Of a DNA stretch of 64,000 bases, positions 1-64,000 are shown one piece after another. The DNA is taken from positions 1 to 64,000 of the forward strand of contig JAMPIE010000005.1 of the NCBI GenBank assembly GCA_023663135.1. The letters are read 5' to 3'. Numbering within the stretch: position 1 is the first letter of the stretch; every line of letters starts with the position of its first letter. Position numbers and translations under genes: made by a program. Origin of the DNA: Alloprevotella sp. (GTDB lineage Bacteria > Bacteroidota > Bacteroidia > Bacteroidales > Muribaculaceae). The notes beneath the pieces are model-generated. The model saw only the letters and a program-made list of their open reading frames with translations, searched no databases and had not been told where the DNA came from.

Positions 1-381
1 ACCCCCGTCAGCCACTCCCAAGTCAATCTCCTCCGAAGCCACACCCTCCACTACGCCCTCATCCTCGACGCCGACCTCTTCCACGCCCGACATTCCGGCT
101 CCACCTTCGACTCCCTCCTCCAAGCCATAACCCCCATCTTCTGCGGCGCCCCCGGCTCAGCCCTAATCCTTGTCAGCGACTCTGCCCGCCACCCCCGCTC
201 CGGCTTCGCCAAGATGGTTCGCAACCAGCCCCACCTTCTCCCCGACGCCGCCCGCCCCGAACTAATCCACTCCACCGGTTCACCGCCCTGCCTTGATACC
301 CCCTGGATAATCCCCTGGATACCCCCGGATATAAGTCCCCTGCCTCAAATTCCTAACTCCTCATTGGCCTTGAGCGCATAA
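1..381 (+). CDS. C-terminal end of an unrecognised protein (5' end outside window)
   Basis: A frame open from base 1 to a TAA at 379-381 encodes 126 residues with the C-ending codon use of the neighbouring genes, so it is probably the end of a real gene. The first 90 residues contain a hydrophobic strand followed by Asp-Ala-Asp (YALILDADLFHA) and a second hydrophobic strand (SALILVSDS). The last 35 residues are proline- and tryptophan-rich and look like an unstructured tail. The layout loosely recalls the C-terminal helicase lobe of PriA-type proteins, but no diagnostic motif is present and I do not assign a function. It points towards smpB on the opposite strand. Confidence 0.5.
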   Translation, partial: TPVSHSQVNLLRSHTLHYALILDADLFHARHSGSTFDSLLQAITPIFCGAPGSALILVSDSARHPRSGFAKMVRNQPHLLPDAARPELIHSTGSPPCLDTPWIIPWIPPDISPLPQIPNSSLALSA

Positions 382-477
382 GCGGGATGCCGCGCCCCGC
401 CCCTCAGCCCCTTCGACCGCAAGGCCAAAGAAATCCAAGCGTCGGCAAGAGCTCCTTGACATCCTTACATTTTCCCG

Positions 478-933
478 TCAGCGGTCCATGGCGCGCGCCA
501 TAGCCCTCTTGTCGTCGCGTTCTCTGATGCTCTGCCGCTTGTCATATTCTTTCTTGCCTCGGGCCACTCCGATTACGAGCTTGGCCAAGCCGCGCTCGTT
601 GATAAACAGCCTGAGAGGGACAATGGTAAAGCCGGTCTCCTTGCCATTCTTGCCCAAGTCGCGTATCTCCTTGCGCGACAGCAGTAGCTTGCGGTCGCGG
701 CGTGTGGCATGATTGTTATATGTGCCGTAAAAATATTCGGCTATATACATATTCTTGACCCACACCTCGCCATTGTCAACGTAGCAAAAGGTGTCGGCAA
801 GCGAGGCTTTTCCTTGTCGGATCGACTTGATTTCAGTGCCGGTGAGCACTATGCCGGCAGTATACGTGTCGGTGATGGCATAGTCAAAGGTGGCTCGGCG
901 GTTTTTAATGTTTATATCTGAAGCCTTTTTCAT
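478..933 (-). CDS. smpB: SsrA-binding protein SmpB
   Basis: SmpB binds tmRNA and delivers it to stalled ribosomes for trans-translation in the cytoplasm. The 151-residue product has the family length and its hallmarks: an N-terminal [10 protein letters not shown] segment, the [19 protein letters not shown] core, a central [19 protein letters not shown] stretch, and a basic C-terminal tail ([19 protein letters not shown]) that in the family folds into the ribosomal A site. Its ATG overlaps the TGA of the upstream membrane-protein gene (ATGA, 930-933), so the two are probably co-transcribed and translationally coupled. No terminator is obvious in the 96 bp downstream. Confidence 0.97.
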
Positions 934-1475
934 AGAAGCATTATCAAGAGAGGGGGGATGATGGAAGAGACTACGGCCAAGATAACAAAGGTAACCTCCT
1001 TATCAAGGTCAACATGGAGAAACTCTCGTCCCCGCCAGGCCACTACGGCCAGGTAGAGATAGAGAAAGTTGACTATCGCAAAGTCGCTCGGAAGGCAATT
1101 CCTTACCAGACCCACAAGAGCCATAAGCCCGGTCATACATAGCGCATAGAGGCGGATATCGCGATCTGTGGCTGCTGCCCCGTGACGAGTCACGCGCGGC
1201 ATATAGGCCGTAAGGGCAAGAATGGCTATAAAATAGCCCGCCAAATAGGCCACAAATTCTATCAACGCTCCCGGCATCACCGACATAAACTCCTCGCCTC
1301 GGTGATAGACCAAGGTGAGGAAGCGCGTAAGCGATGTCAGCGCCGCCAAGGGCAGGAGGCCGCGGCGCATGAGCAGGTCAGGCCCACTCTTGTCGGCCGA
1401 CACATCTTCCCATCCGCTGCGAGGCGAAAGAAATATCTGGAAAAGAAGCTTAAGATAGTGGCCCATCTGTTTCAC
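930..1475 (-). CDS. Yip1-like polytopic membrane protein
   Basis: This 181-residue protein starts with a short amphipathic segment ([16 protein letters not shown]) typical of bacterial YIP1-domain proteins and then has about five hydrophobic segments, ending in a very hydrophobic C terminus. It should sit in the inner membrane. Function in bacteria is not established. Its stop overlaps the smpB start by 4 bp, so the pair forms a two-gene unit driven by a -7 box at 1510-1517. The family call rests on the N-terminal motif and topology; an unclassified membrane protein is the alternative. Confidence 0.7.
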
Positions 1476-1509
1476 ACAAGGAGGAGGATGATTGAGGGAT
1501 TCAAAGGGG

Positions 1510-1517
1510 CAAAGGTA
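1510..1517 (-). promoter_or_regulatory. -7 box for the Yip1-like gene and smpB
   Basis: On the minus strand this reads TACCTTTG, a perfect Bacteroidota -7 element. Transcription would begin near 1503, about 28 nt upstream of the ATG. A TTTTTTG run lies immediately upstream, a pattern also seen at 6658 and 54523. Confidence 0.7.
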
Positions 1518-1609
1518 AACAAAAAATATGGATTATCGCGCATGATTGGACGACAACCGGCAGCAAAAAATCTCGGTAAGCCACCCACACGACCACGACT
1601 GCAAATAAT

Positions 1610-1641
1610 TTTGCACCCACAAAGAGATTTCATTACCTTTG
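1610..1641 (+). promoter_or_regulatory. Promoter (-33 TTTG, -7 TACCTTTG) for the LysE-type exporter
   Basis: TTTG at 1610-1613 and TACCTTTG at 1634-1641 are separated by 20 nt, the spacing of Bacteroidota housekeeping promoters. The expected start, about 7 nt after the -7 box, falls at or next to the ATG at 1650, so the mRNA may be nearly leaderless. Confidence 0.75.
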
Positions 1642-1649
1642 CACCCTTG

Positions 1650-2300
1650 ATGGAAACTATCCTGTATATAATTTTCGCAGGCATCATGATTGGCATCCTC
1701 ATCTCGGCCCCCATGGGGCCAATAGGAGTGCTCGTCATTCAGCGCACGCTCAACCGCGGGCGCCGAAAAGGCCTGGCCACAGGATTAGGCGCCTCGCTGA
1801 GCGACATCATATACTGCCTCTTGACCGCCTTTGGCCTCTCGTTTGTCAACGATTTCATCGCCTCTCATCGAGCTCCCCTACAGCTCGCCGGCTCGCTGGT
1901 CCTCGTGGCCTACGGCATCTTCCTTTTCCTCAACAACCCCTCGCGGCGCGTGGAGTTTCCTTCAGCCCCGGGACACCCCGGCACTTTCCTCCGCGATTTT
2001 GCCACCGGATTTCTCCTCACCTTCTCCAATCCCCTCATCCTCTTTTTTATCATTGGCCTATTTGCCCGGTTTAACTTCCTCGACCTCCCGACGTCGGCCG
2101 CCCATTATGTCGTGGGCTTCCTGTTTATTGCCGTAGGAGCCGTCGGGTGGTGGACCGGCATCACATATCTTATCGACCACATCCGGGGACGGTTTACCAT
2201 CAAGTCGATGAGACGCATCAATAGGGCTATAGCCGTCCTGGTGGTCCTGATGGCCGGCTTTGGTCTCTACGACTCCCTCTCTCGCATCATAGGCCAATAA
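1650..2300 (+). CDS. LysE/RhtB-family amino-acid exporter
   Basis: The 216-residue product is an inner-membrane protein with six hydrophobic segments. It has the LysE-family N terminus (GIMIGILISAPMGPIGVLVIQRTL, where the glycine/proline turn and conserved glutamine are typical) and the TGFLLTFSNPLILFFIIGLF segment with its family Asn-Pro. LysE/RhtB proteins export amino acids or related metabolites by proton exchange; the substrate here cannot be told. I chose the ATG at 1650 because the hydrophobic N terminus begins there and the promoter lies just upstream; an in-frame extension to 1182 runs antisense through the neighbouring gene. The CBM9-like gene follows 48 bp downstream. Confidence 0.88.
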   Translation: METILYIIFAGIMIGILISAPMGPIGVLVIQRTLNRGRRKGLATGLGASLSDIIYCLLTAFGLSFVNDFIASHRAPLQLAGSLVLVAYGIFLFLNNPSRRVEFPSAPGHPGTFLRDFATGFLLTFSNPLILFFIIGLFARFNFLDLPTSAAHYVVGFLFIAVGAVGWWTGITYLIDHIRGRFTIKSMRRINRAIAVLVVLMAGFGLYDSLSRIIGQ

Positions 2301-2348
2301 ACTTCTTCTTCGCTTCGCTCCGAGCCAAATGCCAAACTCTTAATCCTC

Positions 2349-3002
2349 ATGGATCCTCTTCACATCCCCTTCATCCCCGCACTTTCCGATGCCGCCACTC
2401 TCGCCGACGCGGCCTCAATCCTTGACGAGCAAGGCCAACGCATCATCATCGACTCGCTCAACTGGCCCGACCAATATCCCTACCACCCTCTGACGGTGGC
2501 CTCGCTCGGTCATGACGGCAAGGAGATTTATGTCGACTTCTTCGTCAGATGCAACTACCTCCGAGCTGTTAATGTCGACAACAATTCCCACGTCCATGAA
2601 GACTCCTGCGTAGAGTTTTTCGTGGCTCCCGAGGGCCGCGCTCCATACTTCAACTTTGAGTTCAACTGCATTGGGACCATCCACGCAGCCCGTCGCACCG
2701 ACCGACATAACGGCTCCAACCTCTCCGACGAGCAACTTGCCACCGTAAGACGATATGCATCTTGTGGCTCCAGACCCTTTGAAGAGCTCGAGGGCCTCTT
2801 TACCTGGAATTTATGCGCCGCAATCCCCTTAACTCTCATGGGACTGCAATGGGAGGGAAAGCCCATCGAGCTAATGGGCAATTTCTACAAATGCGCCGAC
2901 AAGACCACCTTCCCCCACTTCCTCTCCTGGGCCCCCATCGAAACCCCAACCCCCGACTTTCATCGGCCCGAGTTCTTCTCTAAAATAATCCTTGACGCTT
3001 AA
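2349..3002 (+). CDS. CBM9-like carbohydrate-binding domain protein
   Basis: This 217-residue protein matches the CBM9-like single-domain proteins common in Bacteroidales. It has a strand-rich core with KEIYVDFFVRC, then EDSCVEFFVAPEG, then YFNFEFNCIGTIHAARR, the pattern of the family in which acidic and aromatic residues line the sugar site. No signal peptide is visible, so a cytoplasmic location is likely, which is odd for a polysaccharide-binding module. It lies 12 bp upstream of the RSH gene, so the two are probably co-transcribed. Ligand and role are unknown. Confidence 0.75.
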   Translation: MDPLHIPFIPALSDAATLADAASILDEQGQRIIIDSLNWPDQYPYHPLTVASLGHDGKEIYVDFFVRCNYLRAVNVDNNSHVHEDSCVEFFVAPEGRAPYFNFEFNCIGTIHAARRTDRHNGSNLSDEQLATVRRYASCGSRPFEELEGLFTWNLCAAIPLTLMGLQWEGKPIELMGNFYKCADKTTFPHFLSWAPIETPTPDFHRPEFFSKIILDA

Positions 3003-3014
3003 TCTCATCTCGCT

Positions 3015-4907
3015 ATGGCTACCGACGACTATGACCACTATGAAGACCTCATCCAGCTCAAAGGCGAGCATGTGTTTCAGGTGATGGCACAAAGGGTGTC
3101 GCAAGAGGAGATGTCGCTCATGCGCGACGCATTTGACTTTGCACGCGCAGCACATCGCGGCCAGCGACGCAAGACCGGCGAGCCCTACATCCTACACCCC
3201 ATAGCCGTTGCGACCATCGCCGCCGAGGAGCTGATGCTTGGCGCCAATCCCGTGGCCGCCTGCTTCCTCCACGACGTGGTGGAAGACACCCCCCACACCA
3301 TAGAGGAAATTCGTCTCCGTTTTGGCGACGACGTAGCCTTCCTCGTGGAGATTGTCACCAAAAAGAAAAAAGAACATTACGACGAGTCGAAGCAGGTCGA
3401 CAACTTCCGCCAGATGCTCATGTCGGCTCGATATGACATCCGTGCCCTCCTGGTGAAACTTGCCGACCGCCTCCATAATATGCGGACTCTCTCCTCCATG
3501 CGTCCCGACAAGCAGATGAAAATTGCCGGCGAGACCGACTATTTTTACGCCCCGCTGGCCACTCGCCTCGGCCTATACAAGGTGAAGACCGAGCTCGAAA
3601 ACCTAAGCTTTCGCTTCCGTTGCCCCCACGAGTTTGAACACCTGCGCACTCTCATTGCCAATGACGAGATGGCTCAAGCCCATCGTCTTAGCCGCTTTGC
3701 CGACCAGATAGGAGATAACCTCAAAGAGGCTGGAATTAAAGCCGAAGTGTCGGTGGAATATCGCGAACCCTACAGCATCTGGCGCAAGATGCACAAGTTT
3801 GACGACGACTTCAACCATCTCAAGTATCGACACTTCACCGAAGTGGTATACTCCACTCCCGAAGGGATGAGCGAAAAAGATATGGCTCTGAAAATCTACT
3901 CCGTCCTCACCGACCGCTTCATGGAGAAGCCCGGAGGCATCATCAACTACATTGACGCCCCGAAGGAAAATGGATACCAGAGCTTCCACGTCAAGCTCTT
4001 AGCCGACTTTGGCCGTTGGCAAGAAGTCCACATCAGCTCGCAAAGGATGGTCAGAGACTCACGCCTCGGATGCGTGGCTGAGCGAAACGACGACGAAGAC
4101 ACTATCCACCGATGGATCGAAAAGTTTCGCGGTGTGCTCCGCGACATCGCCGCCCACGGCTCTGAGGGCTCCAACTTCATCGAAAGAGTTGTCACATCGT
4201 TTTACAACGATGACATCATGACCTTCACCCCAAAGGGCGACCCGGTAGTACTTCCACAGAAAGCCACCGTCATCGACTTTGCATATGAGGTCGATGCCTC
4301 TTTGGGAGCCCACGCAAAGTATGCCCGCGTCAACGGATTTCTCACTTCCGTCCGCTCGCAGCTCAGACGCGGCGACGTGGTGGAGATCTTCACCCACCCC
4401 GAGAGCCATCCCAAGGAGGAGTGGCTCGATTCGTGCGTCAGCTATAAGGCCCGAAAGGAAATCCGCGAGTATCTCGCCTCAAGGCCCGCCCCTCGCTATA
4501 GGCGATGCCCCCTGTGCAACCCCATTCCGGGCGAAGAGGTGGTGGGCTTTGCCCTCCCCGATGCGCCACAAGAAGTCACAATCCATAAGCGCGACTGCCC
4601 TGAGGCCATAAGTTTAGCCTCGCAACATGGCGACTCCATTGTGGCCGTTGACTTCACACCCGACCAGACGCTCTATCCGGTGACCATTACCGTCCGAGCC
4701 GTCGACCGTTTCCATCTATTCGTCGACCTCGTTGACACCATCACCAATCGCCTCGGGCTGTCGATAGCCGCCATCAAGACCGAGACCGCCGACGACATCT
4801 CGCTCGTCACCATCTCCTTTGCCGTCCACTCGGCCGACGAGCTCCACGCCGTCACGGCCGACATTCACGCCATGGCCGACGTTGACGAGGTCAAGAGGGT
4901 TGAGTGA
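3015..4907 (+). CDS. RSH-family (p)ppGpp hydrolase with degenerate synthetase domain
   Basis: The 630-residue protein has full RelA/SpoT architecture: HD hydrolase (about 40-200), synthetase-like region (220-375), TGS (400-460), a short Cys-containing segment (500-545) and a C-terminal ACT domain (560-630). The hydrolase residues are intact: H61 in YILHP, HDVVED at 86-91 and D151 in KLADRLHNMRT. The synthetase region keeps YSIWRKM and NGYQSFH, but the Arg-x-Lys substrate motif upstream is replaced by EYREP and the magnesium-binding Asp region reads FNHLKYR. I infer a hydrolase-dominant or hydrolase-only enzyme. Its last 43 bp overlap the 3' end of the opposing symporter gene. Confidence 0.93.
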   Translation: MATDDYDHYEDLIQLKGEHVFQVMAQRVSQEEMSLMRDAFDFARAAHRGQRRKTGEPYILHPIAVATIAAEELMLGANPVAACFLHDVVEDTPHTIEEIRLRFGDDVAFLVEIVTKKKKEHYDESKQVDNFRQMLMSARYDIRALLVKLADRLHNMRTLSSMRPDKQMKIAGETDYFYAPLATRLGLYKVKTELENLSFRFRCPHEFEHLRTLIANDEMAQAHRLSRFADQIGDNLKEAGIKAEVSVEYREPYSIWRKMHKFDDDFNHLKYRHFTEVVYSTPEGMSEKDMALKIYSVLTDRFMEKPGGIINYIDAPKENGYQSFHVKLLADFGRWQEVHISSQRMVRDSRLGCVAERNDDEDTIHRWIEKFRGVLRDIAAHGSEGSNFIERVVTSFYNDDIMTFTPKGDPVVLPQKATVIDFAYEVDASLGAHAKYARVNGFLTSVRSQLRRGDVVEIFTHPESHPKEEWLDSCVSYKARKEIREYLASRPAPRYRRCPLCNPIPGEEVVGFALPDAPQEVTIHKRDCPEAISLASQHGDSIVAVDFTPDQTLYPVTITVRAVDRFHLFVDLVDTITNRLGLSIAAIKTETADDISLVTISFAVHSADELHAVTADIHAMADVDEVKRVE

Positions 4908-6103
4908 TCGCTGCGCCCGAAGAAGCGGTCGACGATGAGCGCCAAGGCTCCGTCGCCCGTCACGTTGCAGGCTGTCCCAAAACTATCCATGGCTATGTAA
5001 AGGGCTATCATCAGCGCGTTGTCAGCCTCCGTGAAGCCGAGAATTCCACTCAACACTCCCAAAGCTGCCATGATGGCTCCGCCGGGCACCCCAGGCGCTG
5101 CCACCATAGTGATGCCTAACATAGCTATGAAGCCGGCAAACTGCGACAGGCTATAGTCATAGCCATGAGCTATCATCAGAGCCAGCGCACAGGCCACTAT
5201 CTTCATCGTCGACCCCGATAGATGTATAGTGGCACAAAGCGGGATTGTGAAGTCGGCCACATCAGCATTAATTCCCATCGCCTTGGCCTGACGAAGTGTT
5301 ACTGGTATCGTGGCGGCCGACGACGAGGTGCCCAAGGCCGTGAAATAGGCCGGCAGCATAGTCCACAGACACTTTAGAGGGCTCTTACCGTCTATCAATG
5401 CGCCTATCACATATTGCACCAAAAGCAACACTATGTGCATCACAAATATCACTCCTATCACCTTTATAAATGAAAGGAGAATTCCTCCCGTCTGGCCCGT
5501 CATGGTCATATTGAGGAAGATGCCAAAGATATAAAGCGGCAACAGGGGCACTATGGCTGTCCTTATCACCGTCACTATGACATCCCTGAAGTCGGACAAG
5601 AAGCCCCGCAGAGCATCTTTCCCCGCCGGGAAGCGCGACACGCAAAGACCCAGGATAAAAGCCAGCGCCAGTGCCGAGGTGACTGTCATCAATGGTGTCA
5701 TCTCGATGGTAAAGAAGGGCTCGATGGATCTCTGTCCACCCTCGGCTGCGATATATCGATCAACCATCACCAGCGACGGAAAAAATGTTGACCCTGTGAA
5801 ATAGCTAAAAAAACCAGATGCAAGGGTAGCTATATAGGCCAAAGCCACTGTAAAAAGCAGCATCCTCCCGGCTTTTGCTCCTATTTCGTCAATGGCCGGA
5901 GCCACCAATCCGACGATAAGCAGCGGTATGATAAACCCAAGAAACTGGCTGAAGATGGCATTAAATGTCATGAATATCCTCGCTGCCCATCCGGGGAAGA
6001 AGCAGCCACACCCTATGCCAAGGGCTATGGCGATAAATATCCGGGCAAGGAGCGGGAGGCGCAGCCGCCTCAAGGTGCCGCTGTGTGATGATGACTCTGT
6101 CAT
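4865..6103 (-). CDS. Dicarboxylate/amino acid:cation symporter (DAACS family)
   Basis: This 412-residue inner-membrane protein resembles GltP/SstT-type transporters, which import acidic amino acids, C4-dicarboxylates or serine with Na+ or H+. Diagnostic elements are the serine-rich hairpin ALGTSSSAATIPVTLR, the PLCATIHLSGSTMKIV segment, GVPGGAIMAALGVLSG and the C-terminal DSFGTACNVTGDGALALIVDR, where Asp and Asn contact substrate and cation in the family. Substrate choice cannot be read from the sequence. It lies 28 bp downstream of the SPOR gene and probably shares its transcript. Its 3' end overlaps the convergent RSH gene by 43 bp. Confidence 0.92.
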   Translation of the reverse strand: MTESSSHSGTLRRLRLPLLARIFIAIALGIGCGCFFPGWAARIFMTFNAIFSQFLGFIIPLLIVGLVAPAIDEIGAKAGRMLLFTVALAYIATLASGFFSYFTGSTFFPSLVMVDRYIAAEGGQRSIEPFFTIEMTPLMTVTSALALAFILGLCVSRFPAGKDALRGFLSDFRDVIVTVIRTAIVPLLPLYIFGIFLNMTMTGQTGGILLSFIKVIGVIFVMHIVLLLVQYVIGALIDGKSPLKCLWTMLPAYFTALGTSSSAATIPVTLRQAKAMGINADVADFTIPLCATIHLSGSTMKIVACALALMIAHGYDYSLSQFAGFIAMLGITMVAAPGVPGGAIMAALGVLSGILGFTEADNALMIALYIAMDSFGTACNVTGDGALALIVDRFFGRSDHSTLLTSSTSAMA

Positions 6104-6131
6104 GTCTGTCTCTATTATATGCCGTCTTATC

Positions 6132-6626
6132 TCACCTTATAATATTGTCACGCACCACTCTAATCTCCTTGGCAGAGCGAGGGAAGGCTGCGCGAAGGGC
6201 CTCTGCAGCCTCTGCGGCCTCTGCCTGGGTCTTAAAGTCGCCCACCCTCAAGCGCCAATAGGGCGCATTGTATGTGACATACGTGCGATATTCCGGAAAA
6301 CGCGAGCTCACTGCATTGGCACGACTATGGGCACTCGACTTGGCAGTCGATGGGTTGTTGTCAAGAAACACTTGCACTCGGTAGCCCCCCGTGCGCTGGC
6401 GTGTAGCTGCCTCCGACGAGAGGGTCTCGTCGGCCGTCTCCCCCTTCTCCCGGCACTCCAGCAGGCGCGTCAGAGCCTCGGGTTGTGCCACTGTATTGCG
6501 TCCTCCGAGGGTTATTTCGCTGATGATGGTCACGGTGGTGTCGGCCTTCTCCCGGATCGAAACCGCGTATGCGGCTACGACACCTACCGTTATGGCTGTC
6601 ACAATGCTATATATTTTCTTGGTCAT
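6132..6626 (-). CDS. SPOR-domain membrane-anchored protein
   Basis: The 164-residue product has one N-terminal membrane anchor (KKIYSIVTAITVGVVAAYAV) and a C-terminal SPOR domain (about 90-164: GYRVQVFLDN ... YWRLRVGDF ... AAFPRSAKEIRVV). SPOR domains bind denuded peptidoglycan glycan strands, often at the division septum. I take the ATG at 6626 because it begins the membrane anchor and lies about 25 nt downstream of the predicted transcription start; a longer frame would start inside the promoter. The symporter follows 28 bp downstream. Confidence 0.85.
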   Translation of the reverse strand: MTKKIYSIVTAITVGVVAAYAVSIREKADTTVTIISEITLGGRNTVAQPEALTRLLECREKGETADETLSSEAATRQRTGGYRVQVFLDNNPSTAKSSAHSRANAVSSRFPEYRTYVTYNAPYWRLRVGDFKTQAEAAEAAEALRAAFPRSAKEIRVVRDNIIR

Positions 6627-6657
6627 CTCATTTCTATGATAGGTTATGCATCGTCTG

Positions 6658-6665
6658 CAAAGATA
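6658..6665 (-). promoter_or_regulatory. -7 box for the SPOR gene and symporter
   Basis: The minus strand reads TATCTTTG, preceded by TTTTTTG. A start near 6650 would give a leader of about 25 nt. Confidence 0.65.
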
Positions 6666-6908
6666 AACAAAAAACACCGATTTTGCCGCATTTTTCTTTT
6701 TACACAGACATAAGTGTGGCCATTTCAAGTAAAATGAGTAATTTTACACGCTGATTTGATACTTGCCCTTTGTAAAAATGGCTATTCTCCACTGCGATAA
6801 CCTCATATCACGTTCATTCTTAAGCTCTTGCAACGCCGCCCTTCCCTTGGCCCCCGGCCACGGGGTTGTGGTTGTGTGCTTCCTGTCTATCCGCCCTTGA
6901 AGATTGCA

Positions 6909-7883
6909 ATGGAAAATATCATCTCAGAGCCCATCATCTTTGACCCCATCCTCAAAAAGGTAATTTGGGGCGGCACTAAAATAAGCCAATATAAGCAGAT
7001 AGGGCTATCTGATGACAAGATTGGCGAGAGCTGGGAAATCTCCGGCATGGAGGGGCAGGTCTCGGTGGTGGCTTCCGGCGCTTATGCCGGCCTATCGCTC
7101 CACGATCTCATCTCGCGCTTCGGCCCCCAGCTTCTCGGCTCAAAGGTGATGGAGCGTTATGGCACAGAGTTTCCCATCTTAGTGAAGCTCATCGATGCCA
7201 CCGACGACCTATCGATGCAGGTTCATCCTGGCACCGACCTCGCTCGCGACCGCCACGGATGCCGAGGCAAGACCGAGATGTGGTATGTCATCGCTGCCGA
7301 CAGTGGCTCGGCCGTCAAGGTAGGCCTCCGTCAGCCCATCACTCCCGACCAATATGAGACTTTGGTGGCCAATGGCCATTTCGCCGACATGGTCACCACT
7401 CATCCCACGCACCCGGGCGACGTCTTCTTCCTCCCCCCGGGCACTGTCCACGCTATAGGCTCGGGCAATCTCTTGGTAGAGATTCAAGAAGCCAGCGATA
7501 TCACTTATCGCATCGACGACTATGGACGCCTCGATGCCAACGGCCATCGTCGTGAGCTCCACACCTCCATGGCAAAGGATGCCATCGACTATGCCACCCG
7601 GACTGACTACCGCCAGCCCAGCCCCTCGTCCGATGCTGACGATGCCCAGCTCATTCGTTGCAGCTATTTCTCCGTGCGCCGCATCCGGGTTCACGGCTGC
7701 CAAAACATCCCCATGGGTCATGAAGCCTTCAGCGTCATAGTATGCGTCGATGGTTCTCTCGACCTCCTCTCAGACCATGGGAACGTCACCAACCTTAGCC
7801 GCGGACAGAGCGCCCTCATCCCCGCCGCCGCCATTTCTCTTGAAGCCCGCGGCAAGGCCACCATCCTCCTCGTCAGACCTTGA
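6909..7883 (+). CDS. manA: Mannose-6-phosphate isomerase (class I, cupin)
   Basis: ManA interconverts fructose-6-phosphate and mannose-6-phosphate, feeding GDP-mannose and GDP-fucose synthesis. The 324-residue protein is the short form. It has KLIDATDDLSMQVHP (zinc-ligand region), GKTEMWYVI, FFLPPGTVHAIGSGNLLVEI (second zinc-ligand region) and DITYRIDDYGR, which carries the catalytic arginine of the family. The start at 6909 is preferred because MENIISEPIIFDP is the usual family N terminus; the 27 codons upstream are basic and do not look like this protein. No consensus promoter was found upstream. It ends facing tpiA, with a shared hairpin between them. Confidence 0.95.
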   Translation: MENIISEPIIFDPILKKVIWGGTKISQYKQIGLSDDKIGESWEISGMEGQVSVVASGAYAGLSLHDLISRFGPQLLGSKVMERYGTEFPILVKLIDATDDLSMQVHPGTDLARDRHGCRGKTEMWYVIAADSGSAVKVGLRQPITPDQYETLVANGHFADMVTTHPTHPGDVFFLPPGTVHAIGSGNLLVEIQEASDITYRIDDYGRLDANGHRRELHTSMAKDAIDYATRTDYRQPSPSSDADDAQLIRCSYFSVRRIRVHGCQNIPMGHEAFSVIVCVDGSLDLLSDHGNVTNLSRGQSALIPAAAISLEARGKATILLVRP

Positions 7884-7904
7884 TGAAAACGGCGTAAAAA
7901 AATT

Positions 7905-7944
7905 AGCTGCACCATAGCCTCTCTCATTGAGGCATGGTGCAGCC
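7905..7944 (-). terminator. Terminator hairpin between manA and tpiA
   Basis: A stem of 11 plus 5 bp with one bulged A (left arm AGCTGCACCAT-A-GCCTC, right arm GAGGCATGGTGCAGCC) lies between the two convergent stops. On the minus strand it is followed by a run of seven T, giving tpiA a good intrinsic terminator. On the plus strand the T-tract is weak. Confidence 0.8.
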
Positions 7945-7964
7945 AATTGATTTCTTATAGGGGG

Positions 7965-8723
7965 TTAGTTCCAGGCATCTACGATGCCCATGAAGTCGCC
8001 ACACTTGAGCGAGGCGCCGCCGATGAGGCCGCCGTCCACGTCGGGCTTGGCAAAGAGAGCCTTGGCATTTGAAGGCTTGCAGCTGCCGCCATAGAGGATA
8101 GAGGTATCGTCGGCAACCTGCTGGCCATACTTGCCGGCGATGACGCTGCGGATATAGGCATGGATTTCCTCGGCCTGGTCGTCCGTGGCCGTTTTGCCGG
8201 TACCGATTGCCCATACAGGCTCATAAGCCAAGATGATCTTGCCGAAGTCTTCGGCTGATAGGTTAAAGAGCCCCTCTTCGATCTGAGCCTTGACCACGTC
8301 GAAGTGCTTGCCGGCTTCGCGCTCCTCCAGCACCTCACCGATGCAGAAGATAGGGGTAAGGCCATTCTCCAAAGCCAAGGCCACCTTCTCGCGAAGGGTC
8401 TCGGAGGTCTCGCCATAATACTGGCGACGCTCTGAGTGACCGAGGATCACATAGGTGGCACCGGTTGATGCAACCATGGGAGCCGACACCTCTCCGGTGT
8501 ATGCGCCGCTCTTGTGATCGGCACAGTTCTCTGCACCAAGGCCGAGCTTCTGCTGGTCTATCACGCCGGCGATGGATGCAAGGTGGGTGAAAGGCACACA
8601 GATGATGACGTCACACTTAGCGTCGCGTTCCTTAAGGGCCTCATTCACTTCCTTGGCCAGGGCTACGCCTTCAGGCAGCGTGGTGTTCATCTTCCAGTTG
8701 CCTGCTACAATATTTTTTCTCAT
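7965..8723 (-). CDS. tpiA: Triosephosphate isomerase
   Basis: TpiA interconverts dihydroxyacetone phosphate and glyceraldehyde-3-phosphate in glycolysis. The 252-residue product has all family signatures: the N-terminal NWKMN with substrate-binding Asn and Lys, VILGHSERR with the electrophilic His, [14 protein letters not shown] with the catalytic Glu and loop 6, and the phosphate-binding [12 protein letters not shown] and [10 protein letters not shown]. It is monocistronic: its own -7 box lies upstream and a strong hairpin ends it. Confidence 0.98.
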
Positions 8724-8766
8724 TTCAGTTATGTTGGTATATCTGTTTAATTTCAGATTCAGGCCA

Positions 8767-8784
8767 CAAAAATAGCTATTTTTG
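8767..8784. promoter_or_regulatory. Perfect 18-bp palindrome carrying a -7 box on each strand
   Basis: The palindrome CAAAAATAGCTATTTTTG reads TATTTTTG on both strands. The minus-strand copy (8767-8774) is well placed to start tpiA, about 50 nt upstream of its ATG. The plus-strand copy could feed the peptidase genes in addition to their nearer promoter. Confidence 0.6.
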
Positions 8785-8845
8785 TTTGCTTGGCGACATT
8801 TTTACTCAACAAAAAACAGTGCCCTGTATCATCATAGCCTTTTTC

Positions 8846-8876
8846 TTGGCTATATAAGCAAAAGTCGTTATTTTTG
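8846..8876 (+). promoter_or_regulatory. Promoter for the tandem C10 peptidase genes
   Basis: TTG at 8846-8848 and TATTTTTG at 8869-8876 are 20 nt apart. The transcript would start near 8883, giving a leader of about 22 nt. Confidence 0.75.
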
Positions 8877-8904
8877 TACCATATTTCCACCTTAAATATA
8901 AGCC

Positions 8905-11784
8905 ATGAATCTGTCACATATATGCCGCGCGGCCATGATGGCCGCGTCGATGGGCATAATATCATATCCCGCAACGGCGCGCACCCTCTCGCCCGACGAG
9001 GCTTTAGGCCGCGCCTTAGGTTCTGACCGACAACAAGTAGGGCTGATGTCGCGAGGCTCCGGCCAGAGCAATTCACTTATGAAGCTCACCCACACCGGCC
9101 CCCTCGTCGGCCCCGGCAAGGCCCCGGCCTATTACGTCTACGAGGAGCAGGGGCGCTCCGCCTCCGGCAACGGCTTCCTCATCGCCTCGGCCGACGACCG
9201 CCTCCGCCCTGTCCTCGCCATCGCCGACGAGGGCACTTTCGCCCAGGCTCTCGAGCAGGAAAACACTCGCTGGTGGCTCTCGCAATATGAAGAAGAGATG
9301 GCCGCCTACCTCGACTCCCCGCAAGCCAAGGCCAACGATGGGCTCGCCTCCCGCTCAGGCTCTGTCTTTGCCAATTATGACCGATGGACCCCGATAGAGC
9401 CCATCGTCAAGACACGCTGGAACCAAGGCGCCCCCTACAACGCCAAGTGCCCCACAATAGGCGGTGTTTCAACCGTTACCGGATGTGTCCCTGTGGCGGT
9501 AGCCCAGGTGGTCAACGCCATCAGGCATTACGACGGCAAGGGCGAACGGACCTTGGGAGGCAAATATGATTCACCGGCCTACTTCAATTTTGAGGGATGG
9601 AAGCCCGACTTTGACAAGATGGATCCCTCAAGCAAGAGCTACGACACGGAGGAGGTGGCCACTCTGATGCTTGCCTGCGGCATTGCATCCGGCGTAGGCT
9701 ACGGCACCGGCGCCACCGGCGGAGAGTCAGTCATGCCCGGATTTGTGCAGTACATGGGCTACTCTCCCCACTCCCGCTCCGTGACCCGCAGCGGCTACTC
9801 CGCCGATGTGTGGGAATCAATGGTCTACGAGACTCTCCGGGCAGGTCGCCCAATGGCCTACAACGGCTCAGGCAGCGGCTCGCATGCCTTTGTATGCGAC
9901 GGCTACAGCGAAAACGGCCTCTTTCACTTCAACTGGGGTTGGGGCGGCATGAGCGACGGCTACTATGCCCTATCGGCTCTCAACCCCAAGACACAGGGCA
10001 TCGGCGGCTCCAACGGAGGATATGCCAACGGCCAGACCATAACCTTTTTTGTCGTTCCGGGCGAGAATGCCCCCAAGATTCCCTACAATCCCCTCCTCGC
10101 TCCCTGCTCCGTCATTTACCAAAGCGAATTGGGAAACCCTTCCATATCAGGGAACAACTATACCTTCAGAAATCCTCACACCGAAACGGGAGCAAGTGTA
10201 TACACGCTTGCGCCACTCCCCTATAAGCCCGGCCTTGAACTGCAAAACATCGACGATGGCACCGTGATTTTCATCGGAGAGAATGACTACCGCCGCCCCT
10301 CAGAATATCGCGACAATTCGATGGGCAATTTCACTGTGACCATCCCTTCGGGCACCTTGCCGGACAAAAGCCAATGGACTGTCTACCCGGCCTACAGCGT
10401 CGAGGGATATGAAGGACACTGGAGGATGGGTGTACAGGGAAACGTGCAAAAAGACCATTGGGTCCTGACCGTCAACGACCCCTACCTCAACTTCACCCCA
10501 ACCGACAAAGTGGTGGAAGACCCCGGGTTTATCGCAGCCGATTACAGTGTCAAGACCCTCTGCTCCGAGTACAAGAGCAACCGTGTGGGCTGCCTCGTGA
10601 CCAACGTCAACGACTATGACCTCACCATTAAACTCGGCTTCGTCCTGATAAGCGACGATGGGACAATGACACCCCTCGCCGACGCCACGACAATGATATG
10701 CGCCAAGGAGACCAAGGAGTTCAGCCTCTCGTTTGCCACATCAGGCATCAACCCCGGCAAGTATCGTCTGTGCCTCTACAGCCACACCCACGGCCTGCTC
10801 ATTGATGAAAAGGGTATTGAGGTGAATGTGACAAAGGAGTCCGGCAACGGGAACGGAAACGCCCTCTATGCCAGTGATGCCTCGGTGGGCCTGTGGATAG
10901 ACGGCGGGTTCTCCCCACTGCAATCAGCAGTCATCCCTCAAGGCAAATCCTTTGCCGGAGTCACTTCCTTCAGGAAAGGCAGTTATGCGGGGACTACCCT
11001 CACCTACTATCTCGCGTTCTTCGAGCATGGGCAAGTGAGGCTCGACAAGATGGTCGGCGACAAGTTTCTCATCGGTGAAAGCAGGCCTATCGGCAACACG
11101 CCCGCCGAGGAAGACAGGTTTGAAATCACCCCTTCCCTCCCCGTCGGCAACTACACGATGGCTTTCCTTGACCGCAACAACAATTTGCTCGGCGAGACTG
11201 CCGACTTCTCGGTGGGGTTCAGCGACGGCACTGTATTTTATAAGGTAAACGACGACAATAAGAGCGTCACGGCTCATTCCCTCTCCGACAGCGGCATCAC
11301 AAAGGTTGAGTTCCCCGCTGAAGTGAACGGCTATGCACTGACCGCCATCGGCTCAAATGTATTCAACGGAAACAGGAACATAGAGTACGTGACCGTCCCG
11401 GCATCGGTCTCCCGCATCGAGGCCAACGCCTTCCGCGCCACCACCGGTCTCAAATCGGTTACCTTCCATCCATCCGTCCCCCCTTACGCCCATTCGGCCA
11501 CGCTCTTTTACGGCACCAACCCCGACGTAAAGATTTATGTAGCGCCGGAACATTACGACGCTTACGCCGCAAACTTCAATTCGTCAGGCACCCTATGCCG
11601 CATAGCCGACTTGACCTATGACCTCAACGGCGACAATCTTGTCACCGTCGCCGACGTCACTTTCCTGGTGGCACGCATCCTCGAGGCAAGCAAGGACCCG
11701 CGATATGACCTCGACGGGAAAAACGGCGTGGATGTCGGCGACGTAACCCTCCTCGTCGGCATTATCCTACAAGCTGAAAAATGA
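8905..11784 (+). CDS. Secreted C10-family cysteine peptidase with Spi prodomain, LRR-like and dockerin-like regions
   Basis: This 959-residue protein resembles streptopain (SpeB)-type C10 peptidases of Bacteroidales. In order it has a signal peptide (1-25), a Spi/prodomain (about 30-150), a catalytic domain with nucleophile C194 (VTGCVPVAVAQ) and H327 (GSHAFVCDGY) followed by FNWGWGG, about 400 residues of beta-rich sequence, a BspA-type leucine-rich repeat segment (about 780-890: AIGSNVFNGN, YVTVPASVSRIEANAF), and a C-terminal pair of dockerin-like repeats (DLNGDNLVTVADVTFLV and DLDGKNGVDVGDVTLLV). The prodomain would keep the zymogen inactive until cleavage. Its stop overlaps the next gene's ATG (ATGA, 11781-11784). 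Target proteins are unknown. Confidence 0.92.
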   Translation: MNLSHICRAAMMAASMGIISYPATARTLSPDEALGRALGSDRQQVGLMSRGSGQSNSLMKLTHTGPLVGPGKAPAYYVYEEQGRSASGNGFLIASADDRLRPVLAIADEGTFAQALEQENTRWWLSQYEEEMAAYLDSPQAKANDGLASRSGSVFANYDRWTPIEPIVKTRWNQGAPYNAKCPTIGGVSTVTGCVPVAVAQVVNAIRHYDGKGERTLGGKYDSPAYFNFEGWKPDFDKMDPSSKSYDTEEVATLMLACGIASGVGYGTGATGGESVMPGFVQYMGYSPHSRSVTRSGYSADVWESMVYETLRAGRPMAYNGSGSGSHAFVCDGYSENGLFHFNWGWGGMSDGYYALSALNPKTQGIGGSNGGYANGQTITFFVVPGENAPKIPYNPLLAPCSVIYQSELGNPSISGNNYTFRNPHTETGASVYTLAPLPYKPGLELQNIDDGTVIFIGENDYRRPSEYRDNSMGNFTVTIPSGTLPDKSQWTVYPAYSVEGYEGHWRMGVQGNVQKDHWVLTVNDPYLNFTPTDKVVEDPGFIAADYSVKTLCSEYKSNRVGCLVTNVNDYDLTIKLGFVLISDDGTMTPLADATTMICAKETKEFSLSFATSGINPGKYRLCLYSHTHGLLIDEKGIEVNVTKESGNGNGNALYASDASVGLWIDGGFSPLQSAVIPQGKSFAGVTSFRKGSYAGTTLTYYLAFFEHGQVRLDKMVGDKFLIGESRPIGNTPAEEDRFEITPSLPVGNYTMAFLDRNNNLLGETADFSVGFSDGTVFYKVNDDNKSVTAHSLSDSGITKVEFPAEVNGYALTAIGSNVFNGNRNIEYVTVPASVSRIEANAFRATTGLKSVTFHPSVPPYAHSATLFYGTNPDVKIYVAPEHYDAYAANFNSSGTLCRIADLTYDLNGDNLVTVADVTFLVARILEASKDPRYDLDGKNGVDVGDVTLLVGIILQAEK

Positions 11785-14700
11785 ATCTATCCAATATGAA
11801 ACACCTCAACCGTCTATACATTGCCCTGCTCGCCTCAGGAATAGCCGCCATCCCGGCAATGGCGCGCACCCTCTCGCCCGACGAGGCTTTAGTCCGCGCC
11901 TTAGGCTCTGACCGACAACAAGTCGGGCTGATGTCGCGAGGCTCCGGCCAGAGCAATTCGCTCATGAAGCTCACCCACACCGGGCCGCTCGTAGGATCGG
12001 GCAAGGCCCCGGCCTATTACGTCTATGAAGAGCAGGGGCGCTCCGCCTCCGGCAACGGCTTCCTCATCGCCTCGGCCGACGACCGCCTACGCCCAGTCCT
12101 CGGCATCGCCGACGTGGGCACTTTCGCCCAGGCTCTCGAGCAGGAAAACACCCGCTGGTGGCTCTCTCAGTATGAAGAAGAGATTAATGCCTATCTCGAT
12201 TCCCCCCGTGCACAAGACGATGCCCTCTCATCACGCGCCGGCTCAGTCTTCGACAACTACGCCAAATGGACTGAAATCAAGCCACTGGTAAAATCAGAAT
12301 GGGCTCAACATGAGCCTTATAACAATTTATGCCCATTAATTAATGGGAAACGAGCTCTCACTGGATGTGTGCAAACTGCGACAGCCCAAATTATCCGAAC
12401 ACTTAGATATTATAAAGGCCAAGGAAGCAATACGCTTAACGGCTATGATGGGCAGGCAACCTTCAATTATGCAGCATGGGAACCAAATTGGGATTTAATG
12501 CTTGACAAATATACCGGTTCATCGGCATCTAACGCGCAAAATGAAGAGGTAGCAAAACTCAACCTTGCCTGCGGCGTTGCTGCCTCAGGCATAGCCTACG
12601 GACTTGATGCCACCAGCGCATACAGCCCGGTTCCCGGTATTGTCACCTACATGGGCTATGATTCGCGGTCGCGTCGCATTGACCGCAGTGGATACCGCAC
12701 CGAAGTGTGGGAAGAATTCATCTATGAAAATCTTAAACTCGGACGTCCGCTCATGTACTCAGGGAAAAGCAATGGCGGCCATGCCTTTGTTTGCGATGGA
12801 TATAAGGATAATGGTCTATTCCATATCAATTGGGGATGGGATGGTAGTTGTGACGGAAACTTCTCCCTCTCGGCTCTTAATCCGGTAGGAACACAAGGTG
12901 AAGGCGCAAGCGATTCCGGATATAACTTCTATCAGGCCGCGACCATCTTTGTCGTACCCGGCTCAGAGGTTCCCGAATTACCGGAGGCTCCGGTCACCAA
13001 GCCATGCAATGTCGTATATGCCGGAGGACTACCTATGCCTATTATATCAGGTGCCGGGACAATGTACTATGGTTTTAAAGGAGGAAATTTTAGATTTACC
13101 GAGCAAAATACCAATCTCGATGGAATGGGGCCAATGGAATATGGTATAGGAATTATTCTTCGCAATGCCGATGATTCAAATGAACCTGAAGTGTTCGTTG
13201 AACCAATGAATTACATAAAGCCATCGAAATTTCAGGAAACTGAAAAAAGTTTTAACGTTGAACTATCCTCAATTGTCTCCACTCTTCCCGGAACAAGATA
13301 TTTGGCTTATCCCGGTTTTTGCGTAACCGATAAAGAATATGTTGGTAAGTACTGGCAAGTAGCGACCTTTGGAGGTACTCCAAAGCAAGACCATTGGCTA
13401 CTTACTCTACAAAATGATGGAAAAGGCAACTACATAAAAAATTTCGCATTGGCCGACCGCCTCAATCCCGGTATAGGCACCACCAGTTATTCTGCCACTC
13501 CATTCTACCAATATAGTGAATACTGCGCTGTGTCATGTGATATGACCAATATCTCAGGCTCTGACTTCACATCGACCGTTAAGTTTGGCATTGAAAACGA
13601 AGATGGCCAGCTTTTAAGAGTCTTTGGTGCCCCCAATTATATATTCATATCTGATGGTGAGACACGCAAAGTGTCATCCTACTTTGCCAACATCGGCAAT
13701 AATGGCAATCCCATAAATGAAGTTGGCAAATACCGATTACGTCTCTTTGATACCGCATTTAATCTGCCGTTTGATGATAATTATCTGGAAGTGGAGATAC
13801 TCGAAGGCAGCGGAACCACCAATGGGAAAGGCGATGCACCGATGGGACAATGTGAAATCGGATATTGGGTTGATGGTAAATATGCCAAACCCTCACCTAT
13901 AAGCATTGCTTTGGGCGACACCTATACATTTACCACCTCTATCAGCCCCAATTTGGCTCAAGAGATGGAGTATAGCATTGCTATCTACGACACAAGCACT
14001 GATCTTGACAAGGCTACCCCTATTTGGATACAAAAGGTCGCCAATCATCGTTTTACATGTGCTTCTCAGCATATGATAGGCGATGTTGTCAATCTACAAA
14101 TTGACAACATACCTTCCGGAAGCTATACCATGGCCTTCATTGGATCGTACACTCAGTTGAATGATTATGGAGATTGGGATGGAGAAACGTATACAAATGT
14201 ATTGCTTAGCTTTCCCACCGAGCTGCTAATCGGAGAGATGAACAATGGCATATTATACATTCCGAACGAAGACAAGACATCGCTCAAAGCTTATCGGCTT
14301 GCTACGGGTGAAAATCCAAAGGAGATGACTGTTGCGGATCAGATAAATGGTAAAAAGGTTACTACCTTAGGCTCATTAATGTTTGACGGCAACAAGACGA
14401 TTGAGAGCGTGGTGTTGCCCGCTTCCATCACTAAGGTTGAGCCTAACGCATTTCGCGGCACCATCAATCTTCGCTCGGTGGTGTTTAACGGCCCGACTGT
14501 CCCCTACGATTATTCGGCCACTGCCTTCTACGGCACCAACTCCGATCTCGGCGTGTTTGTCCCGGAACAATACTATAATGCTTATGCCAAGGGCTTCCAG
14601 TCGTCGGGCACCCTCTACAAGATTGCTACGGAGCTGAAGGCTTCCTCTTCATCCCTGAGCATGGTTGCCGGCGAGTCTAAGGTCATAAGCTTCACCGTCA

Positions 14701-15092
14701 CTCCCGCCGATAATGTAAGGGTTGAGGCTATCTCATCCGACGAAAGTACGGCCACGGCCTCAGTCGACGGCACGAAGCTCACCGTCAACGCCCTCAAGGG
14801 GGGCGAATCCAATGTGACACTCATCGCCGGCGGCGGCGTGGCCAACCCTATTGAAATCAAGGTGAAAGTCAACGACTCAGGCTCACAGGAGCCGGAGACT
14901 CCGGTCGATCCCACCGACCTCAAATATGACCTCAACAACGACAAAGCTGTCAACGTGGGTGACGTCACTTTCCTCGTGGGGCGCATCCTCCAAAACGACC
15001 AAGACCCTCGCTATGACCTCGACGGCAAAAAAGGCGTAAGCGTAGGCGACGTAACATTTCTCGTAGGCATCATCCTCAAAGCTCAGAAATAA
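11781..15092 (+). CDS. Second secreted C10-family cysteine peptidase, paralogue of the preceding gene
   Basis: The 1103-residue product repeats the design of its neighbour: signal peptide (about 1-28), Spi/prodomain, catalytic C196 (LTGCVQTATAQ) and H334 (GGHAFVCDGY) with INWGWDG, beta-rich middle, LRR-like segment, then an extra BIG2-like Ig domain (about 955-1035) and two dockerin-like repeats. The prodomain DNA (11856-12185) aligns without gaps to 8971-9300 with about 20 differences counted by eye, while the catalytic domains have diverged strongly. From about 12290 to 14600 the DNA is visibly richer in A and T than the rest. The start could also be the Met at residue 6. A strong terminator follows. 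Confidence 0.92.
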   Translation: MNLSNMKHLNRLYIALLASGIAAIPAMARTLSPDEALVRALGSDRQQVGLMSRGSGQSNSLMKLTHTGPLVGSGKAPAYYVYEEQGRSASGNGFLIASADDRLRPVLGIADVGTFAQALEQENTRWWLSQYEEEINAYLDSPRAQDDALSSRAGSVFDNYAKWTEIKPLVKSEWAQHEPYNNLCPLINGKRALTGCVQTATAQIIRTLRYYKGQGSNTLNGYDGQATFNYAAWEPNWDLMLDKYTGSSASNAQNEEVAKLNLACGVAASGIAYGLDATSAYSPVPGIVTYMGYDSRSRRIDRSGYRTEVWEEFIYENLKLGRPLMYSGKSNGGHAFVCDGYKDNGLFHINWGWDGSCDGNFSLSALNPVGTQGEGASDSGYNFYQAATIFVVPGSEVPELPEAPVTKPCNVVYAGGLPMPIISGAGTMYYGFKGGNFRFTEQNTNLDGMGPMEYGIGIILRNADDSNEPEVFVEPMNYIKPSKFQETEKSFNVELSSIVSTLPGTRYLAYPGFCVTDKEYVGKYWQVATFGGTPKQDHWLLTLQNDGKGNYIKNFALADRLNPGIGTTSYSATPFYQYSEYCAVSCDMTNISGSDFTSTVKFGIENEDGQLLRVFGAPNYIFISDGETRKVSSYFANIGNNGNPINEVGKYRLRLFDTAFNLPFDDNYLEVEILEGSGTTNGKGDAPMGQCEIGYWVDGKYAKPSPISIALGDTYTFTTSISPNLAQEMEYSIAIYDTSTDLDKATPIWIQKVANHRFTCASQHMIGDVVNLQIDNIPSGSYTMAFIGSYTQLNDYGDWDGETYTNVLLSFPTELLIGEMNNGILYIPNEDKTSLKAYRLATGENPKEMTVADQINGKKVTTLGSLMFDGNKTIESVVLPASITKVEPNAFRGTINLRSVVFNGPTVPYDYSATAFYGTNSDLGVFVPEQYYNAYAKGFQSSGTLYKIATELKASSSSLSMVAGESKVISFTVTPADNVRVEAISSDESTATASVDGTKLTVNALKGGESNVTLIAGGGVANPIEIKVKVNDSGSQEPETPVDPTDLKYDLNNDKAVNVGDVTFLVGRILQNDQDPRYDLDGKKGVSVGDVTFLVGIILKAQK

Positions 15093-15109
15093 CATACAAA
15101 CATTTAGCC

Positions 15110-15148
15110 GGGGGCACCCTCGTGATAGAGGGCGCCCCCTCTTTTTTT
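15110..15148 (+). terminator. Intrinsic terminator of the peptidase pair
   Basis: A 12-bp stem (GGGGGCACCCTC paired with GAGGGCGCCCCC, one mismatch) with a 6-nt loop is followed by a T-tract. It separates the peptidase genes from the oxalate cassette. Confidence 0.9.
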
Positions 15149-15250
15149 CTCGTGTGGAAACCTTTCTGCCCGCTGTCTTGTTGTTATGTCAAAAGCCTTA
15201 TGAGCCAATGCCCATGGGCCACAACAAAAAACACACACATAATCTATATT

Positions 15251-16546
15251 ATGAACACCGCACCTCTTCAAGGCATTAAGGTCGTCGACTTCACCAATGT
15301 GCAGTCGGGACCGTCATGTACCCAGCTCCTGGCCTGGCTCGGAGCCGACGTGACCAAGATAGAGCGCCCCGGCTCGGGCGACGCCACGCGTAATGAGATT
15401 CAGTTTGACCCTGATTGCCCCTCCTACTACTTCCTCCAGCTCAACTCCAACAAGAAGAGCCTCACCCTCGACGCCGCCACCCCCGACGGCAAGGAAATCC
15501 TCACCAAGCTCATCCAGCAGGCCGACATCTTCATCGAAAACCTCCATCCGGGGGCTATGGACAAGCTCGGCTTCTCATGGGAGGAGGTCCACAAGCTCAA
15601 CCCCAAGTGTATCTACGCCACCATCAAGGGTTTCCCTGTTAGCTCCAAGTATGCCCACCTTAAGGCCTACGAGCCTGTAGCTCAGGTTACCGCCGGCGCT
15701 GCCTCCACCACCGGATGGTGGGAGGGCGACAATGCCGTGCCCACCCAGAGCGGCGCTGCCCTGGGTGATTCCAACACCGGCATGCACTGCACCATCGGCA
15801 TCCTCGCCGCCCTCGTCCAGCGCGAGAAGACCGGCGAAGGCTGCTTCGTCTACCAGTCGATGCACAACGCCTGCCTCAACCTCTGCCGTATCAAGACCCG
15901 CGACCAGCTCACCCTCGACCGCCTCGGCTACCTCACCCAGTTCCCGCAATACCCCAACGAGAAGTTCCCCGACTTCGTTCCCCGTTCGGGCAATCAGGAG
16001 GGCTCAGGCGTCCTCGGCTGGACCTACAAGTGCAAAGGCTGGGAGACCGACCCCAACGCCTACGCCTACGTCATCTTCCAGCGCGGCAAGAAAGACTTTG
16101 AGCTTGCCTGTCAGGCCTTTGGCTTCCAGGATTGGCTCACCAACCCTGACTTCAACACCGCCGACGCTCGCGACAAGCACAAACAAGAGGTCATTGCCCG
16201 CGTCCAGCAGTGGTGTCTCGACAAGACCAAGTATGAGGTCACCGATATCCTCTCCAAGGCCGGTGTCCCCGTGGCTCCCGTGCTCAACACCAAGGAGATC
16301 ATGACCGACCAGAGCCTCTATGACGGCAACACCCTCGTTAAGATCAACCAGGGCGGCAAGGTAGGCGAATTTGTCACCGTCGGTGTGCCCTTCACCATGA
16401 GCAATTACCAGCCCACCTACGGCCCATGCCCCACCCTCGGCGGCAACACCGACGAGGTGCTCAAGGGTCTCGGTTACACCGACGACCAGATAGCCTCGTT
16501 TGCCAAGAACGGCACCACCGCCCCGCTTGCCAACGGACAGATGTAA
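15251..16546 (+). CDS. frc: Formyl-CoA:oxalate CoA-transferase
   Basis: Frc moves CoA from formyl-CoA to oxalate, making oxalyl-CoA and formate. The 431-residue class III CoA-transferase has PLQGIKVVDFTNVQSGPSC at its N terminus, LGADVTKIERPGSGD, and the catalytic aspartate D173 in LGDSNTGMHC, matching D169 of the Oxalobacter enzyme. The flexible glycine loop of characterised Frc (GGGGQP) is here replaced by EGSGVL near residues 250-255, followed by a conserved GWTYKCKGWE. Oxalyl-CoA decarboxylase 86 bp downstream makes the Frc assignment much more likely than another CAIB-BAIF transferase. The ATG at 15251 follows an A-rich leader; upstream codons lie in the preceding terminator. No consensus -7 box was found. 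Confidence 0.9.
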   Translation: MNTAPLQGIKVVDFTNVQSGPSCTQLLAWLGADVTKIERPGSGDATRNEIQFDPDCPSYYFLQLNSNKKSLTLDAATPDGKEILTKLIQQADIFIENLHPGAMDKLGFSWEEVHKLNPKCIYATIKGFPVSSKYAHLKAYEPVAQVTAGAASTTGWWEGDNAVPTQSGAALGDSNTGMHCTIGILAALVQREKTGEGCFVYQSMHNACLNLCRIKTRDQLTLDRLGYLTQFPQYPNEKFPDFVPRSGNQEGSGVLGWTYKCKGWETDPNAYAYVIFQRGKKDFELACQAFGFQDWLTNPDFNTADARDKHKQEVIARVQQWCLDKTKYEVTDILSKAGVPVAPVLNTKEIMTDQSLYDGNTLVKINQGGKVGEFVTVGVPFTMSNYQPTYGPCPTLGGNTDEVLKGLGYTDDQIASFAKNGTTAPLANGQM

Positions 16547-16632
16547 GATAGACCCACATATACCTCTCCTCTCTCCTCCTTTTTCTCCTCTCCCCCTTCC
16601 TCATAACCAAAATATCTTAATCTTACCTCATT

Positions 16633-18366
16633 ATGGCAACCCCCGCTACAACTAATACGACACCCAAATTCCCGGAACAAGTCACCGGTATGTATGTGCT
16701 CGCTGAAGCATTGCGCCGCCTTAATCTCAACGACGTGTATGGCCTTATAGGCATCCCCGTTACCGAGGCCGCATATGCCATGCAGAAAGTGGGCATCAAC
16801 TATTATGGCTTCCGCTTTGAGCAGCAGGCCGGTATGGCCGCCGCCACCCATGGCTACCTCACGAAGAAGCCCGGTGTGCTCCTCACCGTATCTTCCCTCG
16901 GCTTCCTCAACGGCCTGACAGCCACAATCAACGCCACTGTCAATTGCTACCCGATGATACAAATCTCGGGCGCATCCGATCCCCAGATGGTCGACATGGA
17001 CATGGGCACATATGAGCAGCTTGACCAGCTTAACTCAGCTCGTCCCTACGTCAAGGCCGCTTTCCGTTGCTCCCACGCCAAAGACATCCCCCAGGCCTTG
17101 GCTCGCGCCTATCGCGCCGCCGTCAGCGGCCGCCCCGGCGGTGTCTATATTGACATGACCACCCCCGCCCTCGGTGAGATAGTGAATGCCGCCGACATGG
17201 AGCCCCTCTATTATACTCCCGTCGACGTCTATTCCACCGTGGCACCCACTCAAGAGGCTGTCGATCGCGCCGTGGAGACTCTTCTCTCGGCCAAGCGTCC
17301 TGCCATCCTCCTCGGCAAAGGCGCTGCCTATGCACAGGTCGACGACAAAATCAAGACCCTCATCGAGACCTATAAGATACCTTATCTCCCTATGTCTATG
17401 GCCAAGGGTCTTATGCCCGACTCTGGCCCTCTGAGCGCCATCTCTTGCCGCTCCACCATCATGGAGAAGGCCGATGTGGTGATGGTAATAGGAGCCCGCA
17501 TCAACTGGATGGTATCCTTCGGCAAGGGCAAATGGAACCCCCAGATGAAGTTTATCCAGCTCGACGTAGAGCCTAAGGAGATCGACCGCAATGTGCCCAT
17601 CACGGCTCCCGTAGTGGGCGAGATGGGGCAGAGCCTCGACATGATTCTCGCCGGCTTGAAAGGCAAGACCATGGCCACCGACCCCGCTTGGCTCGCCTCC
17701 CTCCAGGAGGAGACCAAGGCCAAGAACGCCAAGTTTGAAGCTCGCGTAGAGGCCGCTGCCCCCGCTATGCCCATGACCCACTGGACTGCCCTCGGCGTCA
17801 TCAAGCCCATCATCGAAGGCAATCCCGACCTTATCCTGGTTAACGAGGGAGCAAATACCCTCGACGACACTCGCGACGCCATCAACATGAGCCTCCCGCG
17901 TAAGCGTGTCGACTGTGCCTCATGGTCTATCATGGGCATGGGCATGGGTTCTTGCATTGGTGCCGCAGTCTCAACCGGCAAGAGCGTTGTGGCTGTCCTC
18001 GGCGACTCCGCCTTTGGATTTACCGGAATGGACTTTGCCACCATCTGCCGCTACAAGCTCCCCGTCGCTGTAGTCGTGTTCAATAACGGCGGCATATACA
18101 ACGGCATAGGAGTTGACCCCTCCGGCAAAGGCAACCCCGCGCCCACCACGCTTGACATCGACGCCAAGTATAACCTCATCGGCGAGGCCTTCGGAGCCAA
18201 GGGCTATGACGTCAAGACACCCGCCGAGCTTAAGGCCGCCCTCGAAGAGGCTATCGCTTCCAAGGCGCCGGCTCTTATCAACATTGAGCTTGCTGCCGAC
18301 TCCGGCAAGGAGAGCGGCCACATCGGATACCTCAACCCCGCCCCGCTCTTCGACTATACGGTATAA
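16633..18366 (+). CDS. oxc: Oxalyl-CoA decarboxylase (ThDP-dependent)
   Basis: Oxc decarboxylates oxalyl-CoA to formyl-CoA and CO2, regenerating the donor used by Frc. The 577-residue protein has the three ThDP-enzyme domains: pyrimidine-binding (about 15-180, catalytic Glu in YGFRFEQQAG), central (200-330), and pyrophosphate-binding (380-560, GDSAFGFTGMD through NNGGIYNG, the Mg/ThDP motif). YEQLDQL near residue 125 and the C-terminal GKESGHIGYLNP match Oxc rather than acetolactate synthase or the related 2-hydroxyacyl-CoA lyase. A pyrimidine-rich stretch at 16564-16606 precedes the start. With Frc it forms a closed CoA cycle; formate export and proton use are expected consequences. Confidence 0.94.
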   Translation: MATPATTNTTPKFPEQVTGMYVLAEALRRLNLNDVYGLIGIPVTEAAYAMQKVGINYYGFRFEQQAGMAAATHGYLTKKPGVLLTVSSLGFLNGLTATINATVNCYPMIQISGASDPQMVDMDMGTYEQLDQLNSARPYVKAAFRCSHAKDIPQALARAYRAAVSGRPGGVYIDMTTPALGEIVNAADMEPLYYTPVDVYSTVAPTQEAVDRAVETLLSAKRPAILLGKGAAYAQVDDKIKTLIETYKIPYLPMSMAKGLMPDSGPLSAISCRSTIMEKADVVMVIGARINWMVSFGKGKWNPQMKFIQLDVEPKEIDRNVPITAPVVGEMGQSLDMILAGLKGKTMATDPAWLASLQEETKAKNAKFEARVEAAAPAMPMTHWTALGVIKPIIEGNPDLILVNEGANTLDDTRDAINMSLPRKRVDCASWSIMGMGMGSCIGAAVSTGKSVVAVLGDSAFGFTGMDFATICRYKLPVAVVVFNNGGIYNGIGVDPSGKGNPAPTTLDIDAKYNLIGEAFGAKGYDVKTPAELKAALEEAIASKAPALINIELAADSGKESGHIGYLNPAPLFDYTV

Positions 18367-18394
18367 TACCACGGTCTACTGAAAACTCATGTGC

Positions 18395-18444
18395 ATCATG
18401 GCCTGTCATGACACACTGCATGATAGGCCATGATATCATTTTTC
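18395..18444 (+). terminator. Strong hairpin plus T-run between oxc and the permease gene
   Basis: A 16-bp uninterrupted stem (ATCATGGCCTGTCATG with CATGATAGGCCATGAT, one G-U pair in RNA) with an 8-nt loop is followed by ATCATTTTTC. It looks like a terminator or attenuator that would lower permease expression relative to frc-oxc. Confidence 0.75.
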
Positions 18445-18487
18445 AACACACACTCACACATTTCCCCTAACCCCCCACGATTCAACT

Positions 18488-19465
18488 ATGGTACACATTC
18501 TTTTATACGCGATCGTACCTATCATCGTCGTGATGCTCGCCGGTTTTATCGCCGGCAAGAAGGGCGCTTTCTCGGGTAAGGACGCCAAGGCCTTCAATAA
18601 GGTGGTGCTTGACTTCGCATTACCGGCCGCCCTCTTTGTCTCAATTGTCGACGCCACTCGCGAGATGCTGGTCCACGACATTAAGCTCACCATCATATCC
18701 ACTGTGGGCATCATGGTCTGCTTCATGCTTGTCTACTTTGTCTATGCCAAGTGCTTCAAGAGCAACACCAATGCCGACGGCGCCATCATGGCCCTTGTCT
18801 GCGGCTCACCCACCATCGGCTTCCTCGGATTTGCCGTGCTGGAGCCTATCTTTGGCACTAACCCCTCAGTGGCTCTCGTTGTTGCCATCGTGGGCATCGT
18901 GGTCAATGCCATCGGTATCCCCGTCGGCCTCTCGCTGCTCAATTCGGCCAACGAGAAGCTCAAGCCCCTTGCTCCCGGCCAGACCAAGCCAAGCGCTTGG
19001 AAGCCTGTGATCCATGCCCTTGAACAGCCTGTGGCTTGGGCGCCTATCCTTGCCGTCATCTGGGTTATCATCGGTCTCCCTTGGCCCAAATGGGCTGCTC
19101 CTTCGTTTGACCTCATCAAGGGCGCCAACGCCTCTATGGCCGTCTTCGCCGCCGGCGTCACCCTCTCAAGCGTCAAGGTCAACATCAACTGGCAGGCTAT
19201 CCTTGGTTGTATCATGAAGCTGATCGTAATGCCTCTCTTCTGCCTTGCCCTCGGCATCATCTTCCACATGGACCCCACCAACCTCAAGATGCTCATCGTG
19301 GCCGTGGCTCTTCCGCCGGCCTTCTCGGGCATCATCATCGCATCGCAATACGACACCTACGTGGCCACCTCCACCTCTTCGTTGGCGCTCAACGTCATCC
19401 TCTTCATCGGATTCTGCCCCTTGTGGATTTGGCTCACAGACGTGGCTCTCAAGATGTTTTACTAA
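18488..19465 (+). CDS. AEC-family permease, likely oxalate/formate transport
   Basis: This 325-residue inner-membrane protein has about ten hydrophobic segments in two halves, as in the auxin efflux carrier (AEC) family. Conserved turns include VLDFALPAALFVSI, CGSPTIGFLGFAVL and AVALPPAFSGIIIASQY. In E. coli the AEC protein YfdV is encoded with an frc-type transferase and an oxc-type decarboxylase (yfdXWUVE), so the same partnership here suggests carriage of oxalate, formate or both. That substrate is inferred from position only. The gene lies 121 bp after oxc, behind a terminator-like hairpin. Confidence 0.88.
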   Translation: MVHILLYAIVPIIVVMLAGFIAGKKGAFSGKDAKAFNKVVLDFALPAALFVSIVDATREMLVHDIKLTIISTVGIMVCFMLVYFVYAKCFKSNTNADGAIMALVCGSPTIGFLGFAVLEPIFGTNPSVALVVAIVGIVVNAIGIPVGLSLLNSANEKLKPLAPGQTKPSAWKPVIHALEQPVAWAPILAVIWVIIGLPWPKWAAPSFDLIKGANASMAVFAAGVTLSSVKVNINWQAILGCIMKLIVMPLFCLALGIIFHMDPTNLKMLIVAVALPPAFSGIIIASQYDTYVATSTSSLALNVILFIGFCPLWIWLTDVALKMFY

Positions 19466-19483
19466 TCTCTCAAGTTAGAAAAA

Positions 19484-19552
19484 AATATACTTTGGTTTTT
19501 TGAAGTATATTAGTTGTGGCGCCGCCCCCATCCTGCTTCGGAAGGGGGCGGT
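19484..19552 (+). terminator. Two hairpins downstream of the permease gene
   Basis: AATATACTT (19484-19492) pairs with AAGTATATT (19503-19511) around a T-rich loop. CCGCCCCC (19522-19529) pairs with GGGGGCGG (19545-19552). The second has no T-run after it on the plus strand. Either could end the oxalate cassette transcript. Confidence 0.55.
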
Positions 19553-19714
19553 TGCATCTTGCCAATAGCTCTTGAACATTTTTCTCCCCGCGAGCGTTAT
19601 CCTGTAAAACCTATTCATCACCTTACTCATTGACTTGCTTACACAAGGCCCCGGGCCATCTTCCCTCTCAGCCCGGGATTTAGTCCGGGGCTCTGTGTCA
19701 GTCATGGCTTCCCC
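19553..19714. other. Intergenic stretch with a third hairpin, no assigned gene
   Basis: This stretch has no gene I can assign. It contains CCCGG (19672-19676) facing CCGGG (19685-19689), and no clear -7 box for the gene at 19715. A 76-codon open frame spans 19475-19705 on the minus strand; it reads through the hairpins and has no recognisable domain, so it is treated only as a candidate. Confidence 0.4.
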
Positions 19715-20932
19715 TTGATTATTATGTCGCGCTTCCCTATATCTCTTTTTATCATACTCTCCTCCCTTTCCCCTCTCTCCTCTTGGGCCATCACCCCGAG
19801 CGAGATTGCCTCCCGCCTCCCCAAAGATACCTACAATGCCTCAGCAACCTTCTCCGTGACCATGCCCCAGCTCCCCGACGACGTGGTCTACTCTCTCGAT
19901 ATATCTCAAGCGGCGTCGCCCGCCGACTCGCTCCTCCCCATTGCTTACCTCATTGATTGGACCATCACACAGCGCCCAGGCATGGACTCCCCATCACCAG
20001 CCGACAAGGGCTTCAACGCCTATATCCCCGGCAGCTACTATTCCCTCATGGCTGAGCGCCTGCGCGAACGCCATTTCAGCGAAAGTCCCCAGGCATTCCT
20101 CGCCCCACGCAAAGGAGGCGTGGCCCTCACTTCTCAGTTTGCCGAGCTCCTCCCCGCTATCATCGCCGACCATATCGCGCAGATGGAGGCCGACCCCAGG
20201 TACAGTCTTACCGCCATCGCCGACACCATTGTCGACGGCGAGACGGCCACAGCCCTGCTCTTCACCATGTCGTCAGGCGGCATGGTGGGCTCCGAGGGTG
20301 AATATATCTTCTATCCCGACTCCATCCTCTCCCCTCGACGAATAACCCTCGAAAACAACACCGGCTCAATTGGCGAGCAGACCATCACCGTCAAGTATGA
20401 GCCTCCTCGGCCCGACCCCATCCCGGCACCCCTCAATGAAGATGAGCTCATAGCCCGCTTCCCCGATGAATTTGAGGCCTTCCGGACATCTACCTACCGT
20501 CTTGAGTCGCTTCCGGGCCGTCACCTCCCCGCCATGGCCGCCCGCACTCTCTCAGGCGAGCGATTCACCCGCTCTGCCTCGCAGGCTCTCGAAGCCCCGG
20601 CCGTCATTGTGTTTCTCGATGCCAAGGGTGAGTTCACCCACCGGGTAATCCAAGATGTCAGAGCCGCCAAGGCTATGCTCCCCTACCGCCTCGACATCAT
20701 CTGGGCCTTTGTCGACACCAACCCCGATGCCGTGGCCGCCGTGGTAACGCCCGGCATCAACGAGACTGCCCTAACATCCTCTCGCGGCCTCGCAAGCAAC
20801 TGCGGTGCAGCCTCCACCATCCCCTCCATCGTCTTCACCGGAAAGGATGGCATAGTCAACGATTATATCGCCGGATTCAACAAAACGTTTAGCTCAGACG
20901 TTATTAAGAAAATGATGGGGCTCACTCCCTGA
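19715..20932 (+). CDS. Secreted hypothetical protein with thioredoxin-like C-terminal half lacking CxxC
   Basis: The 405-residue protein begins with a signal peptide (SLFIILSSLSPLSSWA). Residues 30-230 form a beta-rich domain of the sort seen before redoxin domains in Bacteroidales periplasmic proteins. Residues about 255-400 follow a thioredoxin-like pattern (LPAMAARTLSGE, APAVIVFLDAKG, then IPSIVFTGKDGIVNDYIAGF near the cis-proline position). No CxxC motif exists and the only cysteine in this half lies in LASNCGAAST, so redox activity is doubtful. An alternative start is the Met at residue 4. It precedes tpx by 31 bp. I do not recognise a named family. Confidence 0.7.
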   Translation: MIIMSRFPISLFIILSSLSPLSSWAITPSEIASRLPKDTYNASATFSVTMPQLPDDVVYSLDISQAASPADSLLPIAYLIDWTITQRPGMDSPSPADKGFNAYIPGSYYSLMAERLRERHFSESPQAFLAPRKGGVALTSQFAELLPAIIADHIAQMEADPRYSLTAIADTIVDGETATALLFTMSSGGMVGSEGEYIFYPDSILSPRRITLENNTGSIGEQTITVKYEPPRPDPIPAPLNEDELIARFPDEFEAFRTSTYRLESLPGRHLPAMAARTLSGERFTRSASQALEAPAVIVFLDAKGEFTHRVIQDVRAAKAMLPYRLDIIWAFVDTNPDAVAAVVTPGINETALTSSRGLASNCGAASTIPSIVFTGKDGIVNDYIAGFNKTFSSDVIKKMMGLTP

Positions 20933-20963
20933 CTCTTTTCACTTCATCTTTATCCAAGCTACT

Positions 20964-21479
20964 ATGGAAACCATATATTTCAAAGGCCAGCCTTGCCACA
21001 CCTACGGCACCATACCGTTTGTTGATGCCCCCGCTCCCTGCTTCCACCTCACAGGTAAGGATCTCCAGCGCGTACAGTGTCTCGACTTCAAGGGCAAGAC
21101 GGTGGTGCTCAATATATTCCCCAGCCTCGACACCGATGTCTGTGCCCGCTCTGTCCGTCGCTTCAACGAAGAGGCAGCCAAGATGAGAGACACTGCCGTG
21201 GTATGCGTCTCTATGGACCTCCCCTTTGCCATGTCGCGCTTCTGCACTGTCGAGGGCATCGACAATGTCATCGTGGCATCGGCCTTTCGCTCTCCCCTCT
21301 TTGCCCAGAAATACGGCGTGATGATCTGCGACGGCCCCCTCGCCGGCCTCCTCGCCCGTGCCGTGGTCATCATCGGCCCTGACCGCCGCATTGCCTACCG
21401 TGAGCTCGTCGAGGAAATCACCACCGAGCCCGACTACGACGCCGCCCTCTCCGTCCTCCGCTCCATCGAAAAGCAGTAA
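20964..21479 (+). CDS. tpx: Thiol peroxidase (Tpx-type peroxiredoxin)
   Basis: Tpx reduces hydroperoxides using thioredoxin. The 171-residue protein has the peroxidatic cysteine C60 in FPSLDTDVCARSVRRFN and the resolving cysteine C94 in SRFCTVEGID, the positions expected for an atypical two-cysteine Tpx (C61 and C95 in E. coli). LLARAVVIIGPDRRIAYRELV near the C terminus is also typical. No signal peptide is present, so it acts in the cytoplasm. It may be co-transcribed with the secreted protein upstream. Confidence 0.95.
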   Translation: METIYFKGQPCHTYGTIPFVDAPAPCFHLTGKDLQRVQCLDFKGKTVVLNIFPSLDTDVCARSVRRFNEEAAKMRDTAVVCVSMDLPFAMSRFCTVEGIDNVIVASAFRSPLFAQKYGVMICDGPLAGLLARAVVIIGPDRRIAYRELVEEITTEPDYDAALSVLRSIEKQ

Positions 21480-21502
21480 TCCCTTCATCCCGACTCTCTC
21501 AT

Positions 21503-21537
21503 GCCACGCCCTTACACATCGCTTGCAGGGGCGTGGC
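21503..21537 (+). terminator. Hairpin downstream of tpx
   Basis: GCCACGCCC (21503-21511) pairs perfectly with GGGCGTGGC (21529-21537). No T-run follows, so it may be a 3'-end stabiliser or a weak terminator. Confidence 0.5.
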
Positions 21538-21590
21538 TTGGTCTTGCCCCACAACATGGATTTCATCCATGGATATAGACAAAATAAGTA

Positions 21591-21617
21591 GACGGCCTGC
21601 CATCATGGCAAGCCGTC
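21591..21617 (-). terminator. Hairpin downstream of the tRNA-Arg pair
   Basis: GACGGC and an inner GCCAT pair with ATGGC and GCCGTC. On the minus strand it is followed by a T-rich stretch (TACTTATTTTGTC), as expected for an intrinsic terminator of the tRNA transcript. Confidence 0.7.
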
Positions 21618-21627
21618 AACCGAAGAG

Positions 21628-21701
21628 TGACTCATACAGGATTCAAACCTGTAACCTTCTGATCCGTAGTCAGATGCTCTATTCAGTTGAGCTAATGAGC
21701 C
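21628..21701 (-). tRNA. tRNA-Arg (anticodon ACG), copy 2 of the transcript
   Basis: The minus strand folds as a 74-nt tRNA: acceptor arm GGCTCAT with ATGAGTC, anticodon stem TCTGA/TCAGA around loop CTACGGA (anticodon ACG, read as ICG after deamination), and T arm ACAGG-TTTGAAT-CCTGT. CCA is not encoded. It is identical over its full length to the copy at 21714-21787. Confidence 0.95.
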
Positions 21702-21713
21702 TCCTTTGTTGTG

Positions 21714-21787
21714 TGACTCATACAGGATTCAAACCTGTAACCTTCTGATCCGTAGTCAGATGCTCTATTCAGTTGAGCTAATGAGCC
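21714..21787 (-). tRNA. tRNA-Arg (anticodon ACG), copy 1 of the transcript
   Basis: Identical in all 74 nt to the copy at 21628-21701 and separated from it by 12 nt, so both probably come from one transcript. It lies directly downstream of a consensus promoter. Confidence 0.95.
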
Positions 21788-21833
21788 ATCAAAAACTTTA
21801 TATATGAATATCGCCCTCCGGCGATTTCGTGTG

Positions 21834-21865
21834 CAAAGGTATGGCAAACTTTTTACACCGCCAAA
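21834..21865 (-). promoter_or_regulatory. Consensus promoter for the tRNA-Arg pair
   Basis: On the minus strand TTTG (21862-21865) and TACCTTTG (21834-21841) are separated by 20 nt, the ideal spacing. The predicted transcript begins near a small ATCGCC/GGCGAT hairpin. Confidence 0.8.
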
Positions 21866-21916
21866 TTTTTTTTCGAAATTTCGTGAAATTTTATGCAGAA
21901 ATCATCGACGTGTGGG

Positions 21917-24900
21917 TCAATGCGTCTCTATCTGTATGCGTGATGACCCGGAGCGTGCCCCGGCTCTCACCAAGCGTATGTGGGTGTGGATCCGCTCTGC
22001 CATGATATCGGTGTGGCTGATGACACACACTTTTTTCCCTACTACTGCCTGTTGGGAGCTTAGAGCCTCGATCACCAGCGACAGCGTATCACCATCCAAG
22101 CTTCCAAACCCTTCGTCGATAAATAGATTGTCAAACGAGGACACATTACACGACGAGAGAGCCGCTAAGCCAAGGGCCAATCCGAGCGACACGAGGAAGG
22201 TCTCGCCGCCCGAGAGCGACGTGGTGTCGCGCTCTACACCCCCGAGATTGTGGTCTATCACCTTGATGGCAAGCGAATTCTTTACCTGAGTGAGTTCATA
22301 CCTCTGGGTAAATTTGCGTATCTCTTCATTGGCTTTATCAACAAGAAACCTCAGAGTATAACACTGCGCTATCATCCTGAGCAACTTCCCTCCGGAGCCC
22401 ACGGCCGCATCTATCTTCTTAAGGTCATCTACATTTCGCTTAATCTCTTCCAGATCCGGGGCTGCTTCCTGAATCTTCTTTGTGGCCTCATCGTGGGCCT
22501 GTCGGCGCATACGAGCCTCTCTCAATGGCTCATCAGAGATCTGCCTAAGCTCCTCGCGCTCTTTCACCAGCTCCTCGCGGGCCATCTCCGGCTTATCTTT
22601 TGCATGTTCGGCACGGCTGCTCAGGGCCATGTTGCGAGCGGTGATGGCACTGTTAACAGCCATCTCTCGCTCCCTGAGAGTCTCGCGCAGCTGCTGCCAG
22701 TCGCCGGTCAGCCCTTCTATCTCGGACAGTCGTTGCTCAGTCATCCTCTCTTCCGGGTCATAGCTCTCCATCCATTGCCTGAGCTGATCTTTATGCTGCT
22801 GAAGCTGGCTATGAAGCTCGGCAATCATCGTGGCCGTCTGCTCCACCAATCCCTTTTCGCGCGCAAGAAGAGCCTTCAATTGGCCTATCTTGTCGCTACT
22901 CCTCTTCACGGCCTCGTCGGCTCGATTTTTGCTGTCGGCTAAGCGCTTATCCATGTCATCAGGGTCGGCGCCACCAAGGGTGATTTGCAAGGAGGCGGCA
23001 TATTCATCATGGGTCTTCTGCACACGGCTAAGCTCTTCTTCGGCTTGAAGGAGTCTCTCACGCGCTTCTTGCAGAGATTTTCCCAATGGTTCAGACTGAC
23101 CCTCGGCGCGAGCCACGGCCTTGTTTTCTTCGACAACCCGAGCCAAGAGCTCAGACGATCTCTTCTCGGCAATCTCCTTGTGGCGATTGAGTGCTGCCAC
23201 GGCTTCGTTCATTCTTTTGTTGGCTGCCTTATGCTGCTCGTCGATGGCTGTATAATCACCGATGGCTTTGGCGGCGTCTTCGGTTTTTCCCTTGGCCATC
23301 AATTTTTTGGTCTCAAGCTGTTCCTGATCAAGGGTCAGCTCCGGTCTACGCTTGACAAGGGTATCCCATTTTTCATTCTGAATGGATTTCTCATTCTGTA
23401 TCTTATTGAGGAGTTTGCCGGTGGCCACAATCTCTCCGTCGCGTTTATTCACTTTCTGTTCGAGCTCATTCCTCTTAGCTTTATGTGCCTCGAGCTCCTC
23501 TTCCATGTGGATTATCCTCAAGCTTATCTCGTTCACGGCAGGGGTATATGAGCAGTCAGAGGCATAGGGATGGCTACTTGAGCCACAGAGCGGGCATGGC
23601 TCCCCCTCAGTGAGCGACTGCCTGCGTGCCACCCAATCCTCGCTCGCCATCAGGGTCAGTGTGGTCTGAAGGGCCTTCAGACCCTCCTCCTCTTGAGCCA
23701 CGTTAAGATTAGAAAGCTCGCCTTTGATAGTTTTTATCTCAGAAGACAGGCGTTCCATTTCTGCCCGGTGCTCTGCCTCTTCTGCCTTTGCCTTGGTCAA
23801 TAACGAATAGATGCGCAGGGCCTCGTCAATGTCGGCCTTGAGCGTGGTGGCGCGGGTGAGCGTTTCCTGAAGGTCGGTCAACGAGAGTTTTTGGAGCTGC
23901 TCGTCAAGTGCCTTCTCTTTTGCTTCTGCTTCGGCCACGTCCTGTCCGAGTCGCAAGGTCACGTCGGTGGTGGATTTGACGTGGGTCTCATGCTCCTTCT
24001 TGGCTTTCGCGACAGCCTCGCGCCCTTTGGTTATGGCGATTTCGTTGCGGTCTACGGCTGTTGAGGCATTGTCGACCGAGGTCTTGGCTTTGTCTCTTTG
24101 GCTCTTGGCGTTATCAAGGGTGGTGACGGCTGCTTTCACGAGAGCCTTCATCTCTCTCGCTTTGTCGATGAGCGGCTTCATGCGATTGCTCTCGGCAATA
24201 GCCTCTGCGGACTGCTCCGACAAGGCGGCAAGTGTCTGCTGCTCGACATTCATAGCTGTCTGCTGCGCCTCCACCTGTGCTTCATGTACTTTGAGACTCT
24301 TCTCCATGGCAGCGATATCCTGGGCGGTCTTTCTCACCGTCCGCAGGGTCTGTCGCCCCTCTTCGGTGGCATCGCGCAGTCTCAACTGCTCTTTCACCTC
24401 CGCCATCCGTTCTAACGCATCTGTAGCCGCTGAAAATTCACGCTCTCTCGCTTCGATGTCGCCAATCATCTTGTCGTCGGCATCATACCATTTTATCTCA
24501 TTCACCAGAGCCTCTAAGCGCGCTGATCGTTTCTTTGCCTCGGCTTCGAGTCTTGCTATGGTCGCATCGAGCTCTTCCAAGTCTTTTGTTTCCAGGATTT
24601 TCTCTCGAGCCACGTCGATGCGCATGTTTATCTCTTCGAGGTTGCGCTGGGCGTCGCGATAACGGTTGTTGGCCGCCTCGCCTATGAGCTTATATTTATC
24701 GCCGGTGCCCACTATCCTCTCCAGCAGGTCCATACGCTCCTCGGCTTTGGAATTGAGAAAGCCGGCAAAGGCGCCTTGCGCTATGATCACGGTGCGCTGG
24801 AAGCGGTCAAAGTCGAGTCCCACTATCTCCTGGAGTTTCTCGTGAGGGAGCTCTTCCTCTATCGTCACTCCCTCTTTAATTGTGATGCGATAAAGCGACT

Positions 24901-25306
24901 GTCGCGGGCGGTCATAGCATCTCACTCTAAATGTCACGTTCCACTCAGCTCTATAGATTAGGCCGTCGGGGCCCTGGAAGGTAAGCTTGCTGTAGCCATG
25001 CTTGCGCCCGCGTGTCAAGATGTTGCGGGCATCATGCTCTCCTATGTCGTTAGGGCTGCTTTCATCGCCCGTCGCAAACACTTTATAGCTGCTCTTGCGC
25101 TCCCCTTTGCGACGGGTGTAGCGAGGTGTAAGGCCATAGAGAGCAAGGCATATGGCATCGAGAATTGTCGATTTGCCGCTTCCAGTGGGGCCTACGATGC
25201 TAAATATGTTCACTTGTCCGAGTATCCCCTCGGTAAAGTCTATCACTTCGCCTCCCTCACGATCGAGTGAGGCCAAGTTGAGTATCTCAAGTCTTATAAA
25301 TTTCAT
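21917..25306 (-). CDS. sbcC: SbcC/Rad50-type nuclease ATPase subunit
   Basis: SbcC pairs with SbcD as an ATP-dependent complex that opens DNA hairpins and processes double-strand ends. The 1129-residue product has Walker A GPTGSGKST at 39-47, long heptad-rich coiled coils on both sides of a zinc hook (CPLCGSSSHPY near residue 570), the ABC signature SLSGGETFLVSLGLALGLA near residue 1045, and Walker B NLFIDEGFGSLD near 1075. Length and order are normal for bacterial SbcC. Its ATG overlaps the sbcD stop (25303-25306). No clear terminator lies between its end and the tRNA promoter. Confidence 0.95.
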   Translation of the reverse strand: MKFIRLEILNLASLDREGGEVIDFTEGILGQVNIFSIVGPTGSGKSTILDAICLALYGLTPRYTRRKGERKSSYKVFATGDESSPNDIGEHDARNILTRGRKHGYSKLTFQGPDGLIYRAEWNVTFRVRCYDRPRQSLYRITIKEGVTIEEELPHEKLQEIVGLDFDRFQRTVIIAQGAFAGFLNSKAEERMDLLERIVGTGDKYKLIGEAANNRYRDAQRNLEEINMRIDVAREKILETKDLEELDATIARLEAEAKKRSARLEALVNEIKWYDADDKMIGDIEAREREFSAATDALERMAEVKEQLRLRDATEEGRQTLRTVRKTAQDIAAMEKSLKVHEAQVEAQQTAMNVEQQTLAALSEQSAEAIAESNRMKPLIDKAREMKALVKAAVTTLDNAKSQRDKAKTSVDNASTAVDRNEIAITKGREAVAKAKKEHETHVKSTTDVTLRLGQDVAEAEAKEKALDEQLQKLSLTDLQETLTRATTLKADIDEALRIYSLLTKAKAEEAEHRAEMERLSSEIKTIKGELSNLNVAQEEEGLKALQTTLTLMASEDWVARRQSLTEGEPCPLCGSSSHPYASDCSYTPAVNEISLRIIHMEEELEAHKAKRNELEQKVNKRDGEIVATGKLLNKIQNEKSIQNEKWDTLVKRRPELTLDQEQLETKKLMAKGKTEDAAKAIGDYTAIDEQHKAANKRMNEAVAALNRHKEIAEKRSSELLARVVEENKAVARAEGQSEPLGKSLQEARERLLQAEEELSRVQKTHDEYAASLQITLGGADPDDMDKRLADSKNRADEAVKRSSDKIGQLKALLAREKGLVEQTATMIAELHSQLQQHKDQLRQWMESYDPEERMTEQRLSEIEGLTGDWQQLRETLREREMAVNSAITARNMALSSRAEHAKDKPEMAREELVKEREELRQISDEPLREARMRRQAHDEATKKIQEAAPDLEEIKRNVDDLKKIDAAVGSGGKLLRMIAQCYTLRFLVDKANEEIRKFTQRYELTQVKNSLAIKVIDHNLGGVERDTTSLSGGETFLVSLGLALGLAALSSCNVSSFDNLFIDEGFGSLDGDTLSLVIEALSSQQAVVGKKVCVISHTDIMAERIHTHIRLVRAGARSGSSRIQIETH

Positions 25307-26592
25307 TTACATGATGATAGATTGGTCATCACTTCCTCCACTATTTCGTCGATGAAACAAGCTTGACGCTCATCGGGCGCTCCACCGTTTTGAACTTCAA
25401 AGGCTTCGAGGAGGGCCTCGCGGGGGTCGCGGTTCACGATGTCGTCAGTGGTCATTATCCGGGTGTCGCCGCTCAGCGAGGTGATGTTAAGGGCGGGGGA
25501 CATAGCCTTGACAGCCAGCAAGATGGCATCTTTGCCTTCCATGGCCTTCTCCAGGCGTGCCCGATCTTCATCGCTTGCGCCCTTGTCAGTATTGAGCCTC
25601 ACCACCACATAGTCGGCCGCCTCTGTTACCAGCCCGTCTGCGCTCCCTTCCTTAAGTTCCTTTCGCAGGGTCTTGCATATCTTATCGAGGGTCATGACGC
25701 TATCATCGCCCGGCACCACCACCAATCTATGGGGGGGCTTAAATGTTATCCTACCTGTTGCAACGCTCCCGCCGGGCTCCACCTCGAGCGTGTCTATGCC
25801 ATGTTCATAGTCTCGCTCGGCTATTGACATGGGGAGGACGCTCCCGGGATAGCGTGCCCACTGAGTGCCCCATATCCATTGGGCTCGGTGGATATGGCCG
25901 CTCACGAGAAAGGCGGGATGGTCTTCCCAATCCTCGAGTATCACTTCCTCCTGCCCCCCGATCATCCGCTCGGAGCGGTCGGCGGCTGCGGCTATGGAGG
26001 CACCTGAAGCATAGGTATGGGTCATCATCACGATCGGCGCGTCGGGATAGAGATCGCGTGCCCGACGGCTCGCGCCTCTTAGGATGTCGTTAACTCCGGC
26101 CGAATATGTCTGCGACGACACTATGTCGGCCCTCAGATATGGCACGGCGACCACGGCAACTATCATGCTCCCGTCTGTGGCCTCCACCGGTATAATCAGG
26201 TCGTCGTAGTCATATACCCAATGGCCACTGCAATCCTTCTCCGGGGCCACCCATCGGCGTGTAAGGCTCCCGCGTATTTCTACGTTAATCTGCGAGAGTA
26301 TCGACCGCGGAGCCTCTAAGCGTGAGGCCGAGTCATGGTTGCCGGCAATGATGACGATGCGGAGCTCGGGCCGGTGGGTCATCACCCATCCCAAGAAGCC
26401 ATAATAGGCGGCTGAGGCATCATTTGACGGGGTGGGATTGTCAAAGATGTCGCCGGCTACTAATAACAGGTCGGGCTCTTCGGCGGCTATCTGCTCTTGT
26501 AGCCAGGAAAGGAAGGCACGTTGTTCAGGCAGGCGGTCGAGGCCCATGAAGGTGTTGCCCAAGTGCCAGTCGCCTGTGGCAAATATCTTCAT
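25303..26592 (-). CDS. sbcD: SbcD/Mre11-type nuclease subunit
   Basis: The 429-residue protein carries the metallophosphoesterase motifs of the SbcD nuclease in order: GDWHLGNT (Asp 8 and His 10), AGDIFDN, AGNHDSASRLE, MMTHTYASG and VSGHIHRAQW. The C-terminal 150 residues would cap the active site and bind SbcC. It overlaps both neighbours by 4 bp (ATGA at 25303 and 26589), so ltaE, sbcD and sbcC form one operon with coupled translation. Confidence 0.95.
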   Translation of the reverse strand: MKIFATGDWHLGNTFMGLDRLPEQRAFLSWLQEQIAAEEPDLLLVAGDIFDNPTPSNDASAAYYGFLGWVMTHRPELRIVIIAGNHDSASRLEAPRSILSQINVEIRGSLTRRWVAPEKDCSGHWVYDYDDLIIPVEATDGSMIVAVVAVPYLRADIVSSQTYSAGVNDILRGASRRARDLYPDAPIVMMTHTYASGASIAAAADRSERMIGGQEEVILEDWEDHPAFLVSGHIHRAQWIWGTQWARYPGSVLPMSIAERDYEHGIDTLEVEPGGSVATGRITFKPPHRLVVVPGDDSVMTLDKICKTLRKELKEGSADGLVTEAADYVVVRLNTDKGASDEDRARLEKAMEGKDAILLAVKAMSPALNITSLSGDTRIMTTDDIVNRDPREALLEAFEVQNGGAPDERQACFIDEIVEEVMTNLSSCK

Positions 26593-27641
26593 TTCAAAAA
26601 GTCAAGCAGGGGCGTGAGGTCGTCGGGGGTCAACGCCCAGTCAGTGACAAATCTCACTGCGGTGTAGTGTGGGCCGGGCGTTCCCCAGGTCTCAAAGGTC
26701 GCTATCTGGCTCAGCGGCTCCAACTCGGCGTTAGGAATGAGGAAAAAGAGCTGGTTGGTGGGCGAGTCCACTACCGGTTCATATCCATGGGCCTTCATGG
26801 CCTCGCGCAAGATGGTGGCAGTGGCTATGCCGGCCTGCCCCACTCGTTCATAGAGGCCGTCGCTAAAAAGGGCTTTAAATTGCAGTCCCAAGAGGCGCCC
26901 CTTGGCCAATAGGCCGCCGCGCTGCTTTATCAGGGGGGTGAAGTGGCGCATCAGCCCGGGGTCGGTCACCACTATGGCTTCCCCCATCAGGGCCCCACAC
27001 TTGGTGCCTCCGATATAAAACACGTCGGCCAGCGATGCAAGGTCGGCGAGGCTCACATCGTTGCTCTCTGAAGCGAGGCCATAGGCCAGACGCGCTCCGT
27101 CAACAAACAGAGGCAGTCCGTAGCGGCGACACACGCGGCTTATCTCCTTCAGCTCGTCATGGCTATACAGGGTGCCGAGCTCGGTGGGCTGGGAGATATA
27201 GACCATTCCGGGCATCACGGTGTGGTCTTTCGACGGATCGGCTCTAAAGCTGTCTACAAGCTCGGCTATGGCCTCGGCCCCTATCTTGCCATCCACGGCC
27301 GGAAGGGTCATCACTTTATGCCCCGTGGCTTCTACTGCTCCGCTCTCATGCACGGCTATATGACCCGTGTCGGCGGCTATCACTCCTTCGCAGTGCCCAA
27401 GCAGAGCGGCAATGACGGTGGAGTTGGTCTGCGTCCCTCCGACGAGGAAATAGACTCTTGAGTCGTCGCGCTGCTTGCCCCCCTCGGGGAAGCAGGCGTC
27501 AAGTATCATGTTGCGGGCCTCGGCGCTTATGTCGTCGGTGCCATACCCCGGTGTGCGTTCAAAGTTTGTTTCCACCAACGCGGCAAGCACTTCGGGATGG
27601 GCGCCGGCCATGTAATCAGAGTCAAGTCGTAGCTTTGGCAT
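26589..27641 (-). CDS. ltaE: Low-specificity L-threonine aldolase (PLP)
   Basis: Threonine aldolase splits threonine or allo-threonine to glycine and acetaldehyde. The 350-residue fold-type I PLP enzyme has YFLVGGTQTNS near the PLP phosphate, HIAVHESGAVEATGH with the ring-stacking His, FVDGARLAYGLA with the Asp and Arg that contact PLP, and the Schiff-base lysine K214 in YIGGTKCGALMGE. A related beta-eliminating lyase is the alternative. It is the first gene of the sbcDC operon, an arrangement with no obvious functional link. Confidence 0.88.
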   Translation of the reverse strand: MPKLRLDSDYMAGAHPEVLAALVETNFERTPGYGTDDISAEARNMILDACFPEGGKQRDDSRVYFLVGGTQTNSTVIAALLGHCEGVIAADTGHIAVHESGAVEATGHKVMTLPAVDGKIGAEAIAELVDSFRADPSKDHTVMPGMVYISQPTELGTLYSHDELKEISRVCRRYGLPLFVDGARLAYGLASESNDVSLADLASLADVFYIGGTKCGALMGEAIVVTDPGLMRHFTPLIKQRGGLLAKGRLLGLQFKALFSDGLYERVGQAGIATATILREAMKAHGYEPVVDSPTNQLFFLIPNAELEPLSQIATFETWGTPGPHYTAVRFVTDWALTPDDLTPLLDFLK

Positions 27642-27672
27642 TATTAGTTATGTGATGTTGTGTTTGTGTTCG

Positions 27673-27680
27673 CAAAGTTA
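27673..27680 (-). promoter_or_regulatory. -7 box for the ltaE-sbcD-sbcC operon
   Basis: The minus strand reads TAACTTTG, 32 nt upstream of the ltaE ATG. No TTTG is seen at the -33 position. Confidence 0.6.
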
Positions 27681-27697
27681 ATAAAAAGGGGAGTTTT

Positions 27698-27730
27698 TTT
27701 GCGATTTGGAAGATAAAAATATTACATTTG
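27698..27730 (+). promoter_or_regulatory. Promoter for glgB
   Basis: TTTG at 27698-27701 and TACATTTG at 27723-27730 are 21 nt apart, about 35 nt upstream of the ATG. It is divergent from the ltaE promoter. Confidence 0.7.
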
Positions 27731-27764
27731 CATATTAATACTCAAATTCACCCCCACCCTCACA

Positions 27765-29819
27765 ATGCCAAAAGTCAAGAAACAGCTTAGAATTATTACC
27801 GACGACCCCTGGCTGGAGCCTTTTGCCCCGGCCATCGAAGGCCGACACCAGCAGGCCCTCCTCAAGGAAAAGGAGCTCCTCTCGGGTGGCGCCAAGTCGC
27901 TGGCCGACCTCGCCAACGGACATAATTACTTCGGCCTCCACCGTGAGCCCGATGGCTCATGGGTCTTCCGCGAATGGGCCCCTAACGCCACCGGTATCAC
28001 TCTCACCGGCGATTTCTCTAACTGGCAAGAGCAGATTAGATATCGCCTCGAGAGACTCGACGGGGGTGTGTGGGAGCTCCGTCTCCCGGCCGACGCTCTC
28101 TCCCACGGCCAGTTTTACAAGATGCTTGTACACTGGGACGGAGGCATGGGCGAGCGTCTCCCGGCCTATGCCACCCGTGTAGTCCAAGACCCCTCTACTC
28201 GTCTATTCTCTGCTCAGGTCTGGGATCCTCCTACACCCTATGTCTGGCAGTCTGAAAAGTTTAAGCCCGACACTAAGCCTCTCCTTATTTATGAGTGCCA
28301 TATAGGCATGGCTCAGGAGACCGAGGGGGTGGGATCTTATGCCGATTTTCGCGACAAAATCCTCCCGCGCATCCATGCCGACGGCTACAACGCTATCCAG
28401 ATCATGGCCATACAGGAGCATCCTTACTATGGCTCATTTGGCTATCACGTAAGCAATTTCTTTGCCGCCTCTTCTCGCTTCGGCACTCCCGAAGATCTCA
28501 AGAGCCTCATCGACACGGCCCACTCTATGGGCATCGCCGTCATCATGGATATCGTCCACTCTCATGCCGTCAAAAATGAAAATGAGGGTCTGGGTCGCCT
28601 CGACGGCTCTCCCGACCTCTATTTCTACGGCGACGATCGTCGAGAACACCCCGCCTGGGACTCGCTCTGCTTTGACTATGGCAAAAATGAGGTGATCCAC
28701 TTCCTGCTCTCCAACTGCAAATTCTGGCTCGAAGAATATCATTTCGACGGTTTCCGCTTCGACGGCGTCACCTCTATGCTCTATTACAACCATGGCCTCG
28801 GTCAAGACTTCGGCTCGTATGCCGACTATTACAACGGCAATCAAAACACCGATGCCATCACCTATCTCACTCTCGCCAACAAGCTCATCCACAAGGTCAA
28901 CCCCCACGCCATCACCATCGCCGAAGAGATGAGCGGCATGCCCGGTCTCGCGCTCCCCGTCTCTTCAGGCGGCATCGGATTTGACTACCGCATGGCTATG
29001 GGTATCCCCGACTACTGGATCAAGACTCTCAAAGAAAAAAAAGATGAAGACTGGCATCCAACCTCTATCTTCTGGGAGCTCACCAACCGACGAGCCGACG
29101 AGAAGACCATCTCTTATGTAGAGAGCCACGACCAAGCTCTCGTCGGCGACAAAACCATCATCTTCCGCCTTATCGACAAGGAGATGTATTGGCACATGAT
29201 GACCTCCGACGACGACATGACCGTGGCACGCGGTATGGCCCTCCACAAGATGATTCGCCTCGTCACGGCTTCTACCATCAATGGTGGTTACCTCAACTTC
29301 ATGGGCAACGAGTGGGGCCACCCCGAGTGGATCGACTTCCCCCGCGAAGGCAATGGTTGGAGCTATAAGTATGCTCGCCGTCAATGGAGCCTCGTTGACT
29401 CCCCCGACCTCAAGTATCGTTTTCTCAACGCTTTCGACAATGCTATGATTGAGCTCATCGGCGGGACCTATAATTTCCAGGCCCTCCCCATCGAGAAGCT
29501 CTGGGAAAAGGACGACGACCAGGTGCTCGCCTACAAGCGTGGCCCCTATGTCTTTGTATTCAACTTCAATCCCGCCAAGTCTTTCTCCGGCTACGGCATT
29601 CTCACCCCTCCCGGCGAATATGAGTGTATCCTCTCCTCCGACAGCCCCGAGTTTGGCGGTTATGGCAACATCGACGAGGGTGTCCACCACTTCACTCAGC
29701 CCGATCCTCTCTACACCCCCCACGGCGTTGCATGGCTTAGCCTCTACCTCCCCGCTCGTTCGGCCCAGGTGCTCCGGCTAAAGCCCCGCCACCCTGGCCG
29801 CCCCCGCAAAGAGAAGTAA
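27765..29819 (+). CDS. glgB: 1,4-alpha-glucan branching enzyme (GH13)
   Basis: GlgB makes alpha-1,6 branches in glycogen. The 684-residue enzyme has an N-terminal CBM48 (about 55-165, HREPDGSWVFREWAP), a GH13 barrel and a C-terminal beta domain. Catalytic residues are D333 (DGFRFDGVTSML) and E387 (ITIAEEMSG), with YVESHDQALVGD supplying the third acid. Overall it resembles the eukaryote-like branching enzymes common in Bacteroidales rather than E. coli GlgB. The last residues are basic (HPGRPRKEK). It appears monocistronic and ends at a hairpin shared with the convergent porin gene. Confidence 0.95.
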   Translation: MPKVKKQLRIITDDPWLEPFAPAIEGRHQQALLKEKELLSGGAKSLADLANGHNYFGLHREPDGSWVFREWAPNATGITLTGDFSNWQEQIRYRLERLDGGVWELRLPADALSHGQFYKMLVHWDGGMGERLPAYATRVVQDPSTRLFSAQVWDPPTPYVWQSEKFKPDTKPLLIYECHIGMAQETEGVGSYADFRDKILPRIHADGYNAIQIMAIQEHPYYGSFGYHVSNFFAASSRFGTPEDLKSLIDTAHSMGIAVIMDIVHSHAVKNENEGLGRLDGSPDLYFYGDDRREHPAWDSLCFDYGKNEVIHFLLSNCKFWLEEYHFDGFRFDGVTSMLYYNHGLGQDFGSYADYYNGNQNTDAITYLTLANKLIHKVNPHAITIAEEMSGMPGLALPVSSGGIGFDYRMAMGIPDYWIKTLKEKKDEDWHPTSIFWELTNRRADEKTISYVESHDQALVGDKTIIFRLIDKEMYWHMMTSDDDMTVARGMALHKMIRLVTASTINGGYLNFMGNEWGHPEWIDFPREGNGWSYKYARRQWSLVDSPDLKYRFLNAFDNAMIELIGGTYNFQALPIEKLWEKDDDQVLAYKRGPYVFVFNFNPAKSFSGYGILTPPGEYECILSSDSPEFGGYGNIDEGVHHFTQPDPLYTPHGVAWLSLYLPARSAQVLRLKPRHPGRPRKEK

Positions 29820-29848
29820 GAGCCTGTTTCACGCCGCAAATCATCAAG

Positions 29849-29880
29849 AAGGCGGAGCCCCCACCGGGGAGCCCCGCCTT
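29849..29880. terminator. Shared hairpin between glgB and the porin gene
   Basis: AAGGCGG pairs with CCGCCTT, extended inward by GC and CCC/GGG pairs. It lies between two convergent stops; T-tracts are weak on both sides. Confidence 0.65.
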
Positions 29881-29897
29881 CAATCATCTCTTAATAA

Positions 29898-31214
29898 TCA
29901 AAATGCGTAGCATACTCCGACCGACGGCGCAAAGGCATGCACTCGATAATCGGCCTTAAACTCCATCTTGCGCTGGAGCAACAGGTCTTCATATGGACAG
30001 CTCACTCCGTCGGCGCCCAATCCGGCGATATACATCAATGAGAAATCAACCGACAGGCCCGTCAGTGGACGGAACGAGAGTCCGACGGTAGGCTCTATCT
30101 TCGTCATACCCGGTGTCTCGGGGTTATAATGGTTGTCGTTGACCGGAGTAGTGTCTAACATCACGCCGGCGCGCAGGTCGAGCCGCTTCGTCATGGCATA
30201 CTGTGCACCCATTTTAAACGCCCACGCGTTCTTATATGCCTTAGGTATGTTCTGGTCAAAAGCTTCAAGGGGCGATGGAAAGTTGACATTGAGCTGCCGG
30301 TAGGTCTTCCATCCGGTGAGCTGGGCGTCAAAGGCCAAGGTGAGAGAGGTGGCTGGCTTGTAGGAGACACCCATGTTGAGCACCCACGGGCAGGGCATCG
30401 AGGCCGAAAAGTTTTTCTCATTGACAAGGCCAAGCTTGCTCTCCAGCACACTCTCAGCTGCCGTGTTGGCATAGGTTACCGTGGCTACTCCGGCCGACAC
30501 TTTCATCCCCATACGAGTGCGGAATGATGCACCGGCTATCCACCGGCTGTCTATCTCATACATCACGCCTACATTAGCTCCAAGAGCCACGTCTGAAGTC
30601 CCCTTGAGGTTCACCGACGCTGCCGCCGTATGGCCCAGCGCCGGCAGGGGAAGCCCCATTATACCGGCCATGGCGTCAAATGAGCTGCCGCTCACGAGCG
30701 CCTTATTCAGGTCCACTGACCCCCAGGCTATCATAAGGCCCGCCCCGACAGAGAGTCGAGGGGTGATGCGCCATGAGACCGTGGGCTGCACGGTGAAGGT
30801 CTTCAAGTCCACCTTCTGGTTGAGCACCGCTCCGGGCCAATCGTTGGTCCAGTTGATGGAGCTGCCGTAGGGGGTGTAGAAACTCACTCCCGCCTGAAGG
30901 TTATCGTAGATGCGGAATGAGGCGTTAAACGCCAAGGGAGTGCTCAGCCCGTTGTGAGTCTTGTATGTATTACCGTCATGGATACATGAGGCTATAGCTT
31001 TAATGCCGGTAAAGGAGCCGGTAAGTTCGAGGGTCTTGTCAGAGAAGGCGAGGCCGCCCGGGTTGAAGATCATGCTCTCAGCTCCGAGCTTCATTGCGGT
31101 GCCGACATGGCCCATGCCAAGCTGCTTGGCACTTAAGGTGTTGATTTGATAGCCTTCTGCCATCGCCGTCATCGCCATCAGCATGGCTCCGGCCACTAAA
31201 ACAGTTTTTTTCAT
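29898..31214 (-). CDS. FadL/OmpP1/TodX-family outer-membrane protein
   Basis: FadL-family barrels let hydrophobic compounds cross the outer membrane. The 438-residue protein has a signal peptide ending at AMAEG, followed by the family start GYQINTLSAKQLGMGHVGTA, then MIFNPGGLAF, where the Asn-Pro-Gly-Gly motif is characteristic. Alternating beta strands fill the rest and it ends in a C-terminal aromatic residue (VCYAF), as outer-membrane barrels do. Substrate is unknown; fatty acids are one possibility. Confidence 0.9.
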   Translation of the reverse strand: MKKTVLVAGAMLMAMTAMAEGYQINTLSAKQLGMGHVGTAMKLGAESMIFNPGGLAFSDKTLELTGSFTGIKAIASCIHDGNTYKTHNGLSTPLAFNASFRIYDNLQAGVSFYTPYGSSINWTNDWPGAVLNQKVDLKTFTVQPTVSWRITPRLSVGAGLMIAWGSVDLNKALVSGSSFDAMAGIMGLPLPALGHTAAASVNLKGTSDVALGANVGVMYEIDSRWIAGASFRTRMGMKVSAGVATVTYANTAAESVLESKLGLVNEKNFSASMPCPWVLNMGVSYKPATSLTLAFDAQLTGWKTYRQLNVNFPSPLEAFDQNIPKAYKNAWAFKMGAQYAMTKRLDLRAGVMLDTTPVNDNHYNPETPGMTKIEPTVGLSFRPLTGLSVDFSLMYIAGLGADGVSCPYEDLLLQRKMEFKADYRVHAFAPSVGVCYAF

Positions 31215-31278
31215 TCAAAAATGAGGAGGAGGTTGTAGAGTGTGAAGATTGATTGACCGGGAGAGACGAGAGATGCCG

Positions 31279-31286
31279 CAAAGATA
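31279..31286 (-). promoter_or_regulatory. -7 box for the porin gene
   Basis: The minus strand reads TATCTTTG, giving a leader of about 58 nt before the ATG at 31214. Confidence 0.6.
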
Positions 31287-31363
31287 AGCATTTTTATCCA
31301 ATCCATAAGTATTTTCTACCAAAATCCGCATCCTTACAAGATTCACAAAAAATTGGACTAACA

Positions 31364-31395
31364 TTTGGCCATGTGAGGAAAAATGCGTACCTTCG
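31364..31395 (+). promoter_or_regulatory. Promoter for rplU-rpmA
   Basis: TTTG at 31364-31367 and TACCTTCG at 31388-31395 are separated by exactly 20 nt. The -7 box differs from consensus at one base. A leader of about 90 nt follows, containing the palindrome GGTTAACC. Confidence 0.7.
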
Positions 31396-31494
31396 CAGCC
31401 GAATCACACCGAACCGGGCTCAATCTGAAGTATCGACCATAGTGTCAGGCCGATCGCCCGACGGGTTAACCATCTAAGACAACGCAACATAGCA

Positions 31495-31815
31495 ATGTAT
31501 GCAATCGTAGAAATTCAGGGACAGCAGTTCAAGGCTGAGGCCAACAAGTTCCTGTATGTTCACTACCTCGGCGAAGGCGCCGAAAAGGGATCTACGGTCG
31601 AATTTGACCGCGTCCTCCTCGCCGAGACCGATGGAGCCGTGAAGGTGGGTGCTCCTACCGTCGACGGCGCAAAAGTAGTTTGCGAGGTGCTCGAAAACCT
31701 CGTTAAAGGCGACAAGGTTATCGTCTTCAAGAAGAAGCGCCGCAAGGGCTACCGCCGCAAAAACGGCCATCGCCAGTGCTTCTCAAAGGTGTTAGTTAAA
31801 GAAGTAGTTGCTTAA
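31495..31815 (+). CDS. rplU: Large-subunit ribosomal protein L21 (bL21)
   Basis: L21 binds 23S rRNA. The 106-residue protein starts [15 protein letters not shown] and has [13 protein letters not shown] and the basic C-terminal stretch [18 protein letters not shown] that is the L21 signature. It precedes rpmA by 23 bp, the usual pairing. The roughly 90-nt leader upstream may carry autoregulatory structure, but none can be confirmed by eye. Confidence 0.97.
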
Positions 31816-31838
31816 TCCCCTTAATCCCACAAAGAGAA

Positions 31839-32099
31839 ATGGCACATAAAAAAGGTGTAGGTAGTTCTAAGAACGGCCGCGAATCCGAAAGCAAACGTCT
31901 CGGCGTGAAAATTTTTGGTGGCCAGGCTTGCAAGGCCGGCAACATCATCAAGCGTCAGCGTGGCACAGTCCACCATCCCGGCCTCAATGTCGGCATGGGC
32001 AAGGACCACACAATCTATGCTCTGATCGACGGCGTAGTGGTCTTCTCTGAGGGCCGTAATGGTCGCCGCTTCATCAACGTTGCCCCCGCTCAGGCCTAA
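31839..32099 (+). CDS. rpmA: Large-subunit ribosomal protein L27 (bL27)
   Basis: L27 reaches the peptidyl-transferase centre with its N terminus. The 86-residue product starts [20 protein letters not shown] and has LGVKIFGGQ and the [21 protein letters not shown] motif of the family. The N terminus begins directly at the conserved MAHKK, without the cleaved extension found in Firmicutes. A strong terminator follows. Confidence 0.98.
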
Positions 32100-32135
32100 T
32101 CGCCTCTCCGCGGAGCCACCGCATAACCCCCATTC

Positions 32136-32180
32136 TCCGGGCCTGCAGCATCTTCCGGCTGCCGGCCCGGACTCTTTTTT
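32136..32180 (+). terminator. Intrinsic terminator after rpmA
   Basis: TCCGGGC (32136-32142) pairs with GCCCGGA (32165-32171), with an inner CAGC/GCTG pairing, followed by six T. Confidence 0.9.
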
Positions 32181-32220
32181 CCGACTCGCTCCCCCTATTT
32201 TTTATTTTCTGAAAAAAGTG

Positions 32221-32228
32221 TAATTTTG
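32221..32228 (+). promoter_or_regulatory. -7 box for panB
   Basis: TAATTTTG fits the TAnnTTTG consensus and lies 32 nt upstream of the panB ATG; no clear -33 TTTG. Confidence 0.6.
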
Positions 32229-32260
32229 CAGCCCGAAATAACCAAAAGCAACATACACAA

Positions 32261-33082
32261 ATGTCATCATATACCGAAAATAAGAAGACCAAGGTCACTG
32301 CCGCCTCGCTGCGCGGCATGAAGCTCGGCGGCGAAAAGATTGCTTGCCTCACTGCCTATGACTTCACCATGGCGCGGCTCGTAGACCAGGCCGGCCTCGA
32401 TCTTATTCTCGTCGGCGACTCTGCCAGCAATGTTATGGCCGGAAACACCACAACCCTCCCCATCACTCTTGACGAAATGATCATCTATGCCCGCTCCGTG
32501 GCGCGTGGCGTCGAGAGAGCCATGGTGATAGTCGATCTCCCATTCGGCTCATATCAAGGCAATTCCGCCACTGCCCTTCAAAGCGCCATCAGAGTCATGA
32601 AAGAGACCGGCGCAGAGGGCGTCAAGATTGAAGGTGGAGCAGAGATACGCGAGAGCGTCGAGCGCATCCTCTCAGCCGGCATCCCCGTATGTGGCCACCT
32701 TGGTCTCACTCCCCAGTCTATCAACAAGTTTGGCTCATATGGCGTCCGCGCCCGCGAAAAGGCCGAGGCTCAGAAGCTTCTCGAAGATGCACGGCTGCTT
32801 GACTCGCTCGGCGTCTTTGCCATAGTCCTGGAAAAGATTCCGGCCGACCTTGCCGCGCGCGTCACCCGCGAGGTGTCATGCCCCGTGATTGGCATAGGCG
32901 CCGGCTCTGATGTCGACGGCCAGATCCTCGTCACTCAAGATATGCTCGGCATGAACGATGGCTTCAAGCCCAAGTTTCTTCGCCCCTATGCCGACCTGGC
33001 CAACACCATCCGCAAGAGCCTCGGCCAATATGTAGCCGACGTAAAGGACATCAACTTCCCCTCCGACAAGGAGCGATACTAA
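32261..33082 (+). CDS. panB: 3-methyl-2-oxobutanoate hydroxymethyltransferase
   Basis: PanB adds a hydroxymethyl group from methylene-tetrahydrofolate to 2-oxoisovalerate, the first committed step to pantothenate and CoA. The 273-residue protein has [36 protein letters not shown] with a magnesium-binding Asp, [28 protein letters not shown] and the catalytic Glu region [11 protein letters not shown]. Length is normal. It stands alone with its own promoter and terminator; coaE, a later CoA-pathway gene, lies about 10 kb downstream. Confidence 0.97.
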
Positions 33083-33128
33083 ATTATCCCTCCTCTCCTC
33101 CTCTTTCCGACTCAACCTCGACAAGTCT

Positions 33129-33161
33129 ATCCTCGACATTTTTCATTTGTCGAGGATTTTT
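33129..33161 (+). terminator. Terminator of panB, abutting the rsfS promoter
   Basis: ATCCTCGACA (33129-33138) pairs perfectly with TGTCGAGGAT (33148-33157) and is followed by TTTT. A further direct copy of CCTCGACA lies just upstream, at 33117-33124, and could form an alternative hairpin. Confidence 0.85.
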
Positions 33162-33163
33162 CG

Positions 33164-33171
33164 TACCTTTG
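33164..33171 (+). promoter_or_regulatory. -7 box for the rsfS-ftsH-tgt run
   Basis: TACCTTTG begins 3 nt after the T-run of the panB terminator. It is about 60 nt upstream of rsfS. The -33 region would lie inside the terminator stem. Confidence 0.7.
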
Positions 33172-33231
33172 CACGTTGATTGGGCTAAATTGTCCTCAAT
33201 CATCTTTTTTTCATAATCCCTATCGCATCTA

Positions 33232-33591
33232 ATGACTCATCCAACGGACATCACTCCGCTTATTATAGAAGGCATTCGCAATCGCAAAGGCCGTAAAATC
33301 ACCACCATCGACATGACCGGCATCGAGACGGCAGCCACTCCCCGCTTCATCATATGCGAGGGCTCATCGTCGCAGCAGGTAGGTGCTATTGCCGATAGCA
33401 TCCGCGAATATTTGCTCGAGCAGGTCGGCATTAAGCCCTACAACTATGATGGCTATGGCAACTCCACCTGGATTGTCATCGACTACGGCGACACAATGGT
33501 CCACATCTTCCATCCCGAGACACGCCGACTCTACAACCTTGAAGAACTCTGGGCCGACGGGGTCGTCTCTGAGCTTCCCGACCTTGACTAA
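33232..33591 (+). CDS. rsfS: Ribosomal silencing factor RsfS
   Basis: RsfS (Iojap family) binds L14 and blocks subunit joining when nutrients are short. The 119-residue protein has the core strands KITTIDMTGIE, PRFIICEGSSSQQV, and STWIVIDYGDTMVHIFHPETRRLYNLEELWAD, the family signature. It heads a co-directional run: ftsH follows after 40 bp, then tgt, the LptF/G permease and four more genes. Confidence 0.96.
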   Translation: MTHPTDITPLIIEGIRNRKGRKITTIDMTGIETAATPRFIICEGSSSQQVGAIADSIREYLLEQVGIKPYNYDGYGNSTWIVIDYGDTMVHIFHPETRRLYNLEELWADGVVSELPDLD

Positions 33592-33631
33592 TCTCCTCAT
33601 CCCCCTCTCACTTTAGCTAATACTCCCCTTT

Positions 33632-35692
33632 ATGTCCAACAATAAGAAGACGGGTTTTAAACTCAATATGTATTGGATGTATGCCATCGTGGCTGTGTTT
33701 CTTATCGGCATCCTCTACCTTGACAATGAGTCGCTTACCCGCGAAAACATATCCTCCACCAAGTTTAAGCAGCTCGTAGAGAGCGGCGGTGTCACCAAGA
33801 TCGTCGTCTTCACCAACACCGGCGAGGCTCAGGCGTTTCTCAACGACTCCCTCGCCGCCAAAGAGTTTCCACGCGAGTTTAAGCCCGGCTCCGGAATCAA
33901 GGCCTCGGTAAGCGCCAATTTCTCCAGCGCCGACAAGCTCCAAGACATGATTGACAATTGGGTGCGACTCGGTCAGTTTCATGGCGAAGTAAAGTTTGAG
34001 AAAAAGAGCGACTACTCCGCCATGATATGGACCCTCGCTCCCGTGGCTCTTCTCATCCTCTTCTGGTTTGTCATGATGCGCAAGATGGGCACCGGTGGCC
34101 CCGGCGGAGGTGGCGGCGTCTTTAGTGTCGGCAAGTCCAAGGCCAAAATCTTTGACAAGGATGGCCCCGTGCAGGTCACCTTTAAGGATGTAGCCGGCCT
34201 CTCTGAGGCTAAGACCGAGATTGAAGAGATCGTCGAATTCCTCAAAAACCCCGGTCGATACACCGACCTCGGCGGTAAGATCCCCAAGGGGGCACTCCTC
34301 GTAGGCCCTCCCGGCACCGGTAAGACTCTCCTGGCCAAGGCCGTTGCCGGCGAGGCCAATGTGCCCTTCTTCTCCCTCTCGGGCTCCGACTTCGTGGAGA
34401 TGTTTGTCGGCGTCGGCGCCTCCCGAGTCCGCGACCTCTTCCGCCAAGCCAAGGAAAAGGCTCCATGTATCGTCTTTATCGATGAAATCGACGCCGTAGG
34501 TCGCGCTCGTGGCAAGAACCTCAACATGGGAGCCAACGATGAGCGCGAGAACACTCTCAACCAGCTCCTTACCGAGATGGACGGCTTCGGCACCAATAGC
34601 GGCGTCATCATACTCGCCGCCACCAACCGTGTCGACATCCTCGACAAAGCTCTCCTGCGTGCCGGCCGCTTTGACCGCCAGATCTACGTTGACCTCCCCG
34701 ACCTCCCCGACCGCGTGGCCATCTTCAATGTACACCTCCGCAAGATTAAGATCGACGGCTCTGTCGACGTAGACCTCCTCGCCCGTCAGACCCCAGGCTT
34801 CTCCGGCGCCGACATTGCCAACGTCTGCAACGAGGCCGCCCTCATCGCTGCCCGCCACAACAAGACCTCCGTTGGCCGCCAAGATTTCATCGACGCCGTC
34901 GACCGCATCATTGGCGGCCTGGAGAAACGCAACAAGATCTTCACCGACGAAGAGAAGCGCTCCGTGGCTGTCCATGAGGCCGGACATGCCACTGTCTCTT
35001 GGCATCTCCAGTATGCCAACCCCCTGATTAAGGTCACCATCGTCCCCCGCGGCAAGGCTCTCGGAGCAGCTTGGTATCTCCCCGAGGAGAGACAGATTAC
35101 CCCCTCCCAGGCACTCCTCGACCAGATATGTGGCCTCTTGGGCGGCAGGGCCGCCGAGGAGCTCTTCCTCGGCCACATCTCCACCGGCGCCGCCAACGAC
35201 CTTGAACGAGTCACCAAGATGGCCTACGCCATGGTGGTTTACTATGGCATGAGCGAACGTATGCCCAACCTCAGCTATTACGACTCCACCGGACAAGACT
35301 ACGGCTTCAGCAAGCCTTACAGCAGCGAAAGAGCCAAGGTGATCGATGAGGAGGTGAGCCGCATCATCTCTGAGCAATATGAGAGAGCCAAGGAAATCCT
35401 CCGCGCTCATGCCAAAGGCCACAGCGAGCTCGCCGATACTCTCGTCTCCCGCGAGGTGATCTTCACCGAAGATGTCGAGCGCATCTTTGGCCCGCGAAAA
35501 TGGGTGTCGCGCACCGACGAGATCTTAGCCGCCAACCCCAAGGCGGCCCTCCCGCCTAAGGAGGATGACTCCAACGACTCTCCCTCCAAGGGCAACGATG
35601 ACAGCGACAAAGAGCGCGACCCCAACGAGCCTCCACCACCTCCTCGCCGCAACAACGACACTGAGAATAACGACTGTTCTTTCAAATACTGA
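33632..35692 (+). CDS. ftsH: ATP-dependent zinc metalloprotease FtsH
   Basis: FtsH extracts and degrades membrane and regulatory proteins. The 686-residue protein has two membrane segments (about 15-32 and 130-148) flanking a periplasmic domain, then the AAA module with Walker A GPPGTGKT at 225-232, Walker [10 protein letters not shown], and the SRH segment [11 protein letters not shown]. The zinc protease site HEAGH begins at H448, with the downstream acidic ligand expected in the family. A glycine-rich linker (GGPGGGGGV) follows the second membrane segment. The C-terminal 60 residues are charged and proline-rich and probably disordered. Confidence 0.98.
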
Positions 35693-35715
35693 CGCGCCTC
35701 TCCCCCCTTAAGAGC

Positions 35716-36846
35716 ATGGATTTCAAACTACAAGCCACCGCGCCCGGCAGCAATGCCCGCGCCGGGATAATCACCACCGGCCATGGGACTATTCAGACCC
35801 CCATCTTCATGCCGGTGGGGACGCTTGGCGCCGTCAAGGCCCTGCACATCCATGAGCTCAGCGACGACGTGAAAGCCCAGATAATACTCGGCAACACCTA
35901 CCACCTCTACCTCCGCCCCGGCATGGATGTTATCGCCAAGGCCGGCGGACTCCACCGCTTTAACGGCTGGACCCGACCCATCCTCACCGACTCGGGAGGC
36001 TTTCAGGTGTTTAGCCTCGCTGCCAATCGCAAGCTCACCGAAGAGGGTGCCCGTTTCCGCAGCCATATCGACGGCTCGCTTCATATCTTTACGCCTGAAA
36101 ACGTCGTCGAGACCCAGCGCATCATCGGCTCGGACATCATGATGGCTCTCGACGAGTGTCCACCGGGCGATGCCGAATATTCCTACGCTAAAAAGAGCCT
36201 CGGGCTCACTCAGCGTTGGCTCGAGCGCGGCTGGCGCCACTTCAACGCCACACAGCCCCATTATGGCCACTCTCAAGCCTTCTTCCCCATCGTCCAGGGA
36301 TGCCGTTTCCCCGACCTCAGGCGCGATGCCGCCCGTCACGTGGCCGACCTCGATGCCGAAGGAAACGCCATTGGAGGCCTGGCCGTCGGCGAGCCCACCG
36401 AGACCATGTATGAGATGATTGAGGTGGTCAACGAGATACTCCCCACCGATCGCCCGCGCTACCTCATGGGTGTAGGCACCCCAATCAACATCCTCGAGGC
36501 AATCGACCGCGGTGTTGACATGATGGACTGCGTAATGCCTACCCGCAACGGCCGAAACGGCATGCTCTTCACCGCCAATGGCGTGATGAACATGCGCAAC
36601 AAAAAATGGGCCGACGACTTCTCTGAGCTCGATCCCGATGGCACAGCCTTCGTTGACCATGTCTACTCCCGCGCTTATCTCCGTCATCTATTCATTGCCC
36701 AAGAGATTCTGGCCCTCCAGATCGCCTCTATCCACAATCTCGCCTTCTACCTTTGGCTTGTTGGCGAGGCAAGGCGTCATATCCTCGACGGCTCTTTCGC
36801 CTCATGGAAGCCTTCCATGGTGGAGCGTCTCTCCCGACGTCTCTAA
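35716..36846 (+). CDS. tgt: tRNA-guanine transglycosylase (Tgt) lacking the zinc cysteines
   Basis: Tgt exchanges guanine 34 for preQ1 in tRNAs with GUN anticodons. The 376-residue protein has the general-base Asp in ILTDSGGFQVFSL, the nucleophile D271 in DMMDCVMPTRNGRNG, and GGLAVGEP in the substrate pocket. The usual zinc site CxCxxC just before YSRAYLRHL is absent: the three positions are G309, A311 and D314 (GTAFVDHVYSRAYL), though the fourth ligand His survives in SIHNL. It lies 23 bp after ftsH and 21 bp before the LptF/G gene. Confidence 0.95.
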   Translation: MDFKLQATAPGSNARAGIITTGHGTIQTPIFMPVGTLGAVKALHIHELSDDVKAQIILGNTYHLYLRPGMDVIAKAGGLHRFNGWTRPILTDSGGFQVFSLAANRKLTEEGARFRSHIDGSLHIFTPENVVETQRIIGSDIMMALDECPPGDAEYSYAKKSLGLTQRWLERGWRHFNATQPHYGHSQAFFPIVQGCRFPDLRRDAARHVADLDAEGNAIGGLAVGEPTETMYEMIEVVNEILPTDRPRYLMGVGTPINILEAIDRGVDMMDCVMPTRNGRNGMLFTANGVMNMRNKKWADDFSELDPDGTAFVDHVYSRAYLRHLFIAQEILALQIASIHNLAFYLWLVGEARRHILDGSFASWKPSMVERLSRRL

Positions 36847-36867
36847 TTTCAGCCCTTTGACTTAGCG

Positions 36868-38034
36868 ATGAAGATGCCGAAGTTCTTACAAGCCATCTCG
36901 ACGGCCTCGCGCCGCGCAGTCTCGCACTTTCATATGCCTCGACGCTGGCCCAAATGGGCTCGCCTGCTCATCCTTGACCGCTATATCATCAAGAAATTTC
37001 TCGGCACATATATCTTTGCCATCATCCTGATCTTGGCCATCACGGTGATGTTTGACGTCAATGAGAAGCTCGACTCATTCCTCAAAGCTCCGCTGAGCGC
37101 CACTCTCTTTGACTATTTTCTTAACTTCCTCCCCTACTTTGCCAATCAGTTTTCGCCCCTCTTCACCTTCATCGCCGTCATCTTCTTCACCTCCAAGCTC
37201 GCCGGCAATAGCGAAATCATTGCAATGATGTCGTCGGGCATGAGCTTCAAGCGGCTCATGAAGCCATATATGCTATCGGCGGCCGTGATTGCCTTGGCAA
37301 CCTACATTTTGGCCGCCTATGTCATCCCTCCCGCCAACGTAAAACGCATCGACTACACCAACACCTACGTCAAAAACAAACGCGTAGAATATGGCGCCAA
37401 CATCCAGCTTCAGGTGGCCAAGGGGGAGATTGCCTATATGGCGCGATATGACAATAAGACAAAGACCGGATATAAATTCTCGCTCGAGACATTCAAAGAC
37501 AAGAAACTCGAGAGCCGACTGACGGCCAACACCATTCGATATGACACCCTCCACCGATGGCAGGTGCGCGACTATATGATTCGCACTCTTGAGGGCGACC
37601 GCGAGGTCATCTCCCGCGGCAATCGCCTCGACACCATCATTGAGATGGAGCCCCGCGACTTCCTCATCGCTAAAAACGACCACGAGATGATGACCACCCC
37701 GGCCCTCAGCGACTACATCTCTCGACAGAAAGAGCGCGGTGTGGCAAACATCAAGAGCTTTGAGATTGAATATCACAAACGATTTGCCATGACCGCCGCC
37801 GCCTTTATCCTCACCATCATTGGCATGTCGCTCTCCTCTCGCAAAGTAAAGGGGGGGATGGGCCTCAATATTGGCATTGGGTTGGTGCTCTCCTTCAGCT
37901 ACATTCTCTTTATGACCGTCACTTCAACCTTCGCTGTGAGCGGCCTGGCCCCCCCCATGCTCGCCATGTGGATTCCCAACATTGTCTATTCCATCATCGC
38001 CGTCATCGTCTGGCGCAAAGCATCTCGTCAATAA
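36868..38034 (+). CDS. LptF/LptG-family lipopolysaccharide export permease
   Basis: The 388-residue protein has the YjgP/YjgQ layout: an N-terminal region reaching the first membrane helix (LILDRYIIKKFLGTYIFAIILILAITVMFD), two more helices with ANQFSPLFTFIAVIFFTSKLAGNSE between residues 90 and 120, a periplasmic beta-jellyroll (about 165-290), and three C-terminal helices with KRFAMTAAAFILTIIGMSLSSRK. Such permeases work with LptB to pull LPS from the inner membrane. I cannot tell LptF from LptG. The N-terminal 30 residues are a basic extension. Confidence 0.92.
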   Translation: MKMPKFLQAISTASRRAVSHFHMPRRWPKWARLLILDRYIIKKFLGTYIFAIILILAITVMFDVNEKLDSFLKAPLSATLFDYFLNFLPYFANQFSPLFTFIAVIFFTSKLAGNSEIIAMMSSGMSFKRLMKPYMLSAAVIALATYILAAYVIPPANVKRIDYTNTYVKNKRVEYGANIQLQVAKGEIAYMARYDNKTKTGYKFSLETFKDKKLESRLTANTIRYDTLHRWQVRDYMIRTLEGDREVISRGNRLDTIIEMEPRDFLIAKNDHEMMTTPALSDYISRQKERGVANIKSFEIEYHKRFAMTAAAFILTIIGMSLSSRKVKGGMGLNIGIGLVLSFSYILFMTVTSTFAVSGLAPPMLAMWIPNIVYSIIAVIVWRKASRQ

Positions 38035-38056
38035 TCCTCTCCCCCATTTTCCTCGC

Positions 38057-39307
38057 ATGAACCGCATTCTGATCTCCGCCTTAGCCCTCATAGCACTCAC
38101 ACCCTGCCTCCCCTCGTCTGCTGCCCCCCGCAAGGTAAAGCGCGAAAATGCTGCCGAGCTCTACCGCCAGGCCGTGGAGGCCTTTGATGCCTATGACTTT
38201 GAGACTGCCGCCTCACTCCTCGAAAGAGCCTCCGACGCCCTCCCAGCCAAGGGAGCGACTGACGTCACTCAGGAGCAGATTGACGAACTGGCTGAGATGG
38301 CCGACCGCGGCCGTCTGATGCTCGACCGCGTAGAGAAAATCATTGTTATCGACTCTATTGAGGTGGCTCGCGAGGCCTTCTTTGAGGCCTACAGGCTCGA
38401 CCCCGCTGCCGGCTTGCTCCGCCCCGCCTCAGCCCTCCCTAATGGCCTTGAGGCCGTCAAGGAATCATCGGTATTCATCCCCGAAAACGGCCTCTCAATG
38501 ATATGGTCGGCGCCCGACTCGCTGGGCAATGCCGTCATCGCCGAAACCTCTATCCTGGCCGACGGATCTTACGAGACCCCGGAGTTGCACCCCGAGCTTA
38601 GCGCCGACGAGTGTGACGCCCTTTTCCCCTTCCTCATGGCCGATGGTGTGACCCTCTACTACGCCTCCGATGACCCTGCCATCTCGCTCGGCGGGTTTGA
38701 CATCCTCTTCACTCGGCGCAGTGGCGACTCCTTCCTCCAGCCCCAAAACATGGGCATGCCATACAATTCTCCCGCAAATGACTATCTCTTGGCCATAGAC
38801 GAAACCACCGGCACCGGTTGGTGGGCCACCGACCGCAACAACCCCGAGGGCGACTCCCTGACCATTTATCGCTTCATTCCCAACGACCTGCGCGTCAACT
38901 ACAACAGCGACGACATAGACAACATCACCACCTTCGCCCGCCTCGACAATTTCAAAGCCACACAGCCCGCCGGGACCGACTACTCTGAGCTCCTTGCCAG
39001 GCCCGTGGCCTCCGACGTCAAGGCTCCCGCCCAATCCTTCCGCCTATCCATCCCCGGCAAAGGGATTGTCACCTCTCTCGACGGATTGACCAACCCTCAA
39101 GCCCGCCGGTTGGCCCGTAAATGGCTCGACCTCAACCGCGAGATTGAGCAAGACTCCCGCCGCCTCGACACCCTCCGACGCTCATATGCCTCGGGCCACC
39201 GCTCTGTTGCCGACGAGATTATGACCCTGGAGCGGCACATCCCCGAGCTCCGCAACCAGCTCAAGCTCATCCTCAACGACATTGTCCGCGCCGAAAACAA
39301 TCTTTAA
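38057..39307 (+). CDS. Secreted protein with TPR-like N terminus and PD40/WD40-like repeats
   Basis: A signal peptide (RILISALALIALTPCLPSSAA) opens the 416-residue product. Residues 35-120 are helical and TPR-like (AAELYRQAVEAFDAYDFETAASLLERA). The middle has beta-propeller-like repeats of the PD40 type (VTLYYASDDPAISLGGFDILFTRR; GTGWWATDRNN). The last 60 residues are a coiled coil (LDLNREIEQDSRRLDTLRRSY). Similar proteins in Bacteroidales are envelope-associated, but no function is known. I chose the ATG at 38057 because it starts the signal peptide; the longer frame overlaps the upstream gene. Gaps are 22 bp before and 26 bp after. Confidence 0.82.
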   Translation: MNRILISALALIALTPCLPSSAAPRKVKRENAAELYRQAVEAFDAYDFETAASLLERASDALPAKGATDVTQEQIDELAEMADRGRLMLDRVEKIIVIDSIEVAREAFFEAYRLDPAAGLLRPASALPNGLEAVKESSVFIPENGLSMIWSAPDSLGNAVIAETSILADGSYETPELHPELSADECDALFPFLMADGVTLYYASDDPAISLGGFDILFTRRSGDSFLQPQNMGMPYNSPANDYLLAIDETTGTGWWATDRNNPEGDSLTIYRFIPNDLRVNYNSDDIDNITTFARLDNFKATQPAGTDYSELLARPVASDVKAPAQSFRLSIPGKGIVTSLDGLTNPQARRLARKWLDLNREIEQDSRRLDTLRRSYASGHRSVADEIMTLERHIPELRNQLKLILNDIVRAENNL

Positions 39308-39333
39308 TCCTCCATATTTTCTCTCCAACCCAC

Positions 39334-40776
39334 ATGACCCTTTTCCTAATAGCCCTCGCCCTGCTCATCGGCGGTTATTTCACCTACGGCCTAATCATCG
39401 ACCGCGTCCTTGCAACCGACCCTAAAAGGCCCATGCCGTGCAATACCCATCGCGACGGAGTTGACTTTATCCCCATCCCGGCCTGGAAGGCCTTCCTTAT
39501 ACAATTTCTCAACATCGCAGGCCTCGGCCCCATCTTCGGCGCCATCATGGGCGTGATGTTTGGTCCAGCCGCCTTTCTTTGGATCACCTTTGGCACCATC
39601 TTTGCCGGTGCCGTCCACGACTTTGTCTCAGGTGTAGTCTCAATTCGCTCCGGAGGCGCTTCACTCCCCGAGATTGTAGGCGAAAACCTCGGCCTCAATG
39701 TCAAGAGGGCAATGACGCTCTTCTCTTGCGTGCTCCTCATCCTCGTGGGGGCAGTCTTTATCTCCACTCCCGCCTCCATCATAGCCGAGCTCACTCCAGC
39801 GGCGCTCGACAAGTGGTTTTGGGTTGTGGCCATCTTCATCTATTACCTCCTGGCCACTCTCCTGCCCATCGACAAGCTCATAGGCAATCTCTACCCCATA
39901 TTTGGCCTGGCCCTCCTCTTTATGGCCGCCGGAATTATGGGTGTAATGCTACTCGACCCCTCGGTGCAAATCCCCGTCGACATACAAGCCGGCCTTGGCT
40001 CGCGTAGCTCAAGCCCCGTTTTCCCCATGATGTTTGTCTCCATTGCATGCGGTGCCATCTCAGGCTTCCACGCCACCCAAAGCCCCATGATGGCTCGCTG
40101 CCTTACCAATGAACGCCTCGCGCGGCCCATCTTCTACGGTGCCATGGTAGCCGAGGGGATTGTGGCTCTCATTTGGGCCGCTGCGGCAATTGCTTTCACC
40201 GGTGGATATGACCAGCTCGCCGGCTATTTCGCCTCCCACGCCGGAGGAGCCGCCACCCTCGTCAACGACATATCACTCACATGGCTCGGAGCCCTCGGCG
40301 GCGTCCTTGCTATCCTTGGCGTTGTGGCTGCCCCAATCACTTCCGGCGATACTGCCCTGCGATCCACGCGCCTCATCATCGCCGACTTCCTCCACCTCGA
40401 CCAGTCTTCTTTCCTCAAGCGCGTCATGGTGTCGCTCCCCATCTTTGCCATCGTGGCAATGCTCATGTTTATTGACTTCAACATCCTTTGGCGCTACTTC
40501 GCCTGGAGCAACCAAACCCTCTCGGAGTTTACCCTCTGGGCCGTCACCGTCTATCTCGCCCGCCATCGCCGCCTATATATCGTCACTCTCATCCCGGCAG
40601 TGTTCATGACCATCGTCTGCACCTCCTATCTCCTCTATGCACCCTCGCCTGAAGGCCTGGGTCTTGATATGCCTGTGGCCGTGGGCATAGGCATCCTCGT
40701 GGCCATGATTTTCTCAGGTCTATTCATGGCCCGCAAAAAGAGCCTCCCACAACCCATTGCTCCCGAAAACGCCTGA
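39334..40776 (+). CDS. CstA-family carbon-starvation transporter (short form)
   Basis: The 480-residue protein has about 13 hydrophobic segments and the CstA hallmarks GVDFIPIPAWKAFLIQFLNIAGLGPIFG, AGAVHDFVSGVVSIRSGGASLPEIVGE, and CGAISGFHATQSPMMARCLTNE. CstA proteins import peptides or pyruvate during carbon limitation. At 480 residues this is the short form seen in many anaerobes, missing most of the C-terminal region of E. coli CstA. Substrate is not predictable from sequence. It belongs to the rsfS-to-DUF4421 run. Confidence 0.92.
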   Translation: MTLFLIALALLIGGYFTYGLIIDRVLATDPKRPMPCNTHRDGVDFIPIPAWKAFLIQFLNIAGLGPIFGAIMGVMFGPAAFLWITFGTIFAGAVHDFVSGVVSIRSGGASLPEIVGENLGLNVKRAMTLFSCVLLILVGAVFISTPASIIAELTPAALDKWFWVVAIFIYYLLATLLPIDKLIGNLYPIFGLALLFMAAGIMGVMLLDPSVQIPVDIQAGLGSRSSSPVFPMMFVSIACGAISGFHATQSPMMARCLTNERLARPIFYGAMVAEGIVALIWAAAAIAFTGGYDQLAGYFASHAGGAATLVNDISLTWLGALGGVLAILGVVAAPITSGDTALRSTRLIIADFLHLDQSSFLKRVMVSLPIFAIVAMLMFIDFNILWRYFAWSNQTLSEFTLWAVTVYLARHRRLYIVTLIPAVFMTIVCTSYLLYAPSPEGLGLDMPVAVGIGILVAMIFSGLFMARKKSLPQPIAPENA

Positions 40777-40796
40777 CATCCTGCCAAGCTCCCTCT

Positions 40797-41630
40797 ATGC
40801 CAGTCTCACCATCATTCCAAAAGATACTTGACGAGCTAAACCCGGCGCGCCCCTATACCCTTCACAGCCATACTCAATGGTGTGACGGGCGCGCCACCAT
40901 TGATGAGATGGCTCGCGCTGCCCATCTCGCCGGGATGACTCATTACGGCCTGTCGCCCCACTCTCCCATTCCACTCCCCTCTTCATGCAACATGAGCCGG
41001 ACAGCCGTGCTTGAATATCTCGCCGAAGGCGCTCGCCTCAAGGATGAATATGAAGGGAAGATGAAGATACTGCTCTCTATGGAGATTGATTATCTATCAC
41101 CCCAATGGAGCCCGGCAGCAGAATTCTTTCAAGACCTTCCGCTCGACTACAGAATTGGCTCAGTCCACTTCATTCCCAACCAAAAGGGAGAATACAGCGA
41201 CATCGACGGCTCGCCTCAACGTTTTGCCGCCTACCTCGCCGACCGATTCGGAGGCGACTTGCGATATGTCGTCGACACTTTCTTTGACCAGACCGAAGCC
41301 ATGATTGCCGCCGGAGGCTTTGACATCATTGGCCACTTTGACAAGATTGGCTACAATGCCTCTACCATTGAACCCGGCATCGACCGCCTCCCATGGTACT
41401 CCCGACGCATGGAGAGCCTCATCCGAGCCATCATTGATGGCGGCATCGCCGTCGAGATCAACACCAAGGCCTATCCCAAGACCGGGCGTTTCTTCCCCGC
41501 CGTTGAGTGGTGGCCCGTGCTCATTGAGGCTCGCGTGCCTCTCGTGATTAATTCCGACGCCCACTTCCCCGAGCTGATCAACGCCGGTCGGTCCGAGGCC
41601 CTTGCCTTCTTGTCGGCTCTCAATAATTGA
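40797..41630 (+). CDS. PHP-domain phosphatase, histidinol-phosphatase type
   Basis: The 277-residue PHP protein has TLHSHTQWCDG (His-x-His metal motif), HYGLSPHSPIPL, a metal-ligand Glu in ILLSMEIDYL, GSVHFIPN, IIGHFDKIG and the C-terminal INSDAHFPE. Order and spacing match HisK-type histidinol-phosphate phosphatases, which complete the second-last step of histidine synthesis. No other his genes are nearby, so another phosphoester substrate is possible. Confidence 0.85.
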   Translation: MPVSPSFQKILDELNPARPYTLHSHTQWCDGRATIDEMARAAHLAGMTHYGLSPHSPIPLPSSCNMSRTAVLEYLAEGARLKDEYEGKMKILLSMEIDYLSPQWSPAAEFFQDLPLDYRIGSVHFIPNQKGEYSDIDGSPQRFAAYLADRFGGDLRYVVDTFFDQTEAMIAAGGFDIIGHFDKIGYNASTIEPGIDRLPWYSRRMESLIRAIIDGGIAVEINTKAYPKTGRFFPAVEWWPVLIEARVPLVINSDAHFPELINAGRSEALAFLSALNN

Positions 41631-41636
41631 CGATCT

Positions 41637-42779
41637 ATGAAAACCCGACTGCTCGCACTCTTTTCAGCACTGGCAATGGCCCTCTCGGCTCTTGCCGACA
41701 TCCATTCCACAGAGGCAGCCGACACCATCATCCCCCTTGCCGCATCCGACACCATCACCCCCCTGAGAGGCCGCAACTGGGTCGAGCAGCTCATCAACTC
41801 CGGCTTTCATATCAACGACCCTCGCATCAATTATCCGCGCTTCCCCCGCTTTGCCCTGAAGGTCTACAACTGGGGCGACCATACATTTAATCACTACGAC
41901 TCTACCTTCGTTGTAGGTTCGGGCAAAAACTGGAAAGCTCAATTAAAAAACGAGCTATGGATGCGTACTTACATGATGGAGCTCGCCGATAAATCAACCA
42001 TCCACATCACCTCGCGGCTCTACGACGACATCGGCCTCTACGTCTCCTTCATGGCTGTGAGCCTCGGCTACACAATCAACCTCAACAATTACATGGGCGA
42101 CGACACCAAGCGACATCGCTTCGACCTGAGCTTCACCTGCTCGCGCCTGGCCTTCAACTACTGGCACCAAAAGGTGATTGGCGGAGCAATGATACGCAAG
42201 TTTGGCGACTATGACGAGGGCCATCGACTCAGCTATAAGTTTAGCGACATCGACGTGGCCGATACCCATATGGAACTCTATTACATCTTCAACAACAAAG
42301 AGTACTCTCAAGCCGCTGCTTATTGCTTCTCCAAATATCAGCTCAAAAGCGCAGGCTCTTGGATCCTCGGCTTTAGCTACGATCGCCACAACATGGAGCT
42401 CGACTTCAGTAACATGCCCCGCGAGATGCTTGCCGCCCTCCCCACTCTACAGACTCAATACCATATCCGTTATAGCGACTACTGCGTCATTGGCGGATAT
42501 GCCCGCAACTGGGTGCTCTATCCCCGACGTTGGCTCATCAACCTCACCACCCTCCCCTTTATCGGCTACAAGCACTCCTCTACCGACGACAAGCCCGACC
42601 GCGACATACGCGACATGATCTCTATCAACCTGGGCATGATGGGCTCCGTGGTCTACAACCATCGCGCCCTCTTCCTTGCCCTTCAAGCCCGCTTCAACGG
42701 CTTCCTCAACCTGTCGCCCGACTACACCTTCTTCTCCTCCACCCAGCTCGGAACTCTCGTCGTAGGCTTCCGCTTCTGA
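41637..42779 (+). CDS. DUF4421-like outer-membrane barrel protein
   Basis: The 380-residue product starts with a signal peptide (LLALFSALAMALSALA) and has long amphipathic beta strands throughout, ending in Phe (LGTLVVGFRF). Segments such as DDIGLYVSFMAVSLGYTINLN and SAGSWILGFSYDRHNMELD match the DUF4421 family of Bacteroidales. Function is unknown. It starts 6 bp after the phosphatase gene. Its stop codon directly abuts the stop of the convergent TRIC gene, with no bases between, and I see no terminator. Confidence 0.82.
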   Translation: MKTRLLALFSALAMALSALADIHSTEAADTIIPLAASDTITPLRGRNWVEQLINSGFHINDPRINYPRFPRFALKVYNWGDHTFNHYDSTFVVGSGKNWKAQLKNELWMRTYMMELADKSTIHITSRLYDDIGLYVSFMAVSLGYTINLNNYMGDDTKRHRFDLSFTCSRLAFNYWHQKVIGGAMIRKFGDYDEGHRLSYKFSDIDVADTHMELYYIFNNKEYSQAAAYCFSKYQLKSAGSWILGFSYDRHNMELDFSNMPREMLAALPTLQTQYHIRYSDYCVIGGYARNWVLYPRRWLINLTTLPFIGYKHSSTDDKPDRDIRDMISINLGMMGSVVYNHRALFLALQARFNGFLNLSPDYTFFSSTQLGTLVVGFRF

Positions 42780-43427
42780 TTAGCGGCGGCGTAACTCTTC
42801 TTTCTTCACCGGGGCGAGGATGGGCAGATGGAGATTGTAACGAAGGGTCAACACCCTTATGCCTATGATGACTATGGCACACACAAGACCTTGCCACATA
42901 TATGAGGCGCCGGCCATCCCGGCAAGCCAATAGGCCACGCAGCCGGCAAGACAGGCCGTGGCATAGATATCTTTCCGGAAGATTAGCGGCTCTTCATTGA
43001 TGAGCAGGTCGCGGATCACTCCGCCAAAGGCACCAGTGATGATTCCCATACATGAGGCCACCCACATCGGATAGCCTATGGCAAGTGACTTCTGGATGCC
43101 TATGACACAGAAGAGGGCGAGGCCTATGGAGTCGAAAACAAAGAGTATCTTGTCGCGCGACACGAGAAACGACCTGAACACCATCACCGTCACCAACGAC
43201 ATTGCCGTCACAGCCAGATACCACCAGGTCTGCATCCAAAACACCGGGATGTCGAGCAACACGTCGCGGAGTGTGCCGCCCCCACAGGCCGTGACTAAGC
43301 CTACCGTATAGGCTCCAAACCAATCAAAGCGCTTCGCAGCGGCAAGTCTGATGCCTGAGATGGCCGCTGCCACCGTGCCTATCACCTCGGTCACGAAAAG
43401 AAAGGTCTCTTCCACTGTCTCTGTCAA
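42780..43427 (-). CDS. TRIC/UPF0126-family membrane protein
   Basis: The 215-residue protein has two copies of a three-helix unit, each with a glycine motif: TACGGGTLRDVLLDIP and GAFGGVIRDLLINEEP. This is the TRIC-channel family (YadS/YicG in E. coli), which form trimeric cation or small-solute channels in the inner membrane. Substrate is uncertain; E. coli homologues have been linked to glycine uptake. It starts on the base next to the coaE stop, so the two genes are in one operon. Confidence 0.88.
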   Translation of the reverse strand: MTETVEETFLFVTEVIGTVAAAISGIRLAAAKRFDWFGAYTVGLVTACGGGTLRDVLLDIPVFWMQTWWYLAVTAMSLVTVMVFRSFLVSRDKILFVFDSIGLALFCVIGIQKSLAIGYPMWVASCMGIITGAFGGVIRDLLINEEPLIFRKDIYATACLAGCVAYWLAGMAGASYMWQGLVCAIVIIGIRVLTLRYNLHLPILAPVKKEELRRR

Positions 43428-44030
43428 TCAAGAAAGCAAATGTTCAACGTGGGGAAGGACGGGTGTTAATCCATCATTGACTATAAGGCTCACATCTTCA
43501 TGAAGCATCTCGGGGACAAATGAGTCTTGTGAGGAAATTCGCGCCATAGCTTCATCGCGCGACAGCCCGCTGCGTTTGGCCACCCGCTCTATGCGCGTCT
43601 CCACCGGGGCTATAACCTCCCACACCCTCCCGGCCATACGGTCGATGCGGCTCTGATATAGGATTGCGGTCTCAACAAACGCCGGTCCTCGCCCCTGGCG
43701 TTCCTCAGCCCACAGAGCAAGGTCGGCTCTCACTGCAGTGTGAGTGATGTCGTTAAGCCTATTTAGCATTTTTCTGTCATTAAAGACTATAGCGGCAAGC
43801 TCACGTCTGACCAGGCCGCCCCCCTCATCAAAGATGTCGGCGCCAAAAGCCTCAGCAAGCGCCAGCTTTATCTCGGCCCTCTCCATAAGGACACGGGCGC
43901 GCATGTCGCAGTCATACACCTCATAGCCCATGGCGGCTACTATGCGCGCCACTACGCTCTTGCCCGAGCCTATGCCCCCGGTGATGGCTATAAGGTCTGG
44001 AAATCGCCGAGTGTGGTCAGTTATGGTCAT
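43428..44030 (-). CDS. coaE: Dephospho-CoA kinase
   Basis: CoaE phosphorylates the 3'-OH of dephospho-CoA, the last step of CoA synthesis. The 200-residue protein has P-loop GGIGSGKS, YDCDMRARVLME with the substrate-binding Asp, and ETAILYQSRIDRMAGRVWEV. It overlaps the upstream YbbR gene by 14 bp and abuts the downstream TRIC gene. Confidence 0.96.
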   Translation of the reverse strand: MTITDHTRRFPDLIAITGGIGSGKSVVARIVAAMGYEVYDCDMRARVLMERAEIKLALAEAFGADIFDEGGGLVRRELAAIVFNDRKMLNRLNDITHTAVRADLALWAEERQGRGPAFVETAILYQSRIDRMAGRVWEVIAPVETRIERVAKRSGLSRDEAMARISSQDSFVPEMLHEDVSLIVNDGLTPVLPHVEHLLS

Positions 44031-45015
44031 GCTCTATGATATATTCCACACTATCAGGGCTCATCGAGATGCTGTAATAACGCCCGGCTATGGGTCCGAG
44101 CTCCACGGCAATCTTGCCGCTCTGCGAGCGCAGCGCGTCTTGATAGCTGACAAATGCCCTTATGGGATAGTCCTCGCCATACTTACTCATCGGGACGAGA
44201 TATGACACCTCCACCGAGGCCGGGAAGGTGACAAGACGTGTATCGTGTGGGAGGTCGCCCGACTCTATCTCGACATTGCATTTCTTCGCAATCAAGGGCT
44301 CCACCGGGACTGTCACTATCACATGGTCGGGGATAGCACGCATCCCTTCCGGTGCCGCCACTTTCACGTCATAACGCGAAGTATCTTTCACTCCGGTCTT
44401 GGCTATAAGCTCGGTGGAGACGGAGCGCACCGATGAGGGGATGTCGCCAACGGCATAGAGTGTCACCGAGTCGACATTGGCCGTCGGCTCACCCGACTGA
44501 ATTGAGAGCAGGTCGGCAGTAATGTCGGTCAATATCTTAAGAGGCACTCTGCGTCCCGGACCCGTAGTGAAGGTAACAGTCAGAGAGTCGGGCTTGGCCG
44601 AAAGTATCTGCACCCCCTGGCCAAAATAGTCGCGCAAGCGCGCCTCCAACTTCTGCTGCGACACGCTAAAGACGCCGTCAACTGCGTTGGCAGCGTCAAA
44701 GCTTATTTTCATCGGCGATGGCCGGCCCCACATGAAACGCACCAATTGAGCCCCCTTGCCCTGGACTGTGGCCGAGATGTAAGGGGGAAACTCCTGGATG
44801 AGGGTCACGCTGTCGGGCAGATTGTCGGCCTGCAGCGGCACGTCATAGTTGCGCTGCACCTCTGAGTCAAGCGACATCAGGAGCCAAAACACAAAGGCCA
44901 CACATACAAAGAGCAAATAAATCATGACATTGCGCCCCCGAGTGGAGTGCAATGCGCTCAATGCCTTATCGTAAATGGCACTCAGACGTCGCCTGGCCTG
45001 ACCGTCCATCACCAC
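44017..45015 (-). CDS. YbbR-domain membrane-anchored protein
   Basis: One N-terminal membrane helix (MIYLLFVCVAFVFWLLMSL, about residues 30-48) is followed by periplasmic YbbR-type beta repeats to residue 332 (RNYDVPLQADNLPDSVTLIQEFP; RRVPLKILTDITADL). YbbR (CdaR) proteins in Firmicutes regulate the cyclase CdaA, but no cdaA is adjacent here. The order nusB-yajC-YbbR-coaE is common in Bacteroidales. The start may be residue 1 or the Met at residue 3. Confidence 0.85.
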   Translation of the reverse strand: MVMDGQARRRLSAIYDKALSALHSTRGRNVMIYLLFVCVAFVFWLLMSLDSEVQRNYDVPLQADNLPDSVTLIQEFPPYISATVQGKGAQLVRFMWGRPSPMKISFDAANAVDGVFSVSQQKLEARLRDYFGQGVQILSAKPDSLTVTFTTGPGRRVPLKILTDITADLLSIQSGEPTANVDSVTLYAVGDIPSSVRSVSTELIAKTGVKDTSRYDVKVAAPEGMRAIPDHVIVTVPVEPLIAKKCNVEIESGDLPHDTRLVTFPASVEVSYLVPMSKYGEDYPIRAFVSYQDALRSQSGKIAVELGPIAGRYYSISMSPDSVEYIIEHDHN

Positions 45016-45028
45016 CGACTATGAGGCC

Positions 45029-45337
45029 TTACTTATTGCCGGGCTCGAGCTTCTGCGAGTCGGGGTTGTCGCCGGGCTGTGGGGCTGAGGGATAGACTGA
45101 GTTTTTGTCTATCTCAATCACTACACCCGAGGAAATCTCGAGCAGGAATGTGGACTGTTTCACTTTCTTGACCTTGCCGAGGATACCGCCGGCAGTGGTC
45201 ACGCGGTCGCCCTCCTTGATGCCGTTGCGGAAGTTGCGTATCTCCTTCTGACGCTTTTGTTGGGGGCGTATCATCATGAAATAAAACACGCCGATCAGAA
45301 GGACTATCATTATTATCTGAGTCATGCCTTGGTCCAT
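45029..45337 (-). CDS. yajC: Sec translocon accessory protein YajC
   Basis: YajC binds SecDF in the inner membrane. The 102-residue protein has the hydrophobic helix IIMIVLLIGVFYFMMIRPQQKRQKE and the short beta domain GDRVTTAGGILGKVKKV, both diagnostic. It is 13 bp upstream of the YbbR gene and 63 bp downstream of nusB. Confidence 0.95.
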   Translation of the reverse strand: MDQGMTQIIMIVLLIGVFYFMMIRPQQKRQKEIRNFRNGIKEGDRVTTAGGILGKVKKVKQSTFLLEISSGVVIEIDKNSVYPSAPQPGDNPDSQKLEPGNK

Positions 45338-45400
45338 AGCATTATAACAGTTAAGTGGGGGATTATCTGATTATTATTCTTTACATTGGAGGGGGAGAGT

Positions 45401-46852
45401 CTATTTCTTGACCGACACAGGCTTGAGCAGCCTACCCTCAGCCTTGAGGTAGTTGAGCACCGAGTAGAGCACTCCGTTGATAAAGTGACCCGATCGGGGG
45501 GTGGAGTAGCTGTTGGCTATCTCGATATATTCGTTGAGGGTCACGGCCACAGGGATGGAGGGGAAGCCCAGGAGCTCGGCTATAGCCGCCATCATCACCA
45601 CGATGTCCATAAAGGCCAGGCGCTCGGTGTCCCATTGCTCGGGGTTGATAAAGCGGTCAATAAGCCCGCGATATTCCTCGCGGTGGTTCACTACGTCGGT
45701 AAACAGCAGTGTGCCAAATTGCTCATCCTCTTTATCTTTATACATCGGGAGGAGATTGACATCCTTGCCCATATCCTCCGAGGAGGCAAATTTTTTGATG
45801 GTCTTGGTGACAAAGGTGCCCATGATCTCCAGGTCGTCGTTCCAGTATATCGACTTGCCTTCGAGGGCCTCAAGCAGCACGTCAGATGGCAATATCACCT
45901 TCTTGAAGAGCTCACGCCACAGGTTGCAGTCTTCAACCCACGTCGTGGCTGCGCCCGACATATAGTTGCGGTAGGTTTCGCTTTCAAGGATGGCATCGAG
46001 AAGGAGCTTGACGGTGTTGTCGTTGATGTCCCATTCTACCGCCTCCATCGAGGCATATTCATCAAGCTGTGGCTTTTCGCGCAAGCAAGCCACAAAGGCA
46101 TTGTCTATAAAACGGGTGTCGGGATAGAGGTCGGCCTGTGTGGGCATATACTTATGCTTGGCGGCATCAAGCCGGCGCTCCTGCAGGTCGGTGATCCTTA
46201 CGGCCAAGAGTAGCAACGAGTTGTAGAGGTAATACGCATTGTCGAGCGACCTCTTGAGCTCATCAAAGGCCTTGCCTCTCATCTCGCGGTTGTCGTTATA
46301 GGAATGGATTGTGGCGACCACCATCTCCACTCCCCGCTCATATCCGGCGAGGGTGAAGTCTGGCAAGGCGCGAGCAGCTGTCAAGAGAGCCTCATCTTTG
46401 GAGATTACGTTAAGGATGGCCCAGCTCCAGAAGTCTACGTCGCCCTGGAGTGTGCGCTCGCGCTTCCTCGAGTAGGTCTGAAATTCAGGCAGGTCAAGGA
46501 TGGTGTCAAGGAGGCTGTCTATGACGCTGTAAAAGACGGCCATGTCGCCGTCTACTTTGGCCGTTGCCACTCTCACTTGTTCGTCAAGGCTCAGAGCACT
46601 TCCAAGAATGCCGTTTGACAGTGCACTGATGCGCTTTATCTTGCCCTCAGCCTCCACCGACAGCTTGCCGGGCTTGCGCCCTGACAGGGCTTCAATCAGC
46701 ATTATCAGGTCAAGATATATACGATAGGCAAACCGGGAGTCGCGAGTGGCATCGGGACCCGGTGACGGCTGGATCTTAAACTCGTTGCGAGTAAGCAGAT
46801 AGGAATAGAGCATCTGCACCACCTTTATTCGTATCAATACACGATTAATCAT
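45401..46852 (-). CDS. nusB: Enlarged NusB-family antitermination factor with an internal repeat
   Basis: NusB binds boxA RNA with NusE/S10 and prevents premature termination, mainly in rRNA operons. Bacteroidales NusB is usually about 310 residues; this one is 483. Residues 1-28 (MINRVLIRIKVVQMLYSYLL) and about 195-483 cover the normal protein, including the C-terminal NusB domain (RLAFMDIVVMMAAIAELLGF, SIPVAVTLNEYIEIA, GHFINGVL). Residues about 40-190 are extra and resemble residues 205-357: the segment 110-187 aligns without gaps at an offset of 170, for example LLDTILD with LLDAILE and DFWSWAILNVI with NLWRELFKKVI. Its own consensus promoter lies upstream. Confidence 0.9.
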   Translation of the reverse strand: MINRVLIRIKVVQMLYSYLLTRNEFKIQPSPGPDATRDSRFAYRIYLDLIMLIEALSGRKPGKLSVEAEGKIKRISALSNGILGSALSLDEQVRVATAKVDGDMAVFYSVIDSLLDTILDLPEFQTYSRKRERTLQGDVDFWSWAILNVISKDEALLTAARALPDFTLAGYERGVEMVVATIHSYNDNREMRGKAFDELKRSLDNAYYLYNSLLLLAVRITDLQERRLDAAKHKYMPTQADLYPDTRFIDNAFVACLREKPQLDEYASMEAVEWDINDNTVKLLLDAILESETYRNYMSGAATTWVEDCNLWRELFKKVILPSDVLLEALEGKSIYWNDDLEIMGTFVTKTIKKFASSEDMGKDVNLLPMYKDKEDEQFGTLLFTDVVNHREEYRGLIDRFINPEQWDTERLAFMDIVVMMAAIAELLGFPSIPVAVTLNEYIEIANSYSTPRSGHFINGVLYSVLNYLKAEGRLLKPVSVKK

Positions 46853-46910
46853 AACCTGAAAGTTCGATTGTTACACTGTCAAGATGCGCCTCCGGGCGCT
46901 CTTGCGGCTG

Positions 46911-46940
46911 CAAAGGTAGATATTTTTCCTCAATGGTCAA
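46911..46940 (-). promoter_or_regulatory. Promoter for nusB-yajC-YbbR-coaE-TRIC
   Basis: The minus strand has TTG (46938-46940) and TACCTTTG (46911-46918) with a 19-nt spacer. The 50-nt leader can form a GCGCC/GGCGC hairpin. Confidence 0.75.
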
Positions 46941-46972
46941 TCTTATCCGTAGCGAATTTTACGGCGGAATGA

Positions 46973-47677
46973 TTACAGGCGGCTAAGCGGATTGCGCGGC
47001 ACCGAGGTCTGAAATTCCTTCAGATATAGTGGGGTTGCATATGCCACGTCAACAAATTCTTTATTGGCATATGCCTTCTCGGCCAAAGCAAGCATATCTG
47101 TGGCCAAGGGGACTATCCCCCCAATCCACATCGAATGGGGAAGGAGCTCGCGCGCCTTGTCACTCCCATCGCCAAAGATCACGGCCCGGGAGCTATACTC
47201 TGCTGCTCTGCATGTCTCGCCGGTGAGAATCAATGGCCCGGGAGCCATCAGCGGCTCAAGGCTCATATCGTAGATGGCGGTAAACACTTCCATGCGCCGG
47301 GCATCTATCATGGGCCAGAGCAGCGGCGAGTCGGTGAAATCAAAGATCTCGGGATGGCCAAACATCACTCCCGTGGCCATTGCCTCAAGCGTCGACAGCC
47401 CGATGAGCGGAATGCCCAGCGCATAAGCCAACCCCTTGGCCTCCGACAGCCCTATCCGCAGGCCGGTGTAGCTCCCCGGCCCCAACGTGACGGCCACGGC
47501 ATCGAGCTTTATCTCGCGCGCATACATATAGTCAAGGCATTCCTTGATAAACCCCGAAATGAGAGCCGCATGTTGCTGAGGCTTGAGCTCTTCCCGATGG
47601 ATAAGAATCATACCCTCGGCCGTGAGCGAGGCCGAGCACGCTGTAGTGGAGGTGTCTATGCTTAAAATAACTGCCAT
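46973..47677 (-). CDS. tsaB: tRNA threonylcarbamoyladenosine protein TsaB
   Basis: TsaB is the non-catalytic partner of TsaD in t6A37 synthesis. The 234-residue ASKHA-fold protein has ILSIDTSTTACSASL, HAALISGFIKECL and VTLGPGSYTGLRIGLSEAKGLAYALGIPLIGLSTLEA, the diagnostic block. It lacks the metal-binding histidines of TsaD, as expected. It is transcribed from its own -7 box, and nusB follows 120 bp downstream with a separate promoter. Confidence 0.95.
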   Translation of the reverse strand: MAVILSIDTSTTACSASLTAEGMILIHREELKPQQHAALISGFIKECLDYMYAREIKLDAVAVTLGPGSYTGLRIGLSEAKGLAYALGIPLIGLSTLEAMATGVMFGHPEIFDFTDSPLLWPMIDARRMEVFTAIYDMSLEPLMAPGPLILTGETCRAAEYSSRAVIFGDGSDKARELLPHSMWIGGIVPLATDMLALAEKAYANKEFVDVAYATPLYLKEFQTSVPRNPLSRL

Positions 47678-47704
47678 AAGGGTCTATCTTGAATTTTTTC
47701 TTCG

Positions 47705-47712
47705 CAAAATTA
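47705..47712 (-). promoter_or_regulatory. -7 box for tsaB
   Basis: The minus strand reads TAATTTTG, 27 nt upstream of the tsaB ATG and divergent from the yicC box. Confidence 0.6.
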
Positions 47713-47734
47713 CTATTTTTCACCGACAGAGTTG

Positions 47735-47742
47735 TAACTTTG
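47735..47742 (+). promoter_or_regulatory. -7 box for yicC-gmk-nadD
   Basis: TAACTTTG lies 23 nt upstream of the yicC ATG; the -33 region is T-rich without a clear TTTG. Confidence 0.6.
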
Positions 47743-47765
47743 TGGAAATTTACCCCGGTTAAAGC

Positions 47766-48641
47766 ATGCTACTATCAATGACTGGGTTCGGCAAGGCCAC
47801 GACTGAGCTCGCCGGACTAAAAATCACAGTAGAGGTGAAGAGCCTCAACAGCAAGCAGATGGACATCTCCACCCGCGTGCCTCAGATTTATCGTGAAAAA
47901 GAGTTGGAAGTCCGCAACGTCATCACTCAGCTTCTCGAGCGCGGCAAGGCCGACGTCACGGTTTATCGCGAGGTGACCGGCGCCGACGACTCTACCCGCC
48001 TCAATATTGCTGCCCTGGCCGGGTATAAGCGGCAGATTGACATGGCCGCTGCCGAGCTTGGCATCCCCGCTCCGGCCGACTGGTTTAGCATCCTCATGCG
48101 CTTCCCCGACGCCATCCATTCCGACTCTGTCCCCGAGCTCGAGGATGCCGAAGGCGAAGCTCTTATCACCACCGCCCGCGAGGCGGCCTCGCGCCTCATG
48201 GCCCACCGCCGCGCCGAAGGGCTCCGGCTCGAGGAGTTTTTTACCACACGCGTCAACCGCATCGCCTGCCTCCTCGACGAAATCGAGCCCTTTGAGACGG
48301 AGCGTGTCGACCGCATCCGCGGCCGCATCACCGAGGGCCTCGCCAAGATCTCCATCGCCGAATATGACCGCGGACGCCTCGAGCAAGAAATGATCTTCTA
48401 CATTGAGAAGCTCGACGTCAACGAGGAGAAGCAGCGTCTGGCTCAACATCTGCGATATTTCATCGAGACCATGGGCGGCAACCCCGGCCAGGGCAAGAAG
48501 CTCGGCTTCATTGCCCAGGAGATGGGCCGCGAGATCAATACCCTCGGTTCCAAGAGCAATCATGCCGAGATGCAGCGCATCGTCGTCAAGATGAAAGATG
48601 AGCTCGAGCAGATCAAGGAGCAGGTGCTCAACGTAATGTAG
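47766..48641 (+). CDS. yicC: YicC-family endoribonuclease-like protein
   Basis: E. coli YicC is an endoribonuclease linked to small-RNA turnover. The 291-residue protein has the family N terminus LLSMTGFGKATTE, VEVKSLNSKQMDIS, and a C-terminal block with DVNEEKQRLAQHLRYF, QGKKLGFIAQEMGREINTLGSKSNHAE and VVKMKDELEQIKEQVLNV. All conserved acidic and histidine positions of the C-terminal domain appear present. It precedes gmk by 31 bp, a common neighbour for yicC. Confidence 0.93.
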   Translation: MLLSMTGFGKATTELAGLKITVEVKSLNSKQMDISTRVPQIYREKELEVRNVITQLLERGKADVTVYREVTGADDSTRLNIAALAGYKRQIDMAAAELGIPAPADWFSILMRFPDAIHSDSVPELEDAEGEALITTAREAASRLMAHRRAEGLRLEEFFTTRVNRIACLLDEIEPFETERVDRIRGRITEGLAKISIAEYDRGRLEQEMIFYIEKLDVNEEKQRLAQHLRYFIETMGGNPGQGKKLGFIAQEMGREINTLGSKSNHAEMQRIVVKMKDELEQIKEQVLNVM

Positions 48642-48672
48642 TCCCCCCCCTATCCCCCTCCAACCATCATCC

Positions 48673-49242
48673 ATGGAAGGCAAGATTATCATCATATCTG
48701 CCCCCAGCGGCAGCGGCAAGTCAACCATCATCCACCAGCTCATGGAGCGAGGCAACGTTGAGATGGAGTTTTCGGTCTCAGCCACCAACCGGCCTCCCAG
48801 AGGCCAGGAACAAGACGGCGTTGACTATCACTTCCTCTCCACCGACGAGTTCAACGATGCCATTGCCCACGACCGCTTTGTGGAATATGAAGAGGTCTAC
48901 CCCGGCCGTTTCTACGGAACTCTCCGCAGCGAGATTGAAAACCGCTGCCGTCAAGGCCACAACGTGATTCTCGACATCGACGTCAAGGGTGGCGTCAACG
49001 TCAAGCGCATCTTCGGCCCAAGAGCCATCAGCATTTTCATCCAGCCCCCGAGCATTGACGAGCTCAAGCGTCGTCTCGAGCAGAGGGCCACCGACTCCCC
49101 CGAGGCTATTGCACAGCGCGTCGGAAAGGCTGAATATGAGCTCTCTTTCGCCAAGGACTTCGACCACACCGTGGTCAACCAAGACCTCTCTACGGCCGTA
49201 AGCGACACTGAGAGCCTCATCCTATCCTTTCTCCGCCAATGA
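48673..49242 (+). CDS. gmk: Guanylate kinase
   Basis: Gmk phosphorylates GMP to GDP. The 189-residue protein has P-loop SAPSGSGKST, the GMP-binding SATNRPPRGQEQDGVDYHF, VEYEEVYPGRFYGT, and the lid region RRLEQRATDSPEAIAQRV. Length and motifs are typical. Its stop overlaps the nadD start by 4 bp (ATGA, 49239-49242). Confidence 0.97.
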   Translation: MEGKIIIISAPSGSGKSTIIHQLMERGNVEMEFSVSATNRPPRGQEQDGVDYHFLSTDEFNDAIAHDRFVEYEEVYPGRFYGTLRSEIENRCRQGHNVILDIDVKGGVNVKRIFGPRAISIFIQPPSIDELKRRLEQRATDSPEAIAQRVGKAEYELSFAKDFDHTVVNQDLSTAVSDTESLILSFLRQ

Positions 49243-49793
49243 CCGACAGTGTCCCACGACGCCAGATTGCAGTCTACGGCGGCTCTTTCTGCCCTTTCCA
49301 CATTGGTCATCTTATGGTAGGGGCCTATGTGGCTCAATTTGTCGAGGGGGTGAGCGAGGTGTGGTATCTCCTCTCAGCTCTCAACCCGCTCAAGGCCTCC
49401 TACCCCGTCTCCGACTCCAGCCGATGGGAGGCACTCTGCAAGGCCATCAGTCCATACCCCTTCCTCCACCCGTGCGACATTGAGCTGTCAATGCCCCGCC
49501 CAAGCTACACCATCGACACTCTTCGCAAACTCTCCCTCGACTATCCCGACTGCCATTTCACTCTCTTAGTGGGTTCCGACAATATCCTCAATCTCTCACG
49601 CTGGCGTTGCCCCGACGAGATTCTTTCCCGCTTTGGCATCTTGGTCTACCCTCGCCCCGGATATGATATAGCTCCCGCCGAGCTTCCCAGCGGGGCCACT
49701 CTCCTGACCGACGCCCCGCAGATTGAGATCTCTTCCACCTTTATACGCAACGCCATCACCGCCGGCCTCGACATGCGCCCCTTCCTACCATAA
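49239..49793 (+). CDS. nadD: Nicotinate-nucleotide adenylyltransferase
   Basis: NadD adenylates nicotinate mononucleotide in NAD synthesis. The 184-residue protein has the nucleotidyltransferase motif GGSFCPFHIGHL, SYTIDTLRKL, LLVGSDNILNLSRW and the C-terminal ISSTFIRNAI (ISST-x-x-R type). The usual Asp of GxFDPxHxGH is Cys here, a tolerated position. Translation is coupled to gmk. Confidence 0.95.
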   Translation: MTDSVPRRQIAVYGGSFCPFHIGHLMVGAYVAQFVEGVSEVWYLLSALNPLKASYPVSDSSRWEALCKAISPYPFLHPCDIELSMPRPSYTIDTLRKLSLDYPDCHFTLLVGSDNILNLSRWRCPDEILSRFGILVYPRPGYDIAPAELPSGATLLTDAPQIEISSTFIRNAITAGLDMRPFLP

Positions 49794-49857
49794 GCAATCG
49801 TAAAAAAAAAATCTGCCCTCCGCCAAACATTCTTACCGACACTTTTGTTGGAAAGAT

Positions 49858-51045
49858 ATGTTAACACACTGGAACCGCCTCACTCAATCGCCTTCCTTGC
49901 AAGGCCACTCCGACCTTTACCTTTCCTCCTCTCAGTCAGTAACCGGAGCCATGCCTGAGCCCCTCGACATGGGTAATTTTTCCGGCATCATCGCTGCCGG
50001 CGTCGACTCCTCTGCGCGCATTGCCCTCGGCCATGACCGCGGCCTATCAATGACCCTCAACCATGGCCCCCTCGACGATGAGCGTAATCTCGTCCGCTAC
50101 GACGATTCTCTCCGCCTCATCAGCCGCCATTTCCCTCCCTCTGTGGTGGCCATCGACTCCCATCGCGGCCTCGCATCCAGCCGTGTGGCTCGAGCCCTCG
50201 CCTCTCGTGCCGGGGCCTCGCTGATCCCCATCGACCACGCCCACGCCCACGCCGCTGCCATAATGGCCGAGCATGGCATCAAGGGGTCTGTCATTGGCAT
50301 CATTCTTGACAAGGCCATCACATCCCATCACTCCGACTCCCACACCTTCCGCTCCTCCGAGATGATTGTATGCACACCCTCTGCCTCCGAGACCATCGCC
50401 ACCGGCGACCCCATCGTGCTCCCTCGCAACGCCGAGCCATGGGAGGCTGCCGTGGCTGTCATCCTCCATTATGCCGGCTCCCTGAGCTTCCTCCCCCGGG
50501 GCTTCGTCGAGGCTGTGGGCAAGTCTAATATCCTCGACGCCGCCCGTCGATGCTCCGACAAGTCGACCTCGGTGGCTGTCCTCGGCGGCTCGGCCATTTG
50601 GGATGCCGTGGCATCTCTCATCGCCACTGAAAACGGCGAGGCTGCCGGCGCGCTTGCCGGTCACACTTCGCTCCAGGCCCCGGCCTCAGGACTCGTCGCC
50701 GCTCCCTATTCCATTGACAGTCGCAACCCCCTCTCTCCCGAAGATTGCCTCTCCGACATCATTACCGACCTGGCCGAGCACACCGACCCCCGGGTCATTG
50801 CCGCCCGATTCCACACCACCTGTGCCCGCGCTTGGGCCATCGCCGCCTCTCGCGTGGCTGTGAACCGAGGCATAAAGCGTGCCGTAATCTCAGGCGACCT
50901 CACTTGCAACCGTCTCCTCTTGCGACAGCTCCGCGCCCAACTATCAAGCCTCGGAATCACCCCCTACTTCCACTCTGCTCTGGCCGCCACCGATGCCTCC
51001 ATTGCCCTCGGACAGGCTTATGTGGCAGCCGCCCTCCGAGCCTGA
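49858..51045 (+). CDS. Orphan HypF/Kae1-like carbamoyltransferase-domain protein with degenerate nucleotide motifs
   Basis: The 395-residue product resembles only the C-terminal Kae1-like half of the hydrogenase maturation protein HypF. The metal histidines remain (H127 and H131 in IDHAHAHAAAIMAEHG), as do D151 (IIGIILDKA, where HypF has DGTGYG), FHTTCARAWA and the final metal Asp in ATDASIALGQAYVAA. The phosphate-binding glycine motifs are changed: DGTGYG has become DKAITS, and SGGVFQN has become SGDLTCN. The N-terminal acylphosphatase, zinc-finger and YrdC domains of HypF are absent, as are other hyp genes. It lies 64 bp after nadD. Function is unknown; TsaD is excluded because its motifs differ. 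Confidence 0.72.
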   Translation: MLTHWNRLTQSPSLQGHSDLYLSSSQSVTGAMPEPLDMGNFSGIIAAGVDSSARIALGHDRGLSMTLNHGPLDDERNLVRYDDSLRLISRHFPPSVVAIDSHRGLASSRVARALASRAGASLIPIDHAHAHAAAIMAEHGIKGSVIGIILDKAITSHHSDSHTFRSSEMIVCTPSASETIATGDPIVLPRNAEPWEAAVAVILHYAGSLSFLPRGFVEAVGKSNILDAARRCSDKSTSVAVLGGSAIWDAVASLIATENGEAAGALAGHTSLQAPASGLVAAPYSIDSRNPLSPEDCLSDIITDLAEHTDPRVIAARFHTTCARAWAIAASRVAVNRGIKRAVISGDLTCNRLLLRQLRAQLSSLGITPYFHSALAATDASIALGQAYVAAALRA

Positions 51046-51066
51046 ATCTTCTCTCTATAAGCCTTT

Positions 51067-51158
51067 GGCCCCGCGTCAATTCTCCCTGCCGCGGGGCCAG
51101 GCGTTTCTATGCCTCTAAAAAATGCAAGGGCCGTCATCGCGACGGCCCTTGCATTTTT
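51067..51158. terminator. Tandem hairpins with a strong bidirectional terminator
   Basis: GGCCCCGCG (51067-51075) pairs with CGCGGGGCC (51090-51098). It is followed by an 18-bp perfect stem, AAAAATGCAAGGGCCGTC (51118-51135) with its complement at 51141-51158, flanked by A- and T-runs so that it can act on both strands. Confidence 0.9.
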
Positions 51159-51176
51159 AACCTTAAATCTAATACC

Positions 51177-51248
51177 ATGAAAAAACACAGTGCAAATAAA
51201 TATTACACCTTTACAACATATCAACCACCAAATGGTTTACCCCTTTAG
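51177..51248 (+). CDS. Possible 23-residue micro-ORF upstream of the response regulator
   Basis: ATG to TAG encodes MKKHSANKYYTFTTY followed by QPPNGLPL. It starts with the Met-Lys-Lys common in small proteins and is A/T-richer than neighbours. It lies between a terminator and the -7 box at 51291, and no promoter of its own is evident. It may be chance; if real it could be a small protein or leader peptide. The remaining stretch up to 51383 holds that -7 box and nothing else I can assign. Confidence 0.25.
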   Translation: MKKHSANKYYTFTTYQPPNGLPL

Positions 51249-51290
51249 CGCCTTTAACATTCGTTAACAGAGATGGTGCTCTTTTTTTTG

Positions 51291-51298
51291 TACTTTTG
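51291..51298 (+). promoter_or_regulatory. -7 box for the two-component system
   Basis: TACTTTTG fits TAnnTTTG and follows a run of eight T and a G. The leader to the ATG at 51384 would be about 80 nt. Confidence 0.6.
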
Positions 51299-51383
51299 GC
51301 CAGACTATTGGGCGGTCACTGGTTCTCCAATCCTCATTGACCGCTCCTTTTTAGCCCTTACATTTTCCCGCTCAGACACTTAT

Positions 51384-52100
51384 ATGCAAACCCGAATATT
51401 AGTCATCGACGACGAAGAAGCGCTCTGCGAGATCCTTAAATACAATCTTGAGAAGGAAGGATTTGAGGTCGACACCGCCTACAGTGCCGAGGAAGCACTG
51501 GAGATGGACCTCAAGCTCTACGACCTCTTCATCGTAGACATCATGATGGAGCAGCTCAGCGGCTTTGACTTCGCTAAACGCATTCGTTGGGACGGCTCTC
51601 CCACCGAGTTCACCCCCATAATATTTTGCTCCGCCCTCAATGGCGAAGACGACACCGTGATGGGCCTCAACATCGGCGCCGACGACTATATCACTAAACC
51701 CTTCGTCATCTCCGAGGTTCTCGCCCGCGTCAGGGCCGTCCTCCGCCGCTCTCAGCCTCAGACGCGTCCCACCGCTCAAGTGGAGGCCGCAGACATTTAT
51801 GAGCCCGACGTCGCTTTCCATTCCCTACGCATAGACCAAAACGAGAAGCTATGCTATCTTGGCGACCAGGAAGTGGCCCTCACCAAGACCGAATTCGACA
51901 TCCTACTCTTCCTACTCACCCATCGCAATCGCATATACTCCCGCGAGGAAATCATCCGGCAAGTGTGGGCTAAGGATATGGTGGTCACCAACCGCACCAT
52001 CGACACCAACATTGCTCGTCTGCGCAAGAAAATAGGCGAATATGGCAACAACATCGTCACTCGCCTCGGTTTCGGTTATGGCTTTAAGGAGACGACTTAA
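51384..52100 (+). CDS. OmpR/PhoB-family response regulator
   Basis: The 238-residue regulator has a receiver domain (acidic pocket D9-D10, phosphoacceptor D52 in LFIVDIMM, switch residue in FCSALNGED, K in YITKPF) and a winged-helix DNA-binding domain (KTEFDILLFLLTHRNRIYSREEIIRQVW ... RTIDTNIARLRKKIG). I start at 51384 because MQTRILVIDDEEAL is the normal receiver N terminus; upstream codons lie over the promoter. The histidine kinase gene overlaps its last 23 bp. Target genes are unknown. The N terminus differs from the Bacteroides RprY type. Confidence 0.94.
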   Translation: MQTRILVIDDEEALCEILKYNLEKEGFEVDTAYSAEEALEMDLKLYDLFIVDIMMEQLSGFDFAKRIRWDGSPTEFTPIIFCSALNGEDDTVMGLNIGADDYITKPFVISEVLARVRAVLRRSQPQTRPTAQVEAADIYEPDVAFHSLRIDQNEKLCYLGDQEVALTKTEFDILLFLLTHRNRIYSREEIIRQVWAKDMVVTNRTIDTNIARLRKKIGEYGNNIVTRLGFGYGFKETT

Positions 52101-53619
52101 TTACGCCTGGCGACTCTTCCTCCCCGTAGTGCTCATCATATGGGTGCTTATGGCAGTTCTCGTATTCTATCACTACAAGAGCGAGACCGACTATCGCGCC
52201 CAAAACATCCGCAACCAGCTATCCCTCATCAACAATCGCATCATCGCCGCCTACGAGGAGGATATTGACATCGAGCCGTTTATGAAGTTTATCTCTCGCT
52301 ACTTCGACGACTCAGTCATTGACGATGTCATGGTCTCCGTCTACGACAACTCCACCGGTCGAACCATCCACACCATTGGCCCAACTCCCTCCGATGCCGG
52401 TGTCATTGACATCAGCGACACCACCGTGGTCGACCCCGAAGAGATTCAGGTAGCCCGCCAATCTGGCGTAGGTATGTCGCAACGCATGATTGCCGACAAA
52501 ATGTTTTATGTCTCGGCACGTCAGAGCAACGATGGCCGAATCACCGTCCATACTGCCCTCACCTTCTCCCCGGCTCTCTCCGATGCCCTCGCCGCAAAGC
52601 CAACGTTTTGGATCGTAGTGTCGCTCATCGCCGTAATAGCCACCATAATTGCTTATTATTCCGCACAATACATGTCGCGAAGCGTAAGGCTTCTCAAAAA
52701 CTTTGCCGATAATATTGAGGCCAACAACGGAGGAATCACCAATCTCCCCGACTTCCCCCACGATGAGCTCGGAGACATCTCAAGGCGCATCATCGAGCTG
52801 TATCGAGAGAAATCTGACGCCATCATTCGCTCCGAGAGGGAGCACGCTGTGGCTCTCAACGCCGTCCAGGAGCGAGCCCGACTCAAACGCCAACTCACCA
52901 ACAATCTCAATCATGAACTCAAGACACCTATAGGCGTCATCAGAGGATACCTCGACACCATCCAAGACAATCCCGACATGGACGAAGCCACTCTACGACG
53001 TTTTGTCGACCGTGCACATCAAAACGTTGAGCGTCTTTGCGCAATGCTCGAAGATGTGTCAACCATCACACGTCTTGAGGAGGGTGTCAATAATATTCCT
53101 ATGGAAGATGTTGATTTCCATGACCTCATATACAATCTCGAGCACGACCTCATAGCATCCGGCACTTGCGGAAACATGACCTTCAGCAACGACATCCCCC
53201 TCAACTGCCACGTCAGGGGCAATGCCTCCCTACTCATGTCTATGATTGGAAATCTGGCTCGCAACGCCGTGGCCCACTCCAAGGGCTCCGAGATGGGCAT
53301 AAAGCTCATCATCGAGTCAAAGAAGTTTTACACCTTTGGCTTCTGGGACAATGGCCAAGGCGTTGAGACCGAACATCTCAACCGTCTCTTTGAACGCTTC
53401 TACCGCATCGACTCCGGCCGTTCCCGCAAAGTGGGTGGCACAGGCCTCGGCCTCCCAATCGTCAAAAACACCGTCGAAGCCCACAACGGCACCATCTCTG
53501 TCCACAATCGCGCCATCGGCGGCCTGGAGTTTATATTCACCCTCCCAAAGTTTGACGCCGACGATTCCGACAAAACCGCCGCCGACAATGACAACGACCC
53601 CATCGACGGCACCCTATAA
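52078..53619 (+). CDS. Membrane sensor histidine kinase, partner of the preceding regulator
   Basis: The 513-residue protein has two membrane helices (about 10-30 and 175-200) around a periplasmic sensor domain of roughly 145 residues, a HAMP-like linker, the phosphoacceptor His in NNLNHELKTPIGVIRGYLD, and the ATPase boxes LMSMIGNLARNAVAHS (N), FWDNGQGV (G1), LFERFYR (F) and VGGTGLGLPIV (G2). The start at 52078 lies within the regulator gene and opens the membrane helix. Its last 6 bp overlap the opposing glycosyltransferase-like gene. Confidence 0.93.
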   Translation: MALRRRLNYAWRLFLPVVLIIWVLMAVLVFYHYKSETDYRAQNIRNQLSLINNRIIAAYEEDIDIEPFMKFISRYFDDSVIDDVMVSVYDNSTGRTIHTIGPTPSDAGVIDISDTTVVDPEEIQVARQSGVGMSQRMIADKMFYVSARQSNDGRITVHTALTFSPALSDALAAKPTFWIVVSLIAVIATIIAYYSAQYMSRSVRLLKNFADNIEANNGGITNLPDFPHDELGDISRRIIELYREKSDAIIRSEREHAVALNAVQERARLKRQLTNNLNHELKTPIGVIRGYLDTIQDNPDMDEATLRRFVDRAHQNVERLCAMLEDVSTITRLEEGVNNIPMEDVDFHDLIYNLEHDLIASGTCGNMTFSNDIPLNCHVRGNASLLMSMIGNLARNAVAHSKGSEMGIKLIIESKKFYTFGFWDNGQGVETEHLNRLFERFYRIDSGRSRKVGGTGLGLPIVKNTVEAHNGTISVHNRAIGGLEFIFTLPKFDADDSDKTAADNDNDPIDGTL

Positions 53620-54468
53620 GCTTCCACGCTCAAAAGCGTCGATGAAGCTCCCGGGAGTAACATTGACTATCCTCACCCCCCGCCGGCGTGCATAGCGCTC
53701 TATCTCAAAGTAGCTCCTGAAGGCCACGTAAAAGCTATAGACCACCTCATGGAGCCTCACCCCCTTGTAGACCTGCGTCACACGAGCTTTCTCAGCCTCG
53801 CTTTCTGCGTAGAAATGGGGCTGGACACTCACCACCTCATTCCGATCATTCACCTCAAGAGTCTTCATCCACGAATGGTCGGCCCCGGCCACATACACCC
53901 TCTTAAACCCAAGCCAAATGGCTATCATTAGCGACGGTATCATGACGTTGCGCGGCCTCGGCATCCCGAGCCTATAGTCATAAGCAAAGTCTTTCGCGGC
54001 GTCAAGACCTTCCACCGCCGTCATATTGAATGCCCTGACGGTGACATGGCTGTTACCCCCGGTAAATCGCCGCGCAGCCTCAACAGCCACGCGAGGCACG
54101 TAGAGGGTCATCCCCCAATCTACTCTCCCCAAAGCCCGGCAAAGACGCTCCACTGCTTCCCCTCCATTCCCCTCAAAGAAATGAGGATCGGCAAGCACAT
54201 AATATGCAGGCCTCAACACAAAGAAATCATCTGTCAACGCAAAAAAATTGACGGCCAACAGCGCTCCGCTGCATAGCGCCTCGGGCGCTGAGTCTATTGT
54301 CGCTCGGAGCGACGGCCCGTTGCCGAGCACCACCAATGGCCGCCCCTGCGCCGCCTCCGGCGCCCGACCGATTTCCACTCTGCGGCTACCCAGAGCCATC
54401 TTAGCCATACTCTTGGCCGTCGAGCCTATCTGGCTCAAAAGCCTCCCGGCCTTCTCTGCTGCTGACAT
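53614..54468 (-). CDS. Putative DUF115/GT42-like glycosyltransferase
   Basis: The 284-residue protein has a Rossmann-like N-terminal segment LVVLGNGPSLRATID, then LLAVNFFALTDDFFVLRPAYYVLADPHFF, and IAIWLGFKRVYVAGADHSWMK. The GNGPSL motif with a following Asn-Phe and Tyr-x-x-x-Asp-Pro is shared by DUF115 proteins and bacterial sialyltransferases of family GT42, so a role in capsule or LPS decoration is plausible. Donor and acceptor cannot be predicted. It is a single gene with its own promoter. Confidence 0.65.
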   Translation of the reverse strand: MSAAEKAGRLLSQIGSTAKSMAKMALGSRRVEIGRAPEAAQGRPLVVLGNGPSLRATIDSAPEALCSGALLAVNFFALTDDFFVLRPAYYVLADPHFFEGNGGEAVERLCRALGRVDWGMTLYVPRVAVEAARRFTGGNSHVTVRAFNMTAVEGLDAAKDFAYDYRLGMPRPRNVMIPSLMIAIWLGFKRVYVAGADHSWMKTLEVNDRNEVVSVQPHFYAESEAEKARVTQVYKGVRLHEVVYSFYVAFRSYFEIERYARRRGVRIVNVTPGSFIDAFERGSL

Positions 54469-54491
54469 ACCTTATTGATTGATTTATCGCG

Positions 54492-54530
54492 CAAAGGTAC
54501 ACAAAAATCGCGATTTTTTGCTTACCTTTG
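54492..54530. promoter_or_regulatory. Palindromic divergent promoter between the glycosyltransferase-like gene and typA
   Basis: TACCTTTG occurs on the minus strand at 54492-54499 and on the plus strand at 54523-54530, flanking the perfect palindrome AAAAATCGCGATTTTT (54503-54518). The whole 39-bp element is nearly symmetrical and should drive both genes. Confidence 0.75.
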
Positions 54531-54600
54531 TGCCATTATCCCGGGCCGATGACATCCATCACCCTCCGCCAATAGATACAATCATTTGACATACACCGCG

Positions 54601-56403
54601 ATGCAAAATATCCGCAACATTGCCATAATCGCCCACGTTGACCATGGCAAGACCACCCTGGTTGACAAAATGCTTCAAGCCGGACACCTCTTCCGCGACA
54701 ATCAGGCCACAGGTGAGCTTATCCTCGACAACAACGACCTGGAGCGCGAGAGGGGCATCACCATCCTCTCCAAAAATGTCTCCATCAACTATCGCGGTAA
54801 CAAGATTAACATCATCGACACTCCCGGCCACGCCGACTTCGGCGGCGAGGTGGAGCGTGTGCTCAACATGGCCGACGGTTGTCTCCTCCTCGTCGATGCC
54901 TTTGAGGGACCTATGCCTCAGACCCGCTTCGTCCTCCAAAAGGCTCTCCAAATGGGCCTCAAGCCGGTAGTCGTCATCAATAAGGTCGACAAGCCCAACT
55001 GCCGTCCCGACGAGGTGCAAGAGATGGTCTTTGACCTAATGTTTAACCTCGACGCCACCGAAGACCAGCTCGACTTCCCCACCGTCTACGGCTCAGCAAA
55101 GCAAGGATGGATGAGCCTCGACTGGCACAAGCCCACCGACAACATCACCGCCGTCCTCGACACCATCATCGACACCATCCCCGCACCGGCCACCCTCGAA
55201 GGTCCGGCACAGATGGTCATCACCTCGCTCGACTTCTCGTCATACGTGGGCCGTATCGCAATCGGACGTGTCCACCGAGGCACCATCCGCGAAGGCATGG
55301 ACATAGCCCTAATGAAACGCGATGGCTCCATATCAAAGCAGCGCATCAAGGAACTCCACACCTTTGAAGGCATGGGGCGCAAAAAAGTCCAAAGCGTCGA
55401 CAGCGGCGACATCTGCGCCATCGTTGGACTCGACGACTTCGAAATTGGCGACACCGTGGCCGACCTCGCCACCCCAGAAGCCCTCCCTCGCATCGCCATC
55501 GACGAGCCCACGATGTCAATGACCTTCACCATCAACGACTCCCCATTCTTTGGCCGCGACGGCAAATATGTCACATCTCGACATATCGGCGACCGTCTCA
55601 CCCGCGAGCTCGACCGCAATCTCGCCCTGCGCGTGGAGCGCAAGCTCGACGCCGACGGCGTCTGGACCGTCTTTGGACGTGGTGTCCTCCATCTATCCGT
55701 CCTCATCGAGACCATGCGACGCGAAGGCTATGAGCTACAAGTAGGCCAGCCACAGGTCATCATCAAAGAGATCGACGGCGTCAAATGCGAGCCCGTAGAG
55801 CTCCTCACCATCAACGTTCCCGAAGAATACTCCTCCAAGATGATCGACATGGTCACCCGACGTAAAGGCGACCTCACTGCCATGTCAACTCAAAACGACC
55901 GAGTGCAGCTTGAGTTCAACATCCCCTCCCGCGGCATCATCGGCCTCCGCAACAATGTGCTCACCGCCTCCGCCGGCGAAGCCATCATGGCCCACCGCTT
56001 CCTCGAATACCAGCCCTGGAAAGGCGACATCGAGCGTCGCACCAACGGCTCACTCATAGCCATGGAAGCCGGGACAGCCTACGCCTACGCCATCGACAAG
56101 CTCCAAGACCGCGGACGCTTCTTCATCTTCCCGCAAGAAGAAGTATATGCCGGACAGGTAGTCGGCGAGAGCGCCAAAGACAAAGACATCGTCATCAACG
56201 TCACCAAGTCAAAGAAGCTCACCAACATGCGTGCCTCAGGTGCCGACGACAAAGCCAAGATTGTGCCTCCCGTTGTCTTCTCCCTCGAAGAAGCCCTCGA
56301 ATACATCAAAGAAGACGAATACGTCGAAGTGACACCCCACCACATCCGCCTCCGCAAAATCATCCTCGACGACCTCGAGCGCAAACGCGCCAACCGCGAC
56401 TAA
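54601..56403 (+). CDS. typA: Translational GTPase TypA/BipA
   Basis: TypA is a ribosome-associated GTPase involved in 50S assembly and stress adaptation. The 600-residue protein has G1 [14 protein letters not shown]2 ERGITI, G3 [17 protein letters not shown]4 NKVD and G5 GSAKQG, followed by EF-G-like domains and the C-terminal TypA domain ([50 protein letters not shown]). The ATG at 54601 is preferred over an in-frame TTG at 54586. Confidence 0.97.
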
Positions 56404-56411
56404 CCTTTTTC

Positions 56412-57401
56412 TCACTCTCTTACGCCATCGGCCTCGGCTTCGTCTGGAGCCGAGGCCATGGCGTCTTTGTCGTAGCGGTCATAGGCGTCGACGATGCGCT
56501 GCACCAGCGGGTGGCGCACTATGTCTTTGCGGTCATAGTCCACTCGGCCTATCCCCGGCACTCCCTTCAATACTTTCAAGACATGGATGAGGCCTGAAGG
56601 GATGGATCGCGGCAAGTCTATCTGCGTCACGTCGCCCGTCACTATCATCTTGCCATTCATGCCCAAGCGCGTCAAAAACATCTTAATCTGGTGGGTGGTG
56701 GTATTCTGGGCTTCGTCGAGCACTATAACCGCATCGTTGAGTGTGCGCCCGCGCATAAAGGCCAGCGGAGCTATCTGTATCACTCCCGTCTCCATATACT
56801 CCTTAAGCTTGGCTTGTGGGATCATATCCTCCAAAGCGTCATAGAGCGGCTGCAGATAGGGATCTATCTTGTCTTTCATGTCGCCGGGAAGAAAGCCGAG
56901 CTTCTCGCCAGCCTCCACAGCCGGGCGCGACAAAATGATGCGTCTCACCTCCTTATTTTTCAGTGCCCTTACAGCCAAAGCTATGGCTATATAAGTCTTG
57001 CCCGTGCCTGCCGGGCCGAGGGCAAAGGTAAGGTCGTTGGTATTAAACGACTCCACCATGCGGTGTTGGTTGGCGTTGCGAGCCGAGATGGGCTTGCCGT
57101 TGATGCCAAAGATAATCATGCCGTCGTGGGCCTTCGCCTCCTTGGGGGTCTCCCCGCGGGCAGCCTCTATGATGGCATCCTCCGTCAATGAGTTGTGGCG
57201 CGAGCAATATTCCTCCATGCGTCTTATGGCCAGCTCAAACTCAGCCGTCTCCCCTTCCTCGCCTATCACCTTTATCACCTGACCGCGAGCCGCTATGCGA
57301 AGCTTGGGGAAGAGATTGCGGATAAGCTGCATGTTGGCGTTATTGACACCATAGAAGGAAGCCGGGTCGGCTGAGTCGATGATCACGAGACGCTCTATCA
57401 T
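56412..57401 (-). CDS. phoH: PhoH-family ATPase
   Basis: PhoH-like proteins are cytoplasmic P-loop ATPases probably acting on RNA. The 329-residue protein has an N-terminal RNA-binding-like region (about 1-100) and the ATPase core with Walker A GPAGTGKT, SRPAVEAGEKLGFLPGDM, Walker B VIVLDEAQNTT, and VTGDVTQIDLP. Its stop lies 8 bp from the typA stop, with no terminator between the convergent genes. The exact role is not established. Confidence 0.93.
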   Translation of the reverse strand: MIERLVIIDSADPASFYGVNNANMQLIRNLFPKLRIAARGQVIKVIGEEGETAEFELAIRRMEEYCSRHNSLTEDAIIEAARGETPKEAKAHDGMIIFGINGKPISARNANQHRMVESFNTNDLTFALGPAGTGKTYIAIALAVRALKNKEVRRIILSRPAVEAGEKLGFLPGDMKDKIDPYLQPLYDALEDMIPQAKLKEYMETGVIQIAPLAFMRGRTLNDAVIVLDEAQNTTTHQIKMFLTRLGMNGKMIVTGDVTQIDLPRSIPSGLIHVLKVLKGVPGIGRVDYDRKDIVRHPLVQRIVDAYDRYDKDAMASAPDEAEADGVRE

Positions 57402-57448
57402 ATACTTGACGGTGATGGATGGAGGTTATCTTTTATTTTTATAATGCG

Positions 57449-57456
57449 CAAAGTTA
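57449..57456 (-). promoter_or_regulatory. -7 box for phoH
   Basis: The minus strand reads TAACTTTG, about 48 nt upstream of the phoH ATG. Confidence 0.6.
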
Positions 57457-57519
57457 AGTTAAGTTTAGCGCAAGGTGAAATTTTATCCCCTTTTTTATCC
57501 TCCTTTTCTTTTTTATCCC

Positions 57520-57527
57520 TACATTTG
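57520..57527 (+). promoter_or_regulatory. -7 box for the small-protein/cyclophilin/M16/trmN6 unit
   Basis: TACATTTG lies 26 nt upstream of the ATG at 57554. Three copies of TTTTATCC occupy 57481-57519, just upstream. Confidence 0.65.
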
Positions 57528-57553
57528 CACAATACATTCCTCAGATAACTCTT

Positions 57554-57931
57554 ATGGACGATGCTTTAAAAAAGTGTATGGCCTCCGACTGTGATGGCCT
57601 CCTCACTTATGAATATATAGCCAATCACATCGGGCAATGCGCCGACGAAATGCCTGCTTTGGTCGATAATATGATACGCGTCGACCTGACCGGCCAGTTT
57701 CTGGTGAGCGCAGCCCGATATCTCGCCGCCATCGACCGTCAGGCCTACGATGACGAAATTAATCGCCTCGTGGCTGCCGCCATCGACCGCGACCGCGAGC
57801 GCCGTTTCATCGCCGACCTCCTCCCCTCCCTTTGGGGCGACGACTATGCCGACCGAGCCAATGAGCTATCGGCTGCCGACAATAACTTCCGCCGCATCTA
57901 CAAGCGTATTGTCCCATCCTCCCCTATCTGA
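57554..57931 (+). CDS. Hypothetical all-helical protein upstream of the cyclophilin gene
   Basis: The 125-residue product is acidic and helical, with no signal peptide, membrane segment or recognised motif. The N-terminal half contains CDGLLTYEYIANHIGQC and the C-terminal half FIADLLPSLWGDDYADRANEL. Codon use and a well-placed -7 box support a real gene. It is followed after 19 bp by the cyclophilin gene. I do not assign a function. Confidence 0.7.
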   Translation: MDDALKKCMASDCDGLLTYEYIANHIGQCADEMPALVDNMIRVDLTGQFLVSAARYLAAIDRQAYDDEINRLVAAAIDRDRERRFIADLLPSLWGDDYADRANELSAADNNFRRIYKRIVPSSPI

Positions 57932-57950
57932 CCCCTCACTTCCTTTTACA

Positions 57951-58838
57951 ATGACCTCACTTCGCAACGCCGCTTTAGCCGCCATCTTGCTGCCGGCGGC
58001 AGTCTTTGCAGTCAATCAAGCACCCTCAGCTATGGACCATAACACCACCCCCCTCGTCAACGAATCCATTGCCCCCAAGGAAGATGTCATCGTAGAGATG
58101 AACACCTCCATGGGCCCCGTCAAGCTCCTCCTTTACGGCGACACCCCCCGTCATCTCGACAATTTTGTCAAGCTCGCCTCCGAGGGCTTCTATGATGGCC
58201 TCCTTTTCCATCGCGTCATCAACGAATTTATGGTGCAAGGCGGCGACCCCGACTCGCGAAATGCCTCTTCGGGCGCACGTCTCGGTGCCGGCGATGTAGA
58301 CTATCAGATCGATGCTGAGATTGTCTATCCTCGTCATTTCCACAAGCGCGGCGCTCTGGCCGCTGCCCGTCAGGGCGACTCGGTCAACCCGGAAAAGAAG
58401 TCGAGCGGCTCGCAGTTTTATATCGTCACAGGCAAGACCTACACCGATGCACAGCTCGATCAGATGGAGCAGCGTCTCAACCTCAATAAGCAAAAGGAGA
58501 TCTTTGACTCGCTGGTCTCGGCCCGGCATGACTCCATCATGGCTATGAGGCGCAATCGCGACCAGGCCGCCCTTCAGGCCCTCCAAGAGAAGCTCGTGGC
58601 TCAAAGCGCCGAGGAGCTCGCCAAAGCCCCGGTGAAGTTCACCCCCGAGCAACGCGAGGCCTACACCACCGTCGGAGGCACTCCCCACCTCGACAACGCC
58701 TATACCGTCTATGGCGAGGTGATTGAGGGCATGGATGTCATCGATGCCATCCAGAAGGCCGAGACCGACCCCTCCGACCGACCCCTCTCCGACATCCGCA
58801 TCCTATCCATGAAGGTTGAAGGCCCGGCCAAGAAATGA
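57951..58838 (+). CDS. Secreted cyclophilin-type peptidyl-prolyl isomerase with a helical insertion
   Basis: The 295-residue protein has a signal peptide (ALAAILLPAAVFA) and a cyclophilin fold: GPVKLLLYGDTPRHLDNFVKLA, the active-site block FHRVINEFMVQGGDP (86-100), and SSGSQFYIVTGK (151-162). Residues about 162-232 are a charged, helix-forming insertion (LDQMEQRLNLNKQKEIFDSL ... RRNRDQAALQALQEKL) before the last strands (HLDNAYTVYGEVIEGMDVID). It likely folds proteins in the periplasm. I chose the ATG at 57951, which opens the signal peptide. Its stop overlaps the M16 peptidase start by 4 bp. Confidence 0.92.
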   Translation: MTSLRNAALAAILLPAAVFAVNQAPSAMDHNTTPLVNESIAPKEDVIVEMNTSMGPVKLLLYGDTPRHLDNFVKLASEGFYDGLLFHRVINEFMVQGGDPDSRNASSGARLGAGDVDYQIDAEIVYPRHFHKRGALAAARQGDSVNPEKKSSGSQFYIVTGKTYTDAQLDQMEQRLNLNKQKEIFDSLVSARHDSIMAMRRNRDQAALQALQEKLVAQSAEELAKAPVKFTPEQREAYTTVGGTPHLDNAYTVYGEVIEGMDVIDAIQKAETDPSDRPLSDIRILSMKVEGPAKK

Positions 58839-60082
58839 CTGAAATACATCGGGCTACCCTTGCCAACGGACTTAAGGTTCTCGTCCACCCCGACCGCAAC
58901 ACGTCGATGGTGGTCCTTGACACTCTTTATAATGTAGGGTCGCGCGACGAGTCACCCATCCACACCGGCATGGCTCACCTCTTTGAGCACCTAATGTTTG
59001 GCGGTTCAGCCAATGTCCCCGACTTTGACCGTGCCGTGGAGCATGCCGGAGGCATCAACAATGCCTGGACCTCTGAAGACTTCACCAACTTCTACACTGT
59101 GATGCCTGCCCAAAACGTCGAGACAGCGTTCTGGGTCGAAAGCGACCGCATGCTCGCGCCTAACCTCGATGCCCATTCGCTCGACATCCAGCGCAAGGTG
59201 GTCATTGAGGAATTTAAGCAGACTTGCCTCAACACCCCCTATGGCGACGTGAGACACCATCTTCTCGCCCTGGCCTACCGTTCCCACCCCTACCGATGGC
59301 CCACTCTCGGCATCTCCCCCGACCACGTTGCAGCCGCCACAGAGGAGGATGTCCGCGCCTTCTTCAACTCCCACTACGCCCCAAACAACGCCATTCTATC
59401 CATCTCCGGAAACATTGAGCCCTCTCGCGCCTTTGACCTCGCCGAAAAATATTATGGCGACATCCAAAAGCGAGCGATTGCCCCTCGCACTTACCTGCCT
59501 GAGCCCCCTGTCACTGAGCCGCGCCGACTGACGGTTCACGGCGATGTGCCCCACACCGCCATCGTCATCGCCTTCCATATGGCCCCTGTAACATCGCCCG
59601 ACTATGTGGTGACCGACATCATCTCCGACATCCTCGCCAACGGCCAATCAAGCCGCCTCATCACCGAGGTGGTGATCCCCGATAATGTGGTCTCTTCGGC
59701 CGCCGCCAGCATCTCCGGCAATCAAGAGACCGGCCTATTGCTCGTTCAAGCCATCCTCAAAGAGTCTACGCCCCAGGCTGTGACCCAAGCCGAGGAGCTC
59801 ATATGGCAGCAGCTCCACCGCCTGGCTCAGGAGGAGCCCGACCCCATGGAGCTCAAGAGATGCACCGCTCGATATGCCGCCAACATAGCCTTCGACCAGA
59901 TGAAATACAAGAGCATTGCCGAAGAAATTGCTATCGCCGAGCTCAACGGCATCGACATCGACTCTCGCATTGACCGCTACCGCGCCGTCTCCCCGGCTCG
60001 CATCCGCCAGGTGGCCTCGTCCATCCTACGCCCCGAGAAGTCCATCACCCTCATCTACGCGCCAAACGGCTCCTCTTTATAA
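58835..60082 (+). CDS. M16-family zinc metallopeptidase
   Basis: The 415-residue protein has the inverted zinc motif HLFEH (H48, E51, H52) in HTGMAHLFEHLMFGG and a downstream glutamate ligand at 125-126 (VVIEEFKQT). The two-lobed M16 architecture is complete, with the second lobe from about 200. No signal peptide is seen, so it is probably cytoplasmic. It overlaps the cyclophilin gene by 4 bp and shares one base with the trmN6 start (TAATG). Confidence 0.93.
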   Translation: MTEIHRATLANGLKVLVHPDRNTSMVVLDTLYNVGSRDESPIHTGMAHLFEHLMFGGSANVPDFDRAVEHAGGINNAWTSEDFTNFYTVMPAQNVETAFWVESDRMLAPNLDAHSLDIQRKVVIEEFKQTCLNTPYGDVRHHLLALAYRSHPYRWPTLGISPDHVAAATEEDVRAFFNSHYAPNNAILSISGNIEPSRAFDLAEKYYGDIQKRAIAPRTYLPEPPVTEPRRLTVHGDVPHTAIVIAFHMAPVTSPDYVVTDIISDILANGQSSRLITEVVIPDNVVSSAAASISGNQETGLLLVQAILKESTPQAVTQAEELIWQQLHRLAQEEPDPMELKRCTARYAANIAFDQMKYKSIAEEIAIAELNGIDIDSRIDRYRAVSPARIRQVASSILRPEKSITLIYAPNGSSL

Positions 60083-60834
60083 TGGCCTCCGACATTCCGA
60101 TGGGCATCTTCCGCTTCAAGCAGTTTGAACTCAGCAACTCCTTATCGGCTCAGCGCATTGGCACTGACGGGGTGATTACCGGCGCCGCCGCCCCGATCAT
60201 TCCCGGCGAAGAGTCCATCATATGGGATGCCGGTGCCGGCACCGGCCTCATTGCCCTCATGATAGCCCAACGCGCCCCGATAGCTCACATCTTTGCCGTT
60301 GAACTCGACCCCGAGGCTGCCCTCGAGTGCCGAGCCAACGTCGTGGCCTCCCCATGGGCCTCCCGCATCGAGGTGGTCGAGGGCGATTTCGTCAAAATCG
60401 CCCCATCCCTTCCCGCCCCATCCCTCATCGTCTCCAACCCCCCATTTTTCACCACCGACACCAAGGCTCCCGACCCCCGTCGAGCCCTCGCTCGCCATGG
60501 CAATGGCTCCCTCTCGCCATCCACCCTTATAGCTTTGGCATCAATCCTCTTAGCCCCTTTCGGAAAACTATGCTTCATAGCCCCCTCCGACTGTGAAAAC
60601 GAGATAATACTTCAGGCGGTGATGTCGCGCATGGAGCCTGTGTCAATCATCGACATCGCCTCACGCGAGGGTCAAAGCCCCATCCGGCAACTATGGACCC
60701 TCATGCGCCGGGGTGAGACCCCGGCCGGCCCTGTAGTCCATACCCTCCTTGAGATCCACAAGGCCGACGCCTCACACCAATACACACCCCAATTCATCGA
60801 CCTCACTCACGAATTCTATATCAACCTCCCCTGA
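60082..60834 (+). CDS. trmN6: tRNA1(Val) (adenine-37-N6)-methyltransferase-like protein
   Basis: The 250-residue SAM enzyme starts IPMGIFRFKQFELSNSLSAQRIGTDGVITGA, the TrmN6/YfiC N terminus, then SAM motif I WDAGAGTGLIALMIAQR, an acidic residue binding ribose in FAVELDP, and the catalytic SNPPFF motif. The C-terminal part is also family-like. The start is translationally coupled to the M16 gene. Substrate tRNA is assumed from the E. coli protein. Confidence 0.92.
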   Translation: MASDIPMGIFRFKQFELSNSLSAQRIGTDGVITGAAAPIIPGEESIIWDAGAGTGLIALMIAQRAPIAHIFAVELDPEAALECRANVVASPWASRIEVVEGDFVKIAPSLPAPSLIVSNPPFFTTDTKAPDPRRALARHGNGSLSPSTLIALASILLAPFGKLCFIAPSDCENEIILQAVMSRMEPVSIIDIASREGQSPIRQLWTLMRRGETPAGPVVHTLLEIHKADASHQYTPQFIDLTHEFYINLP

Positions 60835-60891
60835 CACGATTTTTTTCTCTCCCCCCTATGTCAACCTGTCAAATATTTACATATCTTTGCA

Positions 60892-60899
60892 GTTAGTTT
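60892..60899 (+). promoter_or_regulatory. -7 box for mdh
   Basis: TATCTTTG, 33 nt upstream of the mdh ATG; no clear -33 TTTG. Confidence 0.6.
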
Positions 60900-60932
60900 A
60901 ACCCACACGAACCATTAACCAGAAAGTATATC

Positions 60933-61862
60933 ATGTCAAAAGTCACTGTTGTGGGCGCCGGAAACGTAGGCGCCACTTGTGCCAATGTGCTTGTCACTCA
61001 ACAAATTGCCGACGAGGTTGTCCTCATTGACATCAAGCCCGGTTTTGCCGAGGGCAAGGCCATGGACATCATGCAGACCGCCAATATCCTCCACCTCTCT
61101 ACCCGTCTTACCGGCGTCACCAACGACTACGAGAAGACCGCAGGCAGCGACATGGTGGTCATCACTTCAGGTATCCCCCGCAAGCCCGGCATGACCCGCG
61201 AGGAGCTCATCGGCGTCAACGCCGGCATCGTCAAGAGCGTCACCGAGAGCGTCCTCAAGCACTCCCCCAATGCCACCATCCTCTGCGTGGCCAACCCCAT
61301 GGACACCATGACCTACCTGATCCACAAAATCTCCGGTCTCCCCAAGAACAAGATCATCGGCATGGGCGGTGCCCTCGACAGTGCTCGCTTCAAATATTTC
61401 CTATCCCTCGCCCTCAACGCCAACGCCACTGAGGTCGAAGGAATCGTTATCGGCGGCCACGGCGACACCACCATGATCCCCCTAAAGCGCCTTGCTGCCT
61501 ATCGCGGTATCCCCGCTTCCTCAATCCTTCCTGCCGACCAGCTCGACAAAGTGGCTGCCGACACTATGGTGGGCGGCGCTACTCTCACCGGCCTCCTCGG
61601 CACTTCTGCCTGGATTGCCCCCGGTGCTGCTGCCGCCCAGTGTGTTGCCGCCGTCCTCGGCGACCAGAAGCGCCTCATCTCATGCTCTGCACTCCTCGAA
61701 GGCGAGTATGGCGAGAAAGATCTCTGCATCGGCGTCCCCTGCATCCTTGGCAAAGACGGCATCGAGAAGATCGTTGACCTCAACCTCAACGACGAAGAAA
61801 TGGCTCTCTTCCACAAGAGCGCCGAGGCTGTCCATAAGACAAACGCTGCCCTCCCCTGCTAA
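60933..61862 (+). CDS. mdh: Malate dehydrogenase (LDH-like type)
   Basis: Mdh interconverts malate and oxaloacetate with NAD, here probably in the reductive succinate pathway of an anaerobe. The 309-residue protein has VVGAGNVGATCANVL for NAD, an acidic residue after the second strand (VVLIDIKPG), the malate-specific arginines in SGIPRKPGMTREEL, CVANPMDTMTYL, and the catalytic His in VIGGHGDTTMIPL. The substrate-loop Arg supports malate rather than lactate. A thioredoxin-like lipoprotein gene follows 16 bp later. Confidence 0.96.
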   Translation: MSKVTVVGAGNVGATCANVLVTQQIADEVVLIDIKPGFAEGKAMDIMQTANILHLSTRLTGVTNDYEKTAGSDMVVITSGIPRKPGMTREELIGVNAGIVKSVTESVLKHSPNATILCVANPMDTMTYLIHKISGLPKNKIIGMGGALDSARFKYFLSLALNANATEVEGIVIGGHGDTTMIPLKRLAAYRGIPASSILPADQLDKVAADTMVGGATLTGLLGTSAWIAPGAAAAQCVAAVLGDQKRLISCSALLEGEYGEKDLCIGVPCILGKDGIEKIVDLNLNDEEMALFHKSAEAVHKTNAALPC

Positions 61863-61878
61863 ATCCTTCCCTGTCGTC

Positions 61879-62352
61879 ATGAACAAAGTTTTCTCCGGCA
61901 TGATGGCCTTAGCCTCTTTGGCCATCACTATGCTCCCGGCTTGTGCCGGCAGCCCCAAGAGCGACAAAGCTGCCGACGACACCGACTCTATTGCCGCTGT
62001 TGCTGTCGAAGCCGTCGAGTCGGGCAACCCCGTCATTGAGGTCCCCACAGGCACTCCCGACCTCAGCGCATATGCCGGCTCTCTCACCGTCATCGACTTC
62101 AACGCCGTATGGTGTGGCCCATGCCGTCAATATGCCCCCACATTCCACTCAGTGGCTAAGGAGATGGCCGGGAAAGCCACCTTCCTCTCCATCAACGTGG
62201 ACTCTTGCCACGCCATTGCCGAGAAATATGTGGGCCAGTTCATTCCGCAGACCACCGTCATCACCCCCTCCGGGCAGGTCTTCTCCAAGAGCGGTCAGCT
62301 CGAAAAGGAGACTCTCGTGGCCTTCATTGACTCCATCGCCTCGTCATTATAA
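61879..62352 (+). CDS. Thioredoxin-like lipoprotein
   Basis: The 157-residue product has a lipoprotein-type signal (ITMLPACAGS, lipid-modified Cys near residue 22), a short linker of about 35 residues, and a thioredoxin fold with active site VWCGPCRQY and cis-proline region FIPQTTVITPSG. It would be tethered to a membrane and act in the periplasm as a disulfide reductase. It is co-directional with mdh, with no obvious functional link. A strong terminator follows. Confidence 0.88.
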   Translation: MNKVFSGMMALASLAITMLPACAGSPKSDKAADDTDSIAAVAVEAVESGNPVIEVPTGTPDLSAYAGSLTVIDFNAVWCGPCRQYAPTFHSVAKEMAGKATFLSINVDSCHAIAEKYVGQFIPQTTVITPSGQVFSKSGQLEKETLVAFIDSIASSL

Positions 62353-62374
62353 GTTTACGACAATACCCCCTCCC

Positions 62375-62413
62375 ATCTCCGGCTCCTTCCACAAGGGGCC
62401 GGAGATTTTTTTT
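62375..62413 (+). terminator. Intrinsic terminator after the thioredoxin-like gene
   Basis: ATCTCCGGC pairs with GCCGGAGAT around a loop of about 13 nt, followed by eight T. Confidence 0.9.
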
Positions 62414-62479
62414 CATCCTCTTGTAACATTATGCCACTCTGGCGCGTCTTATATAAAAAACATCAACATCATCACCCGT

Positions 62480-63283
62480 ATGCCACGCCATCTTTCCATC
62501 GCGCTCACATGCCTCTTCGCCACGATTGCGTTCCCAGGCTGCAGCTCCATCTCAGCCGAAATCAACGGCGAAAATGCCCGAATTGTCACTCGCACATATT
62601 CAAACCTCCCCTCCGACTTCCAAGCCATCAGCGCCTCTGCTGCCTTTGACGTCGACTACACAGTAAGTCCGAAAGTTGCTGCCACTGTCTCTTGCTCCGA
62701 GAATGTAGCCAACCATCTCGTAGTGGAAGTGCGCAACGGATGTCTCTATCTCGGCATAAAGGAGTCTATCAGCCTCAACAATGTCACCATAAAGGCCACC
62801 GTCACCGGCCCCGCCCTGACTGCCATATCCGCCTCCTCGGCCTCCAAGATTGAGATCCTCTCGCCCATGTCCATCAAGGGCGCCACGCTATCCCTCAAGG
62901 CATCCTCGGCCGCTGGCATCGAGCTCGAGGCTCCGGCCACATATGCCGAAATCAAGGCCTCAGCCAGCTCTGCTTCTTCTATCTCACTCAACGGAGCCAC
63001 TGCCACCGACGTCATTCTCCACTCCTCCTCGGCCTCTTCTGTCGACCTCAAAGACATCAAGGCCGTCAACATATCTGCCAATGCTTCCTCTGCCTCCGGC
63101 ATCGACATCACCGGAACGGCCTCTAAGGTCTCTTACGAAGCCTCGTCGGGCGCGAGCATCGACGCCAAGAGGCTCAGCGCTCAGTCTGGCAAAGCTGATG
63201 CTTCTTCGGGTGGCAGTATCGACTCCAATGTCAAGTCGCTCGACTATTCCTCCTCGTCGGGTGGCTCGGTCGACAACCGATAA
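62480..63283 (+). CDS. Head-GIN (DUF2807) lipoprotein with Ser/Ala-rich beta repeats
   Basis: The 267-residue protein has a lipoprotein signal (FATIAFPGCSS) and a DUF2807 domain. FQAISASAAFDVDYTVSP and VEVRNGCLYLGIKES form its first strands, followed by a right-handed beta-helix-like region made of short repeats rich in Ser, Ala and Asp (SASKIEIL, SSAAGIELE, SSASSISLNG, SSASSVDLKD, SSASGIDITG, SSGASIDAK, SSGGSIDSN). Family members are surface or periplasmic and of unknown function. The start at 62480 opens the signal peptide; longer in-frame codons overlap the preceding gene. Confidence 0.87.
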   Translation: MPRHLSIALTCLFATIAFPGCSSISAEINGENARIVTRTYSNLPSDFQAISASAAFDVDYTVSPKVAATVSCSENVANHLVVEVRNGCLYLGIKESISLNNVTIKATVTGPALTAISASSASKIEILSPMSIKGATLSLKASSAAGIELEAPATYAEIKASASSASSISLNGATATDVILHSSSASSVDLKDIKAVNISANASSASGIDITGTASKVSYEASSGASIDAKRLSAQSGKADASSGGSIDSNVKSLDYSSSSGGSVDNR

Positions 63284-63328
63284 TCCCTCCTCCCGACTTT
63301 CATAATAGATAATAAATAGATCAAGACA

Positions 63329-63363
63329 GGGCCCGAAATGGTTGCGACAACCATCCCGGGCCC
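63329..63363. terminator. Hairpin between the DUF2807 gene and the small minus-strand gene
   Basis: GGGCCCG (63329-63335) pairs with CGGGCCC (63357-63363), with an inner GGTTG/CAACC stem. It lies between convergent stops; T-tracts are weak. Confidence 0.65.
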
Positions 63364-63388
63364 CTTCCCTATAATACAGATAAATTTG

Positions 63389-63622
63389 TCAGTTGGCGCC
63401 CATGCGGCGTGTGTCGCGGCATACATACGACCTTATCATCGAATACACCATCACCTGAAAGGGAGTCAACGCCTCCTCCGGGTCAAGGCCCAGGATAAAC
63501 TCCCTGGCCAAGGCCGATGAGATGGCGAGCTGCTCGTCGGCCGGCAGCGAGCTTATTGTGCTGGCCACATGGGGTGTGATCACCATTGCGGGTGTCTGGC
63601 GTGCGGTGTTCATTGGTGTCAT
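63389..63622 (-). CDS. Small hypothetical protein (77 residues)
   Basis: The product is soluble, with a helical core LPADEQLAISSALAREFILGLDPEEALTPFQVMVYSMIRSYV and a basic C terminus. I do not recognise it. Support for a real gene is a consensus -7 box about 40 nt upstream, coding-like base use, and a hairpin after its stop. An inverted repeat lies over its -33 region. Start could be Met 1 or Met 4. Confidence 0.6.
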   Translation of the reverse strand: MTPMNTARQTPAMVITPHVASTISSLPADEQLAISSALAREFILGLDPEEALTPFQVMVYSMIRSYVCRDTRRMGAN

Positions 63623-63660
63623 GGAAGAGTAAGGTTAAGAGGAAGATTGTTTTGATGTCG

Positions 63661-63668
63661 CAAAGGTA
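63661..63668 (-). promoter_or_regulatory. -7 box for the 77-residue gene
   Basis: The minus strand reads TACCTTTG, with transcription expected to start near 63654. Confidence 0.65.
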
Positions 63669-63677
63669 TGATGTCTC

Positions 63678-63698
63678 ATGGGCAAGATTATTGCCCAT
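63678..63698. promoter_or_regulatory. Operator-like inverted repeat
   Basis: ATGGGCAA (63678-63685) and TTGCCCAT (63691-63698) form a perfect 8-bp inverted repeat with a 5-nt spacer. It sits 10 bp upstream of the minus-strand -7 box, across the -33 region, and 105 bp upstream of the divergent lipoprotein gene. Confidence 0.45.
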
Positions 63699-63802
63699 AA
63701 ATGTTAATAATCACAAACATTTTTTATGCCGACGGATGGGAACATTTTGCGCCTCTCTCCGTTTATCTCTATAAATATCATTCTAAATTTCCCACCCTCC
63801 AT

Positions 63803-64000
63803 ATGCGCATCATTCGCTTCCTCGCTCCTCTGGCTCTGCTCCTCGTCCTCGCGGGTTGCTCCCCTTATGCCCTGGTGTCAAGTGAGACTTACAACGATGT
63901 CAATCTCCGAAGTTTCAACACTTTCCGTATCGTATCCCCCACCGACAACGACTCCACCGGCCTCCCCCCGTCAATGTCGACGGTAACCTATTACAACATT
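63803..64000 (+). CDS. Start of a lipoprotein gene (truncated by the window)
   Basis: The first 66 codons encode a lipoprotein signal (FLAPLALLLVLAGCSPY, lipid-modified Cys 19) followed by YNDVNLRSFNTFRIVSP, which resembles the start of DUF4136-type lipoproteins of Bacteroidales. The rest lies beyond the window. No consensus -7 box is obvious in the 134 bp between it and the divergent minus-strand promoter. Confidence 0.7.
   Translation, partial: MRIIRFLAPLALLLVLAGCSPYALVSSETYNDVNLRSFNTFRIVSPTDNDSTGLPPSMSTVTYYNI

Follow-up and report, generated by a model that had tools for sequence, protein, structure and literature searches.

An enlarged NusB in Muribaculaceae with two diverged tandem copies of a Bacteroidia insert

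We have analysed a window of 64,000 nucleotides from an Alloprevotella sp. genome (Muribaculaceae; contig JAMPIE010000005.1, positions 1 to 64,000). An open reading frame on its minus strand encodes a protein of 483 aa, which the first-pass annotation had named NusB and described as enlarged by an internal tandem repeat. The name was confirmed by matches to PF01029 and TIGR01951 and by a Foldseek match of the core. PF01029 (the Pfam NusB domain) covered residues 371-465 alone (4.7e-20, 72.8 bits vs. a cut-off of 23.1). TIGR01951 (the NCBIfam nusB equivalog) scored 90.3 bits with the protein, barely over its cut-off of 88.35, and 87.4 bits in a six-frame search, slightly below it. The frame was the sole NusB of the genome (one match in a whole-genome search), in which genes for NusA and S10 (NusE) were both found. 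It is preceded by a gene for a TsaD/TsaB-type protein and followed by YajC and CoaE, with an unassigned 332-aa protein between the latter two. The genome assembly contained no 16S gene. The gene and the parts of its product were delimited as follows:

45401..46852, minus strand: nusB open reading frame, long form, 483 aa, ATG start (ORF list and translation)
46787..46852, minus strand: NusB helix 1, residues 1-22, MINRVLIRIKVVQMLYSYLLTR (conservation; predicted helix 4-21)
46277..46756, minus strand: module A, the extra copy, residues ~33-192 (hhalign match to module B, probability 99.3)
45767..46267, minus strand: module B, the common Bacteroidia insert, residues ~196-362 (hhalign match to the insert of short NusBs)
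46157..46351, minus strand: predicted unbroken helix in which the terminal helix of A runs on into the opening helix of B, residues 168-232 (AlphaFold)
45422..45742, minus strand: remaining NusB core, residues ~371-477 (PF01029 at 371-465; Foldseek)

Classic NusB, the form familiar in Proteobacteria, Thermotoga, Aquifex and Mycobacterium, is generally regarded as a minimal factor of ~140 aa. The protein studied here resembles it (PF01029/TIGR01951; PDB 1tzt, 1eyv, 3r2c, 3d3c) in its helix 1 with a basic start, its core, its core fold and its presence as a single copy, but two ~165-aa helical modules separate helix 1 from the remaining fold. Pfam gave no match to module A or to module B.

We have used hhalign to compare three alignments built from relatives, one each for module A (residues 24-195), module B (192-368) and the short-NusB insert. 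Module B matched the short-NusB insert with a probability of 100 and a score of 491. Module A matched both module B (probability 99.3%, score 123.4) and the short-NusB insert (99.2%, 119.8), whereas 40 column-shuffled controls reached 19.6 at most and the reversed control 17.7. Chance similarity was ruled out by these controls, and the profile comparison upheld the tandem repeat. A whole-genome search with a profile made of B and the short-form inserts gave two matches, B with 246.7 bits and A with 20.5 bits (E 4e-4). When 201 modules were merged into one alignment, A was offset from B by 170 residues in 127 columns and by 164 in 33 columns. This agreed with the gap-free match of residues 110-187 to 280-357 at an offset of 170 noticed in the first pass, with the 170 register reaching further than had been claimed, and the shorter stretch was consistent with the resemblance also noted then between a helix at 41-56 and residues 205-220.

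The AlphaFold2 model of the full protein (alignment of 53 relatives; mean pLDDT 89.7, pTM 0.77) pointed in the same direction. The predicted helices of A (82-89, 91-99, 122-128, 135-148, 154-161 and one starting at 168) were matched at an offset of 170 by helices of B (252-258, 261-269, 292-298, 305-320, 324-331 and 338), while the pair 105-119/278-289 had a start offset of 173 and the first helices an offset of ~164. Comparison of the helix borders showed that the helices of A reappear in B in identical order, mostly at the 170 offset. The predicted helix 168-232, which connects A to B, had block-mean pLDDT values of ~89-97. Modelled alone, module B reached a pLDDT of 92.5; a fold search found no significant PDB match for it, and a sequence search of known structures found no relative of the insert in the PDB. 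The core matched NusB of T. maritima, M. tuberculosis, E. coli and A. aeolicus with a Foldseek probability of 1.00, the target-normalised TM being ~0.6 and the E-values weak (~0.01).

Modules A and B are both all-helical and share a pairwise identity of just 15-17%, which would be compatible with a convergence of helical sequence. We regard such convergence as very improbable, since the A/B score is six times that of the best shuffled control, the register is colinear across 160 columns with one gap, the genome-wide profile search picked A alone besides B and the helix order is alike in the two modules. Profiles and model together show A and B to be tandem copies that have diverged.

The extra copy follows immediately on helix 1, where the first-pass annotation had placed it, with the module borders and the predicted helices in agreement. 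The same annotation had taken this copy for a second N-terminal NusB module, a description that had to be abandoned: the repeat unit is the ~165-aa Bacteroidia insert found after helix 1. Because module B is itself an insertion, the repeat is a copy of a lineage-specific insert and not of an N-terminal NusB domain. A duplicated core domain was likewise rejected, as A and the short-form insert matched the core region with hhalign probabilities below 1%.

NusB was surveyed in 149 genomes of the family, 139 of which had a match (138 complete and one contig-edge fragment). Named loci such as those of Paramuribaculum intestinale and Duncaniella place the family as Muribaculaceae. Long forms, of ~465-490 aa, made up 107 of the 138 complete matches and short forms, defined by the lack of module A, the other 31. 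The long NusB occurred in 20 of 30 genera of the family, with one genus mixed. L120 carried a C-terminal extension and L084 was cut at a contig end. The assembly of our genome is in 45 contigs, which would leave some room for an assembly or gene-calling artefact, namely a frameshift fusion of two genes. This explanation has a negligible probability, however, given that scores of separate assemblies have an uninterrupted frame of this 465-490 aa architecture, among them one titled as a cultured strain, Paramuribaculum intestinale DSM 100749 (L034). The extra copy is genuine, old and retained.

We have extended the survey to the order (198 genomes) and to the class (148 genomes). Among the matches listed from these genomes, none outside Muribaculaceae spanned the whole of module A, and nearly all of them started past query residue 170. 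The enlargement is a trait shared within a Muribaculaceae clade and not peculiar to this genome; it was absent from all matches listed outside the family. The length of ~310 aa that had initially been attributed to relatives in general applied to other Bacteroidia, but not to the protein's own family, mostly of ~465-490 aa. The single match with a clearly earlier start, that of G448 from profile position 107, crossed stop codons, and the open frame was just 316 aa.

Nearly all Bacteroidia have a single-insert NusB of ~310-330 aa, with the insert between helix 1 and the remaining fold. Helix 1, module B and the core of this type are homologous and colinear with those of the long form; module A is what it lacks. 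Insert-free NusBs of ~160-200 aa were found in families f110, f142, f146 and f151 of the same class:

L172:1163-1702, plus strand: insert-free NusB
L173:1030-1626, plus strand: insert-free NusB
L174:1415-1897, plus strand: insert-free NusB
L175:847-1383, plus strand: insert-free NusB
L177:917-1492, minus strand: insert-free NusB

These proteins represent either the ancestral state or a secondary loss of the insert.

Other Bacteroidia NusBs (L176, L178 and that of G178) are likewise expanded past ~310 aa, with added material that looks different from module A:

L176:1160-2383, minus strand, and L178:179-1315, plus strand: NusBs of ~370-400 aa from Bacteroidia families other than Muribaculaceae, carrying additional sequence of another kind behind helix 1
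L168:669-2648, plus strand (G178, same order): NusB frame of 660 codons, the C-terminal half being an extremely Asp/Glu-rich low-complexity tail

In a tree of the parts outside module A, a branch supported at 99/93 separated all long forms and one short form from the rest, and the minimum number of changes on the tree was two. The tree supports reading these as a single gain of module A and, probably, a single subsequent loss. The short form concerned was the following:

L129:304-1242 (G026; also L169), minus strand: intact NusB of 313 aa without module A, amid the long clade

In the tree it adjoins the long-form sisters L148 and L149 of the same genus. Its placement among the long forms had a support of 100/94, with an AU test that left the alternative unrejected (p 0.28). 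The nesting of this short NusB in the long clade suggests that A can be lost. In a tree of the modules, A sat on a very long branch, and the AU test of the timing of the A/B split gave p values of 0.19 and 0.42. Judged by its sequence, A may have an older origin, which the distribution alone contradicts. Taken jointly, a duplication and its single origin are nearly certain in our judgement.

The conservation of the parts differed strongly. Mean pairwise identity among the long forms was 86% in helix 1 (R4, R8, K10, Q13, L15 and Y16 being nearly invariant), 61% in the core, 48% in B and 32% in A, the fastest evolving among A, B and core. A agreed with the consensus at 16 of the 38 positions conserved in B and in the short-form inserts, most of the 16 being aromatic or hydrophobic; the B-consensus residues retained include A42, Y43, L45, Y46, L50, S121, Y124, Y127, D138, W142 and T181. 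The motifs of B at K234, P244 and N251 and at E331..S334..W337-N-D-D340..F347..K350 were mostly substituted in A. Module A has conserved positions of its own, at least 95% in F25, Y46, W142, G170 and T181 and at least 80% in R161, F166 and T167. This pattern fits a paralogous module that is structurally constrained and whose original surface would have been lost or replaced.

The first-pass annotation had suggested that the extra copy may add an RNA- or protein-binding surface to the antitermination complex. As the predicted fold is alike in A and B, A could act as a second binding surface like that of B, so that avidity for one partner or RNA would be doubled. This seems improbable to us, with the motifs of B at 234-251 and 331-350 mostly replaced: having lost most of the residues conserved in B, A is unlikely to be a plain second copy of its binding site. 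The same loss of B-invariant positions, the fastest evolution of the three parts and the species nested in the long clade that seems to have lost A would all be compatible with a neutral or scaffold remnant, tolerated in a permissive loop and conserved just for folding. We find this reading possible but doubtful, given that A is open and full length in 107 genomes of the family from 20 genera and itself has a set of near-invariant positions; both suggest selection beyond neutrality.

NusB and S10 (NusE) bind boxA in the rRNA leader, and the antitermination complex further comprises NusA, NusG, SuhB and S4 (PMC6614801, PMC4807359). NusB, NusA and NusG are on the essential-gene list of B. fragilis (PMC4072883). 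Co-enlargement of partners was considered and rejected: the open frames of NusA and S10 showed no size shift accompanying the long NusB. With helix 1 and the core being its most conserved parts, the long form would still work in antitermination. We consider it likely that the product of 45401-46852 is a housekeeping NusB enlarged in two steps. First, as comparison across nearly all Bacteroidia shows, a ~165-aa all-helical module came to lie between helix 1 and the remaining NusB fold. Second, the module was duplicated in tandem once within Muribaculaceae, the upstream copy A diverging afterwards. Helix 1 and the C-terminal core would still bind boxA RNA and S10. Module B would go on doing what the insert originally did, probably making a contact with pre-rRNA or with a further component of the antitermination complex. 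Module A, connected to B by one long predicted helix, would then be a diverged spacer or an extra contact and not a second B site; this mechanistic role is a guess, to which we give somewhat less than even chances. It is rather unlikely that A has acquired a new role in rRNA antitermination, as a contact to RNA polymerase, a ribosome-assembly factor or pre-rRNA. If it had, the Nus complex of Muribaculaceae would differ in composition or architecture from all those described.

The insert more than doubled the size of NusB in Bacteroidia, and its duplication enlarged the protein again in most Muribaculaceae. Our searches of openly accessible papers turned up no account of either the Bacteroidia insert or the long NusB. 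Long forms, short forms and one probable reversal within a single family offer a clean natural comparison for the role of the insert.

Two further features were observed elsewhere in the window:

51113-51188, minus strand: Rfam match to FopS, a paralogous Bacteroidetes sRNA family (66 bits, cut-off 56)
21628-21787, minus strand: two neighbouring tRNA genes of equal score, with 12 bases between them
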